From assembly GCF_001610875.1 (NCBI RefSeq), contig NZ_CP011272.1, positions 2,833,988-2,897,987 of the forward strand: DNA of 64,000 bases, read 5' to 3'. The notes under the pieces are model-generated. The model was not told the origin of the DNA. It saw only the letters and a program-made list of their open reading frames with translations, and did not search any database. Source of the DNA: Pirellula sp. SH-Sr6A (GTDB lineage: Bacteria; Planctomycetota; Planctomycetia; Pirellulales; Pirellulaceae). Position 1 is the first letter of the stretch, and each line of letters opens with the position of its first letter. Shown one piece after another: positions 1 to 64,000 of this stretch. The translations under genes were made by a program, and so were the position numbers.

Positions 1-150
1 GCGGAGCGAATCACACAGACGGGATACCAATGCACTTCGAGAACCGTCTATCGATGGGAGGATGGTTCAAGATTCCCGTCGGTCGATATGCTGCCAGAGA
101 TCGCTAAAGCTCTTGGCGAGTCGATTCGAAATCTTTTCCCTGCCTCTTGA
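1..150 (+). CDS. XRE-family HTH regulator, C-terminal fragment (cut by window edge)
   Basis: Frame 1 is open from the window edge to a TGA at 148-150 and encodes 49 residues. It contains SRTVYRWEDGSRFPS followed by VDMLPEIAKALGESI, which is the recognition helix and following helices of a Cro/C1-type (XRE, HTH_3) DNA-binding domain. The protein ends just after this domain, so it is probably a small single-domain repressor. It lies at the end of the integrated element that also carries the recombinase, and such repressors commonly control excision or transfer genes. The N-terminus is outside the window. Confidence 0.7.
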   Translation, partial: AERITQTGYQCTSRTVYRWEDGSRFPSVDMLPEIAKALGESIRNLFPAS

Positions 151-293
151 ATCCGTATTGACCAGATTGGTCAGACGGGGTAAGCTTGGTTGTGTTGGTT
201 GCTATTCTGTTTTGCAACCGATGAAATAAAGCGGCCCCCGCGATGCGCCAACATCCGAGGGCCTGGTTCCAAACTATTTGGGAGTTCAGAACG

Positions 294-617
294 ATGGTTA
301 TGCTAACCGAAGGTGCGCAAAAATCTACCTCAGACAATGGCGCTGCCCGCCTCCGCATGACGGAGAGGATCTTACACACGCTGGAATGTATCGCCTCAAA
401 GCGATTTGGGTGCTCGCTCAACGACATCCGGCTTGATCTTATCGAGACATCGGGCGATTGGTGCGAGAGGACCATCTACCGGGATGTGTCGATGCTGGAG
501 GTGCTCGGATTCGTTGATAAATTCCAAGATCCAAACACGGGACGTTACCGATACGTCTTGAATGATCGAAAGTCGCTTTCGAAGCTCTTCTCCTCGATCA
601 ATGGAGGGGCTCAATAA
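294..617 (+). CDS. Small HTH protein, DeoR/YafY-like winged helix without effector domain
   Basis: The protein has about 107 residues from the ATG at 294, which has a GGGAG ribosome-binding site about 8 nt upstream; an in-frame ATG at 243 is possible but has no such site. The segment from MTERILHTLECIA to ERTIYRDVSMLEVLGF resembles the N-terminal winged helix of DeoR/YafY-type regulators (HTH_11), where the TIYRD region is the recognition helix. The WYL or sugar-binding domain that normally follows is absent, leaving only a short basic tail. It overlaps the next gene by one base (TAATG), so translation is coupled. Its place in the recombinase cassette suggests an element-encoded regulator or excision factor; that role is inference. 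Confidence 0.6.
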   Translation: MVMLTEGAQKSTSDNGAARLRMTERILHTLECIASKRFGCSLNDIRLDLIETSGDWCERTIYRDVSMLEVLGFVDKFQDPNTGRYRYVLNDRKSLSKLFSSINGGAQ

Positions 618-1087
618 TGCGAGCGAACAAAGCCGAAAAGGTGGACGTTTTGTTGTTGGTAGCGGCCACAAACAAAGTGTATTTGATCGAGCCACGAACA
701 AGCATTGGAAGGGCGAAACAGCTTGCCGATTTCATGCAGGGCAAAGGCCTCTTCCCGCTGTTTTGGGATCCCGATCGCGAATACCCCGATCACTGGGATT
801 GCGAGGGTGGCGCGTTCGATTTGCTGATGGTGAATCACAATGAACCCGGCAATGGCTTGATGATCTTTCGGGCTGGCATCGACTGGCGCGAGCTGTCTAA
901 GCGATCGATGTGCATGGCGAAGATCGGCGGCGCTGCCTTTCCGTGGCCCGCCTACGTTCCCTATCCAGATCACTGGAAGTTTTACTTCCTAAACGGCGAT
1001 GACGACCGGATCGAGATGACCGGCCCAGTTGCCCGAGAGTGGTTTATTGCCAGCAACGTGAAAACCTCGAGCGCCCTCAATAACTGA
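617..1087 (+). CDS. Uncharacterised 156-aa protein of the integrated element
   Basis: No family is recognised. The start is well supported: GGAGGGG lies 8 nt upstream and the ATG overlaps the previous stop. The protein is soluble-looking and rich in Trp, Phe and Pro. It opens with a beta-strand/helix segment (VDVLLLVAATNKVYLI, then RAKQLADFMQGKG) and later has paired aromatic motifs FPLFWDPDREYPDHW and PYPDHWKFYF, each containing PDHW. No signal peptide, membrane span or catalytic signature is seen. It sits 11 nt before the recombinase gene, so the HTH gene, this gene and the recombinase are probably one transcript. A role in regulating or assisting integration is possible but only contextual. 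Confidence 0.6.
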   Translation: MRANKAEKVDVLLLVAATNKVYLIEPRTSIGRAKQLADFMQGKGLFPLFWDPDREYPDHWDCEGGAFDLLMVNHNEPGNGLMIFRAGIDWRELSKRSMCMAKIGGAAFPWPAYVPYPDHWKFYFLNGDDDRIEMTGPVAREWFIASNVKTSSALNN

Positions 1088-1098
1088 AAGGTTCTAGC

Positions 1099-2439
1099 AT
1101 GGCTTCCATTGGTAACGATGCAGACGGCAAGAAGCGCGTCTTGTTTTACTCCCCAGACGGAACGCGCAAAACGCTTTGGCTTGGCAAGTGCAGCAAGCGA
1201 GACGCGGAGGCCGTCAAGTTTCGCGTTGAATCGATCCTGTCGAGCCTGGTAACCACCGGGGAGCTATCGCGTGATGATTCGATATGGGTCTCCTCGATGC
1301 CCGAGAAGCTTCGAAAGAAGTTCGAAAACGTCGGGCTGTTGGAGAAGGCCGAAGAGAAGAAGGGAGTTCCAACACTCGCCAGCTTCCTCGATGACTACAT
1401 GAAGCGAATGAGTGGGGCCAGGAAGCCGGGGACGCTGGAGGTATGGCGCCAGGTTGTGGGCAATCTCAAAAAGTGGATGCCCGACGGGATTCACCTCGAT
1501 GAGATCACAGCCGGGCACGCCAAGGACTTCCACGAATCACTCAAAGCGCACGGGATGGCAACGACCACGATACATAAGCGAATCGGATTCGCTCGCCAGT
1601 TCTTCGAGGATGCGATCGATCGGGAGTTGATCGGGCGAAACCCATTCGCCAAGATTCGGACTTCGGCCAGTTCGGTTAAATCCAACGTCTTCGTATCGCG
1701 TGAGACGATCGATAAGGTGATTGGGGTATGCGAGCCCACTTGGAAGCTCATCGTCGCTCTATCGCGATATGGTGGCCTTCGCTGCCCCTCCGAAGTCCTC
1801 TCCCTTCGCTGGGAGGATGTGGACATCGAAAGGAAGCGAATGCGGGTGAGAGAGCCCAAGGTGGAGCACCACGAAGGGCGAGGGGTGCGCGAGTGCCCGA
1901 TCTTCCCCGAGCTGATGCCCTTCATCGTCGAGGCCAGGCGTAGGAATCCCCTCGATGCGGAGTTTGTCGTCAACAAGCAGGCGTATCGAGAGGCAGCCCA
2001 GACGGGCAACGGATGGAAGAACTCCAACCTGCGGACCCAGTTCCTAAAGAAGCTCGCCAAGGCCCAGGTTGAGCCCTGGAAGCGACTCTTCCACTCGATG
2101 CGGGCCAGCCGTCAAACCGAGTTGGAAGCGGAGTTCCCGACGCACGTTGTTTGCATGTGGTTGGGGAACTCTCCGACCATCGCGCGGAAGAGCTACTTGC
2201 TAGTGACCGATGGGGACTTCGAGAAGGCGTCGGAGCCGCGCACGGAAAACAGCACGGTGAACAGCCAAAACAGCACGGAAAGCAGCACCGCGAGCGTTTG
2301 CGATGCTGAGCAAAATAACGCTGAAAACCAAGGAAATCACAGGGGGAACGGTGATTCTGACATGGTTTATGCAGGCGAACAAGCGGAGGGCACGGGACTC
2401 GAACCCGCAACCCCTTACGGGGCACATCATTTCCAATGA
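1099..2439 (+). CDS. Tyrosine recombinase (integrase) of a tRNA-Ser-targeted element
   Basis: The 446-aa protein has a core-binding SAM-like domain at about residues 90-190 (VPTLASFLDDYMKRM onward) and a catalytic domain at about 200-375. Catalytic residues visible are R228 in GGLRCPSE, a candidate Lys at 254, H332-x-x-R335 in LFHSMRASR and the nucleophile Y366 in ARKSYLL; Asn357 stands where His or Trp is usual. A Ser/Asn/Thr-rich tail follows. The final residues, EGTGLEPATPYGAHHFQ, and the stop codon are read from the antisense strand of the tRNA-Ser gene, so the gene runs into its own attachment site. AAAGG lies about 8 nt before the ATG. It would integrate and excise the element that extends leftward out of the window. 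Confidence 0.93.
   Translation: MASIGNDADGKKRVLFYSPDGTRKTLWLGKCSKRDAEAVKFRVESILSSLVTTGELSRDDSIWVSSMPEKLRKKFENVGLLEKAEEKKGVPTLASFLDDYMKRMSGARKPGTLEVWRQVVGNLKKWMPDGIHLDEITAGHAKDFHESLKAHGMATTTIHKRIGFARQFFEDAIDRELIGRNPFAKIRTSASSVKSNVFVSRETIDKVIGVCEPTWKLIVALSRYGGLRCPSEVLSLRWEDVDIERKRMRVREPKVEHHEGRGVRECPIFPELMPFIVEARRRNPLDAEFVVNKQAYREAAQTGNGWKNSNLRTQFLKKLAKAQVEPWKRLFHSMRASRQTELEAEFPTHVVCMWLGNSPTIARKSYLLVTDGDFEKASEPRTENSTVNSQNSTESSTASVCDAEQNNAENQGNHRGNGDSDMVYAGEQAEGTGLEPATPYGAHHFQ
2246..2289 (+). repeat. Direct repeats near the attachment site (candidate recombinase arm sites)
   Basis: Inside the 3' end of the recombinase gene the 12-mer AAAACAGCACGG occurs at 2246-2257 and again at 2267-2278. A degenerate copy (AAAGCAGCACC) follows at about 2279-2289. 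The first two are 21 bp apart, two helical turns, and the third is about one turn further. They lie about 100 bp from the tRNA-Ser gene. This geometry is what arm-type binding sites of tyrosine recombinases look like, but the repeats also encode the NST-rich tail and may only be codon-level repetition. Confidence 0.35.
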
Positions 2440-2465
2440 TGCCGCTAGCCATTCGCTTACCCTCC
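2384..2465 (-). tRNA. tRNA-Ser (anticodon GGA)
   Basis: The minus strand folds as a class II tRNA. The 7-bp acceptor stem is GGAGGGT with GCCCTCC plus discriminator G. The anticodon stem is CATCA/TGATG around the loop TTGGAAA (anticodon GGA). A long variable arm, GCCCC-GTAA-GGGG, is typical of serine tRNAs, and the T arm has the loop TTCGAGT. The D arm is short but has the GG pair. CCA is not encoded. The 3' half overlaps the recombinase gene in antisense, marking this as the integration site. The element lies on the 3' side of the tRNA gene, as expected for tRNA-targeted islands. Confidence 0.93.
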
Positions 2466-2548
2466 GAATAGCGGACTGTTCAAAAGCATATCGAAGTGCT
2501 CTAACTGAACAAGTCGAGAACCGCATTTTCCACCATTCGGAGCCCTTT

Positions 2549-3571
2549 ATGAACCACATTGCCTGGCAGTTTTCGAAGAATCCGACCGCCTACGATCTTG
2601 TCCGTTCCGAAATTTCTCTCCCGTCCCAGCCCCCTGCTGGCCACGTCCGGATTCGGGTCCACGCCGCCTCGCTCAATTACCGCGACCTGATCGCCTGGAA
2701 AAACCTGGCTGGCAGGCAGGTCGACGGCCGTGTCCCTACCTCCGACGGTGCAGGGGAAATCATCGCTCTCGGCGACAATGTCTCCCAGTGGCGACTCGGT
2801 GACCGCGTCGCAGGCTGCTTTTTCCAGACTTGGCAGTCCGGCCCATTCGATCTTTCTCACCATCAAAACGACCTCGGCGGAACTCTCGACGGAATGTTGC
2901 AACAGGTCATCGATCTCCCCGAAACCGGGGTGGTTCGCATCCCCGACTCCCTCTCCTACGAACATGCCAGCACACTCCCCTGCGCGGGCCTTACGGCTTG
3001 GTATTCCCTTTGTTCTCGGTCGCAATTGCTTCCCGGCCAAACCGTCCTCTGCATCGGTACCGGGGGCGTGTCGGTCATCGCTCTTCAATTCGCGGTCGCA
3101 CACGGTGCAAAACCAATCGTCATATCGCGGAGCAAACAGAAGCTTGAGAGGGCGGAAGCCTTGGGGGCTTGGAAAACCATCTGCACCTCAGAATTTCCTA
3201 ATTGGTCCGAGCAAGTTTGGAAAGATACCGATGGACGAGGCGTCGACCACGTCGTCGAAGTCGGTGGTCCCGGAACACTCGAACAATCGATGAAGTCGGT
3301 GGCTGCCAGCGGCCACATCGCTTTGATCGGAGTTCTCACCGGATTTGGCCCCCCGACGGCCAGCCTCTTTCCGCTGCTGGCTCGCAACGTGCGGCTCGAC
3401 GGGATCTATGTCGGTTCCCGTGCGGACTTCATCGCGATGAACCAATTTCTGGAATCGCATCCCATCCTCCCCGTCATCGATTCGATCTATTCGTTTGACG
3501 AGGCCCCTCAAGCGTTCGAATCGTTGGCCGCTGCCAATCACTTCGGGAAGATCGTTATTCGCATCGACTAA
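2549..3571 (+). CDS. Zinc-type alcohol dehydrogenase/quinone reductase-like (MDR) oxidoreductase
   Basis: The 340-aa protein belongs to the medium-chain dehydrogenase/reductase superfamily. The GroES-like N-terminal part has VRIRVHAASLNYRDL, and the Rossmann part has GTGGVSVIALQFAVAHGA followed by the VISRS strand end, consistent with NAD(P) binding. The ligands of the structural zinc lobe are not obvious, so it resembles the quinone-oxidoreductase branch. The frame stays open upstream through the tRNA gene, but the real start is the ATG at 2549 (MNHIAWQF), where homology-like sequence begins. Its stop overlaps the stop of the convergent isomerase gene. The substrate cannot be told from sequence. 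Confidence 0.85.
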   Translation: MNHIAWQFSKNPTAYDLVRSEISLPSQPPAGHVRIRVHAASLNYRDLIAWKNLAGRQVDGRVPTSDGAGEIIALGDNVSQWRLGDRVAGCFFQTWQSGPFDLSHHQNDLGGTLDGMLQQVIDLPETGVVRIPDSLSYEHASTLPCAGLTAWYSLCSRSQLLPGQTVLCIGTGGVSVIALQFAVAHGAKPIVISRSKQKLERAEALGAWKTICTSEFPNWSEQVWKDTDGRGVDHVVEVGGPGTLEQSMKSVAASGHIALIGVLTGFGPPTASLFPLLARNVRLDGIYVGSRADFIAMNQFLESHPILPVIDSIYSFDEAPQAFESLAAANHFGKIVIRID

Positions 3572-4491
3572 AGAAGTGACTCAAGATGCCGTTTCGCCTG
3601 GAGCAAAACAGCTGTCGACTGCTCGACGGATTCATGGATTGCCAACCCGCGTGGATAAGGGTGCATGAATAGCTCGGTCCATCCTTGATATTTGCCCCGT
3701 CGCAGCACATCGACCATCGGCTTGAAATCAAGCGTACCGTATCCTGGCAGTTGCATCCATTCGTCTTCCCTCGGCTGCTTCGTCATGCTTCCTTTGCCAT
3801 GTTGCCACGCGTAAAAGACGTTCACTTTCGGGAGAATCTCTTCAAGCAGCTTGGCCAAGCGATCGGGATCCTGAGGAAGATGATACGGTGCAAAGGCGAT
3901 AGCCAAATTGTCCGCGGACGCAAGCTCTGCAAAGATGCGGAGCGAATCTTCACTCTCCATCAAGTTGTTGGCATGATTCTCTATCGCCAAGACCACCCCA
4001 CACTCTTCTGCGATGGCCAGATGGGGTTTTAACTGTTCGAGAAAGTCACGAATGGCAGCGCGAAGCTCGGATCCTTGCAGTTTCGAAGGCCCCTTGGCTC
4101 CCGTCACAATAGTCTTGCATCCCAACCGCTTGGCCAATCGAAACTCATCCGCCAGACCGAAGGGCCCGAGTTTGTACTGCGTGATGCACCCGAGCTGGAG
4201 ATGGTGTTCCTCGAGGAGTCGCTGGAAGGCTTCTTCGCCCATTGCATCCAGTTGCTCTCGTTGATCACCATGCACGCGCGGCCAAAGATCGATCGATGCG
4301 CACTGCAGCTTCGGCGCTTCGCGGAGAATCGATTCGATCGACGCATAACCGTAGAGCGAGGAGCCCAGCAAATAGCGAAAGGAAAAGGGCTCATCAGCCG
4401 GGAGGGCGGGCGCCACTTTGGCAATCGACGCAGCCAAGCATGTTGCCGCGGTCGATTGGAGAAGATGTCTACGATGCAGAGAGGTATGCAT
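3568..4491 (-). CDS. Exported sugar phosphate isomerase/epimerase-like TIM-barrel protein
   Basis: The 307-aa protein starts with a Tat-like signal (RRHLLQST followed by an Ala-rich stretch ending near ALPADE) and continues as an AP endonuclease-2/xylose isomerase-like barrel. Typical elements are KRLGCKTIVTGAKG, EECGVVLAIENHAN with the metal-ligand Glu, and FYAWQHGKG with a conserved His. The ATG at 4491 is preferred to a TTG two codons earlier. Many planctomycete paralogues of this family exist and most have no defined substrate. It follows the flavodoxin gene by 15 nt on the same strand, so the two are probably co-transcribed. Confidence 0.82.
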   Translation of the reverse strand: MHTSLHRRHLLQSTAATCLAASIAKVAPALPADEPFSFRYLLGSSLYGYASIESILREAPKLQCASIDLWPRVHGDQREQLDAMGEEAFQRLLEEHHLQLGCITQYKLGPFGLADEFRLAKRLGCKTIVTGAKGPSKLQGSELRAAIRDFLEQLKPHLAIAEECGVVLAIENHANNLMESEDSLRIFAELASADNLAIAFAPYHLPQDPDRLAKLLEEILPKVNVFYAWQHGKGSMTKQPREDEWMQLPGYGTLDFKPMVDVLRRGKYQGWTELFMHPYPRGLAIHESVEQSTAVLLQAKRHLESLL

Positions 4492-4506
4492 GACCAACGA
4501 TCCGAT

Positions 4507-5082
4507 CTATTTCTGGGTCCAGCGTAAAGTTGCTTGAGCGATTCGCTCTCCGAAAAGAACGGCGGTTTGCCGATCGCCAGGTCCAATGTTGGGTTGATCC
4601 ATATTCGATTGGGCCATCAAGCCGGAGTAAGAGGTAAGGCGATTGAGACCCTCGACCGAGTTCGAATTGGTCATGACCGCATTTCCAACCCACACCATTC
4701 CGTGTTGCATCGCATTGACCATAAGGCTGTTGAGCGTGTTGAGCTTGTCACCGGACAGCCCGAGCGAGTGGGTAAAACCTGCCGCCATTTTATCTTTCCA
4801 GCCTTGCGAGTACCAAATCGAACTGCAGGCATCCAGAAAGGACTTGAATTGGGCAGCATACCCTCCCATGTAAGTCGGCGTTCCAAAGACGATCGTATCG
4901 GCCTGTTGCAACGAAGCGATGACAGAATCGTTTTTCCATCGGCCGTTGGTGATATCCGACGACTGCACGGCAAGCACGACGGGCTCGGCTCCAGACTGCG
5001 ATTTCACCCCATCGGAAATCGCATGTGCGAGTTGCTCGGTGTGCCCGTTGGCGGAAAAGTAGACGATTGCGATCTTGGCCAT
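4507..5082 (-). CDS. Flavodoxin-fold NAD(P)H:quinone reductase (WrbA-like)
   Basis: The 191-aa cytoplasmic protein has a flavodoxin fold. The N-terminal FMN phosphate loop is IVYFSANGHTEQLA, the second FMN-contacting segment is FGTPTYMGGYAAQFKSFLD, and a third is AGFTHSLGLSGDK. Length and motifs match the WrbA/NADPH-dependent FMN reductase group, which performs two-electron reduction of quinones. It is upstream of and close to the isomerase gene on the same strand. A specific gene symbol is not given because several paralogous families share these motifs. Confidence 0.85.
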   Translation of the reverse strand: MAKIAIVYFSANGHTEQLAHAISDGVKSQSGAEPVVLAVQSSDITNGRWKNDSVIASLQQADTIVFGTPTYMGGYAAQFKSFLDACSSIWYSQGWKDKMAAGFTHSLGLSGDKLNTLNSLMVNAMQHGMVWVGNAVMTNSNSVEGLNRLTSYSGLMAQSNMDQPNIGPGDRQTAVLFGERIAQATLRWTQK

Positions 5083-5205
5083 AATGGTTGCTTTCTCGGC
5101 AATTGGAATCGGAAGCGATGAATAGGAATAGATGAGAGGCTGTATAGTCTCGTGGATGGAGTAGGAGAAAGCAATGCACGCTCCTCTCGGTGGAACGGAA
5201 GTGGA

Positions 5206-6726
5206 CTACGCAATCCAATCGTGGATGACGTCCCCTGCCACTCCGGTCAATCGCGCGTCGAGGCCTTGGTGACGATACGTTAGCTTCAGATGATCCATGC
5301 CGAACAAATGCAAAACTGTCGCATGAAAATCGTTGACATGAACAGGTTTCTCGATAACCGACCAACCGATCTCGTCGGTGGCACCATAGGTAAGCCCACC
5401 GCGAACACCTCCCCCTGCCATCCAAAGCGAAAACGCAAACGGATGGTGATCGCGGCCTGTCACCTTGCTATACCCAAGCCGGTTTTCACCGAGAGGCGTT
5501 CGGCCGAATTCCCCCGCGAAGATGACCAGCGTCTCATCGAGCAAGCCACGTCGTTTGAGATCGTTTAGCAATGCTGCGACCGGCTGGTCTGCCATGCCGG
5601 CATTGAAGGTCAATTCGTTGTCCAAGTTGGAATGATGATCCCACGAAGCATGAAACAAACTGACGAACCGAACCCCACGCTCGATGAGTCGTCTCGCTAA
5701 CAAACAGTTCGTCGCAAATTGCTTGTACTGCCCCTTACCTCCCGCTCGGTCTGCCTTGATCGGCGGATCTTCTCGGTGGATACCGTACTCCTCCTCGGTT
5801 TCGCGAGTCTCGCCCTTCAAATCGATGAGCTCCGGTGCAGCGCTTTGCATTCGGAAAGCCAGTTCATAGTTGGCGATTCGACTCTGGATTTCAGGATCGG
5901 CAAGCTGCTCAAACCGGTTGCGATTGAGTTGGCTCAACGTTTCGACCGTTGCTCGTTGCAACTCGGGTGGGATCCCTTTTGGAGTTCCCAAATTCAACAC
6001 GGGGTCACCTTGATTTCGAAAGAGAACTCCGGAGTAAAGGGAAGGGAGAATTCCGCTCGACCAGAGGGATGCCCCACCGCTGGTTCCCCGTCCCGCCGAA
6101 AGGACGACGTATCCTGGCAAATCTTGAGACGGACTCCCTAGCCCGTAGGTCAGCCACGATCCCATCGTCGGTAGTCCGAAGAATGGGCGGCCTGCGAGCA
6201 AGGTCAACTGCGCGGGGTGATGATTGAATTGATCCGTGTGCATCGATCGAACCATAAGGATGTCGTCCGCACAGGATCCGATGTGGGGCATCAGGTCGCT
6301 GAACTCCATGCCGCATTGACCGTGCTGGCGGAAGACTCGCTTCGACCCCATGAGCACCGCGGACTCTTTCTTGATGAAGGCAAAGCGCACGCTTTGCGTC
6401 ATCGATTCGGGCAATGGTTGACCATCCAACTCCACCAACTTGGGCTTGGGATCATAAAGATCGATTTGACTGGGCGCCCCCTCCAGAAAAATAAAGATGC
6501 ATCGCTTCGCGCGGGGTGCAAAGTGCGGCGGTTTCGGATTCATGGAGAACACCGGATCGGACGTACTGCGAGACGTAGGTTCGTCGCCGTCAGCGTTCTC
6601 TCTGGCCAAAGCCGCGAGCGCCAAGGCTCCGATTCCATACCCTGCGTTTTCCAAAAAGACCCTCCGGGAATCGCGTTGGACAAACTGGGATAGCTCAGGA
6701 TGTTTCAAAATGGAATGGAGGTCCAT
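5206..6726 (-). CDS. DUF1501 family exported protein
   Basis: The 506-aa protein is a DUF1501 member, an alkaline phosphatase/sulfatase-superfamily fold abundant in planctomycetes. It begins DLHSILKHPELSQFVQRDSRR and has a signal-like stretch (NAGYGIGALALAALA). Characteristic segments are KRCIFIFLEGAPSQIDLYD, LMPHIGSCADDILMVRSMH, FHASWDHHSNLDNEL, VIFAGEFGRTP and GRDHHPFAFSLWMAGGG. The ATG at 6726 lies 2 nt after the stop of the upstream gene, so a longer upstream in-frame start is rejected. The pairing with a PSCyt1/DUF1549/DUF1553 gene is the standard arrangement in this phylum. Biochemical function is not established; polysaccharide or sulfate-ester related roles have been suggested from gene context. 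Confidence 0.92.
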   Translation of the reverse strand: MDLHSILKHPELSQFVQRDSRRVFLENAGYGIGALALAALARENADGDEPTSRSTSDPVFSMNPKPPHFAPRAKRCIFIFLEGAPSQIDLYDPKPKLVELDGQPLPESMTQSVRFAFIKKESAVLMGSKRVFRQHGQCGMEFSDLMPHIGSCADDILMVRSMHTDQFNHHPAQLTLLAGRPFFGLPTMGSWLTYGLGSPSQDLPGYVVLSAGRGTSGGASLWSSGILPSLYSGVLFRNQGDPVLNLGTPKGIPPELQRATVETLSQLNRNRFEQLADPEIQSRIANYELAFRMQSAAPELIDLKGETRETEEEYGIHREDPPIKADRAGGKGQYKQFATNCLLARRLIERGVRFVSLFHASWDHHSNLDNELTFNAGMADQPVAALLNDLKRRGLLDETLVIFAGEFGRTPLGENRLGYSKVTGRDHHPFAFSLWMAGGGVRGGLTYGATDEIGWSVIEKPVHVNDFHATVLHLFGMDHLKLTYRHQGLDARLTGVAGDVIHDWIA

Positions 6727-6728
6727 GG

Positions 6729-9314
6729 CTATTCCCTGGTGATGAATTCGTCCAAGTTCAATAAGGCGCGCGCGACGATAGACCATGAGGCCAATTCGGC
6801 AACTGGACCTTCGCTATCGGGCCGAGTCGACAGGAGCTCGCTCGCCCAAGCTGGATTTTCGCGGTAAATCACACGGGCTCGTTCCAGTAGCCCACGCAGT
6901 TCGATCCGTTCACTTGAGCTCGGCTCGCGCGCCAGGCAGCGAAGAAAACACAATCTCAAACGTTCATCCTCGCTCGATTGGGCCCAGAGAATATTCTGGG
7001 CTAAAGCGACGGACGCCTCGAGAAATGTTTCGTTGTTGAGCAATGCCAAAGCTTGCAGAGGCGTATTGGATGGCGTTCGCGAAACTGCCGTAGCATTCGC
7101 ATCGGGACAATCAAACGTCATCAAGGTCGGGTGTGGAATGGTTCGTTTGAAGAAGGTGTACATCCCCCGTCGGTACCGGTCCTCGCCTTCGCTTACTTTC
7201 CAAGTGAAATTGTTGGCGTAACTGAGTTTAGCAAGCTCGGGAGGCATCGGAGGAAAGACACTGGGACCACCAATCTTTCGCGACAGAAGGCCTGAAGATT
7301 GGAGCGAAATATCGCGAACAATTTCCCCTTCCAATCGCAATCGATTCTGCCGCGACAAAAGTCTGTTGAGTGGATCCTGTGTACTCGAATCAACACGATG
7401 CACCGAAGATTGGCGATAGGTTCGCGACAGCATGATCGACTTGATGAAGGCTTTCGTATTCCAACCCAATCGATCTCGGAAGTGGGTAGCGAGCCAGTCG
7501 AGTAACTCGGGGTGAGAGGGATTTTCTCCGCGAACACCAAAATCCCCGACTGTCCGCACGATTCCTTGTCCGAACAACCGTAGCCAAATCTGATTCACGA
7601 CCACACGGGGAGTGAGAGGATTCGACGGCCCCATCATCCACTTGGCCAATTCCAATCGGTCTCGCAAGGCACCTTTGCCGGAGTTGTCATCGAGCAGAGC
7701 TGTAGGAATACCAAGATCAACGCGCTCAGCGGGGGACAAGAAATCCCCGCGTTCCAATCGATGCGTCTTGCGTTTGCTCCGCGATGGAGCGAAGACACGA
7801 ATCGACATGACGGGCGATCCAGAGCGATCCAACAATTCTTTGTGGATGGCTTTGAGTCGCTTTACCTCGTCGTCCCGATCCGTAAAGAACCCGAACAAGA
7901 GTTCGCGGGTCTCATTGGTCCTCTTTTCGGGATACATCTTGAGGGCGTTGAAGACTTCTTTGGATAATTGCAGATCTTCCGGTTTGAGCGATTTGTTTTC
8001 GTCTGCTTCCACTCGTTCTCGTTGCTCGCGCTCCCAAGCTTGCTGAGCTTCAACAAGCTCTCCATAACGCGACTTCAATTGCGACTCGACCGCCCAAAGT
8101 TCGGGCAGTATTGGCGAATGGTTCGATAGGTTGATCGGGAGCTCTTCCGACTGTTCGTCACCTTCGTTGAAGTATGCAAAGAGTTCGAAGTATTCCCGAT
8201 GCGTGATGGGGTCGTATTTGTGGGTGTGGCATTTCGCACATCCGATCGTGAGTCCGAACCAAACGGTTCCGAGAGTGTCGGTCCGATCAAAATTGGCAGC
8301 GATTCGGTACTCTTCTTGGTCGACCCCTCCTTCGGTGTTGGTCAACGTCTGGCGATGGAATGCGGTCGCGATGCGTTGCTGGGGAGTAGGGTGGGGAAGT
8401 AGGTCGCCAGCAAGTTGTTCGATCGAGAACTGATCAAAAGGCATATTCTGGTTCCAGGCGTTGATCACCCAATCCCTATAGACGTAGGCATCAGGCCTGG
8501 TTCGATCCTTTTCATAGCCATCGCTATCGGCGAAGCGCGCGAGATCGAGCCAATGCCGGCCCCATCGTTCGCCGAAATGGGCAGAAGCTAGACAACGATC
8601 GACCAGCTGTTCGTAAAGAACTTCTTTCTCCGAGCTGTTAGCAGATCGATACGCGTCGACGAAGCTGGATGTCTCTTCCGGATTCGGGAGCAATCCGAGG
8701 AGATCGAGATAGACTCGTTTGATCAAGGTGTGTGGATCGGATTCCGGAGAGAGGGAGGCGTTGACCGTAGCCAGCTCGCGTTCCACGAATCGATCGATCG
8801 GATGGACGGTCGATTCGCTGGCAGTCGAGTCGAGTTGCGATAGGTCCATCAACGGTTTGAATGCCCAGTGAAGATCGTAGCTTGCTCCTTGTGCGATCCA
8901 GCGGCGGAGCCTTTCGACTTCGATCCGTTTGAGCGGAGCATGATCAGGGGGAGGCATTCGAACATCCGCATCGCTGGCTTGGACGCGCCGCAACAACTCG
9001 CTTTGATCGGGGGCTGCGTCCACAATGGCTCGAACGCCACTCTCGAGAAGCCCAGTCGCCGTATCCCGCCGCGAGAGATCCAGTCCCGCTTCGGACGTCT
9101 CAGGCCCATGGCATTCCAAGCAATGCTCGGCGAGGATCGGTTGGATATCGCGATTGAAGTCGACCGTACTTTGCGGCGTGTTTTGGGCTGCGTCTTGCGC
9201 GGGCAATCCACTCGGGAACAGCCCGTGCATAGCCAGTCCTAGAATGGCTCCCAGGATCCATGCGAACGGAATGCACGGTCGGCAGAGAAAGAAGATCCGA
9301 GTCGGAGGGGACAT
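6729..9314 (-). CDS. PSCyt1-DUF1549-DUF1553 exported protein
   Basis: The protein has 861 residues from ATG 9314; a start 16 codons upstream is possible but less likely because the hydrophobic signal segment begins after it. Order: N-terminal signal/anchor (about residues 15-35), planctomycete cytochrome C domain PSCyt1 with heme motif CLECH at 65-69, DUF1549 (PSCyt2) with a second CxxCH in GCAKCHTHKYDP, and the C-terminal DUF1553 (PSD1) with RVVVNQIWLRLFGQGIV and TYRQSS. It is two bases upstream of the DUF1501 gene and certainly co-transcribed. The family is periplasmic and probably redox-active, but its reaction is unknown. Confidence 0.93.
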   Translation of the reverse strand: MSPPTRIFFLCRPCIPFAWILGAILGLAMHGLFPSGLPAQDAAQNTPQSTVDFNRDIQPILAEHCLECHGPETSEAGLDLSRRDTATGLLESGVRAIVDAAPDQSELLRRVQASDADVRMPPPDHAPLKRIEVERLRRWIAQGASYDLHWAFKPLMDLSQLDSTASESTVHPIDRFVERELATVNASLSPESDPHTLIKRVYLDLLGLLPNPEETSSFVDAYRSANSSEKEVLYEQLVDRCLASAHFGERWGRHWLDLARFADSDGYEKDRTRPDAYVYRDWVINAWNQNMPFDQFSIEQLAGDLLPHPTPQQRIATAFHRQTLTNTEGGVDQEEYRIAANFDRTDTLGTVWFGLTIGCAKCHTHKYDPITHREYFELFAYFNEGDEQSEELPINLSNHSPILPELWAVESQLKSRYGELVEAQQAWEREQRERVEADENKSLKPEDLQLSKEVFNALKMYPEKRTNETRELLFGFFTDRDDEVKRLKAIHKELLDRSGSPVMSIRVFAPSRSKRKTHRLERGDFLSPAERVDLGIPTALLDDNSGKGALRDRLELAKWMMGPSNPLTPRVVVNQIWLRLFGQGIVRTVGDFGVRGENPSHPELLDWLATHFRDRLGWNTKAFIKSIMLSRTYRQSSVHRVDSSTQDPLNRLLSRQNRLRLEGEIVRDISLQSSGLLSRKIGGPSVFPPMPPELAKLSYANNFTWKVSEGEDRYRRGMYTFFKRTIPHPTLMTFDCPDANATAVSRTPSNTPLQALALLNNETFLEASVALAQNILWAQSSEDERLRLCFLRCLAREPSSSERIELRGLLERARVIYRENPAWASELLSTRPDSEGPVAELASWSIVARALLNLDEFITRE

Positions 9315-9472
9315 GGGTGGGAACTCTGCGATGCTTGGGACATCGAGGAAGAACGTTAGCAATTGCTATAGGTATCTGCTGGGTGCATTTGCTCTATGTG
9401 GCGAATTCGATCGAGCGAGCGTTCGATCGATCAAGCGCAACCGTATTGAGTGTAACCGAAATCCATCGATCG

Positions 9473-10600
9473 CTATTCCTGGCTGGCGGATTCTTCATCC
9501 GGAAGAATGCGCATAAAGAATCGGAACCAGTTGCCGAAGAATACCGCTTCCACGTCCTCGGGAGTGAAACCGCGTCGAAGCATGATATCTTCGATTTTAA
9601 GCAAGTCCCGGTAGCGGCTGAGTCCAACCGGAGTTTGTTCGTTGCCAAAGGCACCGTCCAAATCGGATCCGATCCCAACGCAGTCGATCGATCCGGCCAA
9701 GTCCGCCACGTAGCGAATTTGATCGACGGCTCTTTCGAGGGTCACAACCGGGGGGGTAACCCCGCGCACGTACCCCTCTTGCAACATAATGACATCCATC
9801 GCAACCCCTAGGATACCTCGGCGTTCGATCACGGCTCGAATTTGGGCATCACTGAACTGGCGTTGCCAATTGCAGATACCCCTCGCATTTTGATGGCTCG
9901 CGTGAATCGGACCTTGAAAATGCTCGAGGACTTGCCAAAACGCGATGTCGGAGAGATGGGTCATGTCGATGGTAATCCCCAGTTGCTCGCAATGCTTCAA
10001 CAAAGGAACGGCGTCGACCGCTAATCCGACTTGGCTATTCGTACCACCACCATAGCGGTTGGTCCCATAGTGCGTCAGGCCTAAGGCTCGCAGGCCGGCG
10101 GCATGGTACTCGAAGACCGTGTCAGGCGTGAGGATCGGATCCGCCCCCTCCATGGTCAAGATAATTCCGAGTGGGGTTATCGCTGGGGCAGCGGCAAATC
10201 GATCTGCGTGCGACTGCAAATCGGCTCGAGATCGGATCCAAGTCAAGTGTCCTGCGCGTTCGAGCGCACGGTAGTAGGCCAAGTGCGCGTGGGCCATCGC
10301 GTAGCAAGCCTCTGGGCTGGTCCAACCGAACGAATGGTTGATCTGGGGCTCCAATCGTGCCAGCAAAGTGGCCAGGCAAACGGCGAGCCCCGATTCACGC
10401 AGTTCGGGAAGGCTAAGTGTATTGGTTCTTCGACCGGCTTCCGGCATTTGCAATGCCGTTTCCTGTGCCCGAATATCCTCGACGGTTTGCCGAAGGTCTC
10501 GATTCCAATCGACACCGTTGAGTGCCAAATCCAAGTGAGCATCGAATAGCATAGGGAGGGTTTCACACGAAGGAGGGAGATTGCCGGAAGCGACAGACAT
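9473..10600 (-). CDS. Membrane dipeptidase (peptidase family M19)
   Basis: The 375-aa protein is a renal dipeptidase-type metallohydrolase. Zinc-binding elements are H22-x-D24 in FDAHLDLALNG, the glutamate in LTMEGADP, the histidine in TIDMTHLSD, and IHASHQNARGI followed by GIGSDLDGAFG. Family members cleave dipeptides, including those with a D-residue at the C-terminal side. The ATG at 10600 is preferred over an upstream ATG at 10636; a third at 10552 lies just before the first conserved strand. No signal peptide is apparent despite the family name. It stands alone on its strand. Confidence 0.93.
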   Translation of the reverse strand: MSVASGNLPPSCETLPMLFDAHLDLALNGVDWNRDLRQTVEDIRAQETALQMPEAGRRTNTLSLPELRESGLAVCLATLLARLEPQINHSFGWTSPEACYAMAHAHLAYYRALERAGHLTWIRSRADLQSHADRFAAAPAITPLGIILTMEGADPILTPDTVFEYHAAGLRALGLTHYGTNRYGGGTNSQVGLAVDAVPLLKHCEQLGITIDMTHLSDIAFWQVLEHFQGPIHASHQNARGICNWQRQFSDAQIRAVIERRGILGVAMDVIMLQEGYVRGVTPPVVTLERAVDQIRYVADLAGSIDCVGIGSDLDGAFGNEQTPVGLSRYRDLLKIEDIMLRRGFTPEDVEAVFFGNWFRFFMRILPDEESASQE

Positions 10601-10663
10601 CGGTTCACCGAGTCGTTCCGATCGTAGGGGTGGCAAAAGTTGTGGACAGGATAGGTAATTGTC

Positions 10664-10692
10664 TTGACTTCACCGGGACGGACTGAATAGTT
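10664..10692 (+). promoter_or_regulatory. Possible sigma70-type promoter for the 180-aa protein gene
   Basis: TTGACT (5 of 6 matches to the -35 consensus) at 10664-10669 is followed after 16-17 bp by AATAGT (4 of 6 to the -10 consensus), about 50 bp before the ATG at 10741. The -10 match is weak, and planctomycete promoters are poorly characterised, so this is tentative. Confidence 0.25.
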
Positions 10693-10740
10693 TAATACAA
10701 AGCGTGTCCGTTTGTTTGGTAGAAGTGGGAGCGACTTTCT

Positions 10741-11283
10741 ATGCAATTTGAAAGCGATGCCTCCAGCCCGAGCAGCAAGCTGCTTGAGCGATTTTTTACA
10801 GGTTTGTCCGAGTACGCATTCTATTCTCAGTTGGGCGTAACCGATACCGAGCTCGTTACCTACGTCAGCAATTTGCTGATTCGCTTCACAAAGACCGACG
10901 CGCTCCATCGCATTCGGCAGCTGAACGGAAGACGGGCGACGGAAGTCGTTACCATGATGGCTGAAGCACAGCATCGCGTCGGGATGGCGAAGCGAGAAGT
11001 GCACCGTCATATCGGGGACTTTACCTTGTTCTGGACCGGTCTTTATCCGGAGTCCTTGCGGGGGTTGCAGACCGACAAATCCGATCATTTTGTCAGTTAC
11101 TGCCATGAAGGAAAGAAAGCGTACGAGATCGCGAGCGAAATCGAATCGGACGATGAGCAGACTGCTTCGAGCGACTTGCTGCATCGGCTCAGCGAGCAGT
11201 TCGAAATGTGCGCGTATGGTCTCCGGGAAATTCGTCGGCAATGGGAAGAGAAACCATCCGGCGACGAGCCCATTCTGTTTTGA
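10741..11283 (+). CDS. Conserved-looking 180-aa protein of unknown function
   Basis: The family is not recognised. The protein is soluble, mainly helical and without signal or membrane segment. It has an N-terminal Ser-rich tip, a helical core (YVSNLLIRFTKTDALHRI, then VVTMMAEAQHRVGMAKREVHRHIGDFTLFWTGL) and an acidic C-terminus. The phrase HIGDFTLFWTGLYPE looks like a conserved core motif. An ATG with a plausible promoter upstream supports a separate transcription unit. It converges on a small membrane-protein gene. No function is inferred. Confidence 0.75.
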   Translation: MQFESDASSPSSKLLERFFTGLSEYAFYSQLGVTDTELVTYVSNLLIRFTKTDALHRIRQLNGRRATEVVTMMAEAQHRVGMAKREVHRHIGDFTLFWTGLYPESLRGLQTDKSDHFVSYCHEGKKAYEIASEIESDDEQTASSDLLHRLSEQFEMCAYGLREIRRQWEEKPSGDEPILF

Positions 11284-11298
11284 TGTTTGGGAATCGGA

Positions 11299-11331
11299 GG
11301 TAGGGCCATCCGCCGCGTGGGTCGGCCTACC
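11299..11331. terminator. Hairpin between convergent genes (possible bidirectional terminator)
   Basis: GGTAGGGCC pairs with GGCCTACC across a 16-nt loop with one bulged G, midway between the two stop codons. There is no T-tract on either side, so it would be an unusual intrinsic terminator or only an RNA 3'-end structure. Confidence 0.3.
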
Positions 11332-11349
11332 GGATTCAAGCCGCGAGAA

Positions 11350-11868
11350 TCAGGTAGCGGTCGGGCACCGAGTCGGCGTAAGCGTCGCGGGGAGGATAGT
11401 GAGCAAACCAACGATCCACTGTCCGGTCGTGAGCCAAAGATAGATCGCGTGCATACGATAAAAATCGTCGGTGACCGTGTCGTTCGCTGTATCCATGCGG
11501 ATAGTGAGCGCGTTGTGCTGGTACGTGAGAGCGACCGTGAGGATTCCCAGGAGGAGGGCTGCGAGGATCTTTCGTCTGTTTTTCTCGACGAGGCCTGTCA
11601 GCAAAGCAAGTCCGGTTACGATCGCAGCCAACACGTGAAGATAGCGGGTCACCTCCTGTGTAACGAGCCCTTGGTCAAAGCTCCCGAACCTTTCTGTACC
11701 AATTGGCACCACCACGGCTGCATAAAACGTTAGACCTCCCCACCACAAGGACCAGCAAACGAACAAGGCGACCGAACTCCAGGTGCGAATGGCGGATCCG
11801 GATTTATCCCGATTCTCGTAGTGTCCATCCCCTCGTGCTGGACCGTGCTCGTAGTTTGCGTTCTTCAT
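11350..11868 (-). CDS. Four-helix integral membrane protein (DUF4149-like)
   Basis: The 172-aa protein starts at the ATG at 11868 (MKNANYEHG). The frame is open far upstream but that part runs antisense-shifted through the permease gene and is low-quality sequence. Four hydrophobic spans are visible: WSSVALFVCWSLWWGG region, LHVLAAIVTGLALLTGLV, ILAALLLGILTVALTY and WLTTGQWIVGLLTILPA. The motif LWWGGLTFYAAVVVP resembles small membrane proteins annotated DUF4149 or CopD-like. It follows the ABC permease by 35 nt on the same strand and may belong to that operon. Confidence 0.72.
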   Translation of the reverse strand: MKNANYEHGPARGDGHYENRDKSGSAIRTWSSVALFVCWSLWWGGLTFYAAVVVPIGTERFGSFDQGLVTQEVTRYLHVLAAIVTGLALLTGLVEKNRRKILAALLLGILTVALTYQHNALTIRMDTANDTVTDDFYRMHAIYLWLTTGQWIVGLLTILPATLTPTRCPTAT

Positions 11869-11903
11869 TGCGGGTATATCGCGGTCCGATCTCCCTTCGT
11901 GAT

Positions 11904-12716
11904 TTAATGATCGGACTCGAAGCCAACTCCTTGCGTCCATCGTTTCAAAATCCAGCGGTTGAGGAGTTGAACGCAAAAGAGGAGAGCCAGTCCTAAGAGA
12001 GTACATGCGATGACAGCCCCAATCATCGAGGCGGTTTTCAAGTTTCCTTGCCGAGCCGTGATGATCGTCCCCAGTCCTTCGTAGGCACCCCGATCCCCCA
12101 CGAAGAACTCGCCGACGATTGCACCGATCACGGCCAGTCCGCTGCTCACACGAAGACCGAGAATAAGCTGTGGAATCGCCGCCGGTATCCGAAGCTTGAT
12201 CAACGTTTGCCACCGGCTTGCTGACTGCATGCGAAAGAGATCTCGCAAATTCTCATTGATTGAAAGAAGCCCGCTCGTGACGTTGGAAATGATTGGAAAA
12301 ATACTGATGATACAAGAGACCAGGACCACGGTTCGAAACTCGTTTCCGAACCAAAGGATCAACAGCGGGGCAATCGCCACAATGGGAACGGTTTGCAGGA
12401 AGATCACATAGGGGTAGAAGGAAAGCCTGAGCCAGGAGGACTGGCTAAAGATCATCGCTACCAAACTGCCGACCAATGCGCTGCAGAGCAATCCCGCGGC
12501 TGCCGACTGAAGAGTGATCCACGCACCCCGCAGTAGAGTCCAACGCTCGCGCACCATTTCGGAGAGGACATCGCTCGGGGGAGGCAGAATCACCTTATGG
12601 ATTTCCAGCCAGCGAACCAGCACTTCCCAGGTCACTAATACCAAAAGAAACACGACAACCGGGAGAAGAAACTTTGGCCAAGCGACTGCGATTCTATGCA
12701 TCGACGACTTATTCAT
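11904..12716 (-). CDS. ABC transporter permease, nitrate/sulfonate/taurine (NitT/TauT) type
   Basis: The 270-aa protein starts at the ATG at 12716 (MNKSSMHRI), which overlaps the ATPase stop by 8 nt. It has about six membrane spans and the binding-protein-dependent transport domain, with the ATPase-coupling EAA-like loop around LRDLFRMQSASRWQTLIKL and the conserved SSGLAVIGAIVGEFFVGDRG. These match SsuC/TauC-type permeases. It pairs with the ATPase encoded immediately upstream. No periplasmic binding-protein gene is nearby, so the substrate cannot be assigned. Confidence 0.9.
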   Translation of the reverse strand: MNKSSMHRIAVAWPKFLLPVVVFLLVLVTWEVLVRWLEIHKVILPPPSDVLSEMVRERWTLLRGAWITLQSAAAGLLCSALVGSLVAMIFSQSSWLRLSFYPYVIFLQTVPIVAIAPLLILWFGNEFRTVVLVSCIISIFPIISNVTSGLLSINENLRDLFRMQSASRWQTLIKLRIPAAIPQLILGLRVSSGLAVIGAIVGEFFVGDRGAYEGLGTIITARQGNLKTASMIGAVIACTLLGLALLFCVQLLNRWILKRWTQGVGFESDH

Positions 12717-13548
12717 CGCCCGTTCCATTCCGGAATAGAGAAGCGGACGCCGCGCCGTAGTAACGGGAGAAATCGGTGGAGCTGCGAAGCTCTTTGGTTC
12801 GGGGGGATGAGAATTGAACCTCGAGACTTTCCGCGATTTTCCCTTGGTCCATGATCGCAATCGTATCGCTCATGTAAACAGCTTCGGTGATATTGTGTGT
12901 CACGAAAACGACGGTGCATTTCTCCTCCGCCACGATTTGGAGAAGGAGATCGTTCAAACGGGACCTCAGTACGTCGTCGAGCGCGGCGAAGGGTTCATCC
13001 ATCAGCAAAATGCGAGGCTGAGTCGTCATCGCCCTCGCAATCGACGCGCGCATCTTCATCCCCCCTGATAGCTGCGTTGGCTTCTTCGACCAATCCTTCG
13101 ACGATAGGCCTACCACGTCGAGCCAATGTTCGATGGAATCCTTGGCAGCCGCGGCACGGAGACCTCCTCGCAGTTGCAGCGGAAGCGAGACATTTTCCCA
13201 TACAGTCCGCCAGGGCAGGAGGGCAGGCTCTTGGAAGACGAACGACAGACGGTTCTTAAGTTCCTTGCCACCCTGCTGGAACGTCTGACCTTGGACCAGG
13301 ACCTCTCCGCGCGTCGGGACAAGCAATCCCGCGAGAATTCGTAAGAGCGTGCTTTTTCCACACCCGCTCGGTCCGAGCAGCGTGAGGATTTCGCCTGTGC
13401 GAACATGCAAATCAAGTCCTCGAAGAACCTGTTCAGCATCCCCTTGGGAGTTCGGAAATTCCATCGCGATCCTGTGGCATACAATCTCCTTGCTAGCGGG
13501 ATCCATGTTTCGAATGGGGAGCGATGGTTCAGAAGAGGAAACGCTCAT
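12709..13548 (-). CDS. ABC transporter ATP-binding protein, NitT/TauT type
   Basis: The 279-aa protein has all nucleotide-binding motifs: Walker A GPSGCGKST, Q-loop VFQEPALLPWRTV, signature LSGGMKMRASIARA, Walker B ILLMDEPFAALD and the switch His in FVTHNITEA. QEPALLPWRTVWENV is typical of the SsuB/TauB branch that energises uptake of oxyanions and related small molecules. The ATG overlaps the pterin dehydratase stop by 4 nt (ATGA) and its own stop overlaps the permease start, so three genes are translationally coupled. Confidence 0.92.
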   Translation of the reverse strand: MSVSSSEPSLPIRNMDPASKEIVCHRIAMEFPNSQGDAEQVLRGLDLHVRTGEILTLLGPSGCGKSTLLRILAGLLVPTRGEVLVQGQTFQQGGKELKNRLSFVFQEPALLPWRTVWENVSLPLQLRGGLRAAAAKDSIEHWLDVVGLSSKDWSKKPTQLSGGMKMRASIARAMTTQPRILLMDEPFAALDDVLRSRLNDLLLQIVAEEKCTVVFVTHNITEAVYMSDTIAIMDQGKIAESLEVQFSSPRTKELRSSTDFSRYYGAASASLFRNGTGDE

Positions 13549-13928
13549 GGGTTTGGCTTGGCGTCGGCAAAGGATGTTCCGATCAAGCGGTCAATTTTTG
13601 CGGCCAAGATGAAGTCGTTTTCGCTGAGGCCGGAGACGGCGTGGGTGGTCAATACGATGGTCAAGACGCGGTAGCTAGTGAGATGGAGGTCCGGGTGATG
13701 TTGCTCTTGTTCCGCCAGCTCAGCAATTCGATTGAGAGCGTCGATCGCCTGCAGGAAATTCCGAAAACGGAGACCGCGGCGAATAGACTTTCCCGACTCG
13801 TCGAGTTTCCAGTCGCCCAAGTGAGCGAGTTGCTCGCGTGCCAACTCGGGGGAGCAGGGAGGGAGCCCTCCTTCGCAGGCAGCGCATTTTCGTTGGATAA
13901 GTTCATCTGTCGTGGCAACTTGCGTCAT
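13545..13928 (-). CDS. phhB: Pterin-4a-carbinolamine dehydratase (PCD/DCoH)
   Basis: The 127-aa protein carries the signature EQEQHHPDLHLTSYRV followed by VLTTHAVSGLSENDF and LAAKIDRL, where the paired His residues and the downstream TH bind and dehydrate the 4a-hydroxypterin. The usual partner is phenylalanine hydroxylase, but none is in this window; in many bacteria stand-alone PCDs are linked to molybdopterin or other pterin chemistry. It is the first gene of an operon with an ABC transporter, overlapping the ATPase start by 4 nt. An N-terminal CAACEGG segment is a common extension. Confidence 0.88.
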   Translation of the reverse strand: MTQVATTDELIQRKCAACEGGLPPCSPELAREQLAHLGDWKLDESGKSIRRGLRFRNFLQAIDALNRIAELAEQEQHHPDLHLTSYRVLTIVLTTHAVSGLSENDFILAAKIDRLIGTSFADAKPNP

Positions 13929-14032
13929 TTCGCTTCGATTCCATTTCGCCCGAGGGGCTTTTGTCGTCTAAAATGTCTTATGTCGGGAAAACCACCCGAG
14001 GATTGAGGACATTCTGGGATGTAATGTACCTC

Positions 14033-14072
14033 TTTGCCTAAACGATTGTTGGTTTGCCTAAACGATTGTTGG
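14033..14072 (+). repeat. Perfect tandem duplication of a 20-mer
   Basis: A 20-bp unit (TTTGCCTAAACGATTGTTGG) occurs twice head to tail about 65 bp upstream of the DUF1592-family gene and about 105 bp upstream of the divergent phhB operon. It may be a double operator or a recent slippage event. The sequence alone does not decide. Confidence 0.7.
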
Positions 14073-14135
14073 CTGGGAGTGTGTTGGTTGGGCGTTCGTT
14101 GATCAGGACTCGTAGCTGGAGCATTGATTTTACCC

Positions 14136-16472
14136 ATGCGAGGGTTTGTTAGCTGTCTGTTCCTGGCTGCGATGCATTTTGCGTTTGGGTCAACTCCTAG
14201 TGTGCTAGGAATCGATTGGGCGAAGAAGGACAAAGAGTTTGCTTCCTCCATCCAGCCTATTTTGAAGCAAGCATGCTTGGACTGCCATAGCGGGGCCGAG
14301 GCAGACGGGGGCTTGGCGCTTAGTCATTTCCAGACTGCCAAATCGATGTTGAAGGAACGTTCCACTTGGCAAAAGGTATTGCAGCGAATTGAGCTCGGGG
14401 ACATGCCTCCCGAGGACGCGACGCCTCTCGAGAAAGAAGCCAAACAGAAACTGATCGATTGGATTCGGTCCACCATCAACGACATCGAATGCGGCTTGAC
14501 CCCCAACCCAGGGAGTGTGACCCTTCGTCGACTCAACAAGGTCGAATATCAGAACACGATTCGAGACTTGCTGGGAATCGAGTACCAACCGGCCTCGGGA
14601 TTTCCGGGCGATGACGTCGGATATGGTTTCGACAACATCGGGGATGTTCTGGCTCTGCCTCCCATCTTGATGGAAAAATACGTTCGCGCGGCGGAAGAGA
14701 TTTCCGACCAATCCATCATGGCCCCGGAACCTGGACCTGTTTATGAGTCGATTGTCAAATTCTCGGATGCAGAGCCTCAGGGTGGAGGGAAATACGATGG
14801 TAGGCAATTACTCTTTTTTTCCAATGGAAAGATTAGCTTCCAAGAGTCGCTCCCTTGGCGAGGCTCCTTCCGAATCGAGATGGGGCTGAGTGGAACTCCC
14901 GCAGGAGACGAACCGCCCAAGCTCCGCGTCCTATTGGATGACAAAAAGGTGAGTGAGGTCTCTGTCTCGACCGAACCGAAAGGGAACGTGCAAACGTACA
15001 CGGTGCCGATCAAAGGGACAGGCAAGAAGACGCAGACCATCACGCTCGAGTTCTTCAATGACTTCTATGTGGAAGCCAAAGATGGGAAACCAGCACAGGA
15101 TCGCAATCTCTCCATTCACGACGTGAAGGTGCTTGGACAAAAAGCCCCTACCCCTCTCGTCGAAGCCACCTTACCGGAAACGCACAAGAGACTGGTTCAC
15201 ACGAAACCGGATGTCGCGACGAGTGTTTCGCAAGCGGCCGAGGCCTGTTTGCGACCGATAGCCAGTCGCGCCTTTCGCAGGCCAGTCAAACCGGATGAGT
15301 TGAAGCGACTGGGAAAATTGGTTGCCGAGACCGTGGAATCGGGGGAGAGTTTCGAAGGGGCGTTGCGAGTGGGCTTGCAGGCCATTCTCGTTTCGCCTCA
15401 CTTCTTGTTCAAAGTCGAGTCACCTGCTGTAAAAAAGGGAAACGATTACCCGCTCCTCAGCGACTTCGAATTAGCGACGAGATTGAGTTACTTCCTGTGG
15501 AGCTCCATGCCCGACGCCGAATTGTTATCCATCGCGAACCAGGGGAAGCTCCGCGAGCCCGCCCTATTGAAGAAGCAGATCCAGCGCATGATCGCCGACC
15601 GACGCGCCGCCGAGTTTGTAGAGAACTTTGCAGGGCAATGGTTGAACCTCCGAAAGCTGGAACAGTTTCAGCCGAACCAAAATTTGTTTCCGCAGTGGGA
15701 CGATGAGATCCGCGTCTTGGCCAGGAACGAGACCTATCATTTCGTTTTGCATTTATTGCGGCAGAATGAGAGTGTCTTGCGGCTTCTCGATGCCGACTAC
15801 ACGTTTGTGAATGAGAAGCTAGCTCGTTTCTATGGAATTCCAGGCGTTGCGGGAGAACAGTTTCGGCTCATTTCCACCAAGGGTCAAAAGCGAATGGGGA
15901 TCCTCACGCATGCGTCGGTCCTCGCGGTGACGAGCAACCCCACTCGAACCAGTCCGGTCAAACGGGGCAAGTGGATTCTCGATAACTTGCTGGGAACCCC
16001 ACCGCCTCCTGCTCCACCGGGAGTGCCTGAACTAGAAAAGACAGAATTGACAGGGACTCTTCGCCAGCGAATGGAGCAGCATCGCGTTGATCCGAGTTGT
16101 GCAGGCTGTCATAAACTGATGGACCCTTTGGGGCTAGCCCTGGAGAACTATGACGCAGTCGGACGATGGCGTACTCATGAACGAGGCGAGCCGATTGACA
16201 CCACGGGGGAGTTGCCTAGCGGCGAAACCGTGAAGGGTCCTGGAGACTTGATAAGGAACTTGAAGGAGAAGCAAGCTTCGACCTTCGCGCGATGTGTTAC
16301 CGAAAAGCTCATGACCTACGCACTCGGGCGAGGGCTTGAATATTACGATCGATGCGCTGTCGACAAAATCATGGTCGCAGCTGGGAAAGATGAATATCGA
16401 TTCACAACGCTGATTTACGAGATCGTTGCCAGCGATCCATTCCAACGCAAAGGGGAGAGGGACGATCTATGA
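14136..16472 (+). CDS. DUF1592/DUF1588/DUF1587/DUF1585 cytochrome-like exported protein
   Basis: The 778-aa protein begins with a signal peptide (MRGFVSCLFLAAMHFAFG). It then has a cytochrome-like segment with ACLDCH (heme site at residues 47-51), a DUF1587 region (LRRLNKVEYQNTIRDLLG), an inserted carbohydrate-binding-like beta domain (about 225-330), DUF1595/DUF1592 (LATRLSYFLWSSMPDAEL), DUF1588 (GILTHASVLAVTSNPTRTSPVKRG, PGVPELE, second heme motif CAGCH) and DUF1585 at the C-terminus (TYALGRGLEYYDRC). The ATG at 14136 is preferred to a TTG at 14124. It overlaps the DUF1552 gene by 4 nt. This pairing is standard in planctomycetes; the periplasmic function is undefined. Confidence 0.93.
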   Translation: MRGFVSCLFLAAMHFAFGSTPSVLGIDWAKKDKEFASSIQPILKQACLDCHSGAEADGGLALSHFQTAKSMLKERSTWQKVLQRIELGDMPPEDATPLEKEAKQKLIDWIRSTINDIECGLTPNPGSVTLRRLNKVEYQNTIRDLLGIEYQPASGFPGDDVGYGFDNIGDVLALPPILMEKYVRAAEEISDQSIMAPEPGPVYESIVKFSDAEPQGGGKYDGRQLLFFSNGKISFQESLPWRGSFRIEMGLSGTPAGDEPPKLRVLLDDKKVSEVSVSTEPKGNVQTYTVPIKGTGKKTQTITLEFFNDFYVEAKDGKPAQDRNLSIHDVKVLGQKAPTPLVEATLPETHKRLVHTKPDVATSVSQAAEACLRPIASRAFRRPVKPDELKRLGKLVAETVESGESFEGALRVGLQAILVSPHFLFKVESPAVKKGNDYPLLSDFELATRLSYFLWSSMPDAELLSIANQGKLREPALLKKQIQRMIADRRAAEFVENFAGQWLNLRKLEQFQPNQNLFPQWDDEIRVLARNETYHFVLHLLRQNESVLRLLDADYTFVNEKLARFYGIPGVAGEQFRLISTKGQKRMGILTHASVLAVTSNPTRTSPVKRGKWILDNLLGTPPPPAPPGVPELEKTELTGTLRQRMEQHRVDPSCAGCHKLMDPLGLALENYDAVGRWRTHERGEPIDTTGELPSGETVKGPGDLIRNLKEKQASTFARCVTEKLMTYALGRGLEYYDRCAVDKIMVAAGKDEYRFTTLIYEIVASDPFQRKGERDDL

Positions 16473-17812
16473 GCCGAAAAAGGATATCGAGACGGACTGT
16501 GATTCGAGGGATTGGAACAGCGATTAGTTTGCCGTTGCTCGATGCGATGATCCCAACGGTCCGAGCGTCCGCGGCAGCGGAGATCCCTAAGAGAATGTTA
16601 TTCTTTATGGTTCCAAACGGAGCTCACATGCCGGCTTGGACCCCCACCGAAGATGGTACCGACTTCAAACTGACTCCGATTCTCGCCCCTCTGGCCAAGC
16701 ATCGCGAATACGTTTCAGTCTTTACCGGATTGACATTGGATGGAGCGAGGGACCATGGCGATGGAGCAGGTGATCACGCTCGAAGCGGGGCGGCGTTCCT
16801 AACAGGTGCCCATCCGAAGAAGACCGATGGAGCTGATTTCAAGAACGGCATCTCTGTCGATCAGTTCGCGGGTGCAGCGATTGGTAATAAAACTCGTTTT
16901 GCAACGTTGGAATTGGGAACGGAGGGCTCCGCGCAGTCAGGAAATTGCGATTCGGGCTATTCCTGCGCCTATTCGAGTAACCTGGCTTGGCGAACCGAGA
17001 ACAGTCCGCTGGCAAAAGAACATGACCCGGCGTCTCTCTTCGAACGCATGTTTGGTTCGGGCGAGAAAGTTAGCGATCGAACGAACCACACCGAGCGAGC
17101 TGTGCGTCGCAAGAGCGTGTTGGACTTTGCGTTGGAGGACGCCAAGTCGTTGCAAAAGGATCTGGGGGCAGCGGACAAGCGAAAACTGGACGAGTACCTC
17201 TACGCCATTCGGGACGTCGAGAACCGATTGGTCCGCAATGACAAACTGCAAATAGGAGAGAATGGCCTCCCGCAATACCCCCGTCCCGCAGGTATCCCTC
17301 GCGACTGGAGCGAACATTGCAAACTGATGCTCGACCTCACCGCATTGGCGATTCGAAGCGATGCAACCCGTATCCTCACCTTCATGTACCGCAACGAAGG
17401 AAACAATTCTGGCTATCCCGACATTGGTGTCCCCGAGGGGCACCACGATCTTTCCCACCATGGAAAGAGCGCTGAGAAGCAAGAGAAGATACAAAAGATC
17501 AACACGTTCCATATGGAGCACTTTGCCTACCTACTCGATCATCTTTCGGGAGTCGAGGAAGCAGAGGGAACGCTCTTGGACCATTGCATGATGGTCTATG
17601 GCAGCGGCATCTCAGACGGTGATCGGCACAATCACGACGACTTACCTATCGTGTTCGTAGGGAAGGCAGGTGGAAAGATTCGCAAGGGTGGTCATTGGCG
17701 CTATCCGAAGAACACTCCTCTATGCGATTTATACCTTTGGATGCTCCAGCAATCGGGAGTGCAAACCGATCGGTTCGGAGACAGCAAAGAACCTATCTCG
17801 ATCCCTTCGTAG
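16469..17812 (+). CDS. DUF1552 (HXXSHH) family Tat-exported protein
   Basis: The 447-aa protein begins with a twin-arginine signal (SRRTVIRGIGTAISLPLL, cleaved near VRASAAA). The family-defining HXXSHH motif is seen in EGHHDLSHHGKS. Other hallmarks are MLFFMVPNGAHMPAW, GARDHGDGAGDHARSGAAF and YGSGISDGDRHNHDDLP. It is related in fold to DUF1501 proteins. Its ATG overlaps the upstream stop by 4 nt, showing translational coupling with the cytochrome-like DUF1592 partner. The two proteins probably act together in the periplasm; the reaction is unknown. Confidence 0.93.
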   Translation: MSRKRISRRTVIRGIGTAISLPLLDAMIPTVRASAAAEIPKRMLFFMVPNGAHMPAWTPTEDGTDFKLTPILAPLAKHREYVSVFTGLTLDGARDHGDGAGDHARSGAAFLTGAHPKKTDGADFKNGISVDQFAGAAIGNKTRFATLELGTEGSAQSGNCDSGYSCAYSSNLAWRTENSPLAKEHDPASLFERMFGSGEKVSDRTNHTERAVRRKSVLDFALEDAKSLQKDLGAADKRKLDEYLYAIRDVENRLVRNDKLQIGENGLPQYPRPAGIPRDWSEHCKLMLDLTALAIRSDATRILTFMYRNEGNNSGYPDIGVPEGHHDLSHHGKSAEKQEKIQKINTFHMEHFAYLLDHLSGVEEAEGTLLDHCMMVYGSGISDGDRHNHDDLPIVFVGKAGGKIRKGGHWRYPKNTPLCDLYLWMLQQSGVQTDRFGDSKEPISIPS

Positions 17813-17920
17813 CACTAGGGTGCTTTCGGACGGTCGCGTCTATTGACGACCGGGGCTATTGAAAACCGAGCGTCTTTGCCATCGACAGAAACGAACCTTG
17901 TCCAAGTGCCTTGTATCTTT

Positions 17921-17944
17921 TGCCTTGTGCTGGTGCGCAAGGCA
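17921..17944. terminator. Stem-loop between convergent genes
   Basis: TGCCTTGTGC pairs over 10 bp with GCGCAAGGCA across a TGGT loop, in the 157-nt gap where the DUF1552 gene and the ThrE-like gene converge. There is no clear T-tract. It may define transcript ends in both directions. Confidence 0.35.
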
Positions 17945-17969
17945 TATTCCAGAGCATGACCGTTTCGCG

Positions 17970-19190
17970 TTAGAGGATGCGTTTGGGCGGAACCAAGGCC
18001 GTGGCAGCGAGCAATCCTCCTACGAGCGACATGGCGACCAAGACCATTCCATAAGCGAAGTCAATGCCTTGGAGGGTCTCGCGTTCTTGCAAGGCCGACA
18101 GGGAGCGATAGCCCAGGGAGCCAGGCACCAGCAAGATCATTCCAGGAGTTTGGGGAACCATGGCAGGTCGGTCACGAAGCCGTGCATAGAGATTACTACC
18201 AGCCCCGACAACAATCGCACCCGCGAACGAACCTACTTCGATACCAAATTTTTCGCCGAGCAATCTCGATGTCAAGAATCCGGTCCAACACACTGTTAGA
18301 ACGACCAACCACTGCGATACTCGAACGCGAAACAAGATTGCAAACGTGATGGGAGCTACGGCGATCGCTAACCAATTGCACCACCCCGGCAGCGGAAGTG
18401 CTTGAATGGGTGGAATACGCACGCCCTCCATCAGTTTCCATGCGATCGCGACTCCGAGGAACAACGTAACGAGGGTGACGCACGCACCAGCTAATCGGGC
18501 AACCCCGGCGGATAAATGGCCGACGGCTAATTCTGTGAGCGCGATGGTAAGGGTGAAGCCGGGGAGCAGAATCACCAGCGAAGCGAGCGTCACCAAACGA
18601 TCGTCGAGTGGAGTAACCCATTTCGAAACGGAAATCGCGGCCATGGCAGCCACAAATCCGGCTACCGGGAACAAAAGTCCCGACTCCCATTTCATCCAAG
18701 CATGCAGTTCTTCCAAGCCGGCGATAGCCAATCCGATCACCCCAGCCGCGATGACTTCCGGCGCTCCTCCTCCGAAAAAGATGGCGATGGAAACGCACCC
18801 GAGGCTGCATGCGATCGCGGTAAGCCACGCCGAATAAGGAGGGAGAGCGGAGGCGGCTGCCTCGAGTTCTCGTCTCGCGCTCGCGACGTCGATCTGGCCC
18901 GCTTCAAGGCGTTCGAGCGTCTCATCAAATCGAATGAGCTTGTCGGCATCCACGATGCCTGAATCCACCCGTCGCATATAAGTTCTCTCGCTACTCCCTT
19001 CGCCGAGAGAAGCGATCAAGGCGGTTGGGGTGTACAAGAACACGCTTTGAATGCCGAGTGTCTTCGCCACTTTAGTCATCACTCTCTCCAAACGATGAGA
19101 GGGTGTACCATGCTGATGAAGGAGTTCAGCAGTGCGAATGAGAAATTCGTCCGTGGATCCCGATTCGGGACTGTTCTTGAGAGATGGCAT
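17970..19190 (-). CDS. Threonine/serine exporter (ThrE) family membrane protein
   Basis: The 406-aa protein joins the two ThrE modules in one chain. The N-terminal DUF1212 part is recognised by FLIRTAELLHQHGTPSHRLERVM and VFLYTPTALIASLG, followed by about five membrane spans. The C-terminal ThrE_2 part has about five more spans with FAGAIVVGAGSNLYARL and PGMILLVPGSLGYRS. In Corynebacterium ThrE exports threonine and serine; here substrate specificity is inferred from family only. The C-terminus is KRIL. It stands 15 nt downstream of the RNase PH gene on the same strand, so co-transcription is possible. Confidence 0.88.
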   Translation of the reverse strand: MPSLKNSPESGSTDEFLIRTAELLHQHGTPSHRLERVMTKVAKTLGIQSVFLYTPTALIASLGEGSSERTYMRRVDSGIVDADKLIRFDETLERLEAGQIDVASARRELEAAASALPPYSAWLTAIACSLGCVSIAIFFGGGAPEVIAAGVIGLAIAGLEELHAWMKWESGLLFPVAGFVAAMAAISVSKWVTPLDDRLVTLASLVILLPGFTLTIALTELAVGHLSAGVARLAGACVTLVTLFLGVAIAWKLMEGVRIPPIQALPLPGWCNWLAIAVAPITFAILFRVRVSQWLVVLTVCWTGFLTSRLLGEKFGIEVGSFAGAIVVGAGSNLYARLRDRPAMVPQTPGMILLVPGSLGYRSLSALQERETLQGIDFAYGMVLVAMSLVGGLLAATALVPPKRIL

Positions 19191-19205
19191 GATATCGACA
19201 GGGCA

Positions 19206-19919
19206 TCAATCGAATCGCCAACCGCTGCCGAGCGCCTCTTTTTGGACCTTCGTCAAAGACTGAATTCCTTGCTTGGCCAACGACAAGAGCGAACCCAGCT
19301 CAGCGTCGTCGAATGTCGCTTCTTCTCCAGTTCCTTGTATTTCGATAAACCGTCCGGAGCCAGTCATGACGACGTTCATATCGACATCGGCGATGACGTC
19401 CTTTGCGTAATCCAAATCGAGAGCCGGAACACCGTGCACTATTCCTACGCTGATCGCAGCGACGCTGCTTCGCAATGGATATTGTTCACGAGGTACATCC
19501 GCGAAAACGGAGTTGACGGCATCGACGAGCGCAATGAAGCCACCGGTGATAGCAGCGGTTCGGGTCCCACCATCGGCTTGCAGGACGTCGCAATCGATCG
19601 TCAATGATCGTTCACCTAGCTTCTGCAAATCCGCGACTGCGCGAAACGACCGACCGATCAATCGTTGGATTTCGGTGGTTCGACCATCCACTTTACCTGC
19701 CCGTTCACGAGACTTTCTCGGTGAAGTACTGCCAGGTAGCATGTTGTATTCGGCTGTGATCCATCCCTTGCCTTTTCCCACCATCCAATCGGGAACTCTT
19801 TCTTCGAGCGAAGCCGTGCAGAGTACGACCGTGTCGCCGCAACGGTAAAGGACGCTTCCAGGTGTTTTGTTGGTGAAATGACGCTGGACGGCTACCGGGC
19901 GGAGTACTTGTTGTGACAT
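19206..19919 (-). CDS. rph: Ribonuclease PH
   Basis: The 237-aa protein matches the full usual length of RNase PH, the phosphorolytic 3'-5' exoribonuclease that trims tRNA 3' ends. Characteristic segments are GDTVVLCTASLEERVPDW, GKGWITAEYNMLPGST, IQRLIGRSFRAV, TIDCDVLQADGGTRTAAITG and VDMNVVMTGSGRFIEIQGT. The start is the ATG at 19919 (MSQQVLRP); an upstream in-frame extension of 34 codons has no similarity to the family. It is followed at 15 nt by the ThrE-like gene. Confidence 0.97.
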   Translation of the reverse strand: MSQQVLRPVAVQRHFTNKTPGSVLYRCGDTVVLCTASLEERVPDWMVGKGKGWITAEYNMLPGSTSPRKSRERAGKVDGRTTEIQRLIGRSFRAVADLQKLGERSLTIDCDVLQADGGTRTAAITGGFIALVDAVNSVFADVPREQYPLRSSVAAISVGIVHGVPALDLDYAKDVIADVDMNVVMTGSGRFIEIQGTGEEATFDDAELGSLLSLAKQGIQSLTKVQKEALGSGWRFD

Positions 19920-20007
19920 CGTTAGGCTGTTTTCGAACCGAGGCTTGTTGAATCCCGAGTTCATAAGCTTAGCGACTCCATGCTTTCGCGGTACCGCTGA
20001 TTCGCAA

Positions 20008-20046
20008 ACAAAAAACGGCACGAAGCAGGGAGCGTTCGTACCGTTT
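20008..20046 (-). terminator. Rho-independent terminator of the DUF1559-lipoprotein operon
   Basis: On the minus strand AAACGGTACGAA pairs with TTCGTGCCGTTT (one mismatch) around a 10-nt loop, and the transcript continues into a short T-rich run. It begins about 25 nt after the lipoprotein stop codon. Confidence 0.75.
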
Positions 20047-20071
20047 GTAGGGATTTATGGAATCGACAACC

Positions 20072-20491
20072 TTAGAAGTCCGCGGTGGGAATGTGCCGCA
20101 CATTCTGTCCGGCCGATTCGGGAATCACGACATCCTTAGCAACTTTTTCTCCCGGTGCGATCTCCATCTCCATCTCGACCGCATTGAAGATTTGTTTGCC
20201 GCTGTAGAAGTTAGGAATCTGAACTCCGTCGTATCCGTTGACCCGGACCTTGTACTTACCCGGAAGCAATCCGCTCTCGGGGGTTTCTTCGGAATTGAAC
20301 TTCCCGTCCTTCACCATATACATACGTAACTCACCATTCGATATCGATACATCGGGTGTAAAGCTGATATCGCCCGCGGGGATAGGCTCCCCCTTGAAGG
20401 TGATCGTCCCGGAAATTTCCGTAAGCGCAGGTTTGCCGGGCCCGCAGCCAAGCAAACCGATCAAGAAGAACAAAGCGATAAGTCGGCTCAT
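20072..20491 (-). CDS. Small lipoprotein with carboxypeptidase-regulatory-like beta domain
   Basis: The 139-aa protein starts at the ATG at 20491, which overlaps the preceding stop by one base. It has a lipoprotein signal, SRLIALFFLIGLLGCGPG, with the lipidated Cys in LLGC. The rest is a single beta-sandwich-like domain (ISGTITFKGEPIPAGDISFTP, LLPGKYKVRVNGYDG) of the kind found in many planctomycete small lipoproteins encoded beside DUF1559 genes. It is probably envelope-anchored and co-expressed with the DUF1559 protein. No enzymatic residues are seen. Confidence 0.85.
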   Translation of the reverse strand: MSRLIALFFLIGLLGCGPGKPALTEISGTITFKGEPIPAGDISFTPDVSISNGELRMYMVKDGKFNSEETPESGLLPGKYKVRVNGYDGVQIPNFYSGKQIFNAVEMEMEIAPGEKVAKDVVIPESAGQNVRHIPTADF

Positions 20492-21597
20492 TACTGCTCC
20501 CAATCCGATCCGAGTACATTTCCATCCGAAGGCGTGCAAGCCAGGTTGAATGTGGTGACATTGATATTGGCTGCAATCATTCGAACACTTCCATCCGCCA
20601 AGCTAGCCGTCATGACTCCATTGTGCATCGCTTGAGGCCGACGCCAATCGCATCCGGTTTCGGTCGTACCATTTTGGATTCCGCCAGGATTCGGAACGCC
20701 GTTGAATGGATTTCGGAAGGTTGGGTCGGTACGAGGTCCTGGACCTGCTGCGAAGTTAGCAGGATTCCGAAGGGTCGCATTGATTACGGGGCAGTCCCAC
20801 CAGGTATATCCCGCGTTGACTTCTGTGGCGGAACCATTGTTGAGGGTCAAGTCGGCCGCCGCGGGTGCACCGTCGATCCATGGAGAAAACGTGGCGTGCC
20901 GACCTCCTCGTGCCCAGATACTAAAGGTGAACGAGCCCGTACCCAAGTTCGGAGTTTGCCCGGCTCGTGGAAAGTCGTGCCCATAGCACGCGGCCTGACG
21001 CTCCACCGTAAGGATGGTGTTGCTCAGCCCATCGGATATCGTCGAGAACTTTCCAGCAAGGCGTGTGGGATGCCCTCGCTCGAATCCAGCGCTGCATGCT
21101 TGGGCGTTGATCGCGTACGTTGTACCACCGTAAGGAACTCCACCCACGCTCGTCCGAGTCGTATGCGAGGTCAAGGCACGTCCAGCGAAACCAGCCGCGC
21201 TCAGGGTACTATCGTCAGGACAAGCGAACGAGGGGACTTTCCCTGTTCGAACTTCAAAGCTAATTCCGTTGGCATTGCTATAGAGCGCATTCTGTTCGAT
21301 GTACGGCAGAAGCTGGAAGTGCGCGGACCCGAGCGCTGTTGGGCGCTGACCGGATGCTCCGGTCGTCGCGCCCGCAACAAACGTCCAGGCTGGCAGAGCC
21401 TTGTAGGCGCTTTCAAAGTTGTGACAGGCCAAAGCAATTTGCTTGACGTTGTTCGCACACTGCATGCGCCGTGCTGCAGCGCGCGCAGATTGGACTGCAG
21501 GTAACAACAACCCGACCAGAATTCCAATGATTGCAATGACGACGAGCAGCTCCACCAAGGTGAATGCTCGACGCAATTTGCTTCGCGAAAGACTCAT
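20491..21597 (-). CDS. DUF1559 family protein with type IV pilin-like N-terminus
   Basis: The 368-aa protein starts at the ATG at 21597 (MSLSRSKL), with AAGGG about 9 nt upstream. It has a prepilin-type methylation signal, [19 protein letters not shown], where the helix after Phe is the membrane/pilin segment. The conserved DUF1559 opening follows ([20 protein letters not shown]) and the C-terminal hallmark is an H-X9-DG motif near [16 protein letters not shown]. Planctomycetes carry dozens of these; they are probably pseudopilin-like secreted or surface proteins. It is the first gene of a pair with a lipoprotein. Confidence 0.95.
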
Positions 21598-21642
21598 AAA
21601 CGAAACCCTTGTAAAATTGCAGGGACGGCTCAGAAAGAACCA

Positions 21643-21685
21643 CCTAAGATCCATTACCAGAATCAGAATAGCGGCCTAAGATCCA
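21643..21685 (-). promoter_or_regulatory. Direct repeat upstream of the DUF1559 gene (candidate operator)
   Basis: CCTAAGATCCA (TGGATCTTAGG on the transcribed strand) occurs at 21643-21653 and 21675-21685. The 32-bp spacing is about three helical turns, 46 to 88 bp upstream of the start codon. This fits a site for a protein binding one DNA face, but no experimental motif is known to match. Confidence 0.35.
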
Positions 21686-21841
21686 CAACACAAACCAAGG
21701 TTGCTTATTTTTGCTAATTTACACCAACACACACACGACCCCATAAATGGCACATTGTGCGCCTCTAAACACCATTACGTCAAAAAACATCCAATTAGGC
21801 AAGAGTGATGGAATGGAGACGAATGATTCGTGTGCATCAAA

Positions 21842-21869
21842 TAAAAAACGGGAGGCCGAAGCCTCCCGT
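21842..21869 (-). terminator. Rho-independent terminator of the Gfo/Idh oxidoreductase gene
   Basis: On the minus strand ACGGGAGGC pairs perfectly with GCCTCCCGT around the tetraloop TTCG, followed by six T residues. It begins about 35 nt after the stop codon and is a textbook intrinsic terminator. Confidence 0.92.
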
Positions 21870-21904
21870 TGAGTCGAAGTGGGATGGGTATGTTGGCGCG
21901 TCGC

Positions 21905-23239
21905 TTAGCCGACGACGGGGATCTCGAAACCTTTGCGTTGGACTCGAGCTTGCATGGAGGCGGCGAGCTCATCACCTTCGATCTTCTCAGTCGCCGGATT
22001 CCATTTGATCACGCGATTCAGGCGGCCGGCGATGGCGGACAAGTGGCACATGTTCATCGTTTGAAGGTGCGAGTAAACGTCCGACACCGGCAGTCCCCCT
22101 TCGCGGATACAGGTATAGAAGTTCTGTTTGTGGCCTTCAAACTTCTTGCTCTTGTAGAGATCGACCAAGTCTTCTGGGGTAAACGCGTCCTTGTCCCAAT
22201 TCTCTTCGATGGGCTGTCCTTCGATTTTCTCCCGGTTGACGAAGATACGTCCTTTGGAGCCTTCGATGAGAAGCCCGTTTCGGCCTCGGCTGGTCACCAC
22301 GATCTCCAAACCGTTCGGCATCTTGTGGATGATATTGAAGTCGTGGGAGGTGTTGTATTGGTTGTCGACTGTCGGGTTACCATCTTTGAATTCCACCGGA
22401 TGCTTGGCATCGCGGCCGTCGATTTCGACGGGCCCAGAACCTTGCTCGGTGAGCTTGGCTGCCCACAGAGCAATATCGATGTGGTGGGCTCCCCAGTCGG
22501 TGAATTTGCCTCCGGAGTATTCATACCACCAGCGGAACTCGTAGTGGCATCGTTTTTCGATGTAGTCCACTTTCGGAGCTTGCCCGAGCCACATGTCCCA
22601 ATCCAGTTGGGCGGGTGGTGTCCCCTTTTCAAACGGACCGCCCGTGGGGCTGCCGTTGATGCCGCACGTGATCCGCGTCAGATCACCCAGCAGACCTTTT
22701 TGTGCCATGTTGACGGCGCGAAGAAATCGATCTTTATCCGAGCGTTGCTGTGTTCCGACGACGAAGACCAACTTCGGATTGGCTTTGCAAGCAGCGCGGA
22801 TGAGTAGGTTTTCTTGCAGAGTGAGCGTCAAAGGCTTTTGACAGAAGACATGTTTACCCGCTTGAAGCGCTTCGATAGCGATCTTCGTGTGCCAATGGTC
22901 CGGTGTAACGATGCTGACTACTTCGATGTCTTTGCGATCAAGGAGCTTCCGATAGTCCTTGTAAGCATCCGCCTTGCCTTTGCCGATCTTATCATCGTTG
23001 CGTGCGCGATCCATGTGATTGGAATCGACATCGCAAACCGCGACGATGTCACCGAAGTTCGCATGCCCGCGTGCATCCCCGGTTCCCATGCTACCGACCC
23101 CGATACATCCGATTTTAAAACGGTCGTTGGGGGAGGCATACGTCGCATTGGCAGCGGTGTGAAAGTAGGGGACTGCAGCCACGCCTGCACTCGCAGCGGC
23201 GGCTTTCTGAATAAAGGAACGGCGAGACGATTGTGACAT
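21905..23239 (-). CDS. Gfo/Idh/MocA family oxidoreductase, Tat-exported
   Basis: The 444-aa protein begins with a twin-arginine signal (SRRSFIQKAAAASAGVAAVP) and then a Rossmann domain with the NAD(P) loop GCIGVGSMGTGDARGH. The family motif EKP appears as FCQKPLTLTL, and the preceding VVSIVTPDHWHTKIAIEAL is typical. The C-terminal sheet domain includes RCHYEFRWWYEYSGGKFTDWGAHHIDIALW. Exported members are common in planctomycetes and probably use a tightly held nucleotide on sugars outside the cytoplasm. The ATG at 23239 is chosen because the signal peptide starts there. Confidence 0.93.
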   Translation of the reverse strand: MSQSSRRSFIQKAAAASAGVAAVPYFHTAANATYASPNDRFKIGCIGVGSMGTGDARGHANFGDIVAVCDVDSNHMDRARNDDKIGKGKADAYKDYRKLLDRKDIEVVSIVTPDHWHTKIAIEALQAGKHVFCQKPLTLTLQENLLIRAACKANPKLVFVVGTQQRSDKDRFLRAVNMAQKGLLGDLTRITCGINGSPTGGPFEKGTPPAQLDWDMWLGQAPKVDYIEKRCHYEFRWWYEYSGGKFTDWGAHHIDIALWAAKLTEQGSGPVEIDGRDAKHPVEFKDGNPTVDNQYNTSHDFNIIHKMPNGLEIVVTSRGRNGLLIEGSKGRIFVNREKIEGQPIEENWDKDAFTPEDLVDLYKSKKFEGHKQNFYTCIREGGLPVSDVYSHLQTMNMCHLSAIAGRLNRVIKWNPATEKIEGDELAASMQARVQRKGFEIPVVG

Positions 23240-23452
23240 GGAGGACTCTCCGACAGGAAGCATAGAACAGGACATTACAAGAATTGTCATTTTGGCCGGG
23301 AAACCCACCAAAGGGAAGAGGTAAGGGTAATTAGACCGCAATTCCTCCCCCGATCAGCCCTGCCAACTTTCAAACGATTTCTGATCGCTTGCGATAGCCA
23401 GTCTCGCGGTCCTCTGTCAAACTATCCGTTTTCAACGAATAAGGACTTCGCA

Positions 23453-23896
23453 ATGACTAACGCTGGCAGTGAAAACAACCGCTTGGAAGGCTTGATCCAG
23501 GCGATCAATAACGACGATCAAGTCGCGGTCGATCAGTGGATCCGCAGCGAGCGATTCACTCTCGTCGCGCTCGCCTCCGAAGAGGACGATGAAGATGCTC
23601 TCTCGGCATTGGTCGTAGAGACCGAAGAGTTCCCAGCCGTCGTCGCCTTCATGGATAGCGAAGCGGCTCAATTGTTTGTTGATTCGATCGCCGATCAAAT
23701 TGAAGGGGAGTCGGTCGACTTGTTCGAGGTCGACGGCGAGTCCTTGCTCCGCCCGATGTCCGAAGAATTCGGTTTATTGATCAATCCTGAATCCGATGAA
23801 GCGGTTATGGTCGAACCGGGCTTGCTTCATTCCGAATCCGGATGCGATGAGGAGTGCGACGGCACAGAGGAAGAAGAAGATGGTTCTGCCTCTTGA
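23453..23896 (+). CDS. Acidic protein, SseB N-terminal domain-like
   Basis: The 147-aa protein is strongly acidic. The order LEGLIQAINNDD, TLVALASEEDDED, EFPAVVAFMDSEAAQLFVD, LLRPMSEEFGLLINPESDE resembles the SseB N-terminal domain, in which a short sheet/helix unit ends with a conserved G-x-x-x-N-P element. The C-terminus is a run of Glu/Asp with three Cys. Its last 17 nt overlap the start of the pseudouridine synthase gene in another frame, so the two are coupled. The function of such stand-alone domains is unknown. Confidence 0.7.
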   Translation: MTNAGSENNRLEGLIQAINNDDQVAVDQWIRSERFTLVALASEEDDEDALSALVVETEEFPAVVAFMDSEAAQLFVDSIADQIEGESVDLFEVDGESLLRPMSEEFGLLINPESDEAVMVEPGLLHSESGCDEECDGTEEEEDGSAS

Positions 23897-24968
23897 TGAG
23901 ATTGAGTTTCCGCAGGATGGTTCCGAACAGGATCCCTCCCTGCCGCTAGCTCCCTCGAATACCGACCCGCTCCCCCCTCGGCGCGATGTCCTTCTCGAAG
24001 TTTGCGAAGAGCATTCGGGAAAGCGCATCGACTTGTTCATGACCCTCAAACTGGATGGGTACAGCCGCGTCTTTCTCCGCCGTTTGATTACGGAAGAACA
24101 AGTCTCGGTGGACGGTCGGCCCGTGAAGCCTGCGTTCAAGGTATTCGCGGGACAGAAGGTTGCCATCGATCTGCTTCCTCCCCCCCCGACCGATGGACCG
24201 ATCGCAGAAGACATCCCCCTCGACATTCTCTACGAAGACGAAGGGATGGTGATCATCAATAAACCGGCGGGTATGGTGGTACATCCAGCGAAGGGGCATT
24301 GGTCAGGCACTCTCACGGCCGCGCTCGCACACCACTTTCAACAGCTTAGCGATGCGGGAGGTGCGACGCGTCCCGGGATCGTTCACCGCCTGGACCGCGA
24401 TACGAGCGGCGTTATTGCGATTGCGAAGACCAACGAAGTTCACTTCAAGCTCAGTGCCCAGTTCGAAGCTCGTGATGTGACAAAGACATACATGGCGATC
24501 GTGTCGGGTTCGCTGGATCGGGATCGCGATTGGATTCATCAGCCGATTGGTCATCATCCCTATCATCGAGAAAAGATGGCGATTCGTTCCGGGCATCCAT
24601 CGAGCCGTGACGCTTCGACGTTTTTTGAGGTCAAGGAGCGATTCCGCGGTTACGCATTGCTGGAGGTTCAACCGAAAACGGGGCGAACGCATCAGATCCG
24701 ACTGCACTTGGCCCATATTGGCTGTCCTGTCTTGTGCGATCGCCTCTACGGAGGCCATGCACAGGTAACCCGAGGTCAGCTGCTTCGCCGCGTCGCCCAA
24801 GGACTTCCAGCCCGTCCTGGGGATGACACCATCGAGATGGAACGGCAAGCGCTTCATGCGTACCAACTGGAATTTGCGCATCCTAAGACAGGGGAGCCGA
24901 TGCGATTTAACGCCCCCCTTCCGCCTGATTTTGAAAGCGTATTAAAGGTCCTCCGCGAAGGCCAATAA
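23880..24968 (+). CDS. RluA family RNA pseudouridine synthase
   Basis: The 362-aa protein has an S4 RNA-binding domain (RIDLFMTLKLDGYSRVFLRRLI, about residues 49-95) followed by the synthase domain with YEDEGMVIINKPAGMVVHP and the catalytic motif HRLDRDTSG, nucleophile D172. C-terminal elements include PKTGRTHQIRLHLAHIGCPVLCDRLYGG. The ATG at 23880 has AGAGGAAG just upstream, and the start lies inside the previous gene; earlier in-frame ATGs at 23796 and 23847 are less likely. Family members modify uridines in 23S rRNA or tRNA; RluD-like is the closest guess. Confidence 0.93.
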   Translation: MVLPLDEIEFPQDGSEQDPSLPLAPSNTDPLPPRRDVLLEVCEEHSGKRIDLFMTLKLDGYSRVFLRRLITEEQVSVDGRPVKPAFKVFAGQKVAIDLLPPPPTDGPIAEDIPLDILYEDEGMVIINKPAGMVVHPAKGHWSGTLTAALAHHFQQLSDAGGATRPGIVHRLDRDTSGVIAIAKTNEVHFKLSAQFEARDVTKTYMAIVSGSLDRDRDWIHQPIGHHPYHREKMAIRSGHPSSRDASTFFEVKERFRGYALLEVQPKTGRTHQIRLHLAHIGCPVLCDRLYGGHAQVTRGQLLRRVAQGLPARPGDDTIEMERQALHAYQLEFAHPKTGEPMRFNAPLPPDFESVLKVLREGQ

Positions 24969-25083
24969 ACCCACTTCGCGCACCGGGTACGTGCGGTTGA
25001 AGGAAAACGAACGGACTCAGTGGTTCGCCTTGCTGCACCCTCGGGAAAATAGTTGGTTGCTGAGGGTGATCAAGAACTTTCGA

Positions 25084-25770
25084 TCAGGTCGGATCGTGCA
25101 GGACTTGCTCAATCTCCATCACCATGCGTGGCGTGAGTTGAAGAGCGCCTGCCAATTCATCGAGGAATGCTTGCTCGGCTTCGTTTTGGTGATCGACAAT
25201 CAAATGCGAGACGATGTAGGCGGCGACCGCGTCGGCGGGCTGCTCCGTGATGGAGGCAATGCTGTAGACATTGCGAGGTGTTTTCAGCTCACATCGAAGC
25301 CAAGTGCGGGCGGATTCGGGGAGTTGCAACCGCGCTGAATTATCTTCAATCTGCACTAGCTCGGTGGAATCGATCTCTCCATCCGCATTCGCCGCAGCGA
25401 TCATCGCCCGAAGCAAGACCAGAGCCCGAACGTCGTTTGGAATCGTTGAAATCGATTCGTCCGCATGCACCGCGTCGTCAGGCATTTCTCGTTCCACGGA
25501 GCGAAACCTAAGAGCGAGAGATGGCCGCTGAAGAGCGGCGCGAACTATCGAATCAAGGTGCTGAAATGAGCCAATGCAGGCAGGGGCTTTCGCAATCCGC
25601 TCCCCCAAAGAGGTTCCCGAGACAATACTGCTCAATGCTGCGACAGGGGAGGTTGCGTCCGCTTGAAGGCACTCGAGCAGTTGCCGATTCAACAAGGTGA
25701 AATGGTCGAGGGTCATGACGGAGTTCGAGAAGGATTCATTAAGAAACCACTGAGTAAATGGTCGCAACAT
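25084..25770 (-). CDS. DUF533/TerB-like protein
   Basis: The 228-aa protein has a C-terminal all-helical domain resembling DUF533/TerB: LVLLRAMIAAANADGEIDSTELVQI, then a helical run ending EQAFLDELAGALQLTPRMV. The ADGEID acidic loop is the diagnostic part. The N-terminal half is low-complexity and helical with no recognised domain. The start is uncertain: ATG 25770 (MLRPFTQWF) is used, since the more upstream ATG at 25797 falls within a terminator, and ATG 25716 is an alternative. Function is unknown; TerB-like folds are linked to envelope stress. Confidence 0.75.
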   Translation of the reverse strand: MLRPFTQWFLNESFSNSVMTLDHFTLLNRQLLECLQADATSPVAALSSIVSGTSLGERIAKAPACIGSFQHLDSIVRAALQRPSLALRFRSVEREMPDDAVHADESISTIPNDVRALVLLRAMIAAANADGEIDSTELVQIEDNSARLQLPESARTWLRCELKTPRNVYSIASITEQPADAVAAYIVSHLIVDHQNEAEQAFLDELAGALQLTPRMVMEIEQVLHDPT

Positions 25771-25794
25771 GCGTCCATCGAGGGTGTGGGATAA

Positions 25795-25823
25795 CAAAAA
25801 AGGCCGCCTGGTGAGGCAGCCTT
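25795..25823 (-). terminator. Rho-independent terminator of the second DUF1559 gene
   Basis: On the minus strand AAAGGCTGCCT pairs with AGGCGGCCTTT (one mismatch) around a short loop, followed by a run of T. It begins about 28 nt after the stop codon of the DUF1559 gene. Confidence 0.85.
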
Positions 25824-25851
25824 TCTTTGGTTCTGTTTGCTGTCGATCCGA

Positions 25852-26937
25852 CTAATCGTTCAAATTGACCACTTCGCCGCCAGCTCGGCTTCCAAAGGCT
25901 TGCCACGCACCAAAATCCACGGAATCGGACTGAAACGCAACCGATCCGTCCGCACGGCAAACATTCACTCCACCCGTGTGGTAGCTCGATGAAGCCATGT
26001 GTTGCTGGGAGCCTGCAAACCCGCCAACAACCGCGTCATTCGCGCAGTTGTATCGTTGCTGAGCAACATTCTGAACTCGCTTGTTCCAGTTGGGAGGGAG
26101 TGAGTGGGTGTAGGTCGTATTGTTCGGAAGGAAGATGTAGTACTTCAAGCCGGTGTCGCGGTGGACGTTACTTGAGCTGGCACCTGGCATGCATTCTGGT
26201 ACCGTCCTGCCGTCCACCAGCTGCAATCCCGTATACGCGGCTGTGCCGCGAAATGCTGTAGTGTTATTATTCACCCCGACACTCGTGCTTCTCATAACCT
26301 CTGCAAAGAGCGAAGTGTTGCTGGTTCCGTCGCTGATCTCTCCAAAGGTCGGACCTCTCATTACCTGGTTGGTTGGCCTGCTCTTAGAAAAAACGCCGTC
26401 CAACGACACACCATTAAAGGTCGCTCCGCCGTAGAGGTTTGCCCCGCCCATACAACCGTGGTAATTGAGGCGGCCGAAATTGTTAATCCGCTCCGCCGAA
26501 CCGTCTGACGGACAAAGGAAGCTCGGGACTTCCGTGACTCTGGCAGCAGCATTCGCGTTAGGCTTGTCAACAATCGTTGGGAAGATTGGAATATCGGTCT
26601 CGACGTTGTAATCCATGTCGAAGAGCGAATAAGCCGCTGTTTGTTCGAAATAAGGCAAAAGCGCTACTTGAAGACTCGCAGCCGATGAACGTGCAACAGG
26701 GCCAGCACTGCTAGGAAAAACCTTTGAGTGAATCACTGGCGGGAAGTACTTGAGTGCGCTTTCATGATTCAATGCAGCGAGACCAAACTGCTTGAGGTTA
26801 TTTTGGCACTGCATCCGTCGCGCTGCCTCCCGTGCCGCCTGAACTGCGGGAAGAAGCAAACCAACCAGAATCCCGATGATTGCAATGACCACTAGCAACT
26901 CAACGAGAGTGAAACCACGACTTCTGCGGACAACCAT
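25852..26937 (-). CDS. DUF1559 family protein with type IV pilin-like N-terminus
   Basis: The 361-aa protein starts at the ATG at 26937 with GAAGGG about 10 nt upstream. The prepilin signal is [19 protein letters not shown], followed by the family hallmark [20 protein letters not shown]. The C-terminal hallmark is the [16 protein letters not shown] segment. It is a paralogue of the protein at 20.5-21.6 kb but lacks a neighbouring lipoprotein gene. A strong terminator follows it. Secretion through a type II/IV-like pseudopilin pathway is presumed from the signal only. Confidence 0.95.
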
Positions 26938-27441
26938 TTTTGAAAAACCCTTCGAATCTACTGACGAAGATGTGTACGTCACACCTGGATTGTATCTGCT
27001 ACATGTCGGAAGCGAAAGAAAATTGCGGCGATACTTTAGACAATCGCTTCAACCATTCCTATTAAGCGCAATCCGCATCTCCCGGTACGCAAAAAAACTT
27101 ACGAAAAGAGGCGAAATTCGACCGCAACACCGTTAGACGGGACTTACGCACCGTGAAAACGTCATAACTTTGCCCAAAATTGAACATTTCAGCCTCAGGT
27201 TGGATGGGCAATATTTCGGAATAGAGACGTTAAAAACGACCGGATCGTCTCAGGGCTCGAAACGTTAGAATCGCAGTTATCTAATGGCGACCCAATCTTC
27301 GGGAAAACATCATTCCCCTAGGAGTAATAGGAACTTTGCGGAATGCGCGATTTGGAGCGAAAAACCTTTGCAAATCTTTCACAACGGTTTAAACTCAGGC
27401 CCTAGTATCTAACAACCTTGAAGAATTCTGAGGTGGGCAAC
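26938..27441. other. 504-nt divergent intergenic region
   Basis: This region separates the DUF1559 gene (minus) from the PEP-CTERM gene (plus) and must hold both promoters. It is AT-richer than its flanks. No small open frame with a credible start, no tRNA and no strong hairpin with a T-tract was seen. No promoter pair matching consensus well was found. Confidence 0.5.
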
Positions 27442-28977
27442 ATGAGATTGGCGAGATTCTTAGTAGCCAGCATAGCTACGCTTGCAGTAGGCAGTTTCGG
27501 GAATTTTGCGATCGGCCAGACGTGGGAAGGGGATTCGACCCTTGACGCACCACTTTTCTACTACTGGTCCGATGGCAGTAACTGGTTGCTTGATACGGTG
27601 CCTACTAGTTCAAGCACAGCGTTGTTTGTGAACAATGGTGCCAACTCGAAGAATATCGATTTCGCGGGTGGAGCAAACATCGCCAACGGTGTTCGTTTCG
27701 CAGCCGGTTCGAGCGCTTATACGTTCCGTCCATTCTCAGGCGTTGGGCTGCAATTGCAGGGATCCAACTCGTTCCTCGAAAATCTCGGTGGAAATAATCA
27801 GCAAATCAACGCCGGCGTTACCTTTTCCGGCGCGGGGTCGAAGACCATTTCTGCAACGTCAACTGGCGGTCTTCAATTCGGTGGGAGTGTGAGCAACACC
27901 GCTGCATCGGCCCTAACTATTTCGAAGTCTGGTACTGGTGCAATCGCCTTCACGGGATCTTTAACAAGCAACGCGGGCTTGGCCATCACAAATTCGAACG
28001 CGACCGGGAATGTCACGATCGGAAACGCAACGGTTTCGGGATCGACAGTTTCGGTAGGCGGAACTGGGGCTACTTCGTTCACTGGCACTCTCACAAACGC
28101 CGCAGGGGTGCTGACGCTCACCAAGGCAGGCACAGGGACGCTTTCGACGAGCGGAATTTCGAGCGCTGCGGGTGTATCGATTTCGAACTCTGGAACGGGG
28201 GTTACTACCATAGGTAGCATTTCCAATACATCAGGAAATGTCGCGATTTCGAACTCCGCTGCTGCTACGCTGAACGTCGGAGCCATTACAGGTGGCGGAA
28301 ATTTGCAGATCACAAATTCGGATGCGACAGGCGTTGTTCGTCTCAACAACAACGTGGGCGCATCGACGGTGTCGTTTTCAGGCGGAGGTCGTGTGGAAGT
28401 CGCTTCCGGGGTAACCGTCAATGGATCCACCGCCGTCTCGGGAGCCGGATCCTCGCTGACTGGTCTCGGTTCGTTTGGTAACTCCGTTGTGATCCAAAAC
28501 GGTGGAACATTGAGCCCGGGTGTATCCGGTGCCGGTTCGCTTGCATTCAACGGCGGTCTCGCATTTGACTCCGGCTCGACTTTTTCGTGGGACTTGGTCA
28601 ACACGACAACCGGTTTCGATACGGTAGCTGTTTCCGGTGGATCGGGGCTCTCGATCAACAGTGGAGCAACCTCGGTCCTCAACATCTCCAATGCGATCGA
28701 CGCATCCTTTTGGAACACCAACCAAAGCTGGAATGTTTTCACCGGAACCTTTGCCGCTCCAGGCAGCGTCTTCGGCAACATCACTTTGGCAGGTGCAGCA
28801 CCCGATGTTACAAAGGGCTTCTTCACCTGGAGTTCCAGTACCAACGGTGTGACGCTGAATTTCACCGCAGTTCCTGAGCCTTCGTCGATGGCATTGCTCG
28901 GATTGGCTGGGGTCATCGGGGGTGCTTATGCACGCCGCCGCAACAAGCTGGCCAAGCGTTTGACGGCGGCGTGCTAG
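27442..28977 (+). CDS. PEP-CTERM sorting-domain protein with Gly/Ser/Thr-rich repeats
   Basis: The 511-aa protein starts at the ATG at 27442, which has GAGGTGGG upstream; a TTG at 27418 is rejected. It has a signal peptide (RFLVASIATLAVGSFGNFAIGQ), then about 400 residues of low-charge repeats with recurring units such as ITNSNATGNVTIGNA, SISNSGTGVTTIGS and ISNSAAATLNVGA, which look like a beta-helix of the autotransporter-repeat type. The C-terminus is a PEP-CTERM signal: VPEPSSMALLGLAG, a hydrophobic span and the basic end ARRRNK. Such proteins are recognised by exosortase, cleaved near the PEP motif and surface-attached; no exosortase gene is in the window. Confidence 0.92.
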   Translation: MRLARFLVASIATLAVGSFGNFAIGQTWEGDSTLDAPLFYYWSDGSNWLLDTVPTSSSTALFVNNGANSKNIDFAGGANIANGVRFAAGSSAYTFRPFSGVGLQLQGSNSFLENLGGNNQQINAGVTFSGAGSKTISATSTGGLQFGGSVSNTAASALTISKSGTGAIAFTGSLTSNAGLAITNSNATGNVTIGNATVSGSTVSVGGTGATSFTGTLTNAAGVLTLTKAGTGTLSTSGISSAAGVSISNSGTGVTTIGSISNTSGNVAISNSAAATLNVGAITGGGNLQITNSDATGVVRLNNNVGASTVSFSGGGRVEVASGVTVNGSTAVSGAGSSLTGLGSFGNSVVIQNGGTLSPGVSGAGSLAFNGGLAFDSGSTFSWDLVNTTTGFDTVAVSGGSGLSINSGATSVLNISNAIDASFWNTNQSWNVFTGTFAAPGSVFGNITLAGAAPDVTKGFFTWSSSTNGVTLNFTAVPEPSSMALLGLAGVIGGAYARRRNKLAKRLTAAC

Positions 28978-29028
28978 TCCGCACGCGGCCGCAAGCCGAT
29001 TTCCTTTAACGCATCTTCAAACAGCACG

Positions 29029-29055
29029 AACGGTCCTTCTTGGACCGTTTTTTTA
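29029..29055 (+). terminator. Rho-independent terminator of the PEP-CTERM gene
   Basis: AACGGTCC pairs perfectly with GGACCGTT around a 5-nt loop and is followed by six T residues, about 50 nt after the stop codon. Confidence 0.92.
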
Positions 29056-29102
29056 TTTCGTCCGCTTGAATCGCGCTCCAACGAATCTTCGGTCTTTTCA
29101 AT

Positions 29103-32072
29103 CTACGACTGCGTGGTTCCGGCGAGGGAGAATCCGAGGGGAAGGCTTTCGCCGACAATGGCATCGAGATCTTGATCGCTCGCGCTCACTTCCTCGATTC
29201 GCTGCCAATGCTTCTCCGGCATCGCTAAGGCTTTCATCTCCATCAGGATCTGCTGCCGCAGGCTATGGCTGATATCACGGCGTCGATCACCCGTTCGCTG
29301 CGCACATTGCATCAAGCACAAGGAGTAGGCCGCGCGAACCGATTCACTCTTTACGATCGAGCTGGACACTAGCTTCTTTAACAAACTCTCCAGCTTCTCG
29401 GCCCGCGCCAACTGATCCCAACCGCCGTACAACGGAACGCGAGTCCCCAATCGACCCACCGTCCAAAGAATCGCAGTCGCAAGCGGCTCCAATCGTTTTT
29501 TTGATAGCGAACCAATCAGCGTTTCCAACAACGATTCCTTGTCCTGACTCGACAACAGCTCCAGCGATCCGAGCAATCGAAGCAACTCCATCGCCACGTT
29601 GTTCCCGAGAGGTAAACCTCCTCCGCCTGAGAGTGTTGGCTTAAGCTTTGACCAAACATCCTGATACAAAGCTGTTTGCTGGCCGCTCGTAAATCCACCC
29701 GAGATACGACGCCACAGCACGATCGCTTCGGACTGGACCGCTGCATTTCGGTGCACCAATTTGTTATGCACCGCTCTCCACGTCGACTGAACGCGCCAAC
29801 TATCGGCGGGAACGCCAAGGCCCGGCCTCAGGGACCAGCCAAGAACATTGAGCCATCGGGTTTCATGCTCCGGAGATCGATTTCGATACTCGCTATTTTC
29901 CATCAGCACGCGCCATATCTCGCGCAGGACTGCAGGCTCCCAGTCGCGACGATTCAAGCCGACTTCTTCGCTCAATGCCTCCCAAGCCTCCTTGGGAGGC
30001 GTTATCGACTCGGGGCCGAACACACGTGTCCCGCCCTGTGTTGCCTTGCGAAGCACTGCGATATCGACCGCTTTTTGCAATCTGTTTCGAAGCCCCGTTG
30101 ATTCGCCTCGTGTGTCGCACTCCAGTCGCCATGCTAAGGGCAGAGCATGCGTTTCAGGCGTGGCCTCGGAATACTCATGCTCGTCGGATCGCTGATCGAC
30201 CCGTAACTGAATGGCCAGAGTACCGATCTCGCTCAATTCGGATTCGAGCAACACAGGGAGCATTCGTTGCTGATTCCTCCGTGGCAACTCGAGCACCGTT
30301 TGGATCGGAGCGGTTGGGACCATCTGGTTCGGATCGATCTCGACCACATCACCTGGACGATCCAGAAGACGCGTCGTGCTGACGAACATGGGAAACTGAA
30401 CGGGTTGCCCGACTGAAAGCATCAAGGGATGCTGATCCAACAAAAAGCGTTCTCCCGTTTGAGCTTGAGCGGGCATGATGCACATAGCCCGAGGAGGGTC
30501 GGATTCGATTTGCAAGTAGTAGGTCTTCGCCAACCTAGCGTCGATTCGGACTCCCTCGCCGCGGCGTACCTGCCCGTAATAGGCAGCGCCCTGCGATACC
30601 GCGAGATCCAATCGATTTCCAGACAACTCACGAGGTCTCCAACCATCCTGTGCCCCGAACCACCGCGCAATCTGGTCCAAGACCGCCGACTTGATCGCAG
30701 GGGATTCGAGCACACCACCATTGAACAAGATCCAGTCGGGGCGCGCTGCGATAGGATCGGTCATGGTTTCGTGAGTCTCAGAGCGGCCCGCCCATCGGTG
30801 ATCCCAAAGAAAAGCTGCTAGGTGGCGCAACACATTGGGGTCAGCGGCGTAGGGAAGTCCGAATTCTTGAAAACCAGAGTCGACCGAGCTGGGACGATCG
30901 TGCAAATCAACGAATCCGAAGAAGCCATCCACCAGTAAATTTTTTGCTTCGGAGAGTGTCATCACCACCGATCGCGCCGACTCAATGAGCTTGGTTCCGC
31001 TTCCTGGGATACTAAGTCGATACTCCTGGGGCGGATCCAATCCCAGCAAACACTCTTTCGCACCTCGGCATTGGAGCTTCAACGCATCCCATTGCCGGGG
31101 TTTGAGGCTTTCCCCTCCCGGTGAATCTTGAATCCACTGCGCCTCTGCCCAGCGCGCAAGTGCCAAGTCGAGGTTGTCTCCACCGAGCATGAGGTGCTCG
31201 CCAACGGCAACTCGGTGCAAGCCAAAGTTCTTCTCCAGCTTCTCTGAGACAGATTGGCTCTGATCGCGTTGGTCGATGGTTGTGGCAGCAACCGAGCTTC
31301 GATCGACGACACGGATCAACGTGAAATCGGTTGTGCCTCCACCAATATCGCACACCAAGATAGTCTGACCGGGTGTAATGCGTTCCATCCAGTCTTGTTC
31401 GTGCCGTCCCAACCACGCGTAAAACGCCGCTTGCGGTTCTTCGATGAGCACCAGCTGCTTCAACCCCGCTTGCTCAGCTGCAAGAATCGTCAATCGCCGC
31501 GCCAGTTCGTCAAAGGAGGCTGGTAGGGTAACAATCGTCTCCTGCTCCTGCATCGGCGCATCAGGATGTTCGCGATCCCAGCAACGCCGAATATGTTCCA
31601 AATAGCGACGGCTCGCTTCCACGGGAGAGAGCTTTTCGACATCCTCGTCGGCTCCCCATGGCAGAAGGTCGCTTTGCCTATCCACCATGGGATTGCAAAG
31701 CCAACTTTTGGCGGAGGCAATCGCTCTACCCGGCATTTCCAGCCCTCGGTCGCGCGCGAACGTTCCGACGATTCCCGTATGACTGGAGCCGCCAAATTGA
31801 AATCGAGAATCGACCCCCGATCTTTCGGCTGACTGAAGTTCGTAATGAAATGACGGGAGAGTCTCTCGATGTTGTCGAGTCCCGGAGTCGATCATCTGCT
31901 CGACGCGAAAGGACTGGACCAGAGGAGGACCGTCGTTCGATTGCAATAGACTCGTATCGATGTACGAGACGGCACAGTTGGTCGTTCCCAAATCAATGCC
32001 GATAACATAACGGCTCCGTTTCGCTTCGAACGCTTGATCGAGCGACTCCGACGTAGATAAGTTAGAGGTCAT
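29103..32072 (-). CDS. Large Hsp70-like protein with extended C-terminal region (DUF3731-like)
   Basis: The 989-aa protein starts at the ATG at 32072, overlapping the cytidine deaminase stop by 4 nt. The N-terminal Hsp70/actin ATPase fold is shown by phosphate-1 YVIGIDLGTTNCAVSY (residues 22-37), the second phosphate loop VCDIGGGTTDFTL and the adenosine-loop-like FNGGVLESPAI. It is interrupted by long inserts compared with DnaK. Instead of a standard substrate-binding domain and lid, the C-terminal 400 residues form a helical region (EAWEALSEEVGLNRRDWEP onward) like DUF3731. Planctomycetes and proteobacteria carry such stand-alone Hsp70 relatives; clients are unknown. Confidence 0.88.
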   Translation of the reverse strand: MTSNLSTSESLDQAFEAKRSRYVIGIDLGTTNCAVSYIDTSLLQSNDGPPLVQSFRVEQMIDSGTRQHRETLPSFHYELQSAERSGVDSRFQFGGSSHTGIVGTFARDRGLEMPGRAIASAKSWLCNPMVDRQSDLLPWGADEDVEKLSPVEASRRYLEHIRRCWDREHPDAPMQEQETIVTLPASFDELARRLTILAAEQAGLKQLVLIEEPQAAFYAWLGRHEQDWMERITPGQTILVCDIGGGTTDFTLIRVVDRSSVAATTIDQRDQSQSVSEKLEKNFGLHRVAVGEHLMLGGDNLDLALARWAEAQWIQDSPGGESLKPRQWDALKLQCRGAKECLLGLDPPQEYRLSIPGSGTKLIESARSVVMTLSEAKNLLVDGFFGFVDLHDRPSSVDSGFQEFGLPYAADPNVLRHLAAFLWDHRWAGRSETHETMTDPIAARPDWILFNGGVLESPAIKSAVLDQIARWFGAQDGWRPRELSGNRLDLAVSQGAAYYGQVRRGEGVRIDARLAKTYYLQIESDPPRAMCIMPAQAQTGERFLLDQHPLMLSVGQPVQFPMFVSTTRLLDRPGDVVEIDPNQMVPTAPIQTVLELPRRNQQRMLPVLLESELSEIGTLAIQLRVDQRSDEHEYSEATPETHALPLAWRLECDTRGESTGLRNRLQKAVDIAVLRKATQGGTRVFGPESITPPKEAWEALSEEVGLNRRDWEPAVLREIWRVLMENSEYRNRSPEHETRWLNVLGWSLRPGLGVPADSWRVQSTWRAVHNKLVHRNAAVQSEAIVLWRRISGGFTSGQQTALYQDVWSKLKPTLSGGGGLPLGNNVAMELLRLLGSLELLSSQDKESLLETLIGSLSKKRLEPLATAILWTVGRLGTRVPLYGGWDQLARAEKLESLLKKLVSSSIVKSESVRAAYSLCLMQCAQRTGDRRRDISHSLRQQILMEMKALAMPEKHWQRIEEVSASDQDLDAIVGESLPLGFSLAGTTQS

Positions 32073-32494
32073 GATGGAGTGTTGCGAGGATCCAAAGTCA
32101 TTCCATCCGGCAACAGATCCGAGAGGATGACTGGGCCGATCAGACGGGGATCTTCGAGTAGAAAACCTGTCCAAACTCGCATCTTTGGTGCGAACTCATG
32201 GCAAAACTGCCTGCAAACGCCGCAGAGTGAAACACGTTGGGGGGATAGAACGACCATGCTCTCCCAATCGAATTCACCTTGCAAAATCGCTTGAGAACCG
32301 GCGACCCGCTCGGCGCAGAGAGTGACTGAGTAGGAGGCGTTCTCGATATTGCATCCGGCAAAGATTCGTCCGCTCGATGTACGAATGGCAGCGCCGACCG
32401 AAAATTGACTATACGGGTTGTAAGCCCTGGTCGCCGCATCACGGGCAGCAGCCATCAATTCGATCAGTTCTAGCGGAGCATCCGCATGGGACAT
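32069..32494 (-). CDS. cdd: Cytidine deaminase
   Basis: The 141-aa protein has the length of tetrameric cytidine deaminases. Motifs visible are YNPYSQFSVGAA, GCNIENASYSVTLCAER with the zinc-binding Cys and catalytic Glu, and LCGVCRQF with the other two zinc-ligand Cys. It converts cytidine and deoxycytidine to the uridine forms in pyrimidine salvage. Its stop overlaps the start of the Hsp70-like gene (ATGA), an association with no obvious metabolic reason. The region upstream is divergent with the DUF1080 gene. Confidence 0.93.
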   Translation of the reverse strand: MSHADAPLELIELMAAARDAATRAYNPYSQFSVGAAIRTSSGRIFAGCNIENASYSVTLCAERVAGSQAILQGEFDWESMVVLSPQRVSLCGVCRQFCHEFAPKMRVWTGFLLEDPRLIGPVILSDLLPDGMTLDPRNTPS

Positions 32495-32663
32495 GGAGTT
32501 GGGTTCCTTGTTTGGTTCTCGAGGGCTTGTATTGTAAAGTTCAACTGGCCGTTGTCATCCTTGCGCAGGAAGCGAGCGGCGTATTTCGCGGTAGATATAA
32601 TGAAGCATCCTACCCGGTACCTAAGTCGCTCCGTCCTCTCCTGTTCTCCAATCGAGTCTCGCC

Positions 32664-33380
32664 ATGGTTTTCTCGCCTAGGTCACACCTGCGTATTGTGT
32701 TGCAGTTCGCACTCCCAGCCCTTTTCTTTTTGTTTTCCGATCGGGGCTATTCGGATGAACCGACCAAAAGCCCGTTCCTTTCCGACTCCATGGAGCGATG
32801 GCAAGCGTTCGATGGCAAGCCAGCGCCTGCTGCTTGGGAATGCCAATCAGGTGAGATTCACCTCCAACGAGGAGCGGAGATACCTCGCGGTGGCAATTTG
32901 CTCACGAAGGAAGAGTTTGACGACTTCGAACTGAGCTTTGACTTCAAAGTAGCCAAGTCTGGCAATAGCGGCATCAAGTATCGAGTGCGGAATTACGGAG
33001 GCAGGTGGCTTGGTTTCGAATACCAGATTTACGACGATCACCATGCCAAAAAGGTAGAACCCAAGAACAGTACGGGAGCTATTTACGATCTCTACGAACC
33101 CAACAGTGAAAAGCTGCTTCATCCCGCTGGCGAATGGAATGCAGCAAAGATCGTCGCGCAAGGCCCAAAGCTGGAACACTGGCTCAATGGGAAGAAGATC
33201 GTTTCTGCTACGATCGGAGATTCCGATTGGGATCGTCGTTACCAGGCGAGCAAGTTCAATGATGCCGATGGATTCGGAAAGACCTTTCGTGGCAAGCTGA
33301 TGCTAACGGATCACGGGAGCGAGGTTTGGATGCGCAACATCCAGTTCCAGATTCTCGAGCCCCCTCCAGCAAAGCCGTAA
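32664..33380 (+). CDS. DUF1080 (3-keto-disaccharide hydrolase domain) exported protein
   Basis: The 238-aa protein has a signal peptide (LRIVLQFALPALFFLFSDRGYS) and a single DUF1080 concanavalin-like beta-sandwich. Diagnostic segments are GGNLLTKEEFDDFELSFDFKV, SGNSGIKYRVR, GFEYQIYDDHH, GAIYDLYEP, GEWNAAKIVAQGPKLEHW and GKLMLTDHGSEVWMRNI. NCBI names this domain 3-keto-disaccharide hydrolase after characterised members. It ends 15 nt before the stop of the convergent gene. A periplasmic role in sugar breakdown is likely. Confidence 0.92.
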   Translation: MVFSPRSHLRIVLQFALPALFFLFSDRGYSDEPTKSPFLSDSMERWQAFDGKPAPAAWECQSGEIHLQRGAEIPRGGNLLTKEEFDDFELSFDFKVAKSGNSGIKYRVRNYGGRWLGFEYQIYDDHHAKKVEPKNSTGAIYDLYEPNSEKLLHPAGEWNAAKIVAQGPKLEHWLNGKKIVSATIGDSDWDRRYQASKFNDADGFGKTFRGKLMLTDHGSEVWMRNIQFQILEPPPAKP

Positions 33381-33395
33381 CGTCGAAATTCTCGT

Positions 33396-35342
33396 CTATG
33401 CTTGACGAATAAAGTGGGCCGCATAACTGCGAACTTCTTGACCGTTGAGAACATGGACGGTTCGCAACTGGGCGACCATTGCGTCGCTGAATTGCGACAG
33501 CGGGACATGCACGAGCGATTTACCGAATTGCTTGGCGATTCGCCGCCACGAAGCAGTCGGTGCAATGGGTGACAGGAGAGCGATTTGCTTTGCCTCCGAA
33601 TGTTTGCATGCCGCTGCGATCAGCCTTTCTTCCAGCGTATCAGCGAATTGCAGATCCCGATCCTTCCAAATGTCCGGTATCGGTTTCGGAGGAAACAGAA
33701 ACATCGCCCCCCCGTACGTCGCGACCGCGATGCCTGGACCAAGGATCTCGCGAGAGAAGTCGGTCGCATAGAATGCGAGAGTTGATTCCCAAGCAAACTC
33801 GGCAAACCAAGTCGTCTGCCACGAATAGACCTTCGGGTCGGGGTTAGGATCGAAGATGAAGACGCACGCGTCCAGTGTTCCCACACTGGGTGGCTGAACC
33901 TTCACATAGAGCTGACCATCGTACCAGTGACGCAATGTTTCGCGGATGTCGATACCATCCATCAAGCTCGTTGTGAATTTTTCACTCCGTGCCAAGTCCG
34001 CTCCAATCAGTGCGCGAGCCCGTTCGATCACTCGCGTTCGGAAGCTCTCGATTTTCGCATCGTCGGGTAGCCAAGAGCATTGTTTGTATGGATTCCACTG
34101 GAGTCGCCACTGCCGGGACTCGTCTTTGAGCGGACGGCGATTGAGCTGAAGGGTTCGCCACTCGCCAAGGTGCTGCCCTAATCGGCTGATGGCGGGGACA
34201 ACCTCTCCATCGGGCAATCGCAATTGATGAATCCCCATCTGGACCGAGGACCACGGCAAAGGTTCTTGGAACGCATAGTTGCGGAGGGTTTCCGCAACGT
34301 GAATTGCGAACTGGTCACCGCAGGTTTGTTTCGCAGCCAAAACCAACGTGTACATGTCTGGGGTGAGCCGCCGATCGAGCAATGTCAAATTGCGGATGTA
34401 CTTCAAGCACTGCGAAAGCAGGAGGGGCGAAATGCGCCGAGCCCGTTGGCCAAAATCTGCCAAATAGGAAGCTCGCGCCGAAAGGAGCAAACGTTTCACT
34501 CCGTCGATGGCAGCAGCATGCGGGTCGTCGGAAAGTTCGTAACGCGACTGCTCGTAGACTGCTGTGATGTAAGGGAGTTCTCCGAGAAGAAACACTAAGG
34601 TCGATTCCTCTACGGAATGATTGACCGCTGGCTCGTCATGAAAATCCCCATCGGCCACCCATGGGGTAGCTAGCTGTCGTTGGTAGGCTTCACGTAGCCA
34701 AGGCCAATGCCCCACCGAGCAGAGCATCACGATCTTCTTGTAGTGCTGGCGGAGAGAAAGCAGCTTGGAGGCCATCGATTCGATCCTCGCCAAGACTTGC
34801 TCGGACTGAGGACGCGGAACGGTAGTTAAGATCGCCGCGTTGTAGGTATCCAGAGGCACTTCCTTCAGCGCAAATCCATCGGGGACTAGGAATTCCTCGT
34901 CGCCTGTAAAAACGTCCGTTTCGAGATCCACGAATCGAATGGGGATGCGTTCCCCCATCGCATATCGAATCGCAGCAATGACGCTTTGACTCGGGTCGAT
35001 CGGCACGTAGCTATACGGCAGGGACTCGCCCGAGAAGGGAGCGAGTTCCGAGTCTTCTTCGTCCTGGTCGCCATCGGGGTCTTCCGACTCTCCGGAATCG
35101 AGCCAAGCTTGCTCCGCCTCCCAACGCGAACTGGCCGCTGGGGCTTGTGCGACCAAGGAAATCGTTGGGAGCTGCTCCACTCCGGCGAGCACCGACTCGC
35201 GAAACGAGGGTGGAAGCGGGACGGCCAAGCAATCGACTTGATGCTGAAGCAGCCATTCCTCCACGGCTCGAGCGTTGGCGCCGCTGCGATGCACGACGGG
35301 CAGCAGGGTCACTTTATCATCCAAACGAAAGCTATCGCTCAA
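33396..35342 (-). CDS. TIKI/EreA-like protein, DUF5682-like, partner of MoxR
   Basis: The 648-aa protein is not firmly recognised. The opening [31 protein letters not shown], the repeated [17 protein letters not shown] segment and [15 protein letters not shown] resemble the TIKI/EreA/TraB-like fold of DUF5682 proteins, in which conserved His and acidic residues suggest a metal-dependent hydrolase. An acidic linker ([13 protein letters not shown]) sits near residue 95. The likely start is a TTG at 35342, as no ATG occurs nearby. It is divergent from a MoxR ATPase gene by about 100 nt; DUF5682 genes often neighbour MoxR genes, which supports the assignment. The usual vWA partner is not seen here. 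Confidence 0.55.
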
Positions 35343-35445
35343 TTGGGGATACTCCGTGGTCGAATCTGGTACAATCCTTTTGCATGCGAATCCCGTCCCG
35401 TTCTTCTCTACTTTCCGTGGCCAGTCCGAAATCCAATCGACCGTT

Positions 35446-36417
35446 ATGCAGGATAAAATTCAAATCGATGGCGTCAGCCTTACGCTCAGCAATCCGATTA
35501 CAAACGAATTGCAATGGATCGGTCAAGGAGAGGTATTGCGGCAATTACTGGCCTGTTGGCTCGTTGTCGATGACAAAGATCTCCCTCTCGCACCTCGTTT
35601 AGTCGGCCCGCCTGGCATCGGCAAAACCGCCTTGGCGATGGCTGCTGCGAAAGCGAGAAATCAATCTCTGTACATTTACCAGTGTACCGCAGACACGCGA
35701 CCAGAAGACCTGCTCATCACCCCAATCTTAGGGAGCGATGGAAAAATTGCTTATCATGCGTCTCCCTTGGTCACCGCGATGATCAAGGGAGGAGTCTGCA
35801 TTCTGGACGAAGGGAATCGGATGAATGAAAAGTCGTGGGCATCTCTCGCTCCACTCCTGGACCATCGTCGATATATCGAGTCGATTGTGGCTGGGGTCTC
35901 GATTCAAGCCCACCGCGATTTCCGATGCGCGGTAACCATGAATCAAGATGACTCGACTTATGAGATTCCCGACTACATCATGAGTCGGCTTCAACCATCG
36001 CTCGCGGTCGGTTTCCCGAACCGGGACGATGAGCTGGCAATTTTGAAGTATCATCTCCCCTTCGCTGCGGAAGAACTTCTAACGCTGACGATCGACTTCT
36101 TGCAGCAATCGCATTCCTTGCAATTGGACTATTCCGCGCGCGATGGTATCCAACTACTCCGGTACGCGATGAAACTATTAGCGCAAGACCCAACTCACCC
36201 GGTCGCCAAGGATCAAGTCTGGCGGCAGGCATTGGTCTCCTGTCTTGGAGAGGATGCGTTGGATTTGCAGTCGGCTCGAGAGCGGAAGTCGCGTTCTCTG
36301 GGTGCGAATACTCTACCGCACGGTTTGGGAGACTTCTTCCTCGACCCAGACGATCCGATGCACCCGGACTTCGATGACGACTCCTTGGATGACGACTCCT
36401 TGGACGATGATCGATGA
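35446..36417 (+). CDS. MoxR family AAA+ ATPase
   Basis: The 323-aa protein is an AAA+ ATPase with Walker [10 protein letters not shown] (residues 54-62), the insert [31 protein letters not shown], Walker B ILDEGNRM, sensor-1 region CAVTMNQDD and an arginine-finger segment [12 protein letters not shown]. The ATG at 35446 precedes the first conserved part; the open frame extends upstream without similarity. The C-terminus is a very acidic tail made by a duplicated 15-bp unit ([14 protein letters not shown]). MoxR proteins act as chaperones that mature partner proteins, often with vWA proteins. It overlaps the HD-domain gene by 4 nt. Confidence 0.9.
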
Positions 36418-36929
36418 GCTTGGAAAAACCGCCTTCATCCGATCTGGAGAGCCCCCTGGAGAGGGCGATCGAGCTCGCGACCCGATTCCATCGTGGTCAG
36501 CGAGACAAGCAGGGGAATGATTACATTCAACACCCGCTCCGCATGATGATGATGAGTGAGGATCCTCGGGTTCAACAGGCGGCCGTACTGCACGACGTCT
36601 TGGAAGACACGGCCGCCACACTGCAGGACTTGATCGAGGCTGGCGTCGACCTGGAAGCGTGCGAAGCAGTTCAACTCTTGACGCATCAACGCGAGATGTC
36701 TTACGCCGACTATATTGTCCTGCTTCAACGCAACCCGATTGCGAGAGCCGCAAAATTGCTGGATTTGCAAGACAACTACCGCCTCGATCGAGTTGCCTAT
36801 CGGGAAGGGTACGAACACGAGGATCGAGCGAGAATCGAGAAGTACATTCTCACATACCAATTTCTAACAGACCGATTGGATGAGGAAACGTATCGCCGTC
36901 GAATGGCATTGCTGGTTTCTTCACAGTGA
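36414..36929 (+). CDS. HD-domain phosphohydrolase (SpoT/Mesh1-like)
   Basis: The 171-aa protein matches the HD domain of RelA/SpoT-type hydrolases: [20 protein letters not shown] with the first His, [18 protein letters not shown] with the HD pair and ED, and a downstream Asp in AKLLDLQDN. The length is that of small alarmone hydrolases or related HD enzymes. No synthetase domain is present. Substrate may be (p)ppGpp or another nucleotide; this is by analogy. The ATG overlaps the MoxR stop and it is followed 13 nt later by the ModA-ModC fusion gene. Confidence 0.83.
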
Positions 36930-36942
36930 GTTGAGATCGCGG

Positions 36943-38199
36943 ATGGCCAAAGTATTCATTGCGTTAGCGCTTTCTCTATTTGCAGCCGTTGGCATCGTGA
37001 TTTCGCTTGTTCGATCGGCTCCACCTTGCAGTGATTCACGATTGGGGGAAAGCCGCGAGGGTGAGAGGGAGGTGCAACTTTATGTTGCGTCCAGTAACCG
37101 CGCGGTGCTTGAAGAGATCTGCCAACTCTATGAGGCGAAGACAGGGAATCGTGTTGTGATGCATTTTGGTGCATCCCAAACTCTTTTGGCGCAGTTGGAA
37201 ATCGCGCGCACTGGCGCATTGTTCCTTCCTGCGGACGACAGTTACCTGCGAATTGCAACCCAGAAGGGGTTGGTGGACGAGGTCTTTCCAATCGCCACCA
37301 TGCGCATCGGTCTTGCAGTGAGAAAAGGAAATCCAAAAGGCGTCACCGGATGGAGTTCACTTCTCCAGCCAAAAATTCGATTGGTTCAGGCCAATCCGGA
37401 CACGGCGGCAGTCGGTCAACAAACGCGACAGATGCTGCAGAGAGCGAACCTTTGGCGTGATCTTGAATCGGCAACATTGGCTTTTCGATCGAACGTGAAT
37501 GAAGTCGCGAATGATGTTCGATTAGGGGTCGCGGACGTAGGAATTGTTTGCGATGCGATGGTTCGGTGGAAAGAGAGCGGCATGATTGAGCTCATCGACG
37601 TGACTGCATGCTCACGGAGTTTTCGTCGTGAGCACGTTTCATTTCGTATCGAATCGGGGTGTTATGGCGTACTGATGGGACCGACAGGGGTCGGGAAGAC
37701 AACTGTCCTAGAAGCCCTTTGCGGCTTGAAGCCGATCGCGGCGGGACAGATTTGGATCGGTTCCAAAGAGATGACCGATGTAGCCGTCGCGGATCGCCAA
37801 CTGGGGCATGTGCCCCAAGATTTGGCACTGTTCCCGACCATGACCGTTGAGCAACAACTCGCATTTCCCCTGCGAGTGAAGCCTTGGAGTCAAGAGAGGA
37901 TTCGTAAACGGGTTCCCGAAATAGCCGAGAAACTTGGAATCGCTTCCCTCCTGCATCACTATCCACAAGCTCTTAGCGGAGGGGAATCCCAGCGGGTCGC
38001 TTGGGGACGAGCCCTCGCGTTTCACCCTGAAGTCCTGTTGCTGGATGAACCGCTCCGTTCCCTAGACGAAGCGACTCGCCTTGAATTACAGGCATTGCTG
38101 AAAGAGATCCATCTTCAATCAGGAATGACCGTTCTTCATGTCACCCACAGCGACGAAGAAGCAGCGACACTCGCCGATGTACGGATTCATTTTTCCTAG
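36943..38199 (+). CDS. In-frame fusion of truncated molybdate-binding protein (ModA-like) and ModC-like ATPase
   Basis: This 418-aa chain joins two parts of an ABC importer. Residues 1-25 are a signal or membrane anchor (FIALALSLFAAVGIVISLV). Residues 44-210 match a ModA-type binding protein: YVASSNRAVLEEICQLYEAKTG, FGASQTLLAQLE, GALFLPADDSYLR, RIGLAVRKGNP. The last 50 or so residues of a normal ModA are missing. From about residue 214 it is an ATPase with Walker A GPTGVGKTT (246-254), Q292, LSGGESQ (344-350), Walker B VLLLDEP (364-370) and H402, without the TOBE/MOP domain. An ATG at 37582 (MIELID) could start the ATPase separately. No modB permease is present. It is either a deletion scar or a real fusion. 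Confidence 0.85.
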   Translation: MAKVFIALALSLFAAVGIVISLVRSAPPCSDSRLGESREGEREVQLYVASSNRAVLEEICQLYEAKTGNRVVMHFGASQTLLAQLEIARTGALFLPADDSYLRIATQKGLVDEVFPIATMRIGLAVRKGNPKGVTGWSSLLQPKIRLVQANPDTAAVGQQTRQMLQRANLWRDLESATLAFRSNVNEVANDVRLGVADVGIVCDAMVRWKESGMIELIDVTACSRSFRREHVSFRIESGCYGVLMGPTGVGKTTVLEALCGLKPIAAGQIWIGSKEMTDVAVADRQLGHVPQDLALFPTMTVEQQLAFPLRVKPWSQERIRKRVPEIAEKLGIASLLHHYPQALSGGESQRVAWGRALAFHPEVLLLDEPLRSLDEATRLELQALLKEIHLQSGMTVLHVTHSDEEAATLADVRIHFS

Positions 38200-38248
38200 A
38201 CGATTTATCTAACCCCCGCTTTGATCGTTTGATGGGACGAGGTGGCCA

Positions 38249-39757
38249 ATGAGCAACAGCTCCGATATGGACGGTGATTCCTCTGCATTCCAATCCACGA
38301 GCAACGACTCCCGGAATTCTGTTCTGGGGGATATCGGTATGTGCGCAGCTGCTGGGGGGATGGGCTGGGGGATCCGAGGGCAATACGGACACGAGACGGG
38401 TGCAATGATTGCGGGAGTCCTTGTGGGACTAGCGATATTGCTTCGCTTCACACCCAACGCTCGATCTCTTTCAGGTGCGCGCGCTGCAGCGATGTTCGCG
38501 GTTGCCATCGGGGTAGGAGGTTCGATGACGTATGGTCAAACGACTGGACTGACACACGACCCTAAACTGGTAGGGAATTGGGGTGCGCTGCTCTGGGGGA
38601 TGCTTGGCCTTGGGATCAAAGGCGGACTTTGGATTGGAATCGCGGCAACTTTTTTGGGCGCTGGATTAAGCGGAGTTCACTATCGCTGGTGGGAATGGGT
38701 TTTTGTACTCGCGCTGCTCTACGGTGCGCAGTGGATAGGAGTTGTGGTTATCAATTGCCCGTTCGATCCTGAAAACCATCGGCTCCCGTGGATCTACTTT
38801 TCGAGCGACTGGCGGTGGTCCCCCGATCACGAATGGAAGCCCCGTCCTGAGGTTTGGGGAGGCATTCTATTCTGCTATAGCACTCTTTTGTTCTATCTCG
38901 GTTGGTTTCGCGTTGACCGTCTCGCTCTGAAGCTCGGGTTATGGGGCGCATTGGGGGGCGCTGTCGGCTTCCCAGCCGGGCAGTCCCTCCAAGCGTTTTA
39001 TGGATGGAACCGGGAGTGGTTCCACACGCTAGCTTGGACTGCAAAGATCAATTGGTGGAACATGATGGAGATTGCATTCGGCGCGATCATGGCGGCAACG
39101 TTAGCGATCGGACTTTACCTGCATCGCAATGAGATTCGTCCGAGAGCAAACCCGGTTGACGAAGCGATGGGACGAGGGGCTTGGGAGTACAGCCTTCTAT
39201 CGCTACATGCGATTCTCCTTGCGTTGGCCGAGTTCACGTCCGGTATGCCCATTCTCAGCCATCTCTACGATGACGGCCTCTCCCTCCTTTTCCTGCCCAT
39301 CGTCCTGATATGCCGCGGGTTCGCAGCTCCCTACTTTATATTGTTACCGATCGTCTTGATTCCTATCGCCGGCAAAACGATCCGCCAATTGGGATACCTA
39401 GAACCTCAGGTTCCGCTGATTCTCGCGTGGATCATTTACGGGGCTTTGCCGATTTGCCTCATGACAGCAATCGCTTGGTACTCGTCACGCAACGCCGAAA
39501 GAGAACGAGCCAGCAAATTTGCGTCGAGAGCATTGCTCACAGCGACTTGGGTTTACTTTGGGCTAAATTTTGGATTCTTTCGCTACCCTTTACCTTGGGA
39601 GGAGTGGACGGCTCGCACCCCCAGTAATCTCATTTTTATGTTTTGCGCGTTGGTATTAACCGCGGGATGTCTAAGAGATGTTTTCAAAGACGGGAAAACA
39701 AAATGCAGCGAAACCGAGCTCTCTCAGGGTGAATCAATTCAGAGCAGCCGCGACTAA
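38249..39757 (+). CDS. Polytopic membrane protein of unknown function
   Basis: The 502-aa protein has a soluble N-terminal stretch of about 25 residues and then about 12 hydrophobic spans. Unusual glycine-rich helices include [19 protein letters not shown], where the conserved GQYGHETG is probably functional, and [25 protein letters not shown] soluble loop around [17 protein letters not shown] is Trp-rich. The ATG at 38249 has GAGGTGG upstream. Similar proteins seem common in planctomycetes and verrucomicrobia but no transport family is recognised. Its stop overlaps that of the convergent dehydrogenase gene. Confidence 0.78.
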
Positions 39758-41178
39758 GCCATATCGGGCGATCTGCCGATGCTATGCACTTCGAATCCAA
39801 GTTGCACCAAGCTCGTACGATCCACGATGTTTCGTCCGTCGAAGACGAACGCTGGGCGGTGCATCGATCGTAGTACTTTGGCCGCGTCTAGGGTTTTGAA
39901 CTCATCCCATTCGGTTAGTACCGTCAGTGCGTGCGCTTTGTCCGCCGCTTCGTAGAGTGTTTCGCACACGGTTACATTGCGTTCGATCAGTTCGCGATGG
40001 AGATCGGAAAGTCCACCGAGCGAGTTCTCAAATGCCTTGTACAAGTCGTGCCGAATTTGCTCTTCGCTCACTTGAGGATCATAGATCGCCAATTGAGCGC
40101 GTTCCTCGAGCAAGTCGCGACAGACGTAAATTGCGGCCGATTCACGTGTGTCGTTGGTGTCTTTTTTAAACGCGAAACCTAGGATCGCGATGCGCTTATT
40201 GGATACGGAGTTGAACATCGTGCGGACAATTCGCTCGGAAAAGCGACGCTTTTGGTAGTCGTTCATCGTCACGACTTGCTCCCAATACTTCGCGACTTCA
40301 CGCAATCCGAAATGCTCACATAGGTAAACCAGGTTCAAAATATCCTTTTGGAAGCAGGAGCCCCCAAACCCAACAGATGCCTTCAAAAACTTGGGGCCAA
40401 TTCGAGAGTCGGTACCGATTGCTCGAGACACCTCATCCACATCGGCACCTGTCGCTTCACACAGAGCGGAAATGGCATTGATCGAAGAGACGCGTTGAGC
40501 GAGAAATGCGTTCGCCGTAAGTTTGGAAAGCTCGCTACTCCAAAGATTGGTGGTTAAGATTTTTTCACGTGCTACCCACCGACCGTAGATCGACGCGAGC
40601 CTTTCGATGGCGGCGGGCGATTCGCCACCGATGAGAACTCGATCGGGGTTGAGCAAGTCTTGAACTGCGGTTCCTTCCGCGAGAAACTCCGGATTGCTGA
40701 GCACATCGAAGGTGGCTCCGCTGACGGAATTCTGCAGGATTCGTTTGATGGCTTCGGCGGTTCGAACAGGGAGTGTCGATTTCTCCACGACGACCTTATG
40801 GCCCGTCGAATGTTCTGCGATAGTCCGCGCGCACTTTTCAACAAACTCCAAATTGGCCGCGCGCCCAGCTCCCACGCCGAAGGATTTGGTCGGTGTATTG
40901 ACGGCCATAAAGATGATGTTCGATTCCTGGATCGCTTGCTCGACGTTCGTCGAGAAGCGAAGGTTTCGGCCTCGCGCCTCTCTCACAATCGAATCCAGTC
41001 CCGGCTCGTACACCGGTAAATCATCGGAGTTCCATTTTTGGACACGAGCAGAGTTCAAGTCTACGACATGAACGGGTATATCGGGACATTGCTTGGCGAT
41101 CATCGCCATCGTGGGTCCGCCTACATACCCTGCACCGATGCAACAGATTCGTGGTGGTTCAGTGAAATGCGATGCCAT
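39754..41178 (-). CDS. ugd: UDP-glucose 6-dehydrogenase, eukaryote-like
   Basis: The 474-aa protein oxidises UDP-glucose to UDP-glucuronate with two NAD+. The NAD loop is [16 protein letters not shown] (residues 11-26); the catalytic Cys is C275 in [19 protein letters not shown]-terminal nucleotide-sugar elements include [18 protein letters not shown]. The wording [38 protein letters not shown] and the near identity in length and Cys position to animal UGDH (catalytic Cys 276) place it in the metazoan-like branch rather than the shorter bacterial Ugd type. It is 45 nt downstream of a flippase gene and probably supplies UDP-glucuronate for a surface polysaccharide. Confidence 0.95.
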
Positions 41179-41223
41179 GAAATCTTGATGATGGGGTAAG
41201 AGTTGGATAATGAATAAAGGATT

Positions 41224-42783
41224 CTAACCGATGTGCCATAAAGTTCGGATGGGTAACCCGATTCGACGGAGTTGGGGAAGGATCGCTTCGTCGATACGTT
41301 TTTTTTCTTCTCGTCCAAGAATGATCGAAGTACGACTGGTCAAAACAATCACCACCGCTGCGACGCACATCGAAGGTAAGGCACCCAACAGAAGCACCAC
41401 CGGCAGGAGACTTAAGACAACGCTGGTTCGATCCAATCCAACATCATGGCAAGACAGGGACCACCAAGTCATAAGGAGAATGAACGCGCCCGCCAACGCA
41501 GTCGCCGCCATCGCTCCTTCAAGACCATAAATTGGAACCCACCAAGCGTTGAGACCAAGGTTGACCAAAAGCCCCAACGCGAGAATGAACCCGACTACTC
41601 GTCCTTTCTCAATGCACCAGAAGTAATTCTGTAGCAACGTCGCCGTGGCCAAGAGACAGCAGTGGGCTAACGCAAGAGGCATGATCGCCAATCCCTCGCT
41701 AAAGCGACCTTCGAGAAAATGATGAAATAATGGAGGAGCGATGACCAACGAAAGGATCGATAGCAGGAAAAAGAACCCCATGGAAAGTTTCGACGTGAGT
41801 TGGAGCGCCTCTTTCACTCGATGTTTGTTGCCGCTCTCCCAGTCCGCCGCCAAGTAGGGGAGAAGAAGCGAACTTAACATCATCGTCAGGCTCGTTAGTA
41901 GAAGCGGCAAGATCCTCGCACTGTGAAACTGGCCGACCAAGGCTGCACCGATTTCCTGCGAAGGTGCCAGATACAAAAGCATGTATCGATCGACGACATC
42001 AAATAAATTCGATAGAAGATTCATTGCCCAGATGCTCAGCGCAAAAGGGACCACTCGATTCCACATCGCACGATTCGATAACGGTTGAGATGTACCTCCA
42101 GTCTCTCTCCAAACACATACCAAGCTCCCCAAGGAAGGAAGCAAACCGCAAAGCGAAGCGGCTGCGAATGCAATGAGAATGGTTCGCCAATCCGGCCAGA
42201 ACCATAGACCTAAGACGCTGAACATTGTAAAGCTCAGCGAGTTAACGGTGTGCATCGCGGAGACGACGCGCCCCTTTCGAAGGCCATTCAGCAACTCGGT
42301 GGTGGAGTTGAATAACACCACGCTGAGCAATGCGATCACTAAGATGCTCATCGCACTCAGGCCTGTCTCAGCGCCGAAGATCCAATTGCCAGTTGATGGG
42401 TTCGCTACCAAGAGCAATGTCGAAACGAATGCGACACCCATCGCACTTACCACAATCACTCTCAGCAAGAAGGTGCGCAATTGACCGCGAAGTCGATAGC
42501 TTTCGATCAATTTGCCAAACGTGCCGGGCAATCCGAGAACAGCGAGAGGGGCTGCGAGAAGTAGAAAACTGCTGGCGAGCGCCCAGAGTCCAAGGCCGCC
42601 ATCATCAAGAAATCTGCAGAAGCTAAGATTGCGAAAGAAACCGATTGCCCGCTGTCCGACATTGGCAACGAGCATAAACGCAAGGCCGGATGCGAGTGAG
42701 TCTTGGGCGAGTTGGGTCGGCGTGCTTCTAGGATCGATTGTGCTCAAGTCGGAATCGGGCTTGGCGAGAGAACCTACACTCAC
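41224..42783 (-). CDS. Polysaccharide/lipid-linked oligosaccharide flippase (Wzx-like, MATE superfamily)
   Basis: The 519-aa protein has about 14 membrane spans arranged as in Wzx flippases, with the opening FMLVANVGQRAIGFFRNLSF and FCRFLDDGGLGLWALASSFL typical of the polysaccharide biosynthesis protein family. The initiator is probably GTG at 42783. A C-terminal basic tail follows. It precedes the UDP-glucose dehydrogenase gene by 45 nt on the same strand, so the pair may serve export of a glucuronate-containing polysaccharide. No glycosyltransferase or polymerase gene is adjacent. Confidence 0.87.
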   Translation of the reverse strand: MSVGSLAKPDSDLSTIDPRSTPTQLAQDSLASGLAFMLVANVGQRAIGFFRNLSFCRFLDDGGLGLWALASSFLLLAAPLAVLGLPGTFGKLIESYRLRGQLRTFLLRVIVVSAMGVAFVSTLLLVANPSTGNWIFGAETGLSAMSILVIALLSVVLFNSTTELLNGLRKGRVVSAMHTVNSLSFTMFSVLGLWFWPDWRTILIAFAAASLCGLLPSLGSLVCVWRETGGTSQPLSNRAMWNRVVPFALSIWAMNLLSNLFDVVDRYMLLYLAPSQEIGAALVGQFHSARILPLLLTSLTMMLSSLLLPYLAADWESGNKHRVKEALQLTSKLSMGFFFLLSILSLVIAPPLFHHFLEGRFSEGLAIMPLALAHCCLLATATLLQNYFWCIEKGRVVGFILALGLLVNLGLNAWWVPIYGLEGAMAATALAGAFILLMTWWSLSCHDVGLDRTSVVLSLLPVVLLLGALPSMCVAAVVIVLTSRTSIILGREEKKRIDEAILPQLRRIGLPIRTLWHIG

Positions 42784-42929
42784 AGTCGTAAGACTCCGGA
42801 AAAGGCTTGTTTAGGGCTTCTCCATCATGCACCGGGTTCGGTTCCAGAGCGGTCTCTCCCAACTGCATCGATTCGGAAAACCCCAATACTTGCAACGATT
42901 TGGCGGAGTGTGCGGGTTATAGGGAATAG

Positions 42930-42958
42930 AAAAAGCGAGGCTCATCACCTCGCTTTTT
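42930..42958. terminator. Bidirectional rho-independent terminator
   Basis: AAAAAGCGAGG pairs perfectly with CCTCGCTTTTT around a 7-nt loop, giving a T-tract in either direction. It lies about 38 nt after the stop of the cadherin-repeat protein, and isolates the flippase operon from it. Confidence 0.92.
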
Positions 42959-42995
42959 CGAATCTTCAACGCTCTGATCGGCCTCCCCCGCGGGA

Positions 42996-45900
42996 TTACC
43001 AACCTTCGGTTGCGAACAGTTCATCCACGGCATCGAGGTATTTTCGAGCCGTCACGGTCGCCGGCGGGGCGGCCAAGTCGACACGCTGCCAGCTCAAATC
43101 GGAGCTGCGTGCCAGGACGCGCACAATACGGTTGCCGGTATCGGTGTCCATCGTTTGAACGAACTGACTCTTGGAAAGGGTCGCGGTAAAGACCTCATGG
43201 TTAGGTCCGCGAACTGCCGTGAGATACGCCTTGGTGCCATCGTCGCTAAGGACGACTTCGTGGAACGAGTCTCCTTCAAATCCTCCGCGAGCAATCGTCC
43301 ATTCCGAATTGCCATCGGCTCCGATCGCTGCATAAATCCCCTTCGTTCGCAATTCACCATCGCGGAGATAATAGTTGTTCGAAAGGTTTTCTAGGATATG
43401 GGAGTAGCGTGCCGTGACACCGAGAACTCCAAAGTTGACAACTTCGTTAACGTCACCGGGGGCGACGATCGATCGTGTCACCGAGTTGGCCCCCGCAGCG
43501 TCTACCGTCATGATGGGGACGACATACGAAACCGAATAGGCACCGGGTGGTAGGAGATCGAAGCTGTAGCTGCCATCTGCCTCGGTAACCGCCTTGCGCT
43601 GGACTGCGGTCGAACCAGGGATATTCGGATCTGCCGCGATCGTCAGAGTTACATCCGCTCCACTGATGCGCAATTCGTTTTCATCTAAAACTCCGTTGGT
43701 ATTATCGTCCACGTAGACGAATCCGCGGAAACTGCTGGGGATGAAGGGGAGAATATCGACATTGAACGAACCAGTCGCTCGTTTGGGATCTGCAACGCCG
43801 TTGGTGGTACCGTTATCTTCGATGACAAAGCTAAACGTCTCGCGACCTTCGGTTCCGAGAGGTGCGGTGTAGGTCAAAGTTCCGTTTGCGTTCAGGACCA
43901 ATGTGCCTAGCGGACTGCTTCCTTGTGTGACGCTCACGATTCGCAAGGTTTGATTGCTCTCGTTCGCCGCACCTTTGAACATCGCCGCCAACTCGGGTGT
44001 CAGATCGAATACCGTCGCCACACCCGCGAAGACACTCTTCGTAATGGTGTTGGCAGTCGGAGCGTCGTTGACTTCGGTGATTCGAATGCTCACGGTTCCT
44101 GAAGCAGTCGAATTCTCCAATTGTCCGTCGTTGATTTGATAGGTGAAACTATCCGATCCATTGAAGTCTGCGTTCGGAGTGTAAATCAATACATCTTCGC
44201 CACCCACCGAGGACTGACGGATAGTTCCATGGGTTGTGTTCACGGTTCCTACCACGGGAGCAAACGTGAGTGTCTGGCTTCCTTCGTTAGCTGGTCCAGG
44301 TCGATCGTTGCTTAGCAGACTGCTGATGGTGATCGTTAAACTGGTGTCTTCCGCCGTGGAAACACTGTCAGCAACGGCGACCGGTACATCATTCACAGGT
44401 GCTACGTTGATGGTGATAAAGCTCTCTGCCGAAGGGAGATTCGGTGTGCCATTGTCGGTCACCACATAGCGAATGACGGCTGGTCCGACGAAGTCCAAGG
44501 CTGGAGTGAACCGGATATTACCATTTTCCAGCGTCACCGTTCCGTTGGTGGGGTCCACCATGGCGGCAGTAGTAAATCGAAGCGTGTCCGATTCGCGAGG
44601 ACCAGAGCTAAGGTTCAGCGAGGCAGCCGTGATGGTTTGCGCTGTATCTTCGATACCCGCAACGGTACGTGCCTCTGCGATCGGTGCATCATTCACAGGT
44701 ACCACGTTGATGGTAGCCGTCGCGATGCGTCGCTCGTTCGGCTCGACAACGGTATCACCGTCGGTCATCTCGTAAGTGAATACGACTTCACCAAAGAAAT
44801 TCGCTGGCGGACGGTAGGTAATGAGGTTTCCAGACCGTCCCAATACGCCTTCACCACTCACCAGGACAGGGTCTGCCGTGAGGGCTCGCGTGGCGGGAAG
44901 ACTCGAGAAGTCGTTGGCGAGCACGTCGAAAGTAAACTCGTCGCCATTATCGTTCTCGTTGATCTGGAGTGCGGCATTCGCACGGTAGTCATCATCGAGT
45001 GCGTAAGGAGATGCAGGAGGAAGAATCAAGACTTCCACGTCTGCAGTATCGGTGAGCCCAGCTACATCACGGAGGGTGTAACTGAATCGTGCGGTTTGGC
45101 CGAACACCGCAGGATCGGTCGGAGCGGTGAAGAATACGCTGCCATTTTGCACCGATACCGAACCAATGTTGGGTGTGGTCACGGCGGTCACCGTGATCGC
45201 TTCGCTCTCGGGCGGAGGACCAGCTAGGTCATTCTGGCGAACATTGAGTTCGGTCGCTGTTCCAAGGGCCAAAACCGTAAAGCGAGCTGCCCCGGTATCG
45301 TCCACTGCGATCGGCGCGTCATTGACGGACGTCACGTTGATGGTCAGATCGGTTTCTGTGCTTTGGTTATTTGGATTTGTTCCATTGTCGGTTCCTCGAA
45401 CACGAATGCTCATCACTCCGAAGTAGTTCGGAGCAGGAGTAACCACCAACTGCCCCTGAGCATTGATCGTCGCCGTTCCGGTCGCGGCGACCGGAGGAGT
45501 CACGATCGACAAAGTGACAGCTTGCGAGGATTCGTTGGAAGGTCCAGGAGTAAAGATCTGCGACGAATTGATCGTCACAGCGCTGTCTTCTGCGACGGTG
45601 TAAGTCGTCGTCACCACAGCAGGAGCATCGTTTACAGGAGAAACAGTAACAGTGACCGTAATATTGGTCGTCATCGCTCCGGCGCTATCTTGGCCATCGA
45701 CGACGAACGTCGCAGTACCAAAGAAATCTGCAGCAGGAATATACTGAACGTTGCCGCCGGTCAGCGAAACGGAACCATTGGTTGCCGCGGTGGTCCTGAC
45801 CGCAGTGAACGAAACGGTCTGAGAGTTCGGTGCTGCAACTTCATCGGCAGGACCGGCCACGAAGACTTGCGATGGGGTCAAAACCAAACCGGGAGTTGGG

Positions 45901-47690
45901 ATATCTTCCGTCGTGCTGAAAGAACTTCCAATCACGCGAGGCGCATCGTTCACCGGTGTGAGATTGATGGTGACGGTACCTGTGGCTGTATCACCAAGTC
46001 GATTGCGGATGTTGTAACGCAGGATCGCCTGACCGTTGAAGTCAGCAGTCGGCGCGAATCGTATCTGCGTGTCGTTAGATACCAAGGTTGCCGTTCCACC
46101 GACGATGGCTTCTACGGACGTAATCACAGTGCCGACCTGCAACGCAGGAACAAAAGCTCCCGCCTCATTGCGGCTGATGTCGTTATCGAGAACCCCGGGA
46201 CTGTTGAGAATAATAGTAGGCGGGGTGATTCCTCCCAAGTCTTCTTGGAAGGTGTAGGTGTCGGCGACCGCACTCAAGCGGTCGATGATCGTGATCGTTC
46301 CGGTCGGCAAAACGACTTGGTCGGCGGTCAAGTACTCAGCCCGATCTCCAGCATTACCGAAAAGTGCAATCCCGAGATTGTTACCCGATGCACCGGTAGC
46401 AATTGGAGTAATCGATCCGTTCAAAAGGATCGTGCCTTGGCCCGCTCCCAAAAACATCGCATCGACCACACCCAAGTATCGCTGAGCGACCTCAGGGTCC
46501 TGAGGAGACGTCACATTTGCGAAACCTCCCAAGCGGTTTACGGTACGTGTGGCGCCGGTGGAATCAAGCAGTGCGCCAGCGGGACCGTTTGTATATCGAA
46601 CGATCGGAGAAGGAACTCCCGCGCTAACGATAGATCCGTTGTCGATATTGTGATTTAAAGCAGCACGTGTGATGACTTCCAATTCTGGATCGAGACTGGG
46701 TGCCCCTGCCAAAGTAATCGGAGTCACTCCGTTCGGTGCATTGAGAGAACTGCTGTCGATCACCAAATTGGGAGACAAGTCCTGCCGTGCCAAACTACCT
46801 CGGAAGTGAACTTCGTAAATGGGGTTGATGACGGAGACACCCGGTGTGAAAGGGTCGGTTGGGTTCACACGCACATTCTCAGCACCGAACAGACTGTTCA
46901 TCGCCGTGCGGACCGCTTCCAAAGTTCCACTCGCGCTGATCGCCCCACCCGAGAGGGTCGGCGTCACGGTCGCGGTTTTATCGCCCCATCGGAACGTCAC
47001 GCTACCGCCAAAGACGAGGGGGCTAAACGAAATGCGGTAATAGTCGCTCCACTGGAGCTGGAGACGCTCGGCAGTCGACTGGTCGGCATTCGTGAAATTC
47101 AAGTCGTGATAGGCGCTAAATACGCCTCGAGCTGTCGTCGACGTCGTCGCGGGAGATCGAAGGTCCGCCATGGTGGTTCGAACCACGACCCGCTCGCCGG
47201 TTCCAATGACCGCATCGGGCTCTGTCGTCGCAGGATTCGCATCAGGGATCAAAGCGCCCAGCGACCCATCCGCGTTAACACGGTAAAATTCATAGCGAAC
47301 CGCCGCCAACTTCGTGGGGCCGTTCTCGCCTTCCCCTCGGTTGATGTAGTTGATCACACCTAACACATCGAGCGGGGAAAGAGAGTTGTCTCCATCCACA
47401 TCGATGAAACCGTCGCTATCGCCAGGCGCCTGCCCTTGAAGCGACCCGGTCCCGTCCTCGTTGATCCGGTTGATCACCGTCAACGCGTCTAACGGAGACA
47501 CAGCGAAGTCTCCGTCCACGTCGTACGCGATCAACGGATTCTGGAACATGGCGACGTCGGCGGCCATCAACTCTCGCTTTTCAAGCCACTCCATCCTAAG
47601 GGAACGCACAAGCCAGCTGCGATCGAGGGCATTGTCGGTACGCTTAAAATCCTTAGAACCGCGAAGGCGACGCTTTGGCGAAACAGTCAT
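42996..47690 (-). CDS. Giant surface protein: LEPR-XLL signal, dockerin repeats, cadherin-like repeats, SdrD-B-like domain
   Basis: The protein has 1564 residues from ATG 47690 (a GTG four codons upstream is possible). The N-terminus has the planctomycete LEPR-XLL-type motif EWLEKRELMAAD (about 34-45). Two dockerin-like calcium loops follow: DVDGDFAVSPLDALTVINRI and DVDGDNSLSPLDVLGVINYI. After a beta-rich region with an ALNHNIDNGS segment come at least six cadherin-like/VCBS-like repeats, each closing with a VNDAP-type motif, then an SdrD-B-like domain (FRGFVYVDDNTNGVLDENE) and a C-terminal module (NLSNNYYLRDGELRT). It is presumably exported, calcium-stabilised and adhesive. The first 40 residues are basic and unlike a normal signal peptide. 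Confidence 0.9.
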   Translation of the reverse strand: MTVSPKRRLRGSKDFKRTDNALDRSWLVRSLRMEWLEKRELMAADVAMFQNPLIAYDVDGDFAVSPLDALTVINRINEDGTGSLQGQAPGDSDGFIDVDGDNSLSPLDVLGVINYINRGEGENGPTKLAAVRYEFYRVNADGSLGALIPDANPATTEPDAVIGTGERVVVRTTMADLRSPATTSTTARGVFSAYHDLNFTNADQSTAERLQLQWSDYYRISFSPLVFGGSVTFRWGDKTATVTPTLSGGAISASGTLEAVRTAMNSLFGAENVRVNPTDPFTPGVSVINPIYEVHFRGSLARQDLSPNLVIDSSSLNAPNGVTPITLAGAPSLDPELEVITRAALNHNIDNGSIVSAGVPSPIVRYTNGPAGALLDSTGATRTVNRLGGFANVTSPQDPEVAQRYLGVVDAMFLGAGQGTILLNGSITPIATGASGNNLGIALFGNAGDRAEYLTADQVVLPTGTITIIDRLSAVADTYTFQEDLGGITPPTIILNSPGVLDNDISRNEAGAFVPALQVGTVITSVEAIVGGTATLVSNDTQIRFAPTADFNGQAILRYNIRNRLGDTATGTVTINLTPVNDAPRVIGSSFSTTEDIPTPGLVLTPSQVFVAGPADEVAAPNSQTVSFTAVRTTAATNGSVSLTGGNVQYIPAADFFGTATFVVDGQDSAGAMTTNITVTVTVSPVNDAPAVVTTTYTVAEDSAVTINSSQIFTPGPSNESSQAVTLSIVTPPVAATGTATINAQGQLVVTPAPNYFGVMSIRVRGTDNGTNPNNQSTETDLTINVTSVNDAPIAVDDTGAARFTVLALGTATELNVRQNDLAGPPPESEAITVTAVTTPNIGSVSVQNGSVFFTAPTDPAVFGQTARFSYTLRDVAGLTDTADVEVLILPPASPYALDDDYRANAALQINENDNGDEFTFDVLANDFSSLPATRALTADPVLVSGEGVLGRSGNLITYRPPANFFGEVVFTYEMTDGDTVVEPNERRIATATINVVPVNDAPIAEARTVAGIEDTAQTITAASLNLSSGPRESDTLRFTTAAMVDPTNGTVTLENGNIRFTPALDFVGPAVIRYVVTDNGTPNLPSAESFITINVAPVNDVPVAVADSVSTAEDTSLTITISSLLSNDRPGPANEGSQTLTFAPVVGTVNTTHGTIRQSSVGGEDVLIYTPNADFNGSDSFTYQINDGQLENSTASGTVSIRITEVNDAPTANTITKSVFAGVATVFDLTPELAAMFKGAANESNQTLRIVSVTQGSSPLGTLVLNANGTLTYTAPLGTEGRETFSFVIEDNGTTNGVADPKRATGSFNVDILPFIPSSFRGFVYVDDNTNGVLDENELRISGADVTLTIAADPNIPGSTAVQRKAVTEADGSYSFDLLPPGAYSVSYVVPIMTVDAAGANSVTRSIVAPGDVNEVVNFGVLGVTARYSHILENLSNNYYLRDGELRTKGIYAAIGADGNSEWTIARGGFEGDSFHEVVLSDDGTKAYLTAVRGPNHEVFTATLSKSQFVQTMDTDTGNRIVRVLARSSDLSWQRVDLAAPPATVTARKYLDAVDELFATEGW

Positions 47691-48028
47691 TGATTCTTCC
47701 ACCGTTGACTAGAAAGGAATGGCAAGGCGGGAAAATTAGATAGATACGGAACATCCCTCTAAACTCCCGTATTGTGAGGTTACTTGGCGTCCGACCGGTT
47801 TTCAATCGCGATCTTGCCTAGACCGCCCAAATTAACCAGTCGTCTCATGCGCTCCGCAAGATGCGCCATCCGTAACGATTTTTCCGGAAATCCCAACTTT
47901 AGAGAGAGTTTGACTCAAGAAGTTCCGAGGCGGGATATTTTATTCCATGCGGAGTGGACGCCCAACGATTTATCAGGTTTGCAAACCTTCTGCAGAGACC
48001 GTTTCGCCCCTCTCGGTCTCCTGCGCCA
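47691..48028. other. 338-nt intergenic region with no gene
   Basis: This lies upstream of the giant surface-protein gene and downstream of the ABC ATPase gene, both on the minus strand. A G/C-poor patch lies near 47735-47790. No open frame with similarity, no tRNA and no clear terminator hairpin were seen; the promoter of the surface protein must lie here. Confidence 0.5.
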
Positions 48029-48901
48029 TCAACCCAGGTTATGAACACGATCATAAATCACTTGCACTGATGCGAGATCGATGGTCAGGTCTCGTATTTC
48101 CGAAGACTGAAGCGAGGGAAGAAAAGGAGTGATTTCTCCGCGCAGCTCGAGAGTGACCGTGGAACCCACCACCGAAAACTTGTTACCCGGGAAGAGTACA
48201 GATGCCGAATCGGGGGCAGAGGACTTGAAGCGGACACGATGGACTGGCTCGATCGCGTCGAGACGGACCGCTTCCACGACCGTCCCCGATTTCAGAAATG
48301 CCGCGTATTGGCAAATCTCTTGAATCTCCGACATCACGTGGGAACAGAAAACAACGGTGGCGCCGAACTGCTGGTTCGCTTCCGAGGTCAGTTCGAGAAC
48401 GGTCTGGCGCGTGGTAGGGTCCAAATTGGCGGTCGGCTCATCTAAAATGATCACGCGACTTCGGCAGCTCAGGACACATGCAATCGCAAGCTTCTGTCGC
48501 ATCCCAGTCGACATGAACGCGACGCGACGGTTCAGGTTGAGCCCCAACCGGTCCGCGATCGATTTCGCACGCCCCAAGTCGCCGCGGGGATGGATGCTGG
48601 CAAAAAACTCCAAGCATTCCTCGCCCTTCATGGTTCGGAACAGCTTGGTTTCCGCAGGCAAGTAGCTCACCCGCTCGCGCACGGGCAACGACTGGGTCTC
48701 GCAGTCAAAACCCTCCACGAAGGCCTTTCCCCGACTGGGACGAATGAACCCCAGCATACAGCGGATGAGGGTCGTCTTCCCTGCGCCGTTGGGCCCCAAC
48801 AATCCAAACACGGACCCCTCGGGTATTTCTAGCGAACAGTCTTGCAGCGCCCAAAATTCACCGTACCGCTTCCCTAACTGCTGGACACTAACGATCCCCA
48901 T
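48029..48901 (-). CDS. ABC transporter ATP-binding protein, ABC-2 type export
   Basis: The 290-aa protein has Walker A GPNGAGKTTLIRC, Q-loop-region SYLPAETKLF, signature MSTGMRQKLAIACVL (a variant of LSGGQ), Walker B VIILDEPTANLDP and switch His in FCSHVMSE. These, the C-terminal regulatory segment and length are typical of ABC-2 type exporters (drug, gliding or copper-related). No membrane partner is found immediately downstream in the window; the gene after the 338-nt gap is unrelated. The ATG at 48901 is followed by the usual VSVQQLGKRYG start. Confidence 0.9.
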   Translation of the reverse strand: MGIVSVQQLGKRYGEFWALQDCSLEIPEGSVFGLLGPNGAGKTTLIRCMLGFIRPSRGKAFVEGFDCETQSLPVRERVSYLPAETKLFRTMKGEECLEFFASIHPRGDLGRAKSIADRLGLNLNRRVAFMSTGMRQKLAIACVLSCRSRVIILDEPTANLDPTTRQTVLELTSEANQQFGATVVFCSHVMSEIQEICQYAAFLKSGTVVEAVRLDAIEPVHRVRFKSSAPDSASVLFPGNKFSVVGSTVTLELRGEITPFLPSLQSSEIRDLTIDLASVQVIYDRVHNLG

Positions 48902-48957
48902 GGGATTTTCGAACTTTCTCGGTTGAAGTGGATTCGAGCGGCGTACTTACAGCTGAA

Positions 48958-50925
48958 TTAGGGCTCGTTGGACGGTTGGTCCGACGGATTAGTTTCGGTC
49001 CGCGTCAACTCATCCTTCGCGCGCCGGAGTAGCTCTTTCGCCCAAGCTTTGTCGCCAAAGAGTTCCGTCATCGACTGTAACCACTTGGCTTTTGCTACCG
49101 CAGTGAGGTGCGTGTCCGCCCAATCCATCTTTTCTTTCAGCGCCGTGTAGGCTTCGTTCGCCGTCACCTTTTGGGAGGCCCGAAGTTCGTCCAACGACTT
49201 TTTGGCGTGCGTGACGAGGGTCTGTTCTCGTGGACTTAGCGATGTATCGGCGCCGAATAGGACGAGGAAAGCTTCTAGTTTGGCTCCCGCCTCTTGCGAC
49301 CCGAGCCCCTGAGCCTTCACGCACTCCAAATACGCTTGCTCGATCGCGCTGAGCTGGTCCGTGATCCCACGGCGCGCCTTGCGCTGCAGCTGACGAATAC
49401 TACGGATCGATTCGGCTTCTTGGATCGCTCCTTCGATGTCCCCGATCCGCTCATCGTTTGGATAAAGCTCCCGAAACCGAATCGCAAAGTCCTCGGCATC
49501 CAGCCACAACTCTTCCTCATCCTGCTGGATGGCGATCGCAACTGGTTTGTAAAGTGTGTCGGCGCTGGGAGCCTGCAGCATGTATATCAACAATCCGATG
49601 CACCCAATCAACGCGGCTGCGAGCGTACCGATCGCCACCCAATGCCCCCAAGGTGACTTTTCTTCCACAGGGGCTTGAAAGGTCGTGGCCGACCGTCTTC
49701 GATCGTCATCGTTGACTTCGGTAAACGAGGTTTTTCCGATGAAGTCGATACCGCTGGGTCGTTCAGGTATTCCTGCGTGCGAAGGACTCTGCGGCATCGA
49801 CGGCTGGACAATTGTTTTGTCATGCGGGCCGACCACATGGGACGCCTCCCTCGTTCCTTTGGGGAGATTGTCACTGGAAAACTCGGGGGATTCGACTTGT
49901 TTTGCATCGGGTTGATAAGGATCGCGTATGACGGTTTGGTCTACTAATCCCTTGATACCTCCGAGGAGGGATGAGCTTTCATCCAAATCGATGCTGGTGA
50001 GTTCCTTGAGTTTTCCTGCATCGACTCCCTCCTTCGAAGCATCCGAGGCGGACTGCGTACGTTGCTTCAAGCCGACACGGAGGGACTGGAATCGATTTCC
50101 GACGACCAGTCCTGTAGGAGGGCGCTTCGAAGGCTCTCGTTCCAGGAGTTCCTCGATCAATTTGCAAAGCTCGGCGGGCGCTTTGGGTACCAGTTCTTGG
50201 ATTTTGGGGAAGGTTCCGTAGCGAACATTAAAAAGAACTTCCGGGATACTTTTCCCCTGATACGGAGCGCGGCCGGTGAGGGAGGCATAGCAGACGCTGC
50301 CGAGCGCATACAAATCGCTTCGAACGCTGACCGGCTTTCCTTCCGCTTGCTCGGGCGACATGAAGTCCGCCGTGCCCAAGACCGATCCTTCTACGGTTGC
50401 CTCGGATGCGCCAAAGAGCTTCGCAATGCCAAAGTCGGTAAGCTTAACGGAACCTTTTGTGGTGATCATCAAGTTCGCGGGTTTCAGGTCGCGGTGGATG
50501 ATTCCGAAGTCATGAGCGTGCTTAAGGGCGGAACAAACCTCGATTGCCATATCGATGACACGTTCCCAAGGAAGGGATTTCTCCCGGCGGAGCAACTGCT
50601 GCAAGTTCTCTCCTTCGACGTATTCCATCGAATAGAAGAGGAGACCTTTCTCTTCGCCGAAACCGATGAGCTGCACGATTCCGGGATGTTTCAGTTTGAC
50701 CAAGGTTTGGATTTCGGCGTCGAATCGTCGGCGAAATCGCTGATGCTGCGCCATCGCCGACGCGATCACCTTGACAGCGACTTGTTCCCCAGACTTGACA
50801 TGCATCGCATGGTAGACCGTCCCCATTCCCCCTTGCCCGAGAAGGCCGAGGACTTTGTAGGGGCCGATCGCCTCGAACTCCAGCTTGCTAGGTCCTGTGT
50901 CGGTTTTGTTCGGATCGGACTTCAC
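48958..50925 (-). CDS. Membrane-anchored serine/threonine protein kinase
   Basis: The 655-aa protein has a complete Hanks-type kinase domain (residues 21-282): Gly-rich loop LGQGGMGTVY, Lys52 in VAVKVI, catalytic D146 in IIHRDLKPANLM, D164 in TDFGIAK and the activation-loop GTADFMSPEQ. A linker with many Ser/Pro follows to a single membrane span at about 429-451. The remaining C-terminal 200 residues would be extracytoplasmic and are helical, repeat-like. GTG is the probable start. Typical bacterial signalling kinase; the FHA protein encoded nearby could be a phosphothreonine-binding partner. Confidence 0.95.
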   Translation of the reverse strand: MKSDPNKTDTGPSKLEFEAIGPYKVLGLLGQGGMGTVYHAMHVKSGEQVAVKVIASAMAQHQRFRRRFDAEIQTLVKLKHPGIVQLIGFGEEKGLLFYSMEYVEGENLQQLLRREKSLPWERVIDMAIEVCSALKHAHDFGIIHRDLKPANLMITTKGSVKLTDFGIAKLFGASEATVEGSVLGTADFMSPEQAEGKPVSVRSDLYALGSVCYASLTGRAPYQGKSIPEVLFNVRYGTFPKIQELVPKAPAELCKLIEELLEREPSKRPPTGLVVGNRFQSLRVGLKQRTQSASDASKEGVDAGKLKELTSIDLDESSSLLGGIKGLVDQTVIRDPYQPDAKQVESPEFSSDNLPKGTREASHVVGPHDKTIVQPSMPQSPSHAGIPERPSGIDFIGKTSFTEVNDDDRRRSATTFQAPVEEKSPWGHWVAIGTLAAALIGCIGLLIYMLQAPSADTLYKPVAIAIQQDEEELWLDAEDFAIRFRELYPNDERIGDIEGAIQEAESIRSIRQLQRKARRGITDQLSAIEQAYLECVKAQGLGSQEAGAKLEAFLVLFGADTSLSPREQTLVTHAKKSLDELRASQKVTANEAYTALKEKMDWADTHLTAVAKAKWLQSMTELFGDKAWAKELLRRAKDELTRTETNPSDQPSNEP

Positions 50926-51036
50926 TGTGGCACTTGTTTATAGATGACTGGAATTTATGGATGACTGGAATCAGTTAAAACGGATGGCAGCGGCGATCGC
51001 GCGGAATCGCTAGGGCAAATTGTATCGGGCAATGTA

Positions 51037-51573
51037 CTATCGATCGTCGCGAGGATCGGAATACGAAAGCGTAAAATCGTCCCCACCGTCGGGATGGTCG
51101 TCCTCGCGAGTGTCCGTAGGCGTGGAGGGGCCGGTCACCTGGGCAGACTGGAATACTTCCACCTCGCGAAGAATCCGTTCGATCTGGCCGACAGTTAATT
51201 GCAGCGATTTGGCGGCCATTCGAAAATTCATGTGCCCCGAGATCTCGGGTTGGAATTCCACAAACCATTCCATGCTCTTTCGAAGCTTGGAGAATTTCTT
51301 TTGGGCGATTCGCAAGTATTTCGAGGCGTCGCCTTGGTCGAGCGAAGGGCCAAGGGCGAGCATGTAGTCGTAAAGTTCGCGATGCACCTCCGCGAGCTCC
51401 TCATCCTCTGCCGCTTCCTCGGAGTGTTTGAGGAACGCTCTCACCATCCATACGTGACTTAAGCATTGGTCGAGCTGGTGCATCCAAGCGATCTGTTGGT
51501 TCGCAAACTCACTTTCCATGGTTGCAGGATTCAGTGTTCTGGTGAGGGAAAGGTCATCGAGGCCTTTGTTCAC
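51037..51573 (-). CDS. Uncharacterised helical acidic protein
   Basis: No family is recognised. The protein has up to 178 residues, mainly helical, with a central core WMHQLDQCLSHVWMVRAFLKHSEE and YLRIAQKKFSKLRKSMEWF, and an acidic C-terminal tail (REDDHPDGGDDF). No signal, membrane span or catalytic motif is seen. The start could be GTG at 51573 or ATG at 51519; neither has a clear ribosome-binding site. It lies between the kinase gene (same strand, 111 nt upstream stop) and the divergent FHA-cyclase gene, so a role in that signalling neighbourhood is possible. Confidence 0.6.
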   Translation of the reverse strand: MNKGLDDLSLTRTLNPATMESEFANQQIAWMHQLDQCLSHVWMVRAFLKHSEEAAEDEELAEVHRELYDYMLALGPSLDQGDASKYLRIAQKKFSKLRKSMEWFVEFQPEISGHMNFRMAAKSLQLTVGQIERILREVEVFQSAQVTGPSTPTDTREDDHPDGGDDFTLSYSDPRDDR

Positions 51574-51702
51574 TGCGGGTATTCATTAACTGCAGGGAAT
51601 GGCTAGGTCTTCGGTCAGAGCTACCTTATGATAGACCACTTCTCGAAGTGAATGAATTCCGGTTGGTTGAAGAACCGAAAACAGTTGGATGGTGAAGTTG
51701 CG

Positions 51703-53631
51703 ATGCCAGATTTGATCGCTCAAGGCCCTGCTCCTACAGACCGTTGGCGTCGAACCCTTCCCAAAACGGAAGGGACCGGAAACGTGATCATTCTTGGGCG
51801 GACCGCCGTCGGTTGGTCCGTTCCTTGGGATGATCGCATTTCTCGCAACCATGCGAAATTGATATGGAACGGAAAGCGGCTTGAAATTTCCAGACTGATC
51901 GATTCGCGAAATCCAATCTTTTACCGAGGTCTTCGGAAAGACGAATTCGATATTGGCATCGGTGAGCATTTCGTGATCGGACTGACGACATTCAGCCTGG
52001 TGGATCAACGCATCCGTGTCATGTCGCAATCCGACGAACCACCTGCCCTTACCGAGCTGAGCTACGCTCCTGCCCTCTTGCGGCAGACGCGATACCGAGA
52101 CGCGGATCGTCGGATCGACGTTTTGAGCCGGCTGCCAGAAATCATCTCGGGCAGTAGCACCGATGAGGAATTATGCGTGCGGGTCGTGAATGTTCTGATG
52201 CAAGGCATCCCGCAAGCCGCGTTGGTCGCATTGATCGCTGACACACGTTCGCTCCCGACGGCACCTGCATCGACCGGCGGATCGGAATCGGGTGCATCCC
52301 TCCGCTCTCGCAACGCGAACTTCGACTCGGCGAGCCGCCATTTTGGTGAACTGACCGAGGCAGGGGTCCGACTCCTGCACTGGGATGCGAGGAGCACCCA
52401 AGGAGCCCAATTCTCTCCGTCGGCGCGATTGATCGAGCAAGCGATTCGAACCAAGCAAAGCACCTTGCACATTTGGAGCCGCTCTGCGGAAGCGCACGGG
52501 GCATCCACATCGCACGCTGCCAGTTATACGCAGAGCGAGAACGTCGACTGGGCGTTCTGCACCCCAATCCTCAGTGAAGCATGCCCGGGTTGGGCGATTT
52601 ATGTTGCGGGGGACTTTACCACACTGCTTCCCCATAAACCGTTGCGGGATGCTACGGCAGCCTTTGAGATTGATCTGCAGGATGACTTGAAGTTTGCAGA
52701 ACTGACGGCGACGACACTCAGTTCGCTGCGTCAAATGCGACTGCTTCAACGCCGACAGGATTCGTTGCGCCCGTTCTTTGCACCGGTGGTCCAACAGGCT
52801 CTGGCAGCCCAACATCCCGATGATGTACTGGCCCCTAAAGAGGTCGATGTCTCCGTTCTCTTCTGCGACTTGCGGGGTTTTACGCGGCAGAGCGAGGAGT
52901 CGAGCGATCGGCTTCTGGAGCTTCTGCAGCGCGTCAGCGACGCGCTGGGGGTCATGACCCACCATATCCTCGCCAGCAATGGTGTTGTGGGAGACTTTCA
53001 TGGGGACGCGGCCATGGGGTTCTGGGGTTGGCCCCTTCCTCAAAAAGACAGTGTATTGAGCGCTGCGCAGGCGGCCCTTGCGATCCGTACCGAGTTCGAA
53101 GCTGCATCGGCGATCAAGTCGCATCCGTTAGCTGGTTTTCGAGCGGGGATCGGAATCGCAACCGGGCGAGCGGTTGCGGGGAGGATCGGGACGGTGGATC
53201 AAGTCAAGGTGACCGTTTTTGGACCGGTCGTCAACTTAGCCTCCCGCCTGGAGAGCATGACGAAACAACTGCGTGCACCGATCCTTATCGATGAAACAAC
53301 AGCCGCGCACCTTTATCGGCTCGACTACCAATCCTTCGCACGCGTTCGACGCGTTGCGAGAGTGTTGCCAGTCGGTAGCAATTCACCCCTAACCGTGAGC
53401 GAATTGCTTCCGCCAGAAGACCGGGACCTTGTTTTGAAAAACGAGCACATTGCGATTTACGAGGAAGCCTTGGACCGACTGCAATCGGGAGATTGGAACG
53501 AAGCTTTCCGATTGCTCCATGGAGTTCCTGCGGAGGATCGGGTGAAAGACTTTTTAACGGTCTTCATCGCTCAGCATGGTCGAACTCCCCCCGCGGATTG
53601 GCAAGGAGTCATCAAGCTGCCGGAAAAATAA
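51703..53631 (+). CDS. FHA-(GAF-like)-class III nucleotidyl cyclase with altered base-recognition residues
   Basis: The 642-aa protein has an FHA domain at about residues 27-110 (G32-R33, and S47-x-x-H50 in RISRNHAKL, both phosphothreonine-binding hallmarks). A GAF-like region follows (about 140-330, SRLPEIISGSSTDEEL onward). Residues 380-560 are a class III cyclase homology domain: metal Asp389 in VLFCDLRGFTR and Asp435 in FHGDAAM, and the catalytic N511 and R515 in VVNLASRLE. The base-selecting Lys position is Asp431 and the second base-contact position is Thr504, so the substrate, ATP or GTP, or even activity, is uncertain. The C-terminus is a short TPR-like tail. The ATG at 51703 is preferred over one at 51652. 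Confidence 0.9.
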   Translation: MPDLIAQGPAPTDRWRRTLPKTEGTGNVIILGRTAVGWSVPWDDRISRNHAKLIWNGKRLEISRLIDSRNPIFYRGLRKDEFDIGIGEHFVIGLTTFSLVDQRIRVMSQSDEPPALTELSYAPALLRQTRYRDADRRIDVLSRLPEIISGSSTDEELCVRVVNVLMQGIPQAALVALIADTRSLPTAPASTGGSESGASLRSRNANFDSASRHFGELTEAGVRLLHWDARSTQGAQFSPSARLIEQAIRTKQSTLHIWSRSAEAHGASTSHAASYTQSENVDWAFCTPILSEACPGWAIYVAGDFTTLLPHKPLRDATAAFEIDLQDDLKFAELTATTLSSLRQMRLLQRRQDSLRPFFAPVVQQALAAQHPDDVLAPKEVDVSVLFCDLRGFTRQSEESSDRLLELLQRVSDALGVMTHHILASNGVVGDFHGDAAMGFWGWPLPQKDSVLSAAQAALAIRTEFEAASAIKSHPLAGFRAGIGIATGRAVAGRIGTVDQVKVTVFGPVVNLASRLESMTKQLRAPILIDETTAAHLYRLDYQSFARVRRVARVLPVGSNSPLTVSELLPPEDRDLVLKNEHIAIYEEALDRLQSGDWNEAFRLLHGVPAEDRVKDFLTVFIAQHGRTPPADWQGVIKLPEK

Positions 53632-53681
53632 AGCGAGACCAAGACACAGGAAGACTCAAACAAAAACAGAAACCGGATGGA

Positions 53682-54599
53682 ATGAATCAACGCATCGAAA
53701 CGCAGTCCGCTCGCGCTCGCGCCACCCCACCCCACTCGTCGCTCGTCGATTGGATGGGCAGCTTTATTCGAATCAGCAGCTTGCTCGTCGCGATTCCACT
53801 GATCATCGCCGCGAGCTTAGGCGGAAAGTCGGTGGTTGAAAAAGTCCTGACAGCTTTCACTCAGCCCATTTATATCACCCTATTCGGCCTGCTTTGGATC
53901 GGTAGCGTGATGGCCAAACGGGGGCAGAAAGGAGCTTCACGGATCGCAAGGGGTTTGGCCATCTTCGTGTGGGTTGTGTCGTGCAACTACACAAAGGATA
54001 CGATCCTTCGAGAGTGGGAGTCGCGTGGAGATGCTCGCGCTTGGGAAGAAATTCCATCCTATGACTATATCATTGTGCTGGGGGGTGGGACGGCGAAGCG
54101 ACCTGACGGAAATGCCCAATTGGGAGATGCAGGCGACAGAGTCGCGACGGCAGCCCGATTGTTCCATCGTGGATTGGTCGAATTCTTGGTGACGACGGGC
54201 GATGTCTTGACGATGAAGTCTACCTTTGCGGGAAGGTTTGAAGACGACGACAAGCCAACTTCGCAAACGATCCAACTCTGGAAGGAGTTAGGAGTGCCCG
54301 AAGAAAGGATAATGTCCATCGGAGGTCAAAACACATCATCCGAGATGGATGAACTGAAGGCGCACCCGGAGTGGTGGCGAGAGAAACGGTGCGCGATCCT
54401 GACCAGCGCCCTACACCTTCCCCGAGCGCTTCAGTTGGCGAAAGCGAGAGGGATTGTTGCAGACGGAATCGCGAGCGATTACCAGTCCGCAACGCTGGGG
54501 GAACCATTGACCGTGCTGGACTTCATTCCTAACCAAGGTGCTGTGCGAGATTTGCACCTTTGGTTCAAGGAATGGATCGCGATGAAGATCGGGCGTTAA
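53682..54599 (+). CDS. YdcF-family (DUF218) membrane protein
   Basis: The 305-aa protein has three N-terminal hydrophobic segments (SLLVAIPLIIAASLGG, IYITLFGLLWIGSVM, GLAIFVWVVSCNY) followed by a DUF218 domain beginning YDYIIVLGGGTAKRPDG. Other landmarks are ARLFHRGLVEFLVTTGD and ILTSALHLPRALQLAK. DUF218/YdcF proteins include SanA/ElyC, which are linked to envelope integrity and lipid carriers. The ATG at 53682 is 48 nt after the cyclase stop; the longer in-frame extension reads through the cyclase gene and is rejected. Confidence 0.88.
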   Translation: MNQRIETQSARARATPPHSSLVDWMGSFIRISSLLVAIPLIIAASLGGKSVVEKVLTAFTQPIYITLFGLLWIGSVMAKRGQKGASRIARGLAIFVWVVSCNYTKDTILREWESRGDARAWEEIPSYDYIIVLGGGTAKRPDGNAQLGDAGDRVATAARLFHRGLVEFLVTTGDVLTMKSTFAGRFEDDDKPTSQTIQLWKELGVPEERIMSIGGQNTSSEMDELKAHPEWWREKRCAILTSALHLPRALQLAKARGIVADGIASDYQSATLGEPLTVLDFIPNQGAVRDLHLWFKEWIAMKIGR

Positions 54600-54716
54600 G
54601 GATTCTGCTAACAAGGATTCTGCAGAGGGGGTAGCTAGGCTATTTCCACGCGGTTCGGTAAGCTTTAGCCTGCTTTTGGGGTTTGGTTTCCTTCGTTCGA
54701 TCGTGCATTTCAAGAT

Positions 54717-55766
54717 ATGTCGATTACACTTCGCTTTCGCCGCTACGAGTTGACCAAACGGGTGGCGTTGATGATTAGCCGCAGCAGTTCGGCGGGCTCG
54801 TCCAGTTGCGTCGTCGAGATCGAATGCGATGGTATCATCGGGCTTGGCGAAGCGGCTGAGTTCGAAATCCCAGGCTATGGCGAATCGATCGAGCAGATCG
54901 AGCGAGACCTTGCGAGTGCCGCCCAATGGCTTGGGTCGATGCACGCGACGCAACGCTGGGCAGTGGAAACCCGATTGCGCAGCGAAGGAGTTGGTGCGTC
55001 GGTTCGCGCTGCCATCGACATGGCCTTGTACGATTGGATGGGGAAATCGGTCGGGCTTCCGGTTTGGAAAATGTTGGGTTTGGAAAAATCCGCCACGGGC
55101 CCCACCTCTGTGACCATCGGTATCAACACACCTCAGGGCGCGCAAGAACGATTGCGGAAGTGGCAAGAGCTAGGCGTCATTCGAGGTATCAAAGTCAAGC
55201 TCGGATCCCCGGCCGGCATAGAAGCAGACAAAGCGATGTTGGAGGCGATCAAAGAGATCGCACCTTCGGAGGCTTACATCGGAATCGATGCCAATGGAGG
55301 CTGGGATGTGGCGACGACCATAGAAATGTCGCGCTGGCTGCGAGATCGAGGTGTAGTCCATATCGAACAGCCACTGCCGGTCGATCAAGTGGAAATGCTA
55401 CGAGACCTGCATGGTCGCTGCGCGCTGCCTCTCTTTATCGACGAGAGCTGCAGGTCTGCAAAAGATGTCCTCACTTGGGGACCTTATGTCGACGGAATCA
55501 ATATCAAAATCACAAAAGTGGGTGGGCTTTCCGAAGCCTTGCGCATGATTGCGATCGCCAAGGCGATGGGATTGCAAACGATGGCTGGCTGCTACGGCAA
55601 TATCGCCTTAGGGAATGGTGCTGCACATCAACTGGCTTCCCTTATTGACTACATCGACCTCGACAGTCATTTGAACATCAGCAACGACCCGACGCTGGGT
55701 CAACCGTTCGAGAACGGCTTCTTGGTAAATCAAGACACTCCAGGATTAGGGATCCAGTATGCCTAG
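54717..55766 (+). CDS. dgcA: Dipeptide epimerase/N-acetyl-D-glutamate racemase (enolase superfamily)
   Basis: The 349-aa protein is a muconate-lactonising-type enolase-superfamily member. The base pair of lysines is seen in IKVKLG and INIKITKVGG, and the metal ligands in GIDANGGWD (Asp), HIEQPLP (Glu) and FIDESCR (Asp). This set typifies the L-Ala-D/L-Glu epimerase group, and the neighbouring DUF1611 gene, which overlaps by 8 nt, identifies the DgcN-DgcA pair described for D-glutamate use: DgcN N-acetylates D-glutamate and DgcA racemises it to N-acetyl-L-glutamate. Epimerisation of a murein-derived dipeptide is the alternative. Confidence 0.85.
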   Translation: MSITLRFRRYELTKRVALMISRSSSAGSSSCVVEIECDGIIGLGEAAEFEIPGYGESIEQIERDLASAAQWLGSMHATQRWAVETRLRSEGVGASVRAAIDMALYDWMGKSVGLPVWKMLGLEKSATGPTSVTIGINTPQGAQERLRKWQELGVIRGIKVKLGSPAGIEADKAMLEAIKEIAPSEAYIGIDANGGWDVATTIEMSRWLRDRGVVHIEQPLPVDQVEMLRDLHGRCALPLFIDESCRSAKDVLTWGPYVDGINIKITKVGGLSEALRMIAIAKAMGLQTMAGCYGNIALGNGAAHQLASLIDYIDLDSHLNISNDPTLGQPFENGFLVNQDTPGLGIQYA

Positions 55767-56829
55767 GCACCCGCTATACCGCGCCGACGACCAACTCGCT
55801 CTGCTCATGCACGATGGTTTGACCTCGGATCGAGGCAAAACGGGCTTGGCGATGCTTCGATTTGCACCGGAACGAGTGGTAGTCGTCATCGACAAAAAGC
55901 ATGCTGGTGGCGATCTGCGAGAAATCACGGGAATACCGCTCGACCAACCGATTCCAATCGTCGCTTCGGGTAAAGAATCTCTTGCATTCAAACCATCGAC
56001 GATGGCGATCGGAATTGCGCCGGGAGGAGGGCGATTGCCCGAAGAGTGGTTTTGCGATATCGAAGATGCGGTAGCAGGGGGTATGAATGTACTGAACGGG
56101 CTTCACGTAAAGCTGAACGAAGACGCACGTTTGTCGAGCAATCTTAAGCCGAATCAGTGGATCTGGGACATTCGACAGGAACCCGATGGGTTAGGGGTCG
56201 CCAATGGATCCGCGAGGCTCCTCCCTTGCCAACGCGTTCTCTTTGTGGGAACCGACATGTCGATTGGTAAGATGTCGGCAGCAATTGCCTTTGACCGAGC
56301 CGCAAAGGCTCGCGGAATTCGATCCAAGTTCATGGCGACGGGGCAAACTGGAATCATGCTAGCGGGCGATGGAATCCCCCTCGATGCGGTCCGAATCGAT
56401 TTTGCCGGAGGTGCAGTCCAACAGGAAGTGATCGAGTGCGCAAAGGGGCACGATGTTATCTGGATCGAAGGGCAAGGTTCGTTTTTGAATCCAGCCTCTA
56501 CCGCAACACTTCCATTGCTTCGTGGATCGCAAGCGACCCATATGGTCCTGGTCCACAAGTCATATAGGACACACATCCGATTTACGGAGTGGGCCAAGAT
56601 CCCACACTTGAACGACGTGATTCACATGTATGAAACCGTCGCGCATGCAGGTGGGACTTTTGCACCAACCCGAGTGGCTTGTATCGCGCTCAACACGCAC
56701 GGTTTAAGCGACGCCGAAGTTCGTTATGAAATCGACAAGACCGAAGCGGAAACGGGTCTCCCAACCGATGACGTCGTCCGGCACGGCGCGGAGAAGTTAC
56801 TTCAAGCGATCGACGGATTGCCTTCGTGA
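55759..56829 (+). CDS. dgcN: DUF1611 family protein (N-acetyltransferase DgcN-like)
   Basis: The 356-aa protein is a full-length DUF1611 member. Landmarks are an N-terminal Rossmann-like unit (RVVVVIDKKHAGG), the family motif APGGGRLPEEW, an atypical P-loop FVGTDMSIGKMSAAIA and VIWIEGQGSFLNPA in the P-loop domain. It overlaps the dgcA-like stop by 8 nt and is clearly co-translated. In the known pathway this protein acetylates D-glutamate before the racemase step. Here the assignment rests on family and gene pairing; catalytic residues cannot be checked by eye. Confidence 0.88.
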   Translation: MPRHPLYRADDQLALLMHDGLTSDRGKTGLAMLRFAPERVVVVIDKKHAGGDLREITGIPLDQPIPIVASGKESLAFKPSTMAIGIAPGGGRLPEEWFCDIEDAVAGGMNVLNGLHVKLNEDARLSSNLKPNQWIWDIRQEPDGLGVANGSARLLPCQRVLFVGTDMSIGKMSAAIAFDRAAKARGIRSKFMATGQTGIMLAGDGIPLDAVRIDFAGGAVQQEVIECAKGHDVIWIEGQGSFLNPASTATLPLLRGSQATHMVLVHKSYRTHIRFTEWAKIPHLNDVIHMYETVAHAGGTFAPTRVACIALNTHGLSDAEVRYEIDKTEAETGLPTDDVVRHGAEKLLQAIDGLPS

Positions 56830-56897
56830 TTCGATGACGAGCAGATGCGATGCCAAGCTGTCGCGATATCGAGACGATGCGGTGGCGATCGTCTGCT

Positions 56898-57683
56898 TTA
56901 CCGATCGGGAGGGAAGAGTTTGGATAAAAGTGTTGCATTGGGGCGACCCGCATACTCCGAAAACTCAAACGCTTCCACGATGAGGGGGTTACCTGCACCT
57001 TTCCAGAAACGTTCTGTGCGAGCTCCCATTCGCTCGAGATACCAGCGACGGAGCCAGACAAGCTGTTCCGGCACGGTCTTAGGGACTTGGTCGGAGATGC
57101 GGTCGATCCAGGGCATCCAGTCGAAGAATTGCGAGCGATGGCACGCGATCATCGCCAAGATAGAATCGAGTTGCGGCGTTACATCCAGCACCACGTCTGC
57201 ACGAAACGGTGCAGGACGTGTGAACAAATCATTCATGTAGGCGACGAGGGGTTCGTGCATGGGGGGCGGGCAATCTGGTACGACTTTTGGCACCAGCACC
57301 ATGTACGAGGCGTCCTGCACCGCTTGCCCAACCGCTCGGTGATCCGGGTGGTAATCAAACGGGCGATGGGTGAGAACCAAATCAGGGGCAAACTGACGTA
57401 TCTCTCGGATAATAAACTCTCGCAGTTCCAGCGTTGGTTGTAGATAGCCGTCTGGAAATTCTCCTGTGACATAGGTGGCTCCTATCACAGCCCCGGAACT
57501 CGCTGCCTCTTGTCGACGAATCGCAATGAGCTCAGAAGAAGGAATAGACTGGTGTCCCGATTGACCATTGGTGACACTCACGATCCGTATTTCGGACCCT
57601 GCGTGAGCATGTCGAGCCAAGAGTCCGCCTGCGAAGTATTCCGCATCATCGGGATGGGCTCCCAAAACCAAAACCTTTGTCAT
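56898..57683 (-). CDS. PIG-L family N-acetyl-sugar deacetylase (BshB1-like)
   Basis: The 261-aa protein has the zinc-binding motifs of the PIG-L/LmbE family: HPDDAEY (residues 10-16) and the second cluster HPDHRAVGQAV. Further hallmarks are TNGQSGH and EIRQFAPDLVLTHRPFDYHPDHRA. The C-terminal part, with PEQLVWLRRWYLERMG and EAFEFSEYAGRPNA, resembles BshB1, which deacetylates GlcNAc-malate in bacillithiol synthesis. No bshA or bshC gene is nearby. It follows a DegT-type aminotransferase gene by 38 nt on the same strand, so a sugar-amine pathway is an alternative. Confidence 0.85.
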   Translation of the reverse strand: MTKVLVLGAHPDDAEYFAGGLLARHAHAGSEIRIVSVTNGQSGHQSIPSSELIAIRRQEAASSGAVIGATYVTGEFPDGYLQPTLELREFIIREIRQFAPDLVLTHRPFDYHPDHRAVGQAVQDASYMVLVPKVVPDCPPPMHEPLVAYMNDLFTRPAPFRADVVLDVTPQLDSILAMIACHRSQFFDWMPWIDRISDQVPKTVPEQLVWLRRWYLERMGARTERFWKGAGNPLIVEAFEFSEYAGRPNATLLSKLFPPDR

Positions 57684-57721
57684 CGATCTCTTTATTTCTA
57701 GGTTGCCAGAGACTTGAGTAG

Positions 57722-58888
57722 TTATGCCGCGCGCCGAAGCGAAGCAGATTGGTAGAATTGTTCAATTCCCATGATAACGGAATCTTGCTCTGCTTCCGTC
57801 AACTCTGGATAGATGGGCAAGTGAAGAATCTCCGCTGCCGCTTGTTCGGTATGGGGCAAACTGCCGTCGCAGTAACCAAGTTCGCGGAAACATTCCTGTT
57901 GATGCAAAGGAACCGGGTAGTAGACTTCGTTTCCGATACCCAATTCGCCCAAGTGCTTGCGCATGCTATCTCGGAGGCCGTCCCGAACCCGAACCCCATA
58001 CTGATTCCATACATGATGCGCCTCGGGAGCTTGGTATGGGAGTTCGATCCAATTCGTCAGGCCACGAGCTTGAAACATTTCGTGGTATCGGCTGGCATTC
58101 TTCTGACGGGCACGACTGTATTCGTCAAGCTTTCGGTGTTTGATTCGCAATACGGCGGCTTGAAGGGTATCGAGTCTGCTATTGATGCCGAGTACTTTGT
58201 GGTAGTACCGCGGCGACATACCATGCGACGCGAGCAATCGCAACTTCGCCGCAAGATCGTCGTCTTGGCAAACCATCATACCACCATCCCCCATACCGCC
58301 AAGATTCTTAGTCGGATAGAAGCTGAGACACCCCATATCCCCCCAAGCGCCCGCCGGTTTACCCAAATAGGAAGCGCCAATTGCTTGCGCGGCGTCTTCG
58401 ATTACAGGGATGCGATGAGAACGAGCGACTGCACCGATGCGATCCATGGCGGCGCACTGCCCGAACAAATGAACAGGAATGATAGCTCGTGTACGGGACG
58501 AGATATTCGCTTCAACGAGCGACGGATCGATGTTGAAGGTATGGGGATCGATATCGACAAAGACGGGGATCCCTCCAAGTCGCGATACCGCCGAGGCTGT
58601 TGCAAAGAAGGTAAAGCTGGGAACGATTACTTCATCCCCGGGTTGCAGATCGAGAGCCATCAACGCTAGGAGCAGTGCATCGCTCCCTGAAGCCACCCCA
58701 ATTGCATGTTTAGTTTGGCAAGTACCCGCGATGGCACACTCCAGTTCGCCCACATCGGGGCCGTGCAGGAATCGACCGCTCAATACGACAGACTCGATCG
58801 CTTCCATGATTTCTTCATGAAGCTCCCGGTTGCCACGGTTGACATCCAGTAACGGAACACTGGCTTGCTTCCCTGCAGCCTTCGACAT
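57722..58888 (-). CDS. DegT/DnrJ/EryC1/StrS family sugar aminotransferase
   Basis: The 388-aa protein is a fold-type I PLP enzyme of nucleotide-sugar amination. Landmarks: substrate/PLP segments SGSDALLLALMAL, DEVIVPSFTFFATASAV, IEDAAQAIGASYLGKPAGAWGDMGCLSFYPTKNLGG with PLP Lys194, and HVWNQYGVRVR. The ATG at 58888 is where similarity begins; upstream 59 codons are non-homologous. It makes amino sugars, probably for a surface glycan. The PIG-L gene follows closely and could act in the same pathway. Confidence 0.93.
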   Translation of the reverse strand: MSKAAGKQASVPLLDVNRGNRELHEEIMEAIESVVLSGRFLHGPDVGELECAIAGTCQTKHAIGVASGSDALLLALMALDLQPGDEVIVPSFTFFATASAVSRLGGIPVFVDIDPHTFNIDPSLVEANISSRTRAIIPVHLFGQCAAMDRIGAVARSHRIPVIEDAAQAIGASYLGKPAGAWGDMGCLSFYPTKNLGGMGDGGMMVCQDDDLAAKLRLLASHGMSPRYYHKVLGINSRLDTLQAAVLRIKHRKLDEYSRARQKNASRYHEMFQARGLTNWIELPYQAPEAHHVWNQYGVRVRDGLRDSMRKHLGELGIGNEVYYPVPLHQQECFRELGYCDGSLPHTEQAAAEILHLPIYPELTEAEQDSVIMGIEQFYQSASLRRAA

Positions 58889-59254
58889 AATCACGCCCCC
58901 AAAAGTCGAACGAAAGATAATGGATTGGAACCACACAGAAAGTAGCGTTTCCGCTTTTGATGGGTCAAGCGAGAAATAGAGGGGATGTTCAACAACGCTA
59001 GCAATCCGGCATGGATTACCAACAGCCCGTTCAGTCCAAGCTAGATGTGGGCTGTAATTTCGCATCCCTGGAATTCATAACGACGTATCTGTTCAGTTGC
59101 TTCGGCGAGTCCCGATTTCGGATCGCGTCCCCGGGGTGGAGAGCATCCCCGCTTCAAACGCGACCCCCGAAACTTGAGAGATTCTGACTAGATTTCCATG
59201 GATTGTTTCTGGTACATCCCCGTTTCACGAGAACGTCAAGAAGCGAGGATGCGA
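58889..59254. other. 366-nt divergent intergenic region
   Basis: This separates the aminotransferase gene (minus) from the small membrane protein gene (plus) and must hold both promoters. It has no repeat, tRNA or terminator that I can support. The frames open in it are low-quality extensions of the flanking genes. Confidence 0.5.
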
Positions 59255-59602
59255 ATGAGTCGATTAGGAAGCTTTGGATCCGGAGTATTGGTTGGTATCG
59301 TTGCTCTTTATGTGGCGATGCACTACACGCTTTTACACGCCGACGACGGAATCCATCTTATTCCCAAGATTACAGCCAAGCTTGAAAATCCCTACCAAGA
59401 TATTCGCGGGTACAAGCTCGCACATTGGCAATCCAAACAGTCTCTGGCATTGGCTGTGGTTCGGGCCAACAAGGGATATCTAATGAGCGATCCGTCGCTT
59501 CTTACCTTTCGAGAAAACGCGCAGAACGTCTTGGCCAAGTATCGCATTCCCTCGCCGAAGCCCACGAATCAGCTAGTATCCTCTCCAGCAAATGGCCTTT
59601 GA
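59255..59602 (+). CDS. Small single-pass membrane protein, unknown
   Basis: The 115-aa protein starts at the ATG at 59255, which has GAGG about 7 nt upstream (ATG 59249 is also possible). One N-terminal span, GSGVLVGIVALYVAMHY, is followed by a soluble part with the segment KLENPYQDIRGYKLAHWQSKQSLALAVV. No domain is recognised. It is probably inner-membrane anchored with the rest outside the cytoplasm. It stands alone between the aminotransferase and the transposase region. Confidence 0.65.
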   Translation: MSRLGSFGSGVLVGIVALYVAMHYTLLHADDGIHLIPKITAKLENPYQDIRGYKLAHWQSKQSLALAVVRANKGYLMSDPSLLTFRENAQNVLAKYRIPSPKPTNQLVSSPANGL

Positions 59603-59717
59603 TTCTCCTAGGTAGCCACTGCCCCTCCGCAGTAGCTTCCTGTCGTTCCTCTCAATCCCCCATCACCACGCCTTCACCACGCCTAGCCGTTCCGGCGAGC
59701 ACTCCCCCCAAATACCA

Positions 59718-59782
59718 GGGACACTCACCACCAACTGGGGACACTCACCATTTTTTGACCCAAAGACACTAGGGACACTCAC
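59718..59782 (+). repeat. Three dispersed copies of the transposase-associated core repeat
   Basis: GGGACACTCAC followed by CA occurs at 59718-59728, 59738-59748 (with an extra leading G) and 59772-59782, all in the same orientation as the array on the other side of the transposase gene. Spacing is irregular (20 and 34 bp) and the flanks are CCACCAACT and CATTTTTTGACC rather than the array spacers. Confidence 0.85.
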
Positions 59783-59880
59783 CAGGGGTGGGGAGGGGGG
59801 GGGAGGTGGGGAGTGGCCCCCCGAAGGTGGGGGCGAGAGGGGGTGGTTCGAGGGGAATGGGGGCCGAGGGGCGGTCAATG
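59783..59880 (+). other. G-rich tract, possible G-quadruplex
   Basis: About 100 bp of the plus strand carries many runs of three or more G (for example GGGGTGGGGAGGGGGG, followed by GGTGGGG and GAGGGGG), with a run of Cs near 59816-59822. This could form G-quadruplexes on the plus strand. It lies between the core repeats and the transposase 3' end. Confidence 0.55.
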
Positions 59881-59990
59881 ACGGGTTTTTGGACCGTTTG
59901 ACTCTCGAGGCGCGGAGCGGCGAACCCAGTGCCGCTCCAAGGGTCACTCTCAAAGAAGAAGATGCTCGCTGCCTGGAAGGCTACAAGCTC

Positions 59991-61097
59991 TTAAGAAGGT
60001 CGCTGGAATCGCGGACAGTAGATCTGCCGCTGGGTGACCAGCGTTCGAGCCTCCTTCATACTGCGCACACTTCCAGCCGCCAATGAGAACATTCGACTGA
60101 AATGGGTCGTGTAGTCGATCCAACGCTCGGGATCCAATCCCAACCGCTCCAACACCGGAGGCACCTCCTCGGGTGTAAACCCTTTCTTGCCTTCCCGGAT
60201 AATCCTCGCCGTCGCATCCAATAGCTGGATATAGTTCATCGATGACAACGGTACCACGCCCTTGTCACTGCAACGCTTCTTCGTCTTGCTCGGTTTGCTC
60301 CCCTGGCTTCCTCTCTCATCGATCAGCTCTATCGGGGCTAAATACGCGTCTGGTAACAGACGCTGTGGCAAGGCAGGATCTTCGCTGGGCGCTGGGAACT
60401 GCGGCGATTGCGTTTGAGTCCCCTCCGGGGGCGGTTCTGACTTGGCGAGCTCCTGCTTCAGGGCTGCGAACCGCTGGGCTACCGACGTGTACTGGGATGC
60501 CTCGAGCGTCTGGGCTACCTGGGCGCGGATGGGATTCAAATCCACATAGCTCACGCAGGCCAAGATGGCTTCGTCATCGAGCAACCGCACCGCCTTGAAC
60601 CGGCCATTGAAGAGACGGCCCGTCTCTTGGAGCTCCAGGTTGGCGCGCTTGGCGACTCGCTGGCAAAGGATGCGCATCCACCAAGAGATATCGCTGAGCC
60701 GCAATCGGATCTCTTTCAACTTCTCGGGCTTGGTGCGAATCGCATCGAGCTCCTTTTCGTTGGGCTCCGCTGGAGTCTTGTCTTTGTTCTTCCTCTTGGG
60801 ACACATCAACATCCAGCGCCTGGCCACTTCGGTATCGTCCCACTCTTGGACAATGTCGGGGCGAGACCGCAAGACCGAGTGGAAGTGGTTGCTCATGATG
60901 GCATGACCTAGGACGTCGATGCCAAAGTACTGGGCTTGCTCCTCGATCTGCTTGGTGATCCAGAGACCGCGATGGCTGTGATCTTTGCGGGTGAGAGCAT
61001 CATCGCCGAGCAAGAAGTACTTGCGAACAATGGTGGCGATGGTGTGGACCGTAGCGACTTCGTCGGGACGGTAGATATCGGCGCGGGCGCTGCGCAT
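59991..61097 (-). mobile_element. REP-associated type tyrosine transposase (Y1, HUH; RAYT-like)
   Basis: The 368-aa protein starts at ATG 61097; the frame is open further upstream only because it enters the repeat array. It has the Y1_Tnp single-strand transposase core: DVLGHAIMSNHFHSVLRSRP with the HUH motif H71-x-H73, and SYVDLNPIRAQV, the form typical of RAYT-like transposases with candidate catalytic Tyr184. A long C-terminal extension contains Pro/Glu-rich linkers and PPVLERLGLDPERW. Planctomycete genomes carry many such genes. On the transcribed strand the tandem array is immediately upstream. It probably acts on the repeat sequences that flank it. Confidence 0.88.
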
Positions 61098-61556
61098 GAT
61101 CTGAATTCCTTGGGCGAAAGGGAAAACATCGGCAAAACAAGGGGCGATTCGTTCGGGTTGCCGGGCACGATCCTGTGCATAGAAGTGATTGGAGCGTCTC
61201 GAGACCCCAGATACAAGAGTGGGGAAGGGGGCGCCAAAAAGATTTTTCAGGACACCGGAACTGGGGACACTCACGCGTACTGGGGACACTCACGCGTACT
61301 GGGGACACTCACGCGTACTGGGGACACTCACGCGTACTGGGGACACTCACGAGGACGGGGGACACTCACGAGGACGGGGGACACTCACGAGGTCGGGGGA
61401 CACTCACGAGGTCGGGGGACACTCACGAGGTCGGGGGACACTCACGAGGTCGGGGGACACTCACGAGGTCGGGGACACTCACGAGGTCGGGGACACTCAC
61501 GAGGTCGGGGACACTTGTGGGGATTGCTTGAGTAATGGAGTGGAGTTGATGGGGCG
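61098..61556. other. 459-nt region between transposase and lipase
   Basis: The first 165 nt upstream of the transposase start have no recognised gene. The rest is the tandem array described separately, followed by about 40 nt before the lipase stop. No terminator with a T-tract was found. Confidence 0.6.
61263..61515 (+). repeat. Block-structured tandem array, 12-bp core with 6-7-bp spacers
   Basis: The core GGGGACACTCAC is repeated 13 times without a mismatch, plus a degenerate 14th copy at the right edge. Core starts are 61263, 61282, 61301, 61320, 61339, 61358, 61377, 61396, 61415, 61434, 61453, 61471, 61489. Spacers come in blocks: GCGTACT four times, GAGGACG twice, GAGGTCG four times, then GAGGTC three times, so the period is 19 and then 18 bp. 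It lies between lipase and transposase genes. Constant cores with changing blocks of spacers indicate growth by local duplication. It is not a CRISPR array because spacers are short and repeated. Confidence 0.95.
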
Positions 61557-62450
61557 TTATTGCGACGGGACGTGACGAGGCTTTCGCAATTTTCTTCCCG
61601 ATAATTCTTGCTCGAATAGAGCTCGAATATGGGAAATATACTCCACCATGGAATGGTCGCTTAAGTAGTCGAGTTTCCATAGCCGCAGGGATGTAAGAAG
61701 TCCGCGGAAGCGGTCGTGGACTCGAAGCCAGGATTTGATCGAGCTGATTCGGCCATACCTGTTGAGATAGATTTCCTGCCCCATGTGATGGTAGCCAAGC
61801 CAAATGGGTGGAACCCGGGGAACAACATCGTTGTTATTCACCCACCGGTAATGTTTGATCTTGAGAAATGAAGCGTATTTGCGATCTCCGATGCGTGGTG
61901 CACCGTAAGTAAAGATAGCTTTGGGATCGGATGGTATAGGCGCCAGCTTGCAGCGCACGGCGCAGATGCCTGCCATAGCTCCACCCAGAGAATGGCCGGC
62001 AAACCAGAGAGGGAGCTGATTCTCCTTGATCTTATTCTCTAACTTTGGCCAAAGATCGTTTACCTCCGTATAGAATCCGCTGTGCACTCGACCTACTTCC
62101 GACGCGATGGTCCAGGCATTGGCATCAGCGCGGATGTCGTTCCATTGGTTAGGTTCGGTTCCCCTGCACACAATGATGCAATCATGCCGATTGCCCAGCA
62201 CGTAGCCTTCTGCGCCATCGTGCTCCACATCATCGCAGCGATCGAACCCTGCGTGGTAGGCGATCTTCGCGACAGCCTCAGGGGATGCGTAGGATAGCCT
62301 CGAAAGTTCGGCAAACAACAGCGACTTTTGGATCCATGTCAAATCGGAAATGGGCTTGTCAAGCTTGAGGGTCAAGACCATCTCCGCCGGTGTGCTCGCT
62401 TCGGGTTTTCGAGGCTGCATCCGAGACCAACGGAAAGACCGGGCGTTCAT
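61557..62450 (-). CDS. Class 3 lipase (alpha/beta hydrolase)
   Basis: The 297-aa protein has the lipase_3 pattern: an N-terminal helical lid region (LLFAELSRLSYASPEAV), the strand CIIVCRGTEPNQW with the oxyanion-type segment, the nucleophile elbow GHSLGGAMA with S154, the Asp-bearing FTYGAPRIGDRKY and VNNNDVVPRVP, and a C-terminal His near DHSMVEYI. No signal peptide is apparent, so it may be cytoplasmic. It starts at ATG 62450 and is downstream of citrate synthase by about 20 nt on the same strand. Its stop lies about 40 nt from the repeat array. Confidence 0.9.
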   Translation of the reverse strand: MNARSFRWSRMQPRKPEASTPAEMVLTLKLDKPISDLTWIQKSLLFAELSRLSYASPEAVAKIAYHAGFDRCDDVEHDGAEGYVLGNRHDCIIVCRGTEPNQWNDIRADANAWTIASEVGRVHSGFYTEVNDLWPKLENKIKENQLPLWFAGHSLGGAMAGICAVRCKLAPIPSDPKAIFTYGAPRIGDRKYASFLKIKHYRWVNNNDVVPRVPPIWLGYHHMGQEIYLNRYGRISSIKSWLRVHDRFRGLLTSLRLWKLDYLSDHSMVEYISHIRALFEQELSGRKLRKPRHVPSQ

Positions 62451-62471
62451 GGATAGTCCAAGCCTTTCGAC

Positions 62472-63785
62472 TTAACGATTCTCGATGGGGATGACGTCGC
62501 GTTTGGTATAACCGGTGTAGACTTGTCGGGGGCGTCCAATGCGTGTTCCACTGGAGTGATGCATCTCAACCCAGTGGGCTATCCAGCCGGGTAACCGCCC
62601 GATGGCGAACAACACAGTGAACATCTGGACAGGGATCCCCATCGCCCGATAGATCACACCCGAGTAGAAGTCGACGTTCGGATAAAGTTTGCGTTCGACA
62701 AAATACGGATCCTTCAATGCAACTTCTTCCAGTTCTTGTGCGACTTCGAAGAGTGGATCGTTGAGGTTCAGCTTCTTGAGTAGAACATCGCAAGCAGCCT
62801 TGATGATCTTCGCACGTGGGTCGTAGTTCTTGTACACGCGGTGGCCGAAGCCCATCAAACGGAAGTTGCTGGCTTTGTCCTTCGCCATGTCGACATACTT
62901 CTTGACGTTGCCGCCATCGTCTGCGATGCGTTTGAGCATGTTCACGCAAGCCTCGTTGGCTCCGCCGTGCAAAGGCCCCCACAACGCACATATCCCCGCA
63001 GAGATTGAGGCAAATAGGTTTGCATTCGATGATCCTACCAAGCGTACGGTCGATGTGCTGCAATTTTGTTCGTGGTCGGCGTGGACAATAAACAAAAGAT
63101 TCAAAGCGCGAACAAAATCCGGGTCCGGTTGGTACTTCTCACTCGGCAACGCAAACATCATGCTGAGAAAGTTCTCGCAATAATCCAGACTGTTGTCGGG
63201 ATAAATGAATGGCTGACCGAACGACTTCTTGTAACTGTATGCCGCAATCGTGGGCAACTTGGCAATCAAACGATGGATCGAAACTTCGACTTGCTCGGGA
63301 TCGTGCGGATCGAGCGAGTCCTGATAAAACGTGGACAGGGCACCAACAACGCTGGAAAGAATCGCCATGGGGTGCGCGTCGCGAGGAAAACCGTTGTAAA
63401 ACGATCGCATATCCTCGTGAAGCATCGTGTGCTTTTCGATGGAATCGGCAAACTGCTCGAGCTGCTCACGCGTTGGAAGTTCCCCATAAATGAGCAAGTA
63501 GCTGGTCTCGAGAAAACTACAATGCTCAGCCAGTTGTTCGATCGGATAGCCGCGGTGCCGCAAAACGCCCGTTTCCCCATCCAGAAAGGTTATCGCACTC
63601 GCCGCCGAACCCGTGTTCGCATACCCTTCGTCGATCGTGATATGGCCGGTTTCCTTCAAGAGCTTCGAAATGTCGATCGCTCGATCGTTCTCCGTCCCCA
63701 CCAATACGGGCATCTCCAGTTCCTTGTCACCAACGATGAGGCGAGCTTTGGAACTATCAATTTTCGGTCCGGTGGTTGCGCTCAT
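62472..63785 (-). CDS. gltA: Citrate synthase
   Basis: The 437-aa protein is a full-length type II citrate synthase, condensing acetyl-CoA and oxaloacetate. Catalytic residues are in the classic segments HGGANEACVNML (His) and MGFGHRVYKNYDPRAKI (His), with the Asp in the C-terminal part. Other landmarks are AYSYKKSFGQPFIYP and FIVHADHEQNCSTSTVR. The ATG at 63785 has GGAGAG just upstream; an extension of 13 codons upstream is unsupported. It is followed closely by the lipase gene. Confidence 0.97.
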   Translation of the reverse strand: MSATTGPKIDSSKARLIVGDKELEMPVLVGTENDRAIDISKLLKETGHITIDEGYANTGSAASAITFLDGETGVLRHRGYPIEQLAEHCSFLETSYLLIYGELPTREQLEQFADSIEKHTMLHEDMRSFYNGFPRDAHPMAILSSVVGALSTFYQDSLDPHDPEQVEVSIHRLIAKLPTIAAYSYKKSFGQPFIYPDNSLDYCENFLSMMFALPSEKYQPDPDFVRALNLLFIVHADHEQNCSTSTVRLVGSSNANLFASISAGICALWGPLHGGANEACVNMLKRIADDGGNVKKYVDMAKDKASNFRLMGFGHRVYKNYDPRAKIIKAACDVLLKKLNLNDPLFEVAQELEEVALKDPYFVERKLYPNVDFYSGVIYRAMGIPVQMFTVLFAIGRLPGWIAHWVEMHHSSGTRIGRPRQVYTGYTKRDVIPIENR

Positions 63786-63900
63786 TGAACTCTCCGCTGT
63801 CCATGTGGCTCGGACAGCTTCCAAAAGGGGTGGGGTAAATCAGTGGTGAAGTTTAGCCGGAAGGCTAGCTGCCGACAATTACTAGCCAGGCATTTGACTG

Positions 63901-64000
63901 CTATTCCAAACCGTCCAACTCGTCTCGATCACCTTCATAAGGCGAATCGATAATCTGACAATAACTGTCGTAGCGTCTCGCATCGAGCCTGCCATCCGCT
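63901..64000 (-). CDS. C-terminus of a probable ribosome biogenesis GTPase RsgA (cut by window edge)
   Basis: On the minus strand a frame is open from the window edge to a TAG whose complement is at 63901-63903. The final 32 residues include DGRLDARRYDSYCQIID, resembling the C-terminal helix of the zinc-binding domain of RsgA (circularly permuted GTPase that matures the 30S subunit). The rest, including the GTPase motifs, is outside the window, so this is a guess from a short tail. It lies 115 nt upstream of citrate synthase. Confidence 0.45.
   Translation of the reverse strand, partial: ADGRLDARRYDSYCQIIDSPYEGDRDELDGLE

Follow-up and report, generated by a model that had tools for sequence, protein, structure and literature searches.

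The window, the whole 64-kb stretch of DNA analysed here, carries an open reading frame in which a truncated molybdate-binding domain of the ModA type runs directly into an ABC ATPase domain. The fused gene is very probably the deletion remnant of a second, spare and fast-evolving modA-modB-modC operon; the fusion is a real sequence feature, probably of ordinary origin, and its single frame would be a by-product of the four-base overlap between modB and modC. A deletion scar was among the origins offered by an earlier, sequence-only reading, and it has gained support from an out-of-frame modB tail at the junction, the kept modC start, the intact operons present in relatives and in the genome itself, and a search in which no second fusion was listed.

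The fused frame and its parts

The frame occupies positions 36943-38199 of the forward strand and encodes 418 amino acids with no internal stop. The open reading frame listing opens it earlier, at an ATG at 36880 that lies within the 3′ end of the preceding HD gene. The start at 36943 is backed by a partial homologue in one relative (G026), which has a Met shortly behind its HD gene, a hydrophobic N-terminus and upstream in-frame stops. The features discussed below are as follows.

36943..38199, + strand: fused frame, truncated ModA-type domain and complete ABC ATPase domain (open reading frame list, Pfam)
36955..37011, + strand: hydrophobic N-terminal segment, residues 5-23, signal or anchor (hydropathy)
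37075..37563, + strand: first ModA-type binding domain, residues 45 to about 207, C-terminal part absent (Pfam, relatives)
37549..37551, + strand: Cys203, which is Tyr, Phe or Trp in 47 of 47 other loci (alignment)
37552..37563, + strand: probable deletion junction, its place inferred from where ModA similarity ends and ModB-tail similarity begins
37556..37585, + strand: stub of the modB tail in another frame, RWFGGKRAA-stop, whose TGA at 37583-37585 overlaps the modC start
37582..38199, + strand: modC, with the ancestral ATG start and a complete short ATPase of 205 aa (Pfam, relatives)
37678..37704, + strand: Walker A, GPTGVGKTT (alignment)
37972..37986, + strand: ABC signature, LSGGE (alignment)
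38032..38049, + strand: Walker B, VLLLDE, with the D-loop behind it reading Arg372-Ser373 for Ser-Ala

That a truncated ModA domain is joined in frame to an ATPase, as first read from the letters, is borne out by the open frame and by Pfam, which matches residues 45-213 to positions 2-173 of the 227-position SBP_bac_11 profile (E 2.9e-37) and residues 231-371 to ABC_tran (E 1.3e-27). The binding domain is incomplete, about the last quarter of SBP_bac_11 (profile positions 174-227) being absent, and the ATPase carries the full set of nucleotide-binding motifs with an altered D-loop. The N-terminal part passes the cut-off of the modA model TIGR01256 (70.1 versus 62.5 bits) and the full chain misses that of the ModC model TIGR02142 (125.6 versus 285.05 bits); the best specific ATPase model is WtpC, at 188.2 bits with 440 needed. 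Because the ATPase part reaches no specific cut-off among the models shown, it is named ModC after its homologues and the operons in which they lie. The specific ModC models appear to include a C-terminal part that ModC of this lineage is without.

Pfam detects neither a TOBE nor a permease domain in the fused chain, and no Rfam family exceeds its threshold in the window. A ModABC importer has a ModB permease in its operon, of which the fusion retains just a short out-of-frame tail. The earlier statement that ModB and TOBE are missing thus stands for the chain itself, but modB is absent at this place alone and a ModC without TOBE is normal in this lineage.

The absence of a visible membrane crossing between the two domains, also pointed out at first reading, was confirmed by a hydropathy scan. 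Residues 5-23, with a mean Kyte-Doolittle value of 2.74, form the single strongly hydrophobic stretch; among 19-residue stretches that begin at residues 24-214 the best reaches 1.04, and no second membrane span is visible up to residue 214. A chain exported at its N-terminus would put the ATPase on the side without ATP, an unexported chain would leave the binding domain in the cytoplasm, and in neither topology would an importer result. The fused chain should not transport, because it has no permease and an incomplete binding domain, and with a single N-terminal membrane segment both domains would lie on the same side of the membrane. A ModC translated from the internal start would simply be a cytoplasmic ATPase of the ordinary kind.

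The junction compared with intact operons

The organization from which the fusion would derive is well represented. Reading of 58 loci with this type of ModC, the genome's own second locus included, placed modA, modB and modC matches all on one strand in 52, and in 49 of the 55 loci with both genes the final base of the last modB codon is also the first of modC, giving a four-base overlap. The modC start codon is ATG in 41, GTG in 14 and TTG in 3 (n=58). One copy, L050 of genome G023, was left out of the ModC set for its in-frame stop at modC codon 3 (5746-5754, +), which marks either a broken copy or a sequencing error. Six of the 52 loci (L046, L052, L160, L169, L170 and L175) have a single ModA-type domain; the ModA match extends into a second tandem domain in the other 46, among which modA is incomplete in the stretch read in L048, L140 and L151. 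The tandem-domain modA product of this lineage is about 520-560 aa long and stands ahead of modB and modC, as at L039:3831-5507 (-).

A separate modB elsewhere in the genome, the existence of which the sequence-only reading had left to be checked, was found within a complete modA-modB-modC at about C1:3606717-3610006 on the minus strand. According to Pfam, this intact copy has two SBP_bac_11 stretches, a ModB with BPD_transp_1, and a 212-aa ModC with ABC_tran and no TOBE match. The window also holds a PF00528 permease domain at 11937-12476 (-), with 107 bits in a frame of 321 aa about 24 kb from the fusion, which went unmatched when this genome was searched for ModB.

Alignment with other ModC proteins begins at Met214 of the fused chain, their start position, and the internal ATG at 37582 is for this reason taken as the old modC start; its ATGA context is kept. 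Upstream, similarity to the binding domains of relatives ends near residue 207, and at position 210 the fusion has Lys, where 45 of 47 other loci carry Tyr or Phe. The roughly 27-30 bases between the end of this similarity and the modC start, when translated in the frame set by the overlapping TGA, which differs from the fused frame, give MRWFGGKRAA-stop, and the ModB C-termini of relatives read in the same register LRWFGTGLTT-stop (L147) and LRWIGATLSS-stop (L040). A tail score was built from the distinct ModB tails of the family (35 at 11 residues), with other stop-free ATGA contexts in the window as controls. The score of the window tail was reached by 0 of 313 control contexts at 9 residues and 0 of 305 at 10, and exceeded by 1 of 295 at 11; the likeness, first spotted by eye, is short, and its 6.8 bits lie far under the family median of 21.3. 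Pieces of both flanking genes thus meet in operon order at one junction, as in a deletion remnant.

Relative to one-domain operons the missing span is 1.0-1.25 kb, and relative to two-domain operons 1.7-1.95 kb, with an outlier of 3.1 kb (L147). A single internal deletion of about 1.0-1.9 kb in the spare operon would have taken the end of the first binding domain, any second binding domain and all of modB save its last nine or so codons. The ModA frame would then have run through the modB stub into modC without meeting a stop, since the start of modC lies within the modB stop and is read in a different frame from modB. A one-in-three chance would suffice to open such a frame, with no need for selection.

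An assembly error that skipped 1-2 kb could produce the same picture and would fit a fusion seen in this genome only. We consider it very improbable, as the genome is a single contig of 6.53 Mb that is 100% complete, the junction on inspection shows at most a few shared bases and no long repeat, and divergence extends across the whole row, beyond the junction.

The surroundings of the fusion give further indications. Upstream, window positions 33396-36929 hold a block made up of a 648-aa protein without a Pfam match (-), a MoxR-type AAA ATPase (+) and an HD-domain protein (+), and these three genes are syntenic in G026, G022 and G024; identity to G026 is 95% for the MoxR-type protein, 90% for the 648-aa protein and 69% for the HD protein. 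Directly behind the HD gene of G026 (L186:4770-4901), a similar hydrophobic N-terminus opens, and the contig ends after 43 codons. The ancestor shared with G026 therefore probably had a mod-like gene at this place. The rest of the operon was not found in G026, where one weak match (E 0.0064) was obtained and other permeases show 30-33% identity, and the approximately 4-5 kb read behind the HD gene in each of G022, G024 and G011 contained nothing matching the binding domain, ModB or ModC. Earlier, an intact modABC at this locus in relatives, with the fusion confined to this genome, had been named as the refuting outcome. Relatives do carry intact modABC operons and, among the matches listed, the fusion is seen only here, but these operons sit in other surroundings: no intact modA-modB-modC was found in relatives at this exact site, which in G026 is cut by the contig end.

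When the neighbours of the fusion were compared with the loci of the 58 relatives, only the 519-aa gene at 41224 matched any. Downstream of the fusion, a gene at 38249-39757 (+) encodes 502 aa with numerous hydrophobic stretches; the protein matches nothing in Pfam or NCBIfam and has relatives in 10 of 60 genomes, this one included.

Divergence and possible products of the frame

Orthologous fusions in several species, proposed at the outset as the mark of a functional protein, were not encountered. No second match spanning both halves was present among the matches listed for 60 near relatives, 241 family, 396 order and 397 class genomes, four overlapping sets that each include this genome, the order and class sets being drawn from larger groups and a few candidates being scored per genome. 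A peptide-pattern scan of genome contigs, which finds close relatives only, returned 55 loci, none listed as matching both halves. On these grounds a conserved functional fusion was rejected. Sixteen further loci, chosen for ModC in long open frames (426-693 aa), were also read and rejected as fusions: the binding domain and ModC lie in separate frames in 13, no binding domain occurs in the stretch read in the other three (L202, L205 and L207), and modB is present in all 16. A literature search named no ModA-ModC fusion, which is no proof of absence from print; the fusions treated in the accessible part of PMC6147048 concern molybdoproteins.

Both halves of the fused frame have diverged strongly. 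In the ModC tree (58 rows) no end branch is longer than that of the fusion (1.68, against a median of 0.45); in the binding-domain tree (48 rows, median 0.22) its branch of 1.27 is exceeded only by that of L176 (1.44). Owing to these long branches its placement in both trees is unsure. The binding-domain set comprised 47 of the 58 loci, excluding those without a usable match, L048 (contig end) and L140 (a run of N). The ModC part keeps 70 of 82 columns that are at least 90% conserved (the second lowest row) and 49 of 53 that are at least 97% conserved (the lowest of all rows), and the binding domain keeps 35 of 44 (fifth lowest) and 13 of 16 (equal lowest), respectively. In the ATPase motifs examined, the fusion retains all columns that do not vary among the 57 other loci, the changes being Arg-Ser for Ser-Ala in the D-loop and Trp354 for Leu. 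In solved ModA structures the equivalent of residue 203 is Tyr in 4rxl and Ala in 9wgd, and the accessible part of PMC9171197 reports that Pseudomonas aeruginosa ModA binds with four residues and others with five. Given the Ala of 9wgd and the four residues of the P. aeruginosa protein, as far as that source goes, Cys203 alone is no proof of lost binding.

Several observations run against a deletion scar: the ModB-tail likeness is short and low-scoring, no relative was found with the intact operon at this exact site, the frame contains no stop despite its long branches, and the ATPase-motif columns invariant in 57 other loci are all kept, unlike in a long-dead remnant. A frame this changed yet free of stops can hardly have drifted freely for long, and most of the divergence probably arose under constraint, before the deletion.

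That the full-length chain itself works, for example as a membrane-anchored or soluble molybdate-sensing ATPase, seems to us hardly credible. The bifunctional soluble sensor offered at first reading gained no support. In favour of a working chain are the length of the open frame and the many conserved positions retained in both halves, but no second case is among the matches listed in the four genome sets, the binding domain is without profile positions 174-227, the aromatic residue at 203 is lost and there is just one hydrophobic segment.

It is possible, judging from the sequence, that the frame gives two products, as the internal ATG coincides with the start of the ancestral modC and has an average ribosome-site score. 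The score upstream of 37582 is -5.1, against a median of -5.3 for 58 modC starts, 33 of which are as strong or stronger. ModC from its own preserved start may remain useful, perhaps with another permease such as the intact ModB. A separate cytoplasmic ModC that is still made from 37582 and serves another permease, with the binding half as a mere leader, would be an addition to the deletion model and not an alternative origin; it is rather unlikely in our estimation. The start codon with its ATGA context, the ribosome-site score, the 49 of 53 retained columns and the invariant motif columns are in its favour, but 19% of random window positions also reach -5.1, 49 of 53 is the lowest count of any row, the D-loop is altered, an intact ModC is already present in the genome, and modC in the intact operon was probably started by coupling to modB, which is lost here. 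Still more doubtful is a version in which the fused chain is inert or regulatory and the ATPase made from the internal modC start also serves the intact importer, so that the overlapping-gene start would be why the chance fusion was kept.

Implications and comparison with known systems

For the deletion remnant that we favour, the main implication is one of caution, since a single deletion, helped by a four-base overlap between genes, can make a loss look like a long, clean frame that would be annotated as a fusion protein. If ModC does continue to be made from its old start, the locus would illustrate, on a small scale, how a gene can survive within a fused frame.

Compared with the ModABC importer of this lineage, which usually consists of a tandem-domain ModA, ModB and a short ModC, the parts of the fusion show about 49-57% identity to those of the best loci, the same order of pieces and the same modC start; unlike it, the fusion is without modB, the second binding domain and the end of the first, and its remaining pieces share one frame. 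As in other deletion-fusion remnants in operons, neighbouring genes have been joined by the loss of what lay between them and intact copies exist elsewhere, whereas the join here, unlike such remnants generally, is in frame through the four-base modB/modC overlap. Importers of the OpuA/GlnPQ type have their binding domain fused to the membrane subunit. They resemble the fusion in tying a binding domain to another ABC importer subunit, but the partner in the fusion is the cytoplasmic ATPase, with no membrane domain.
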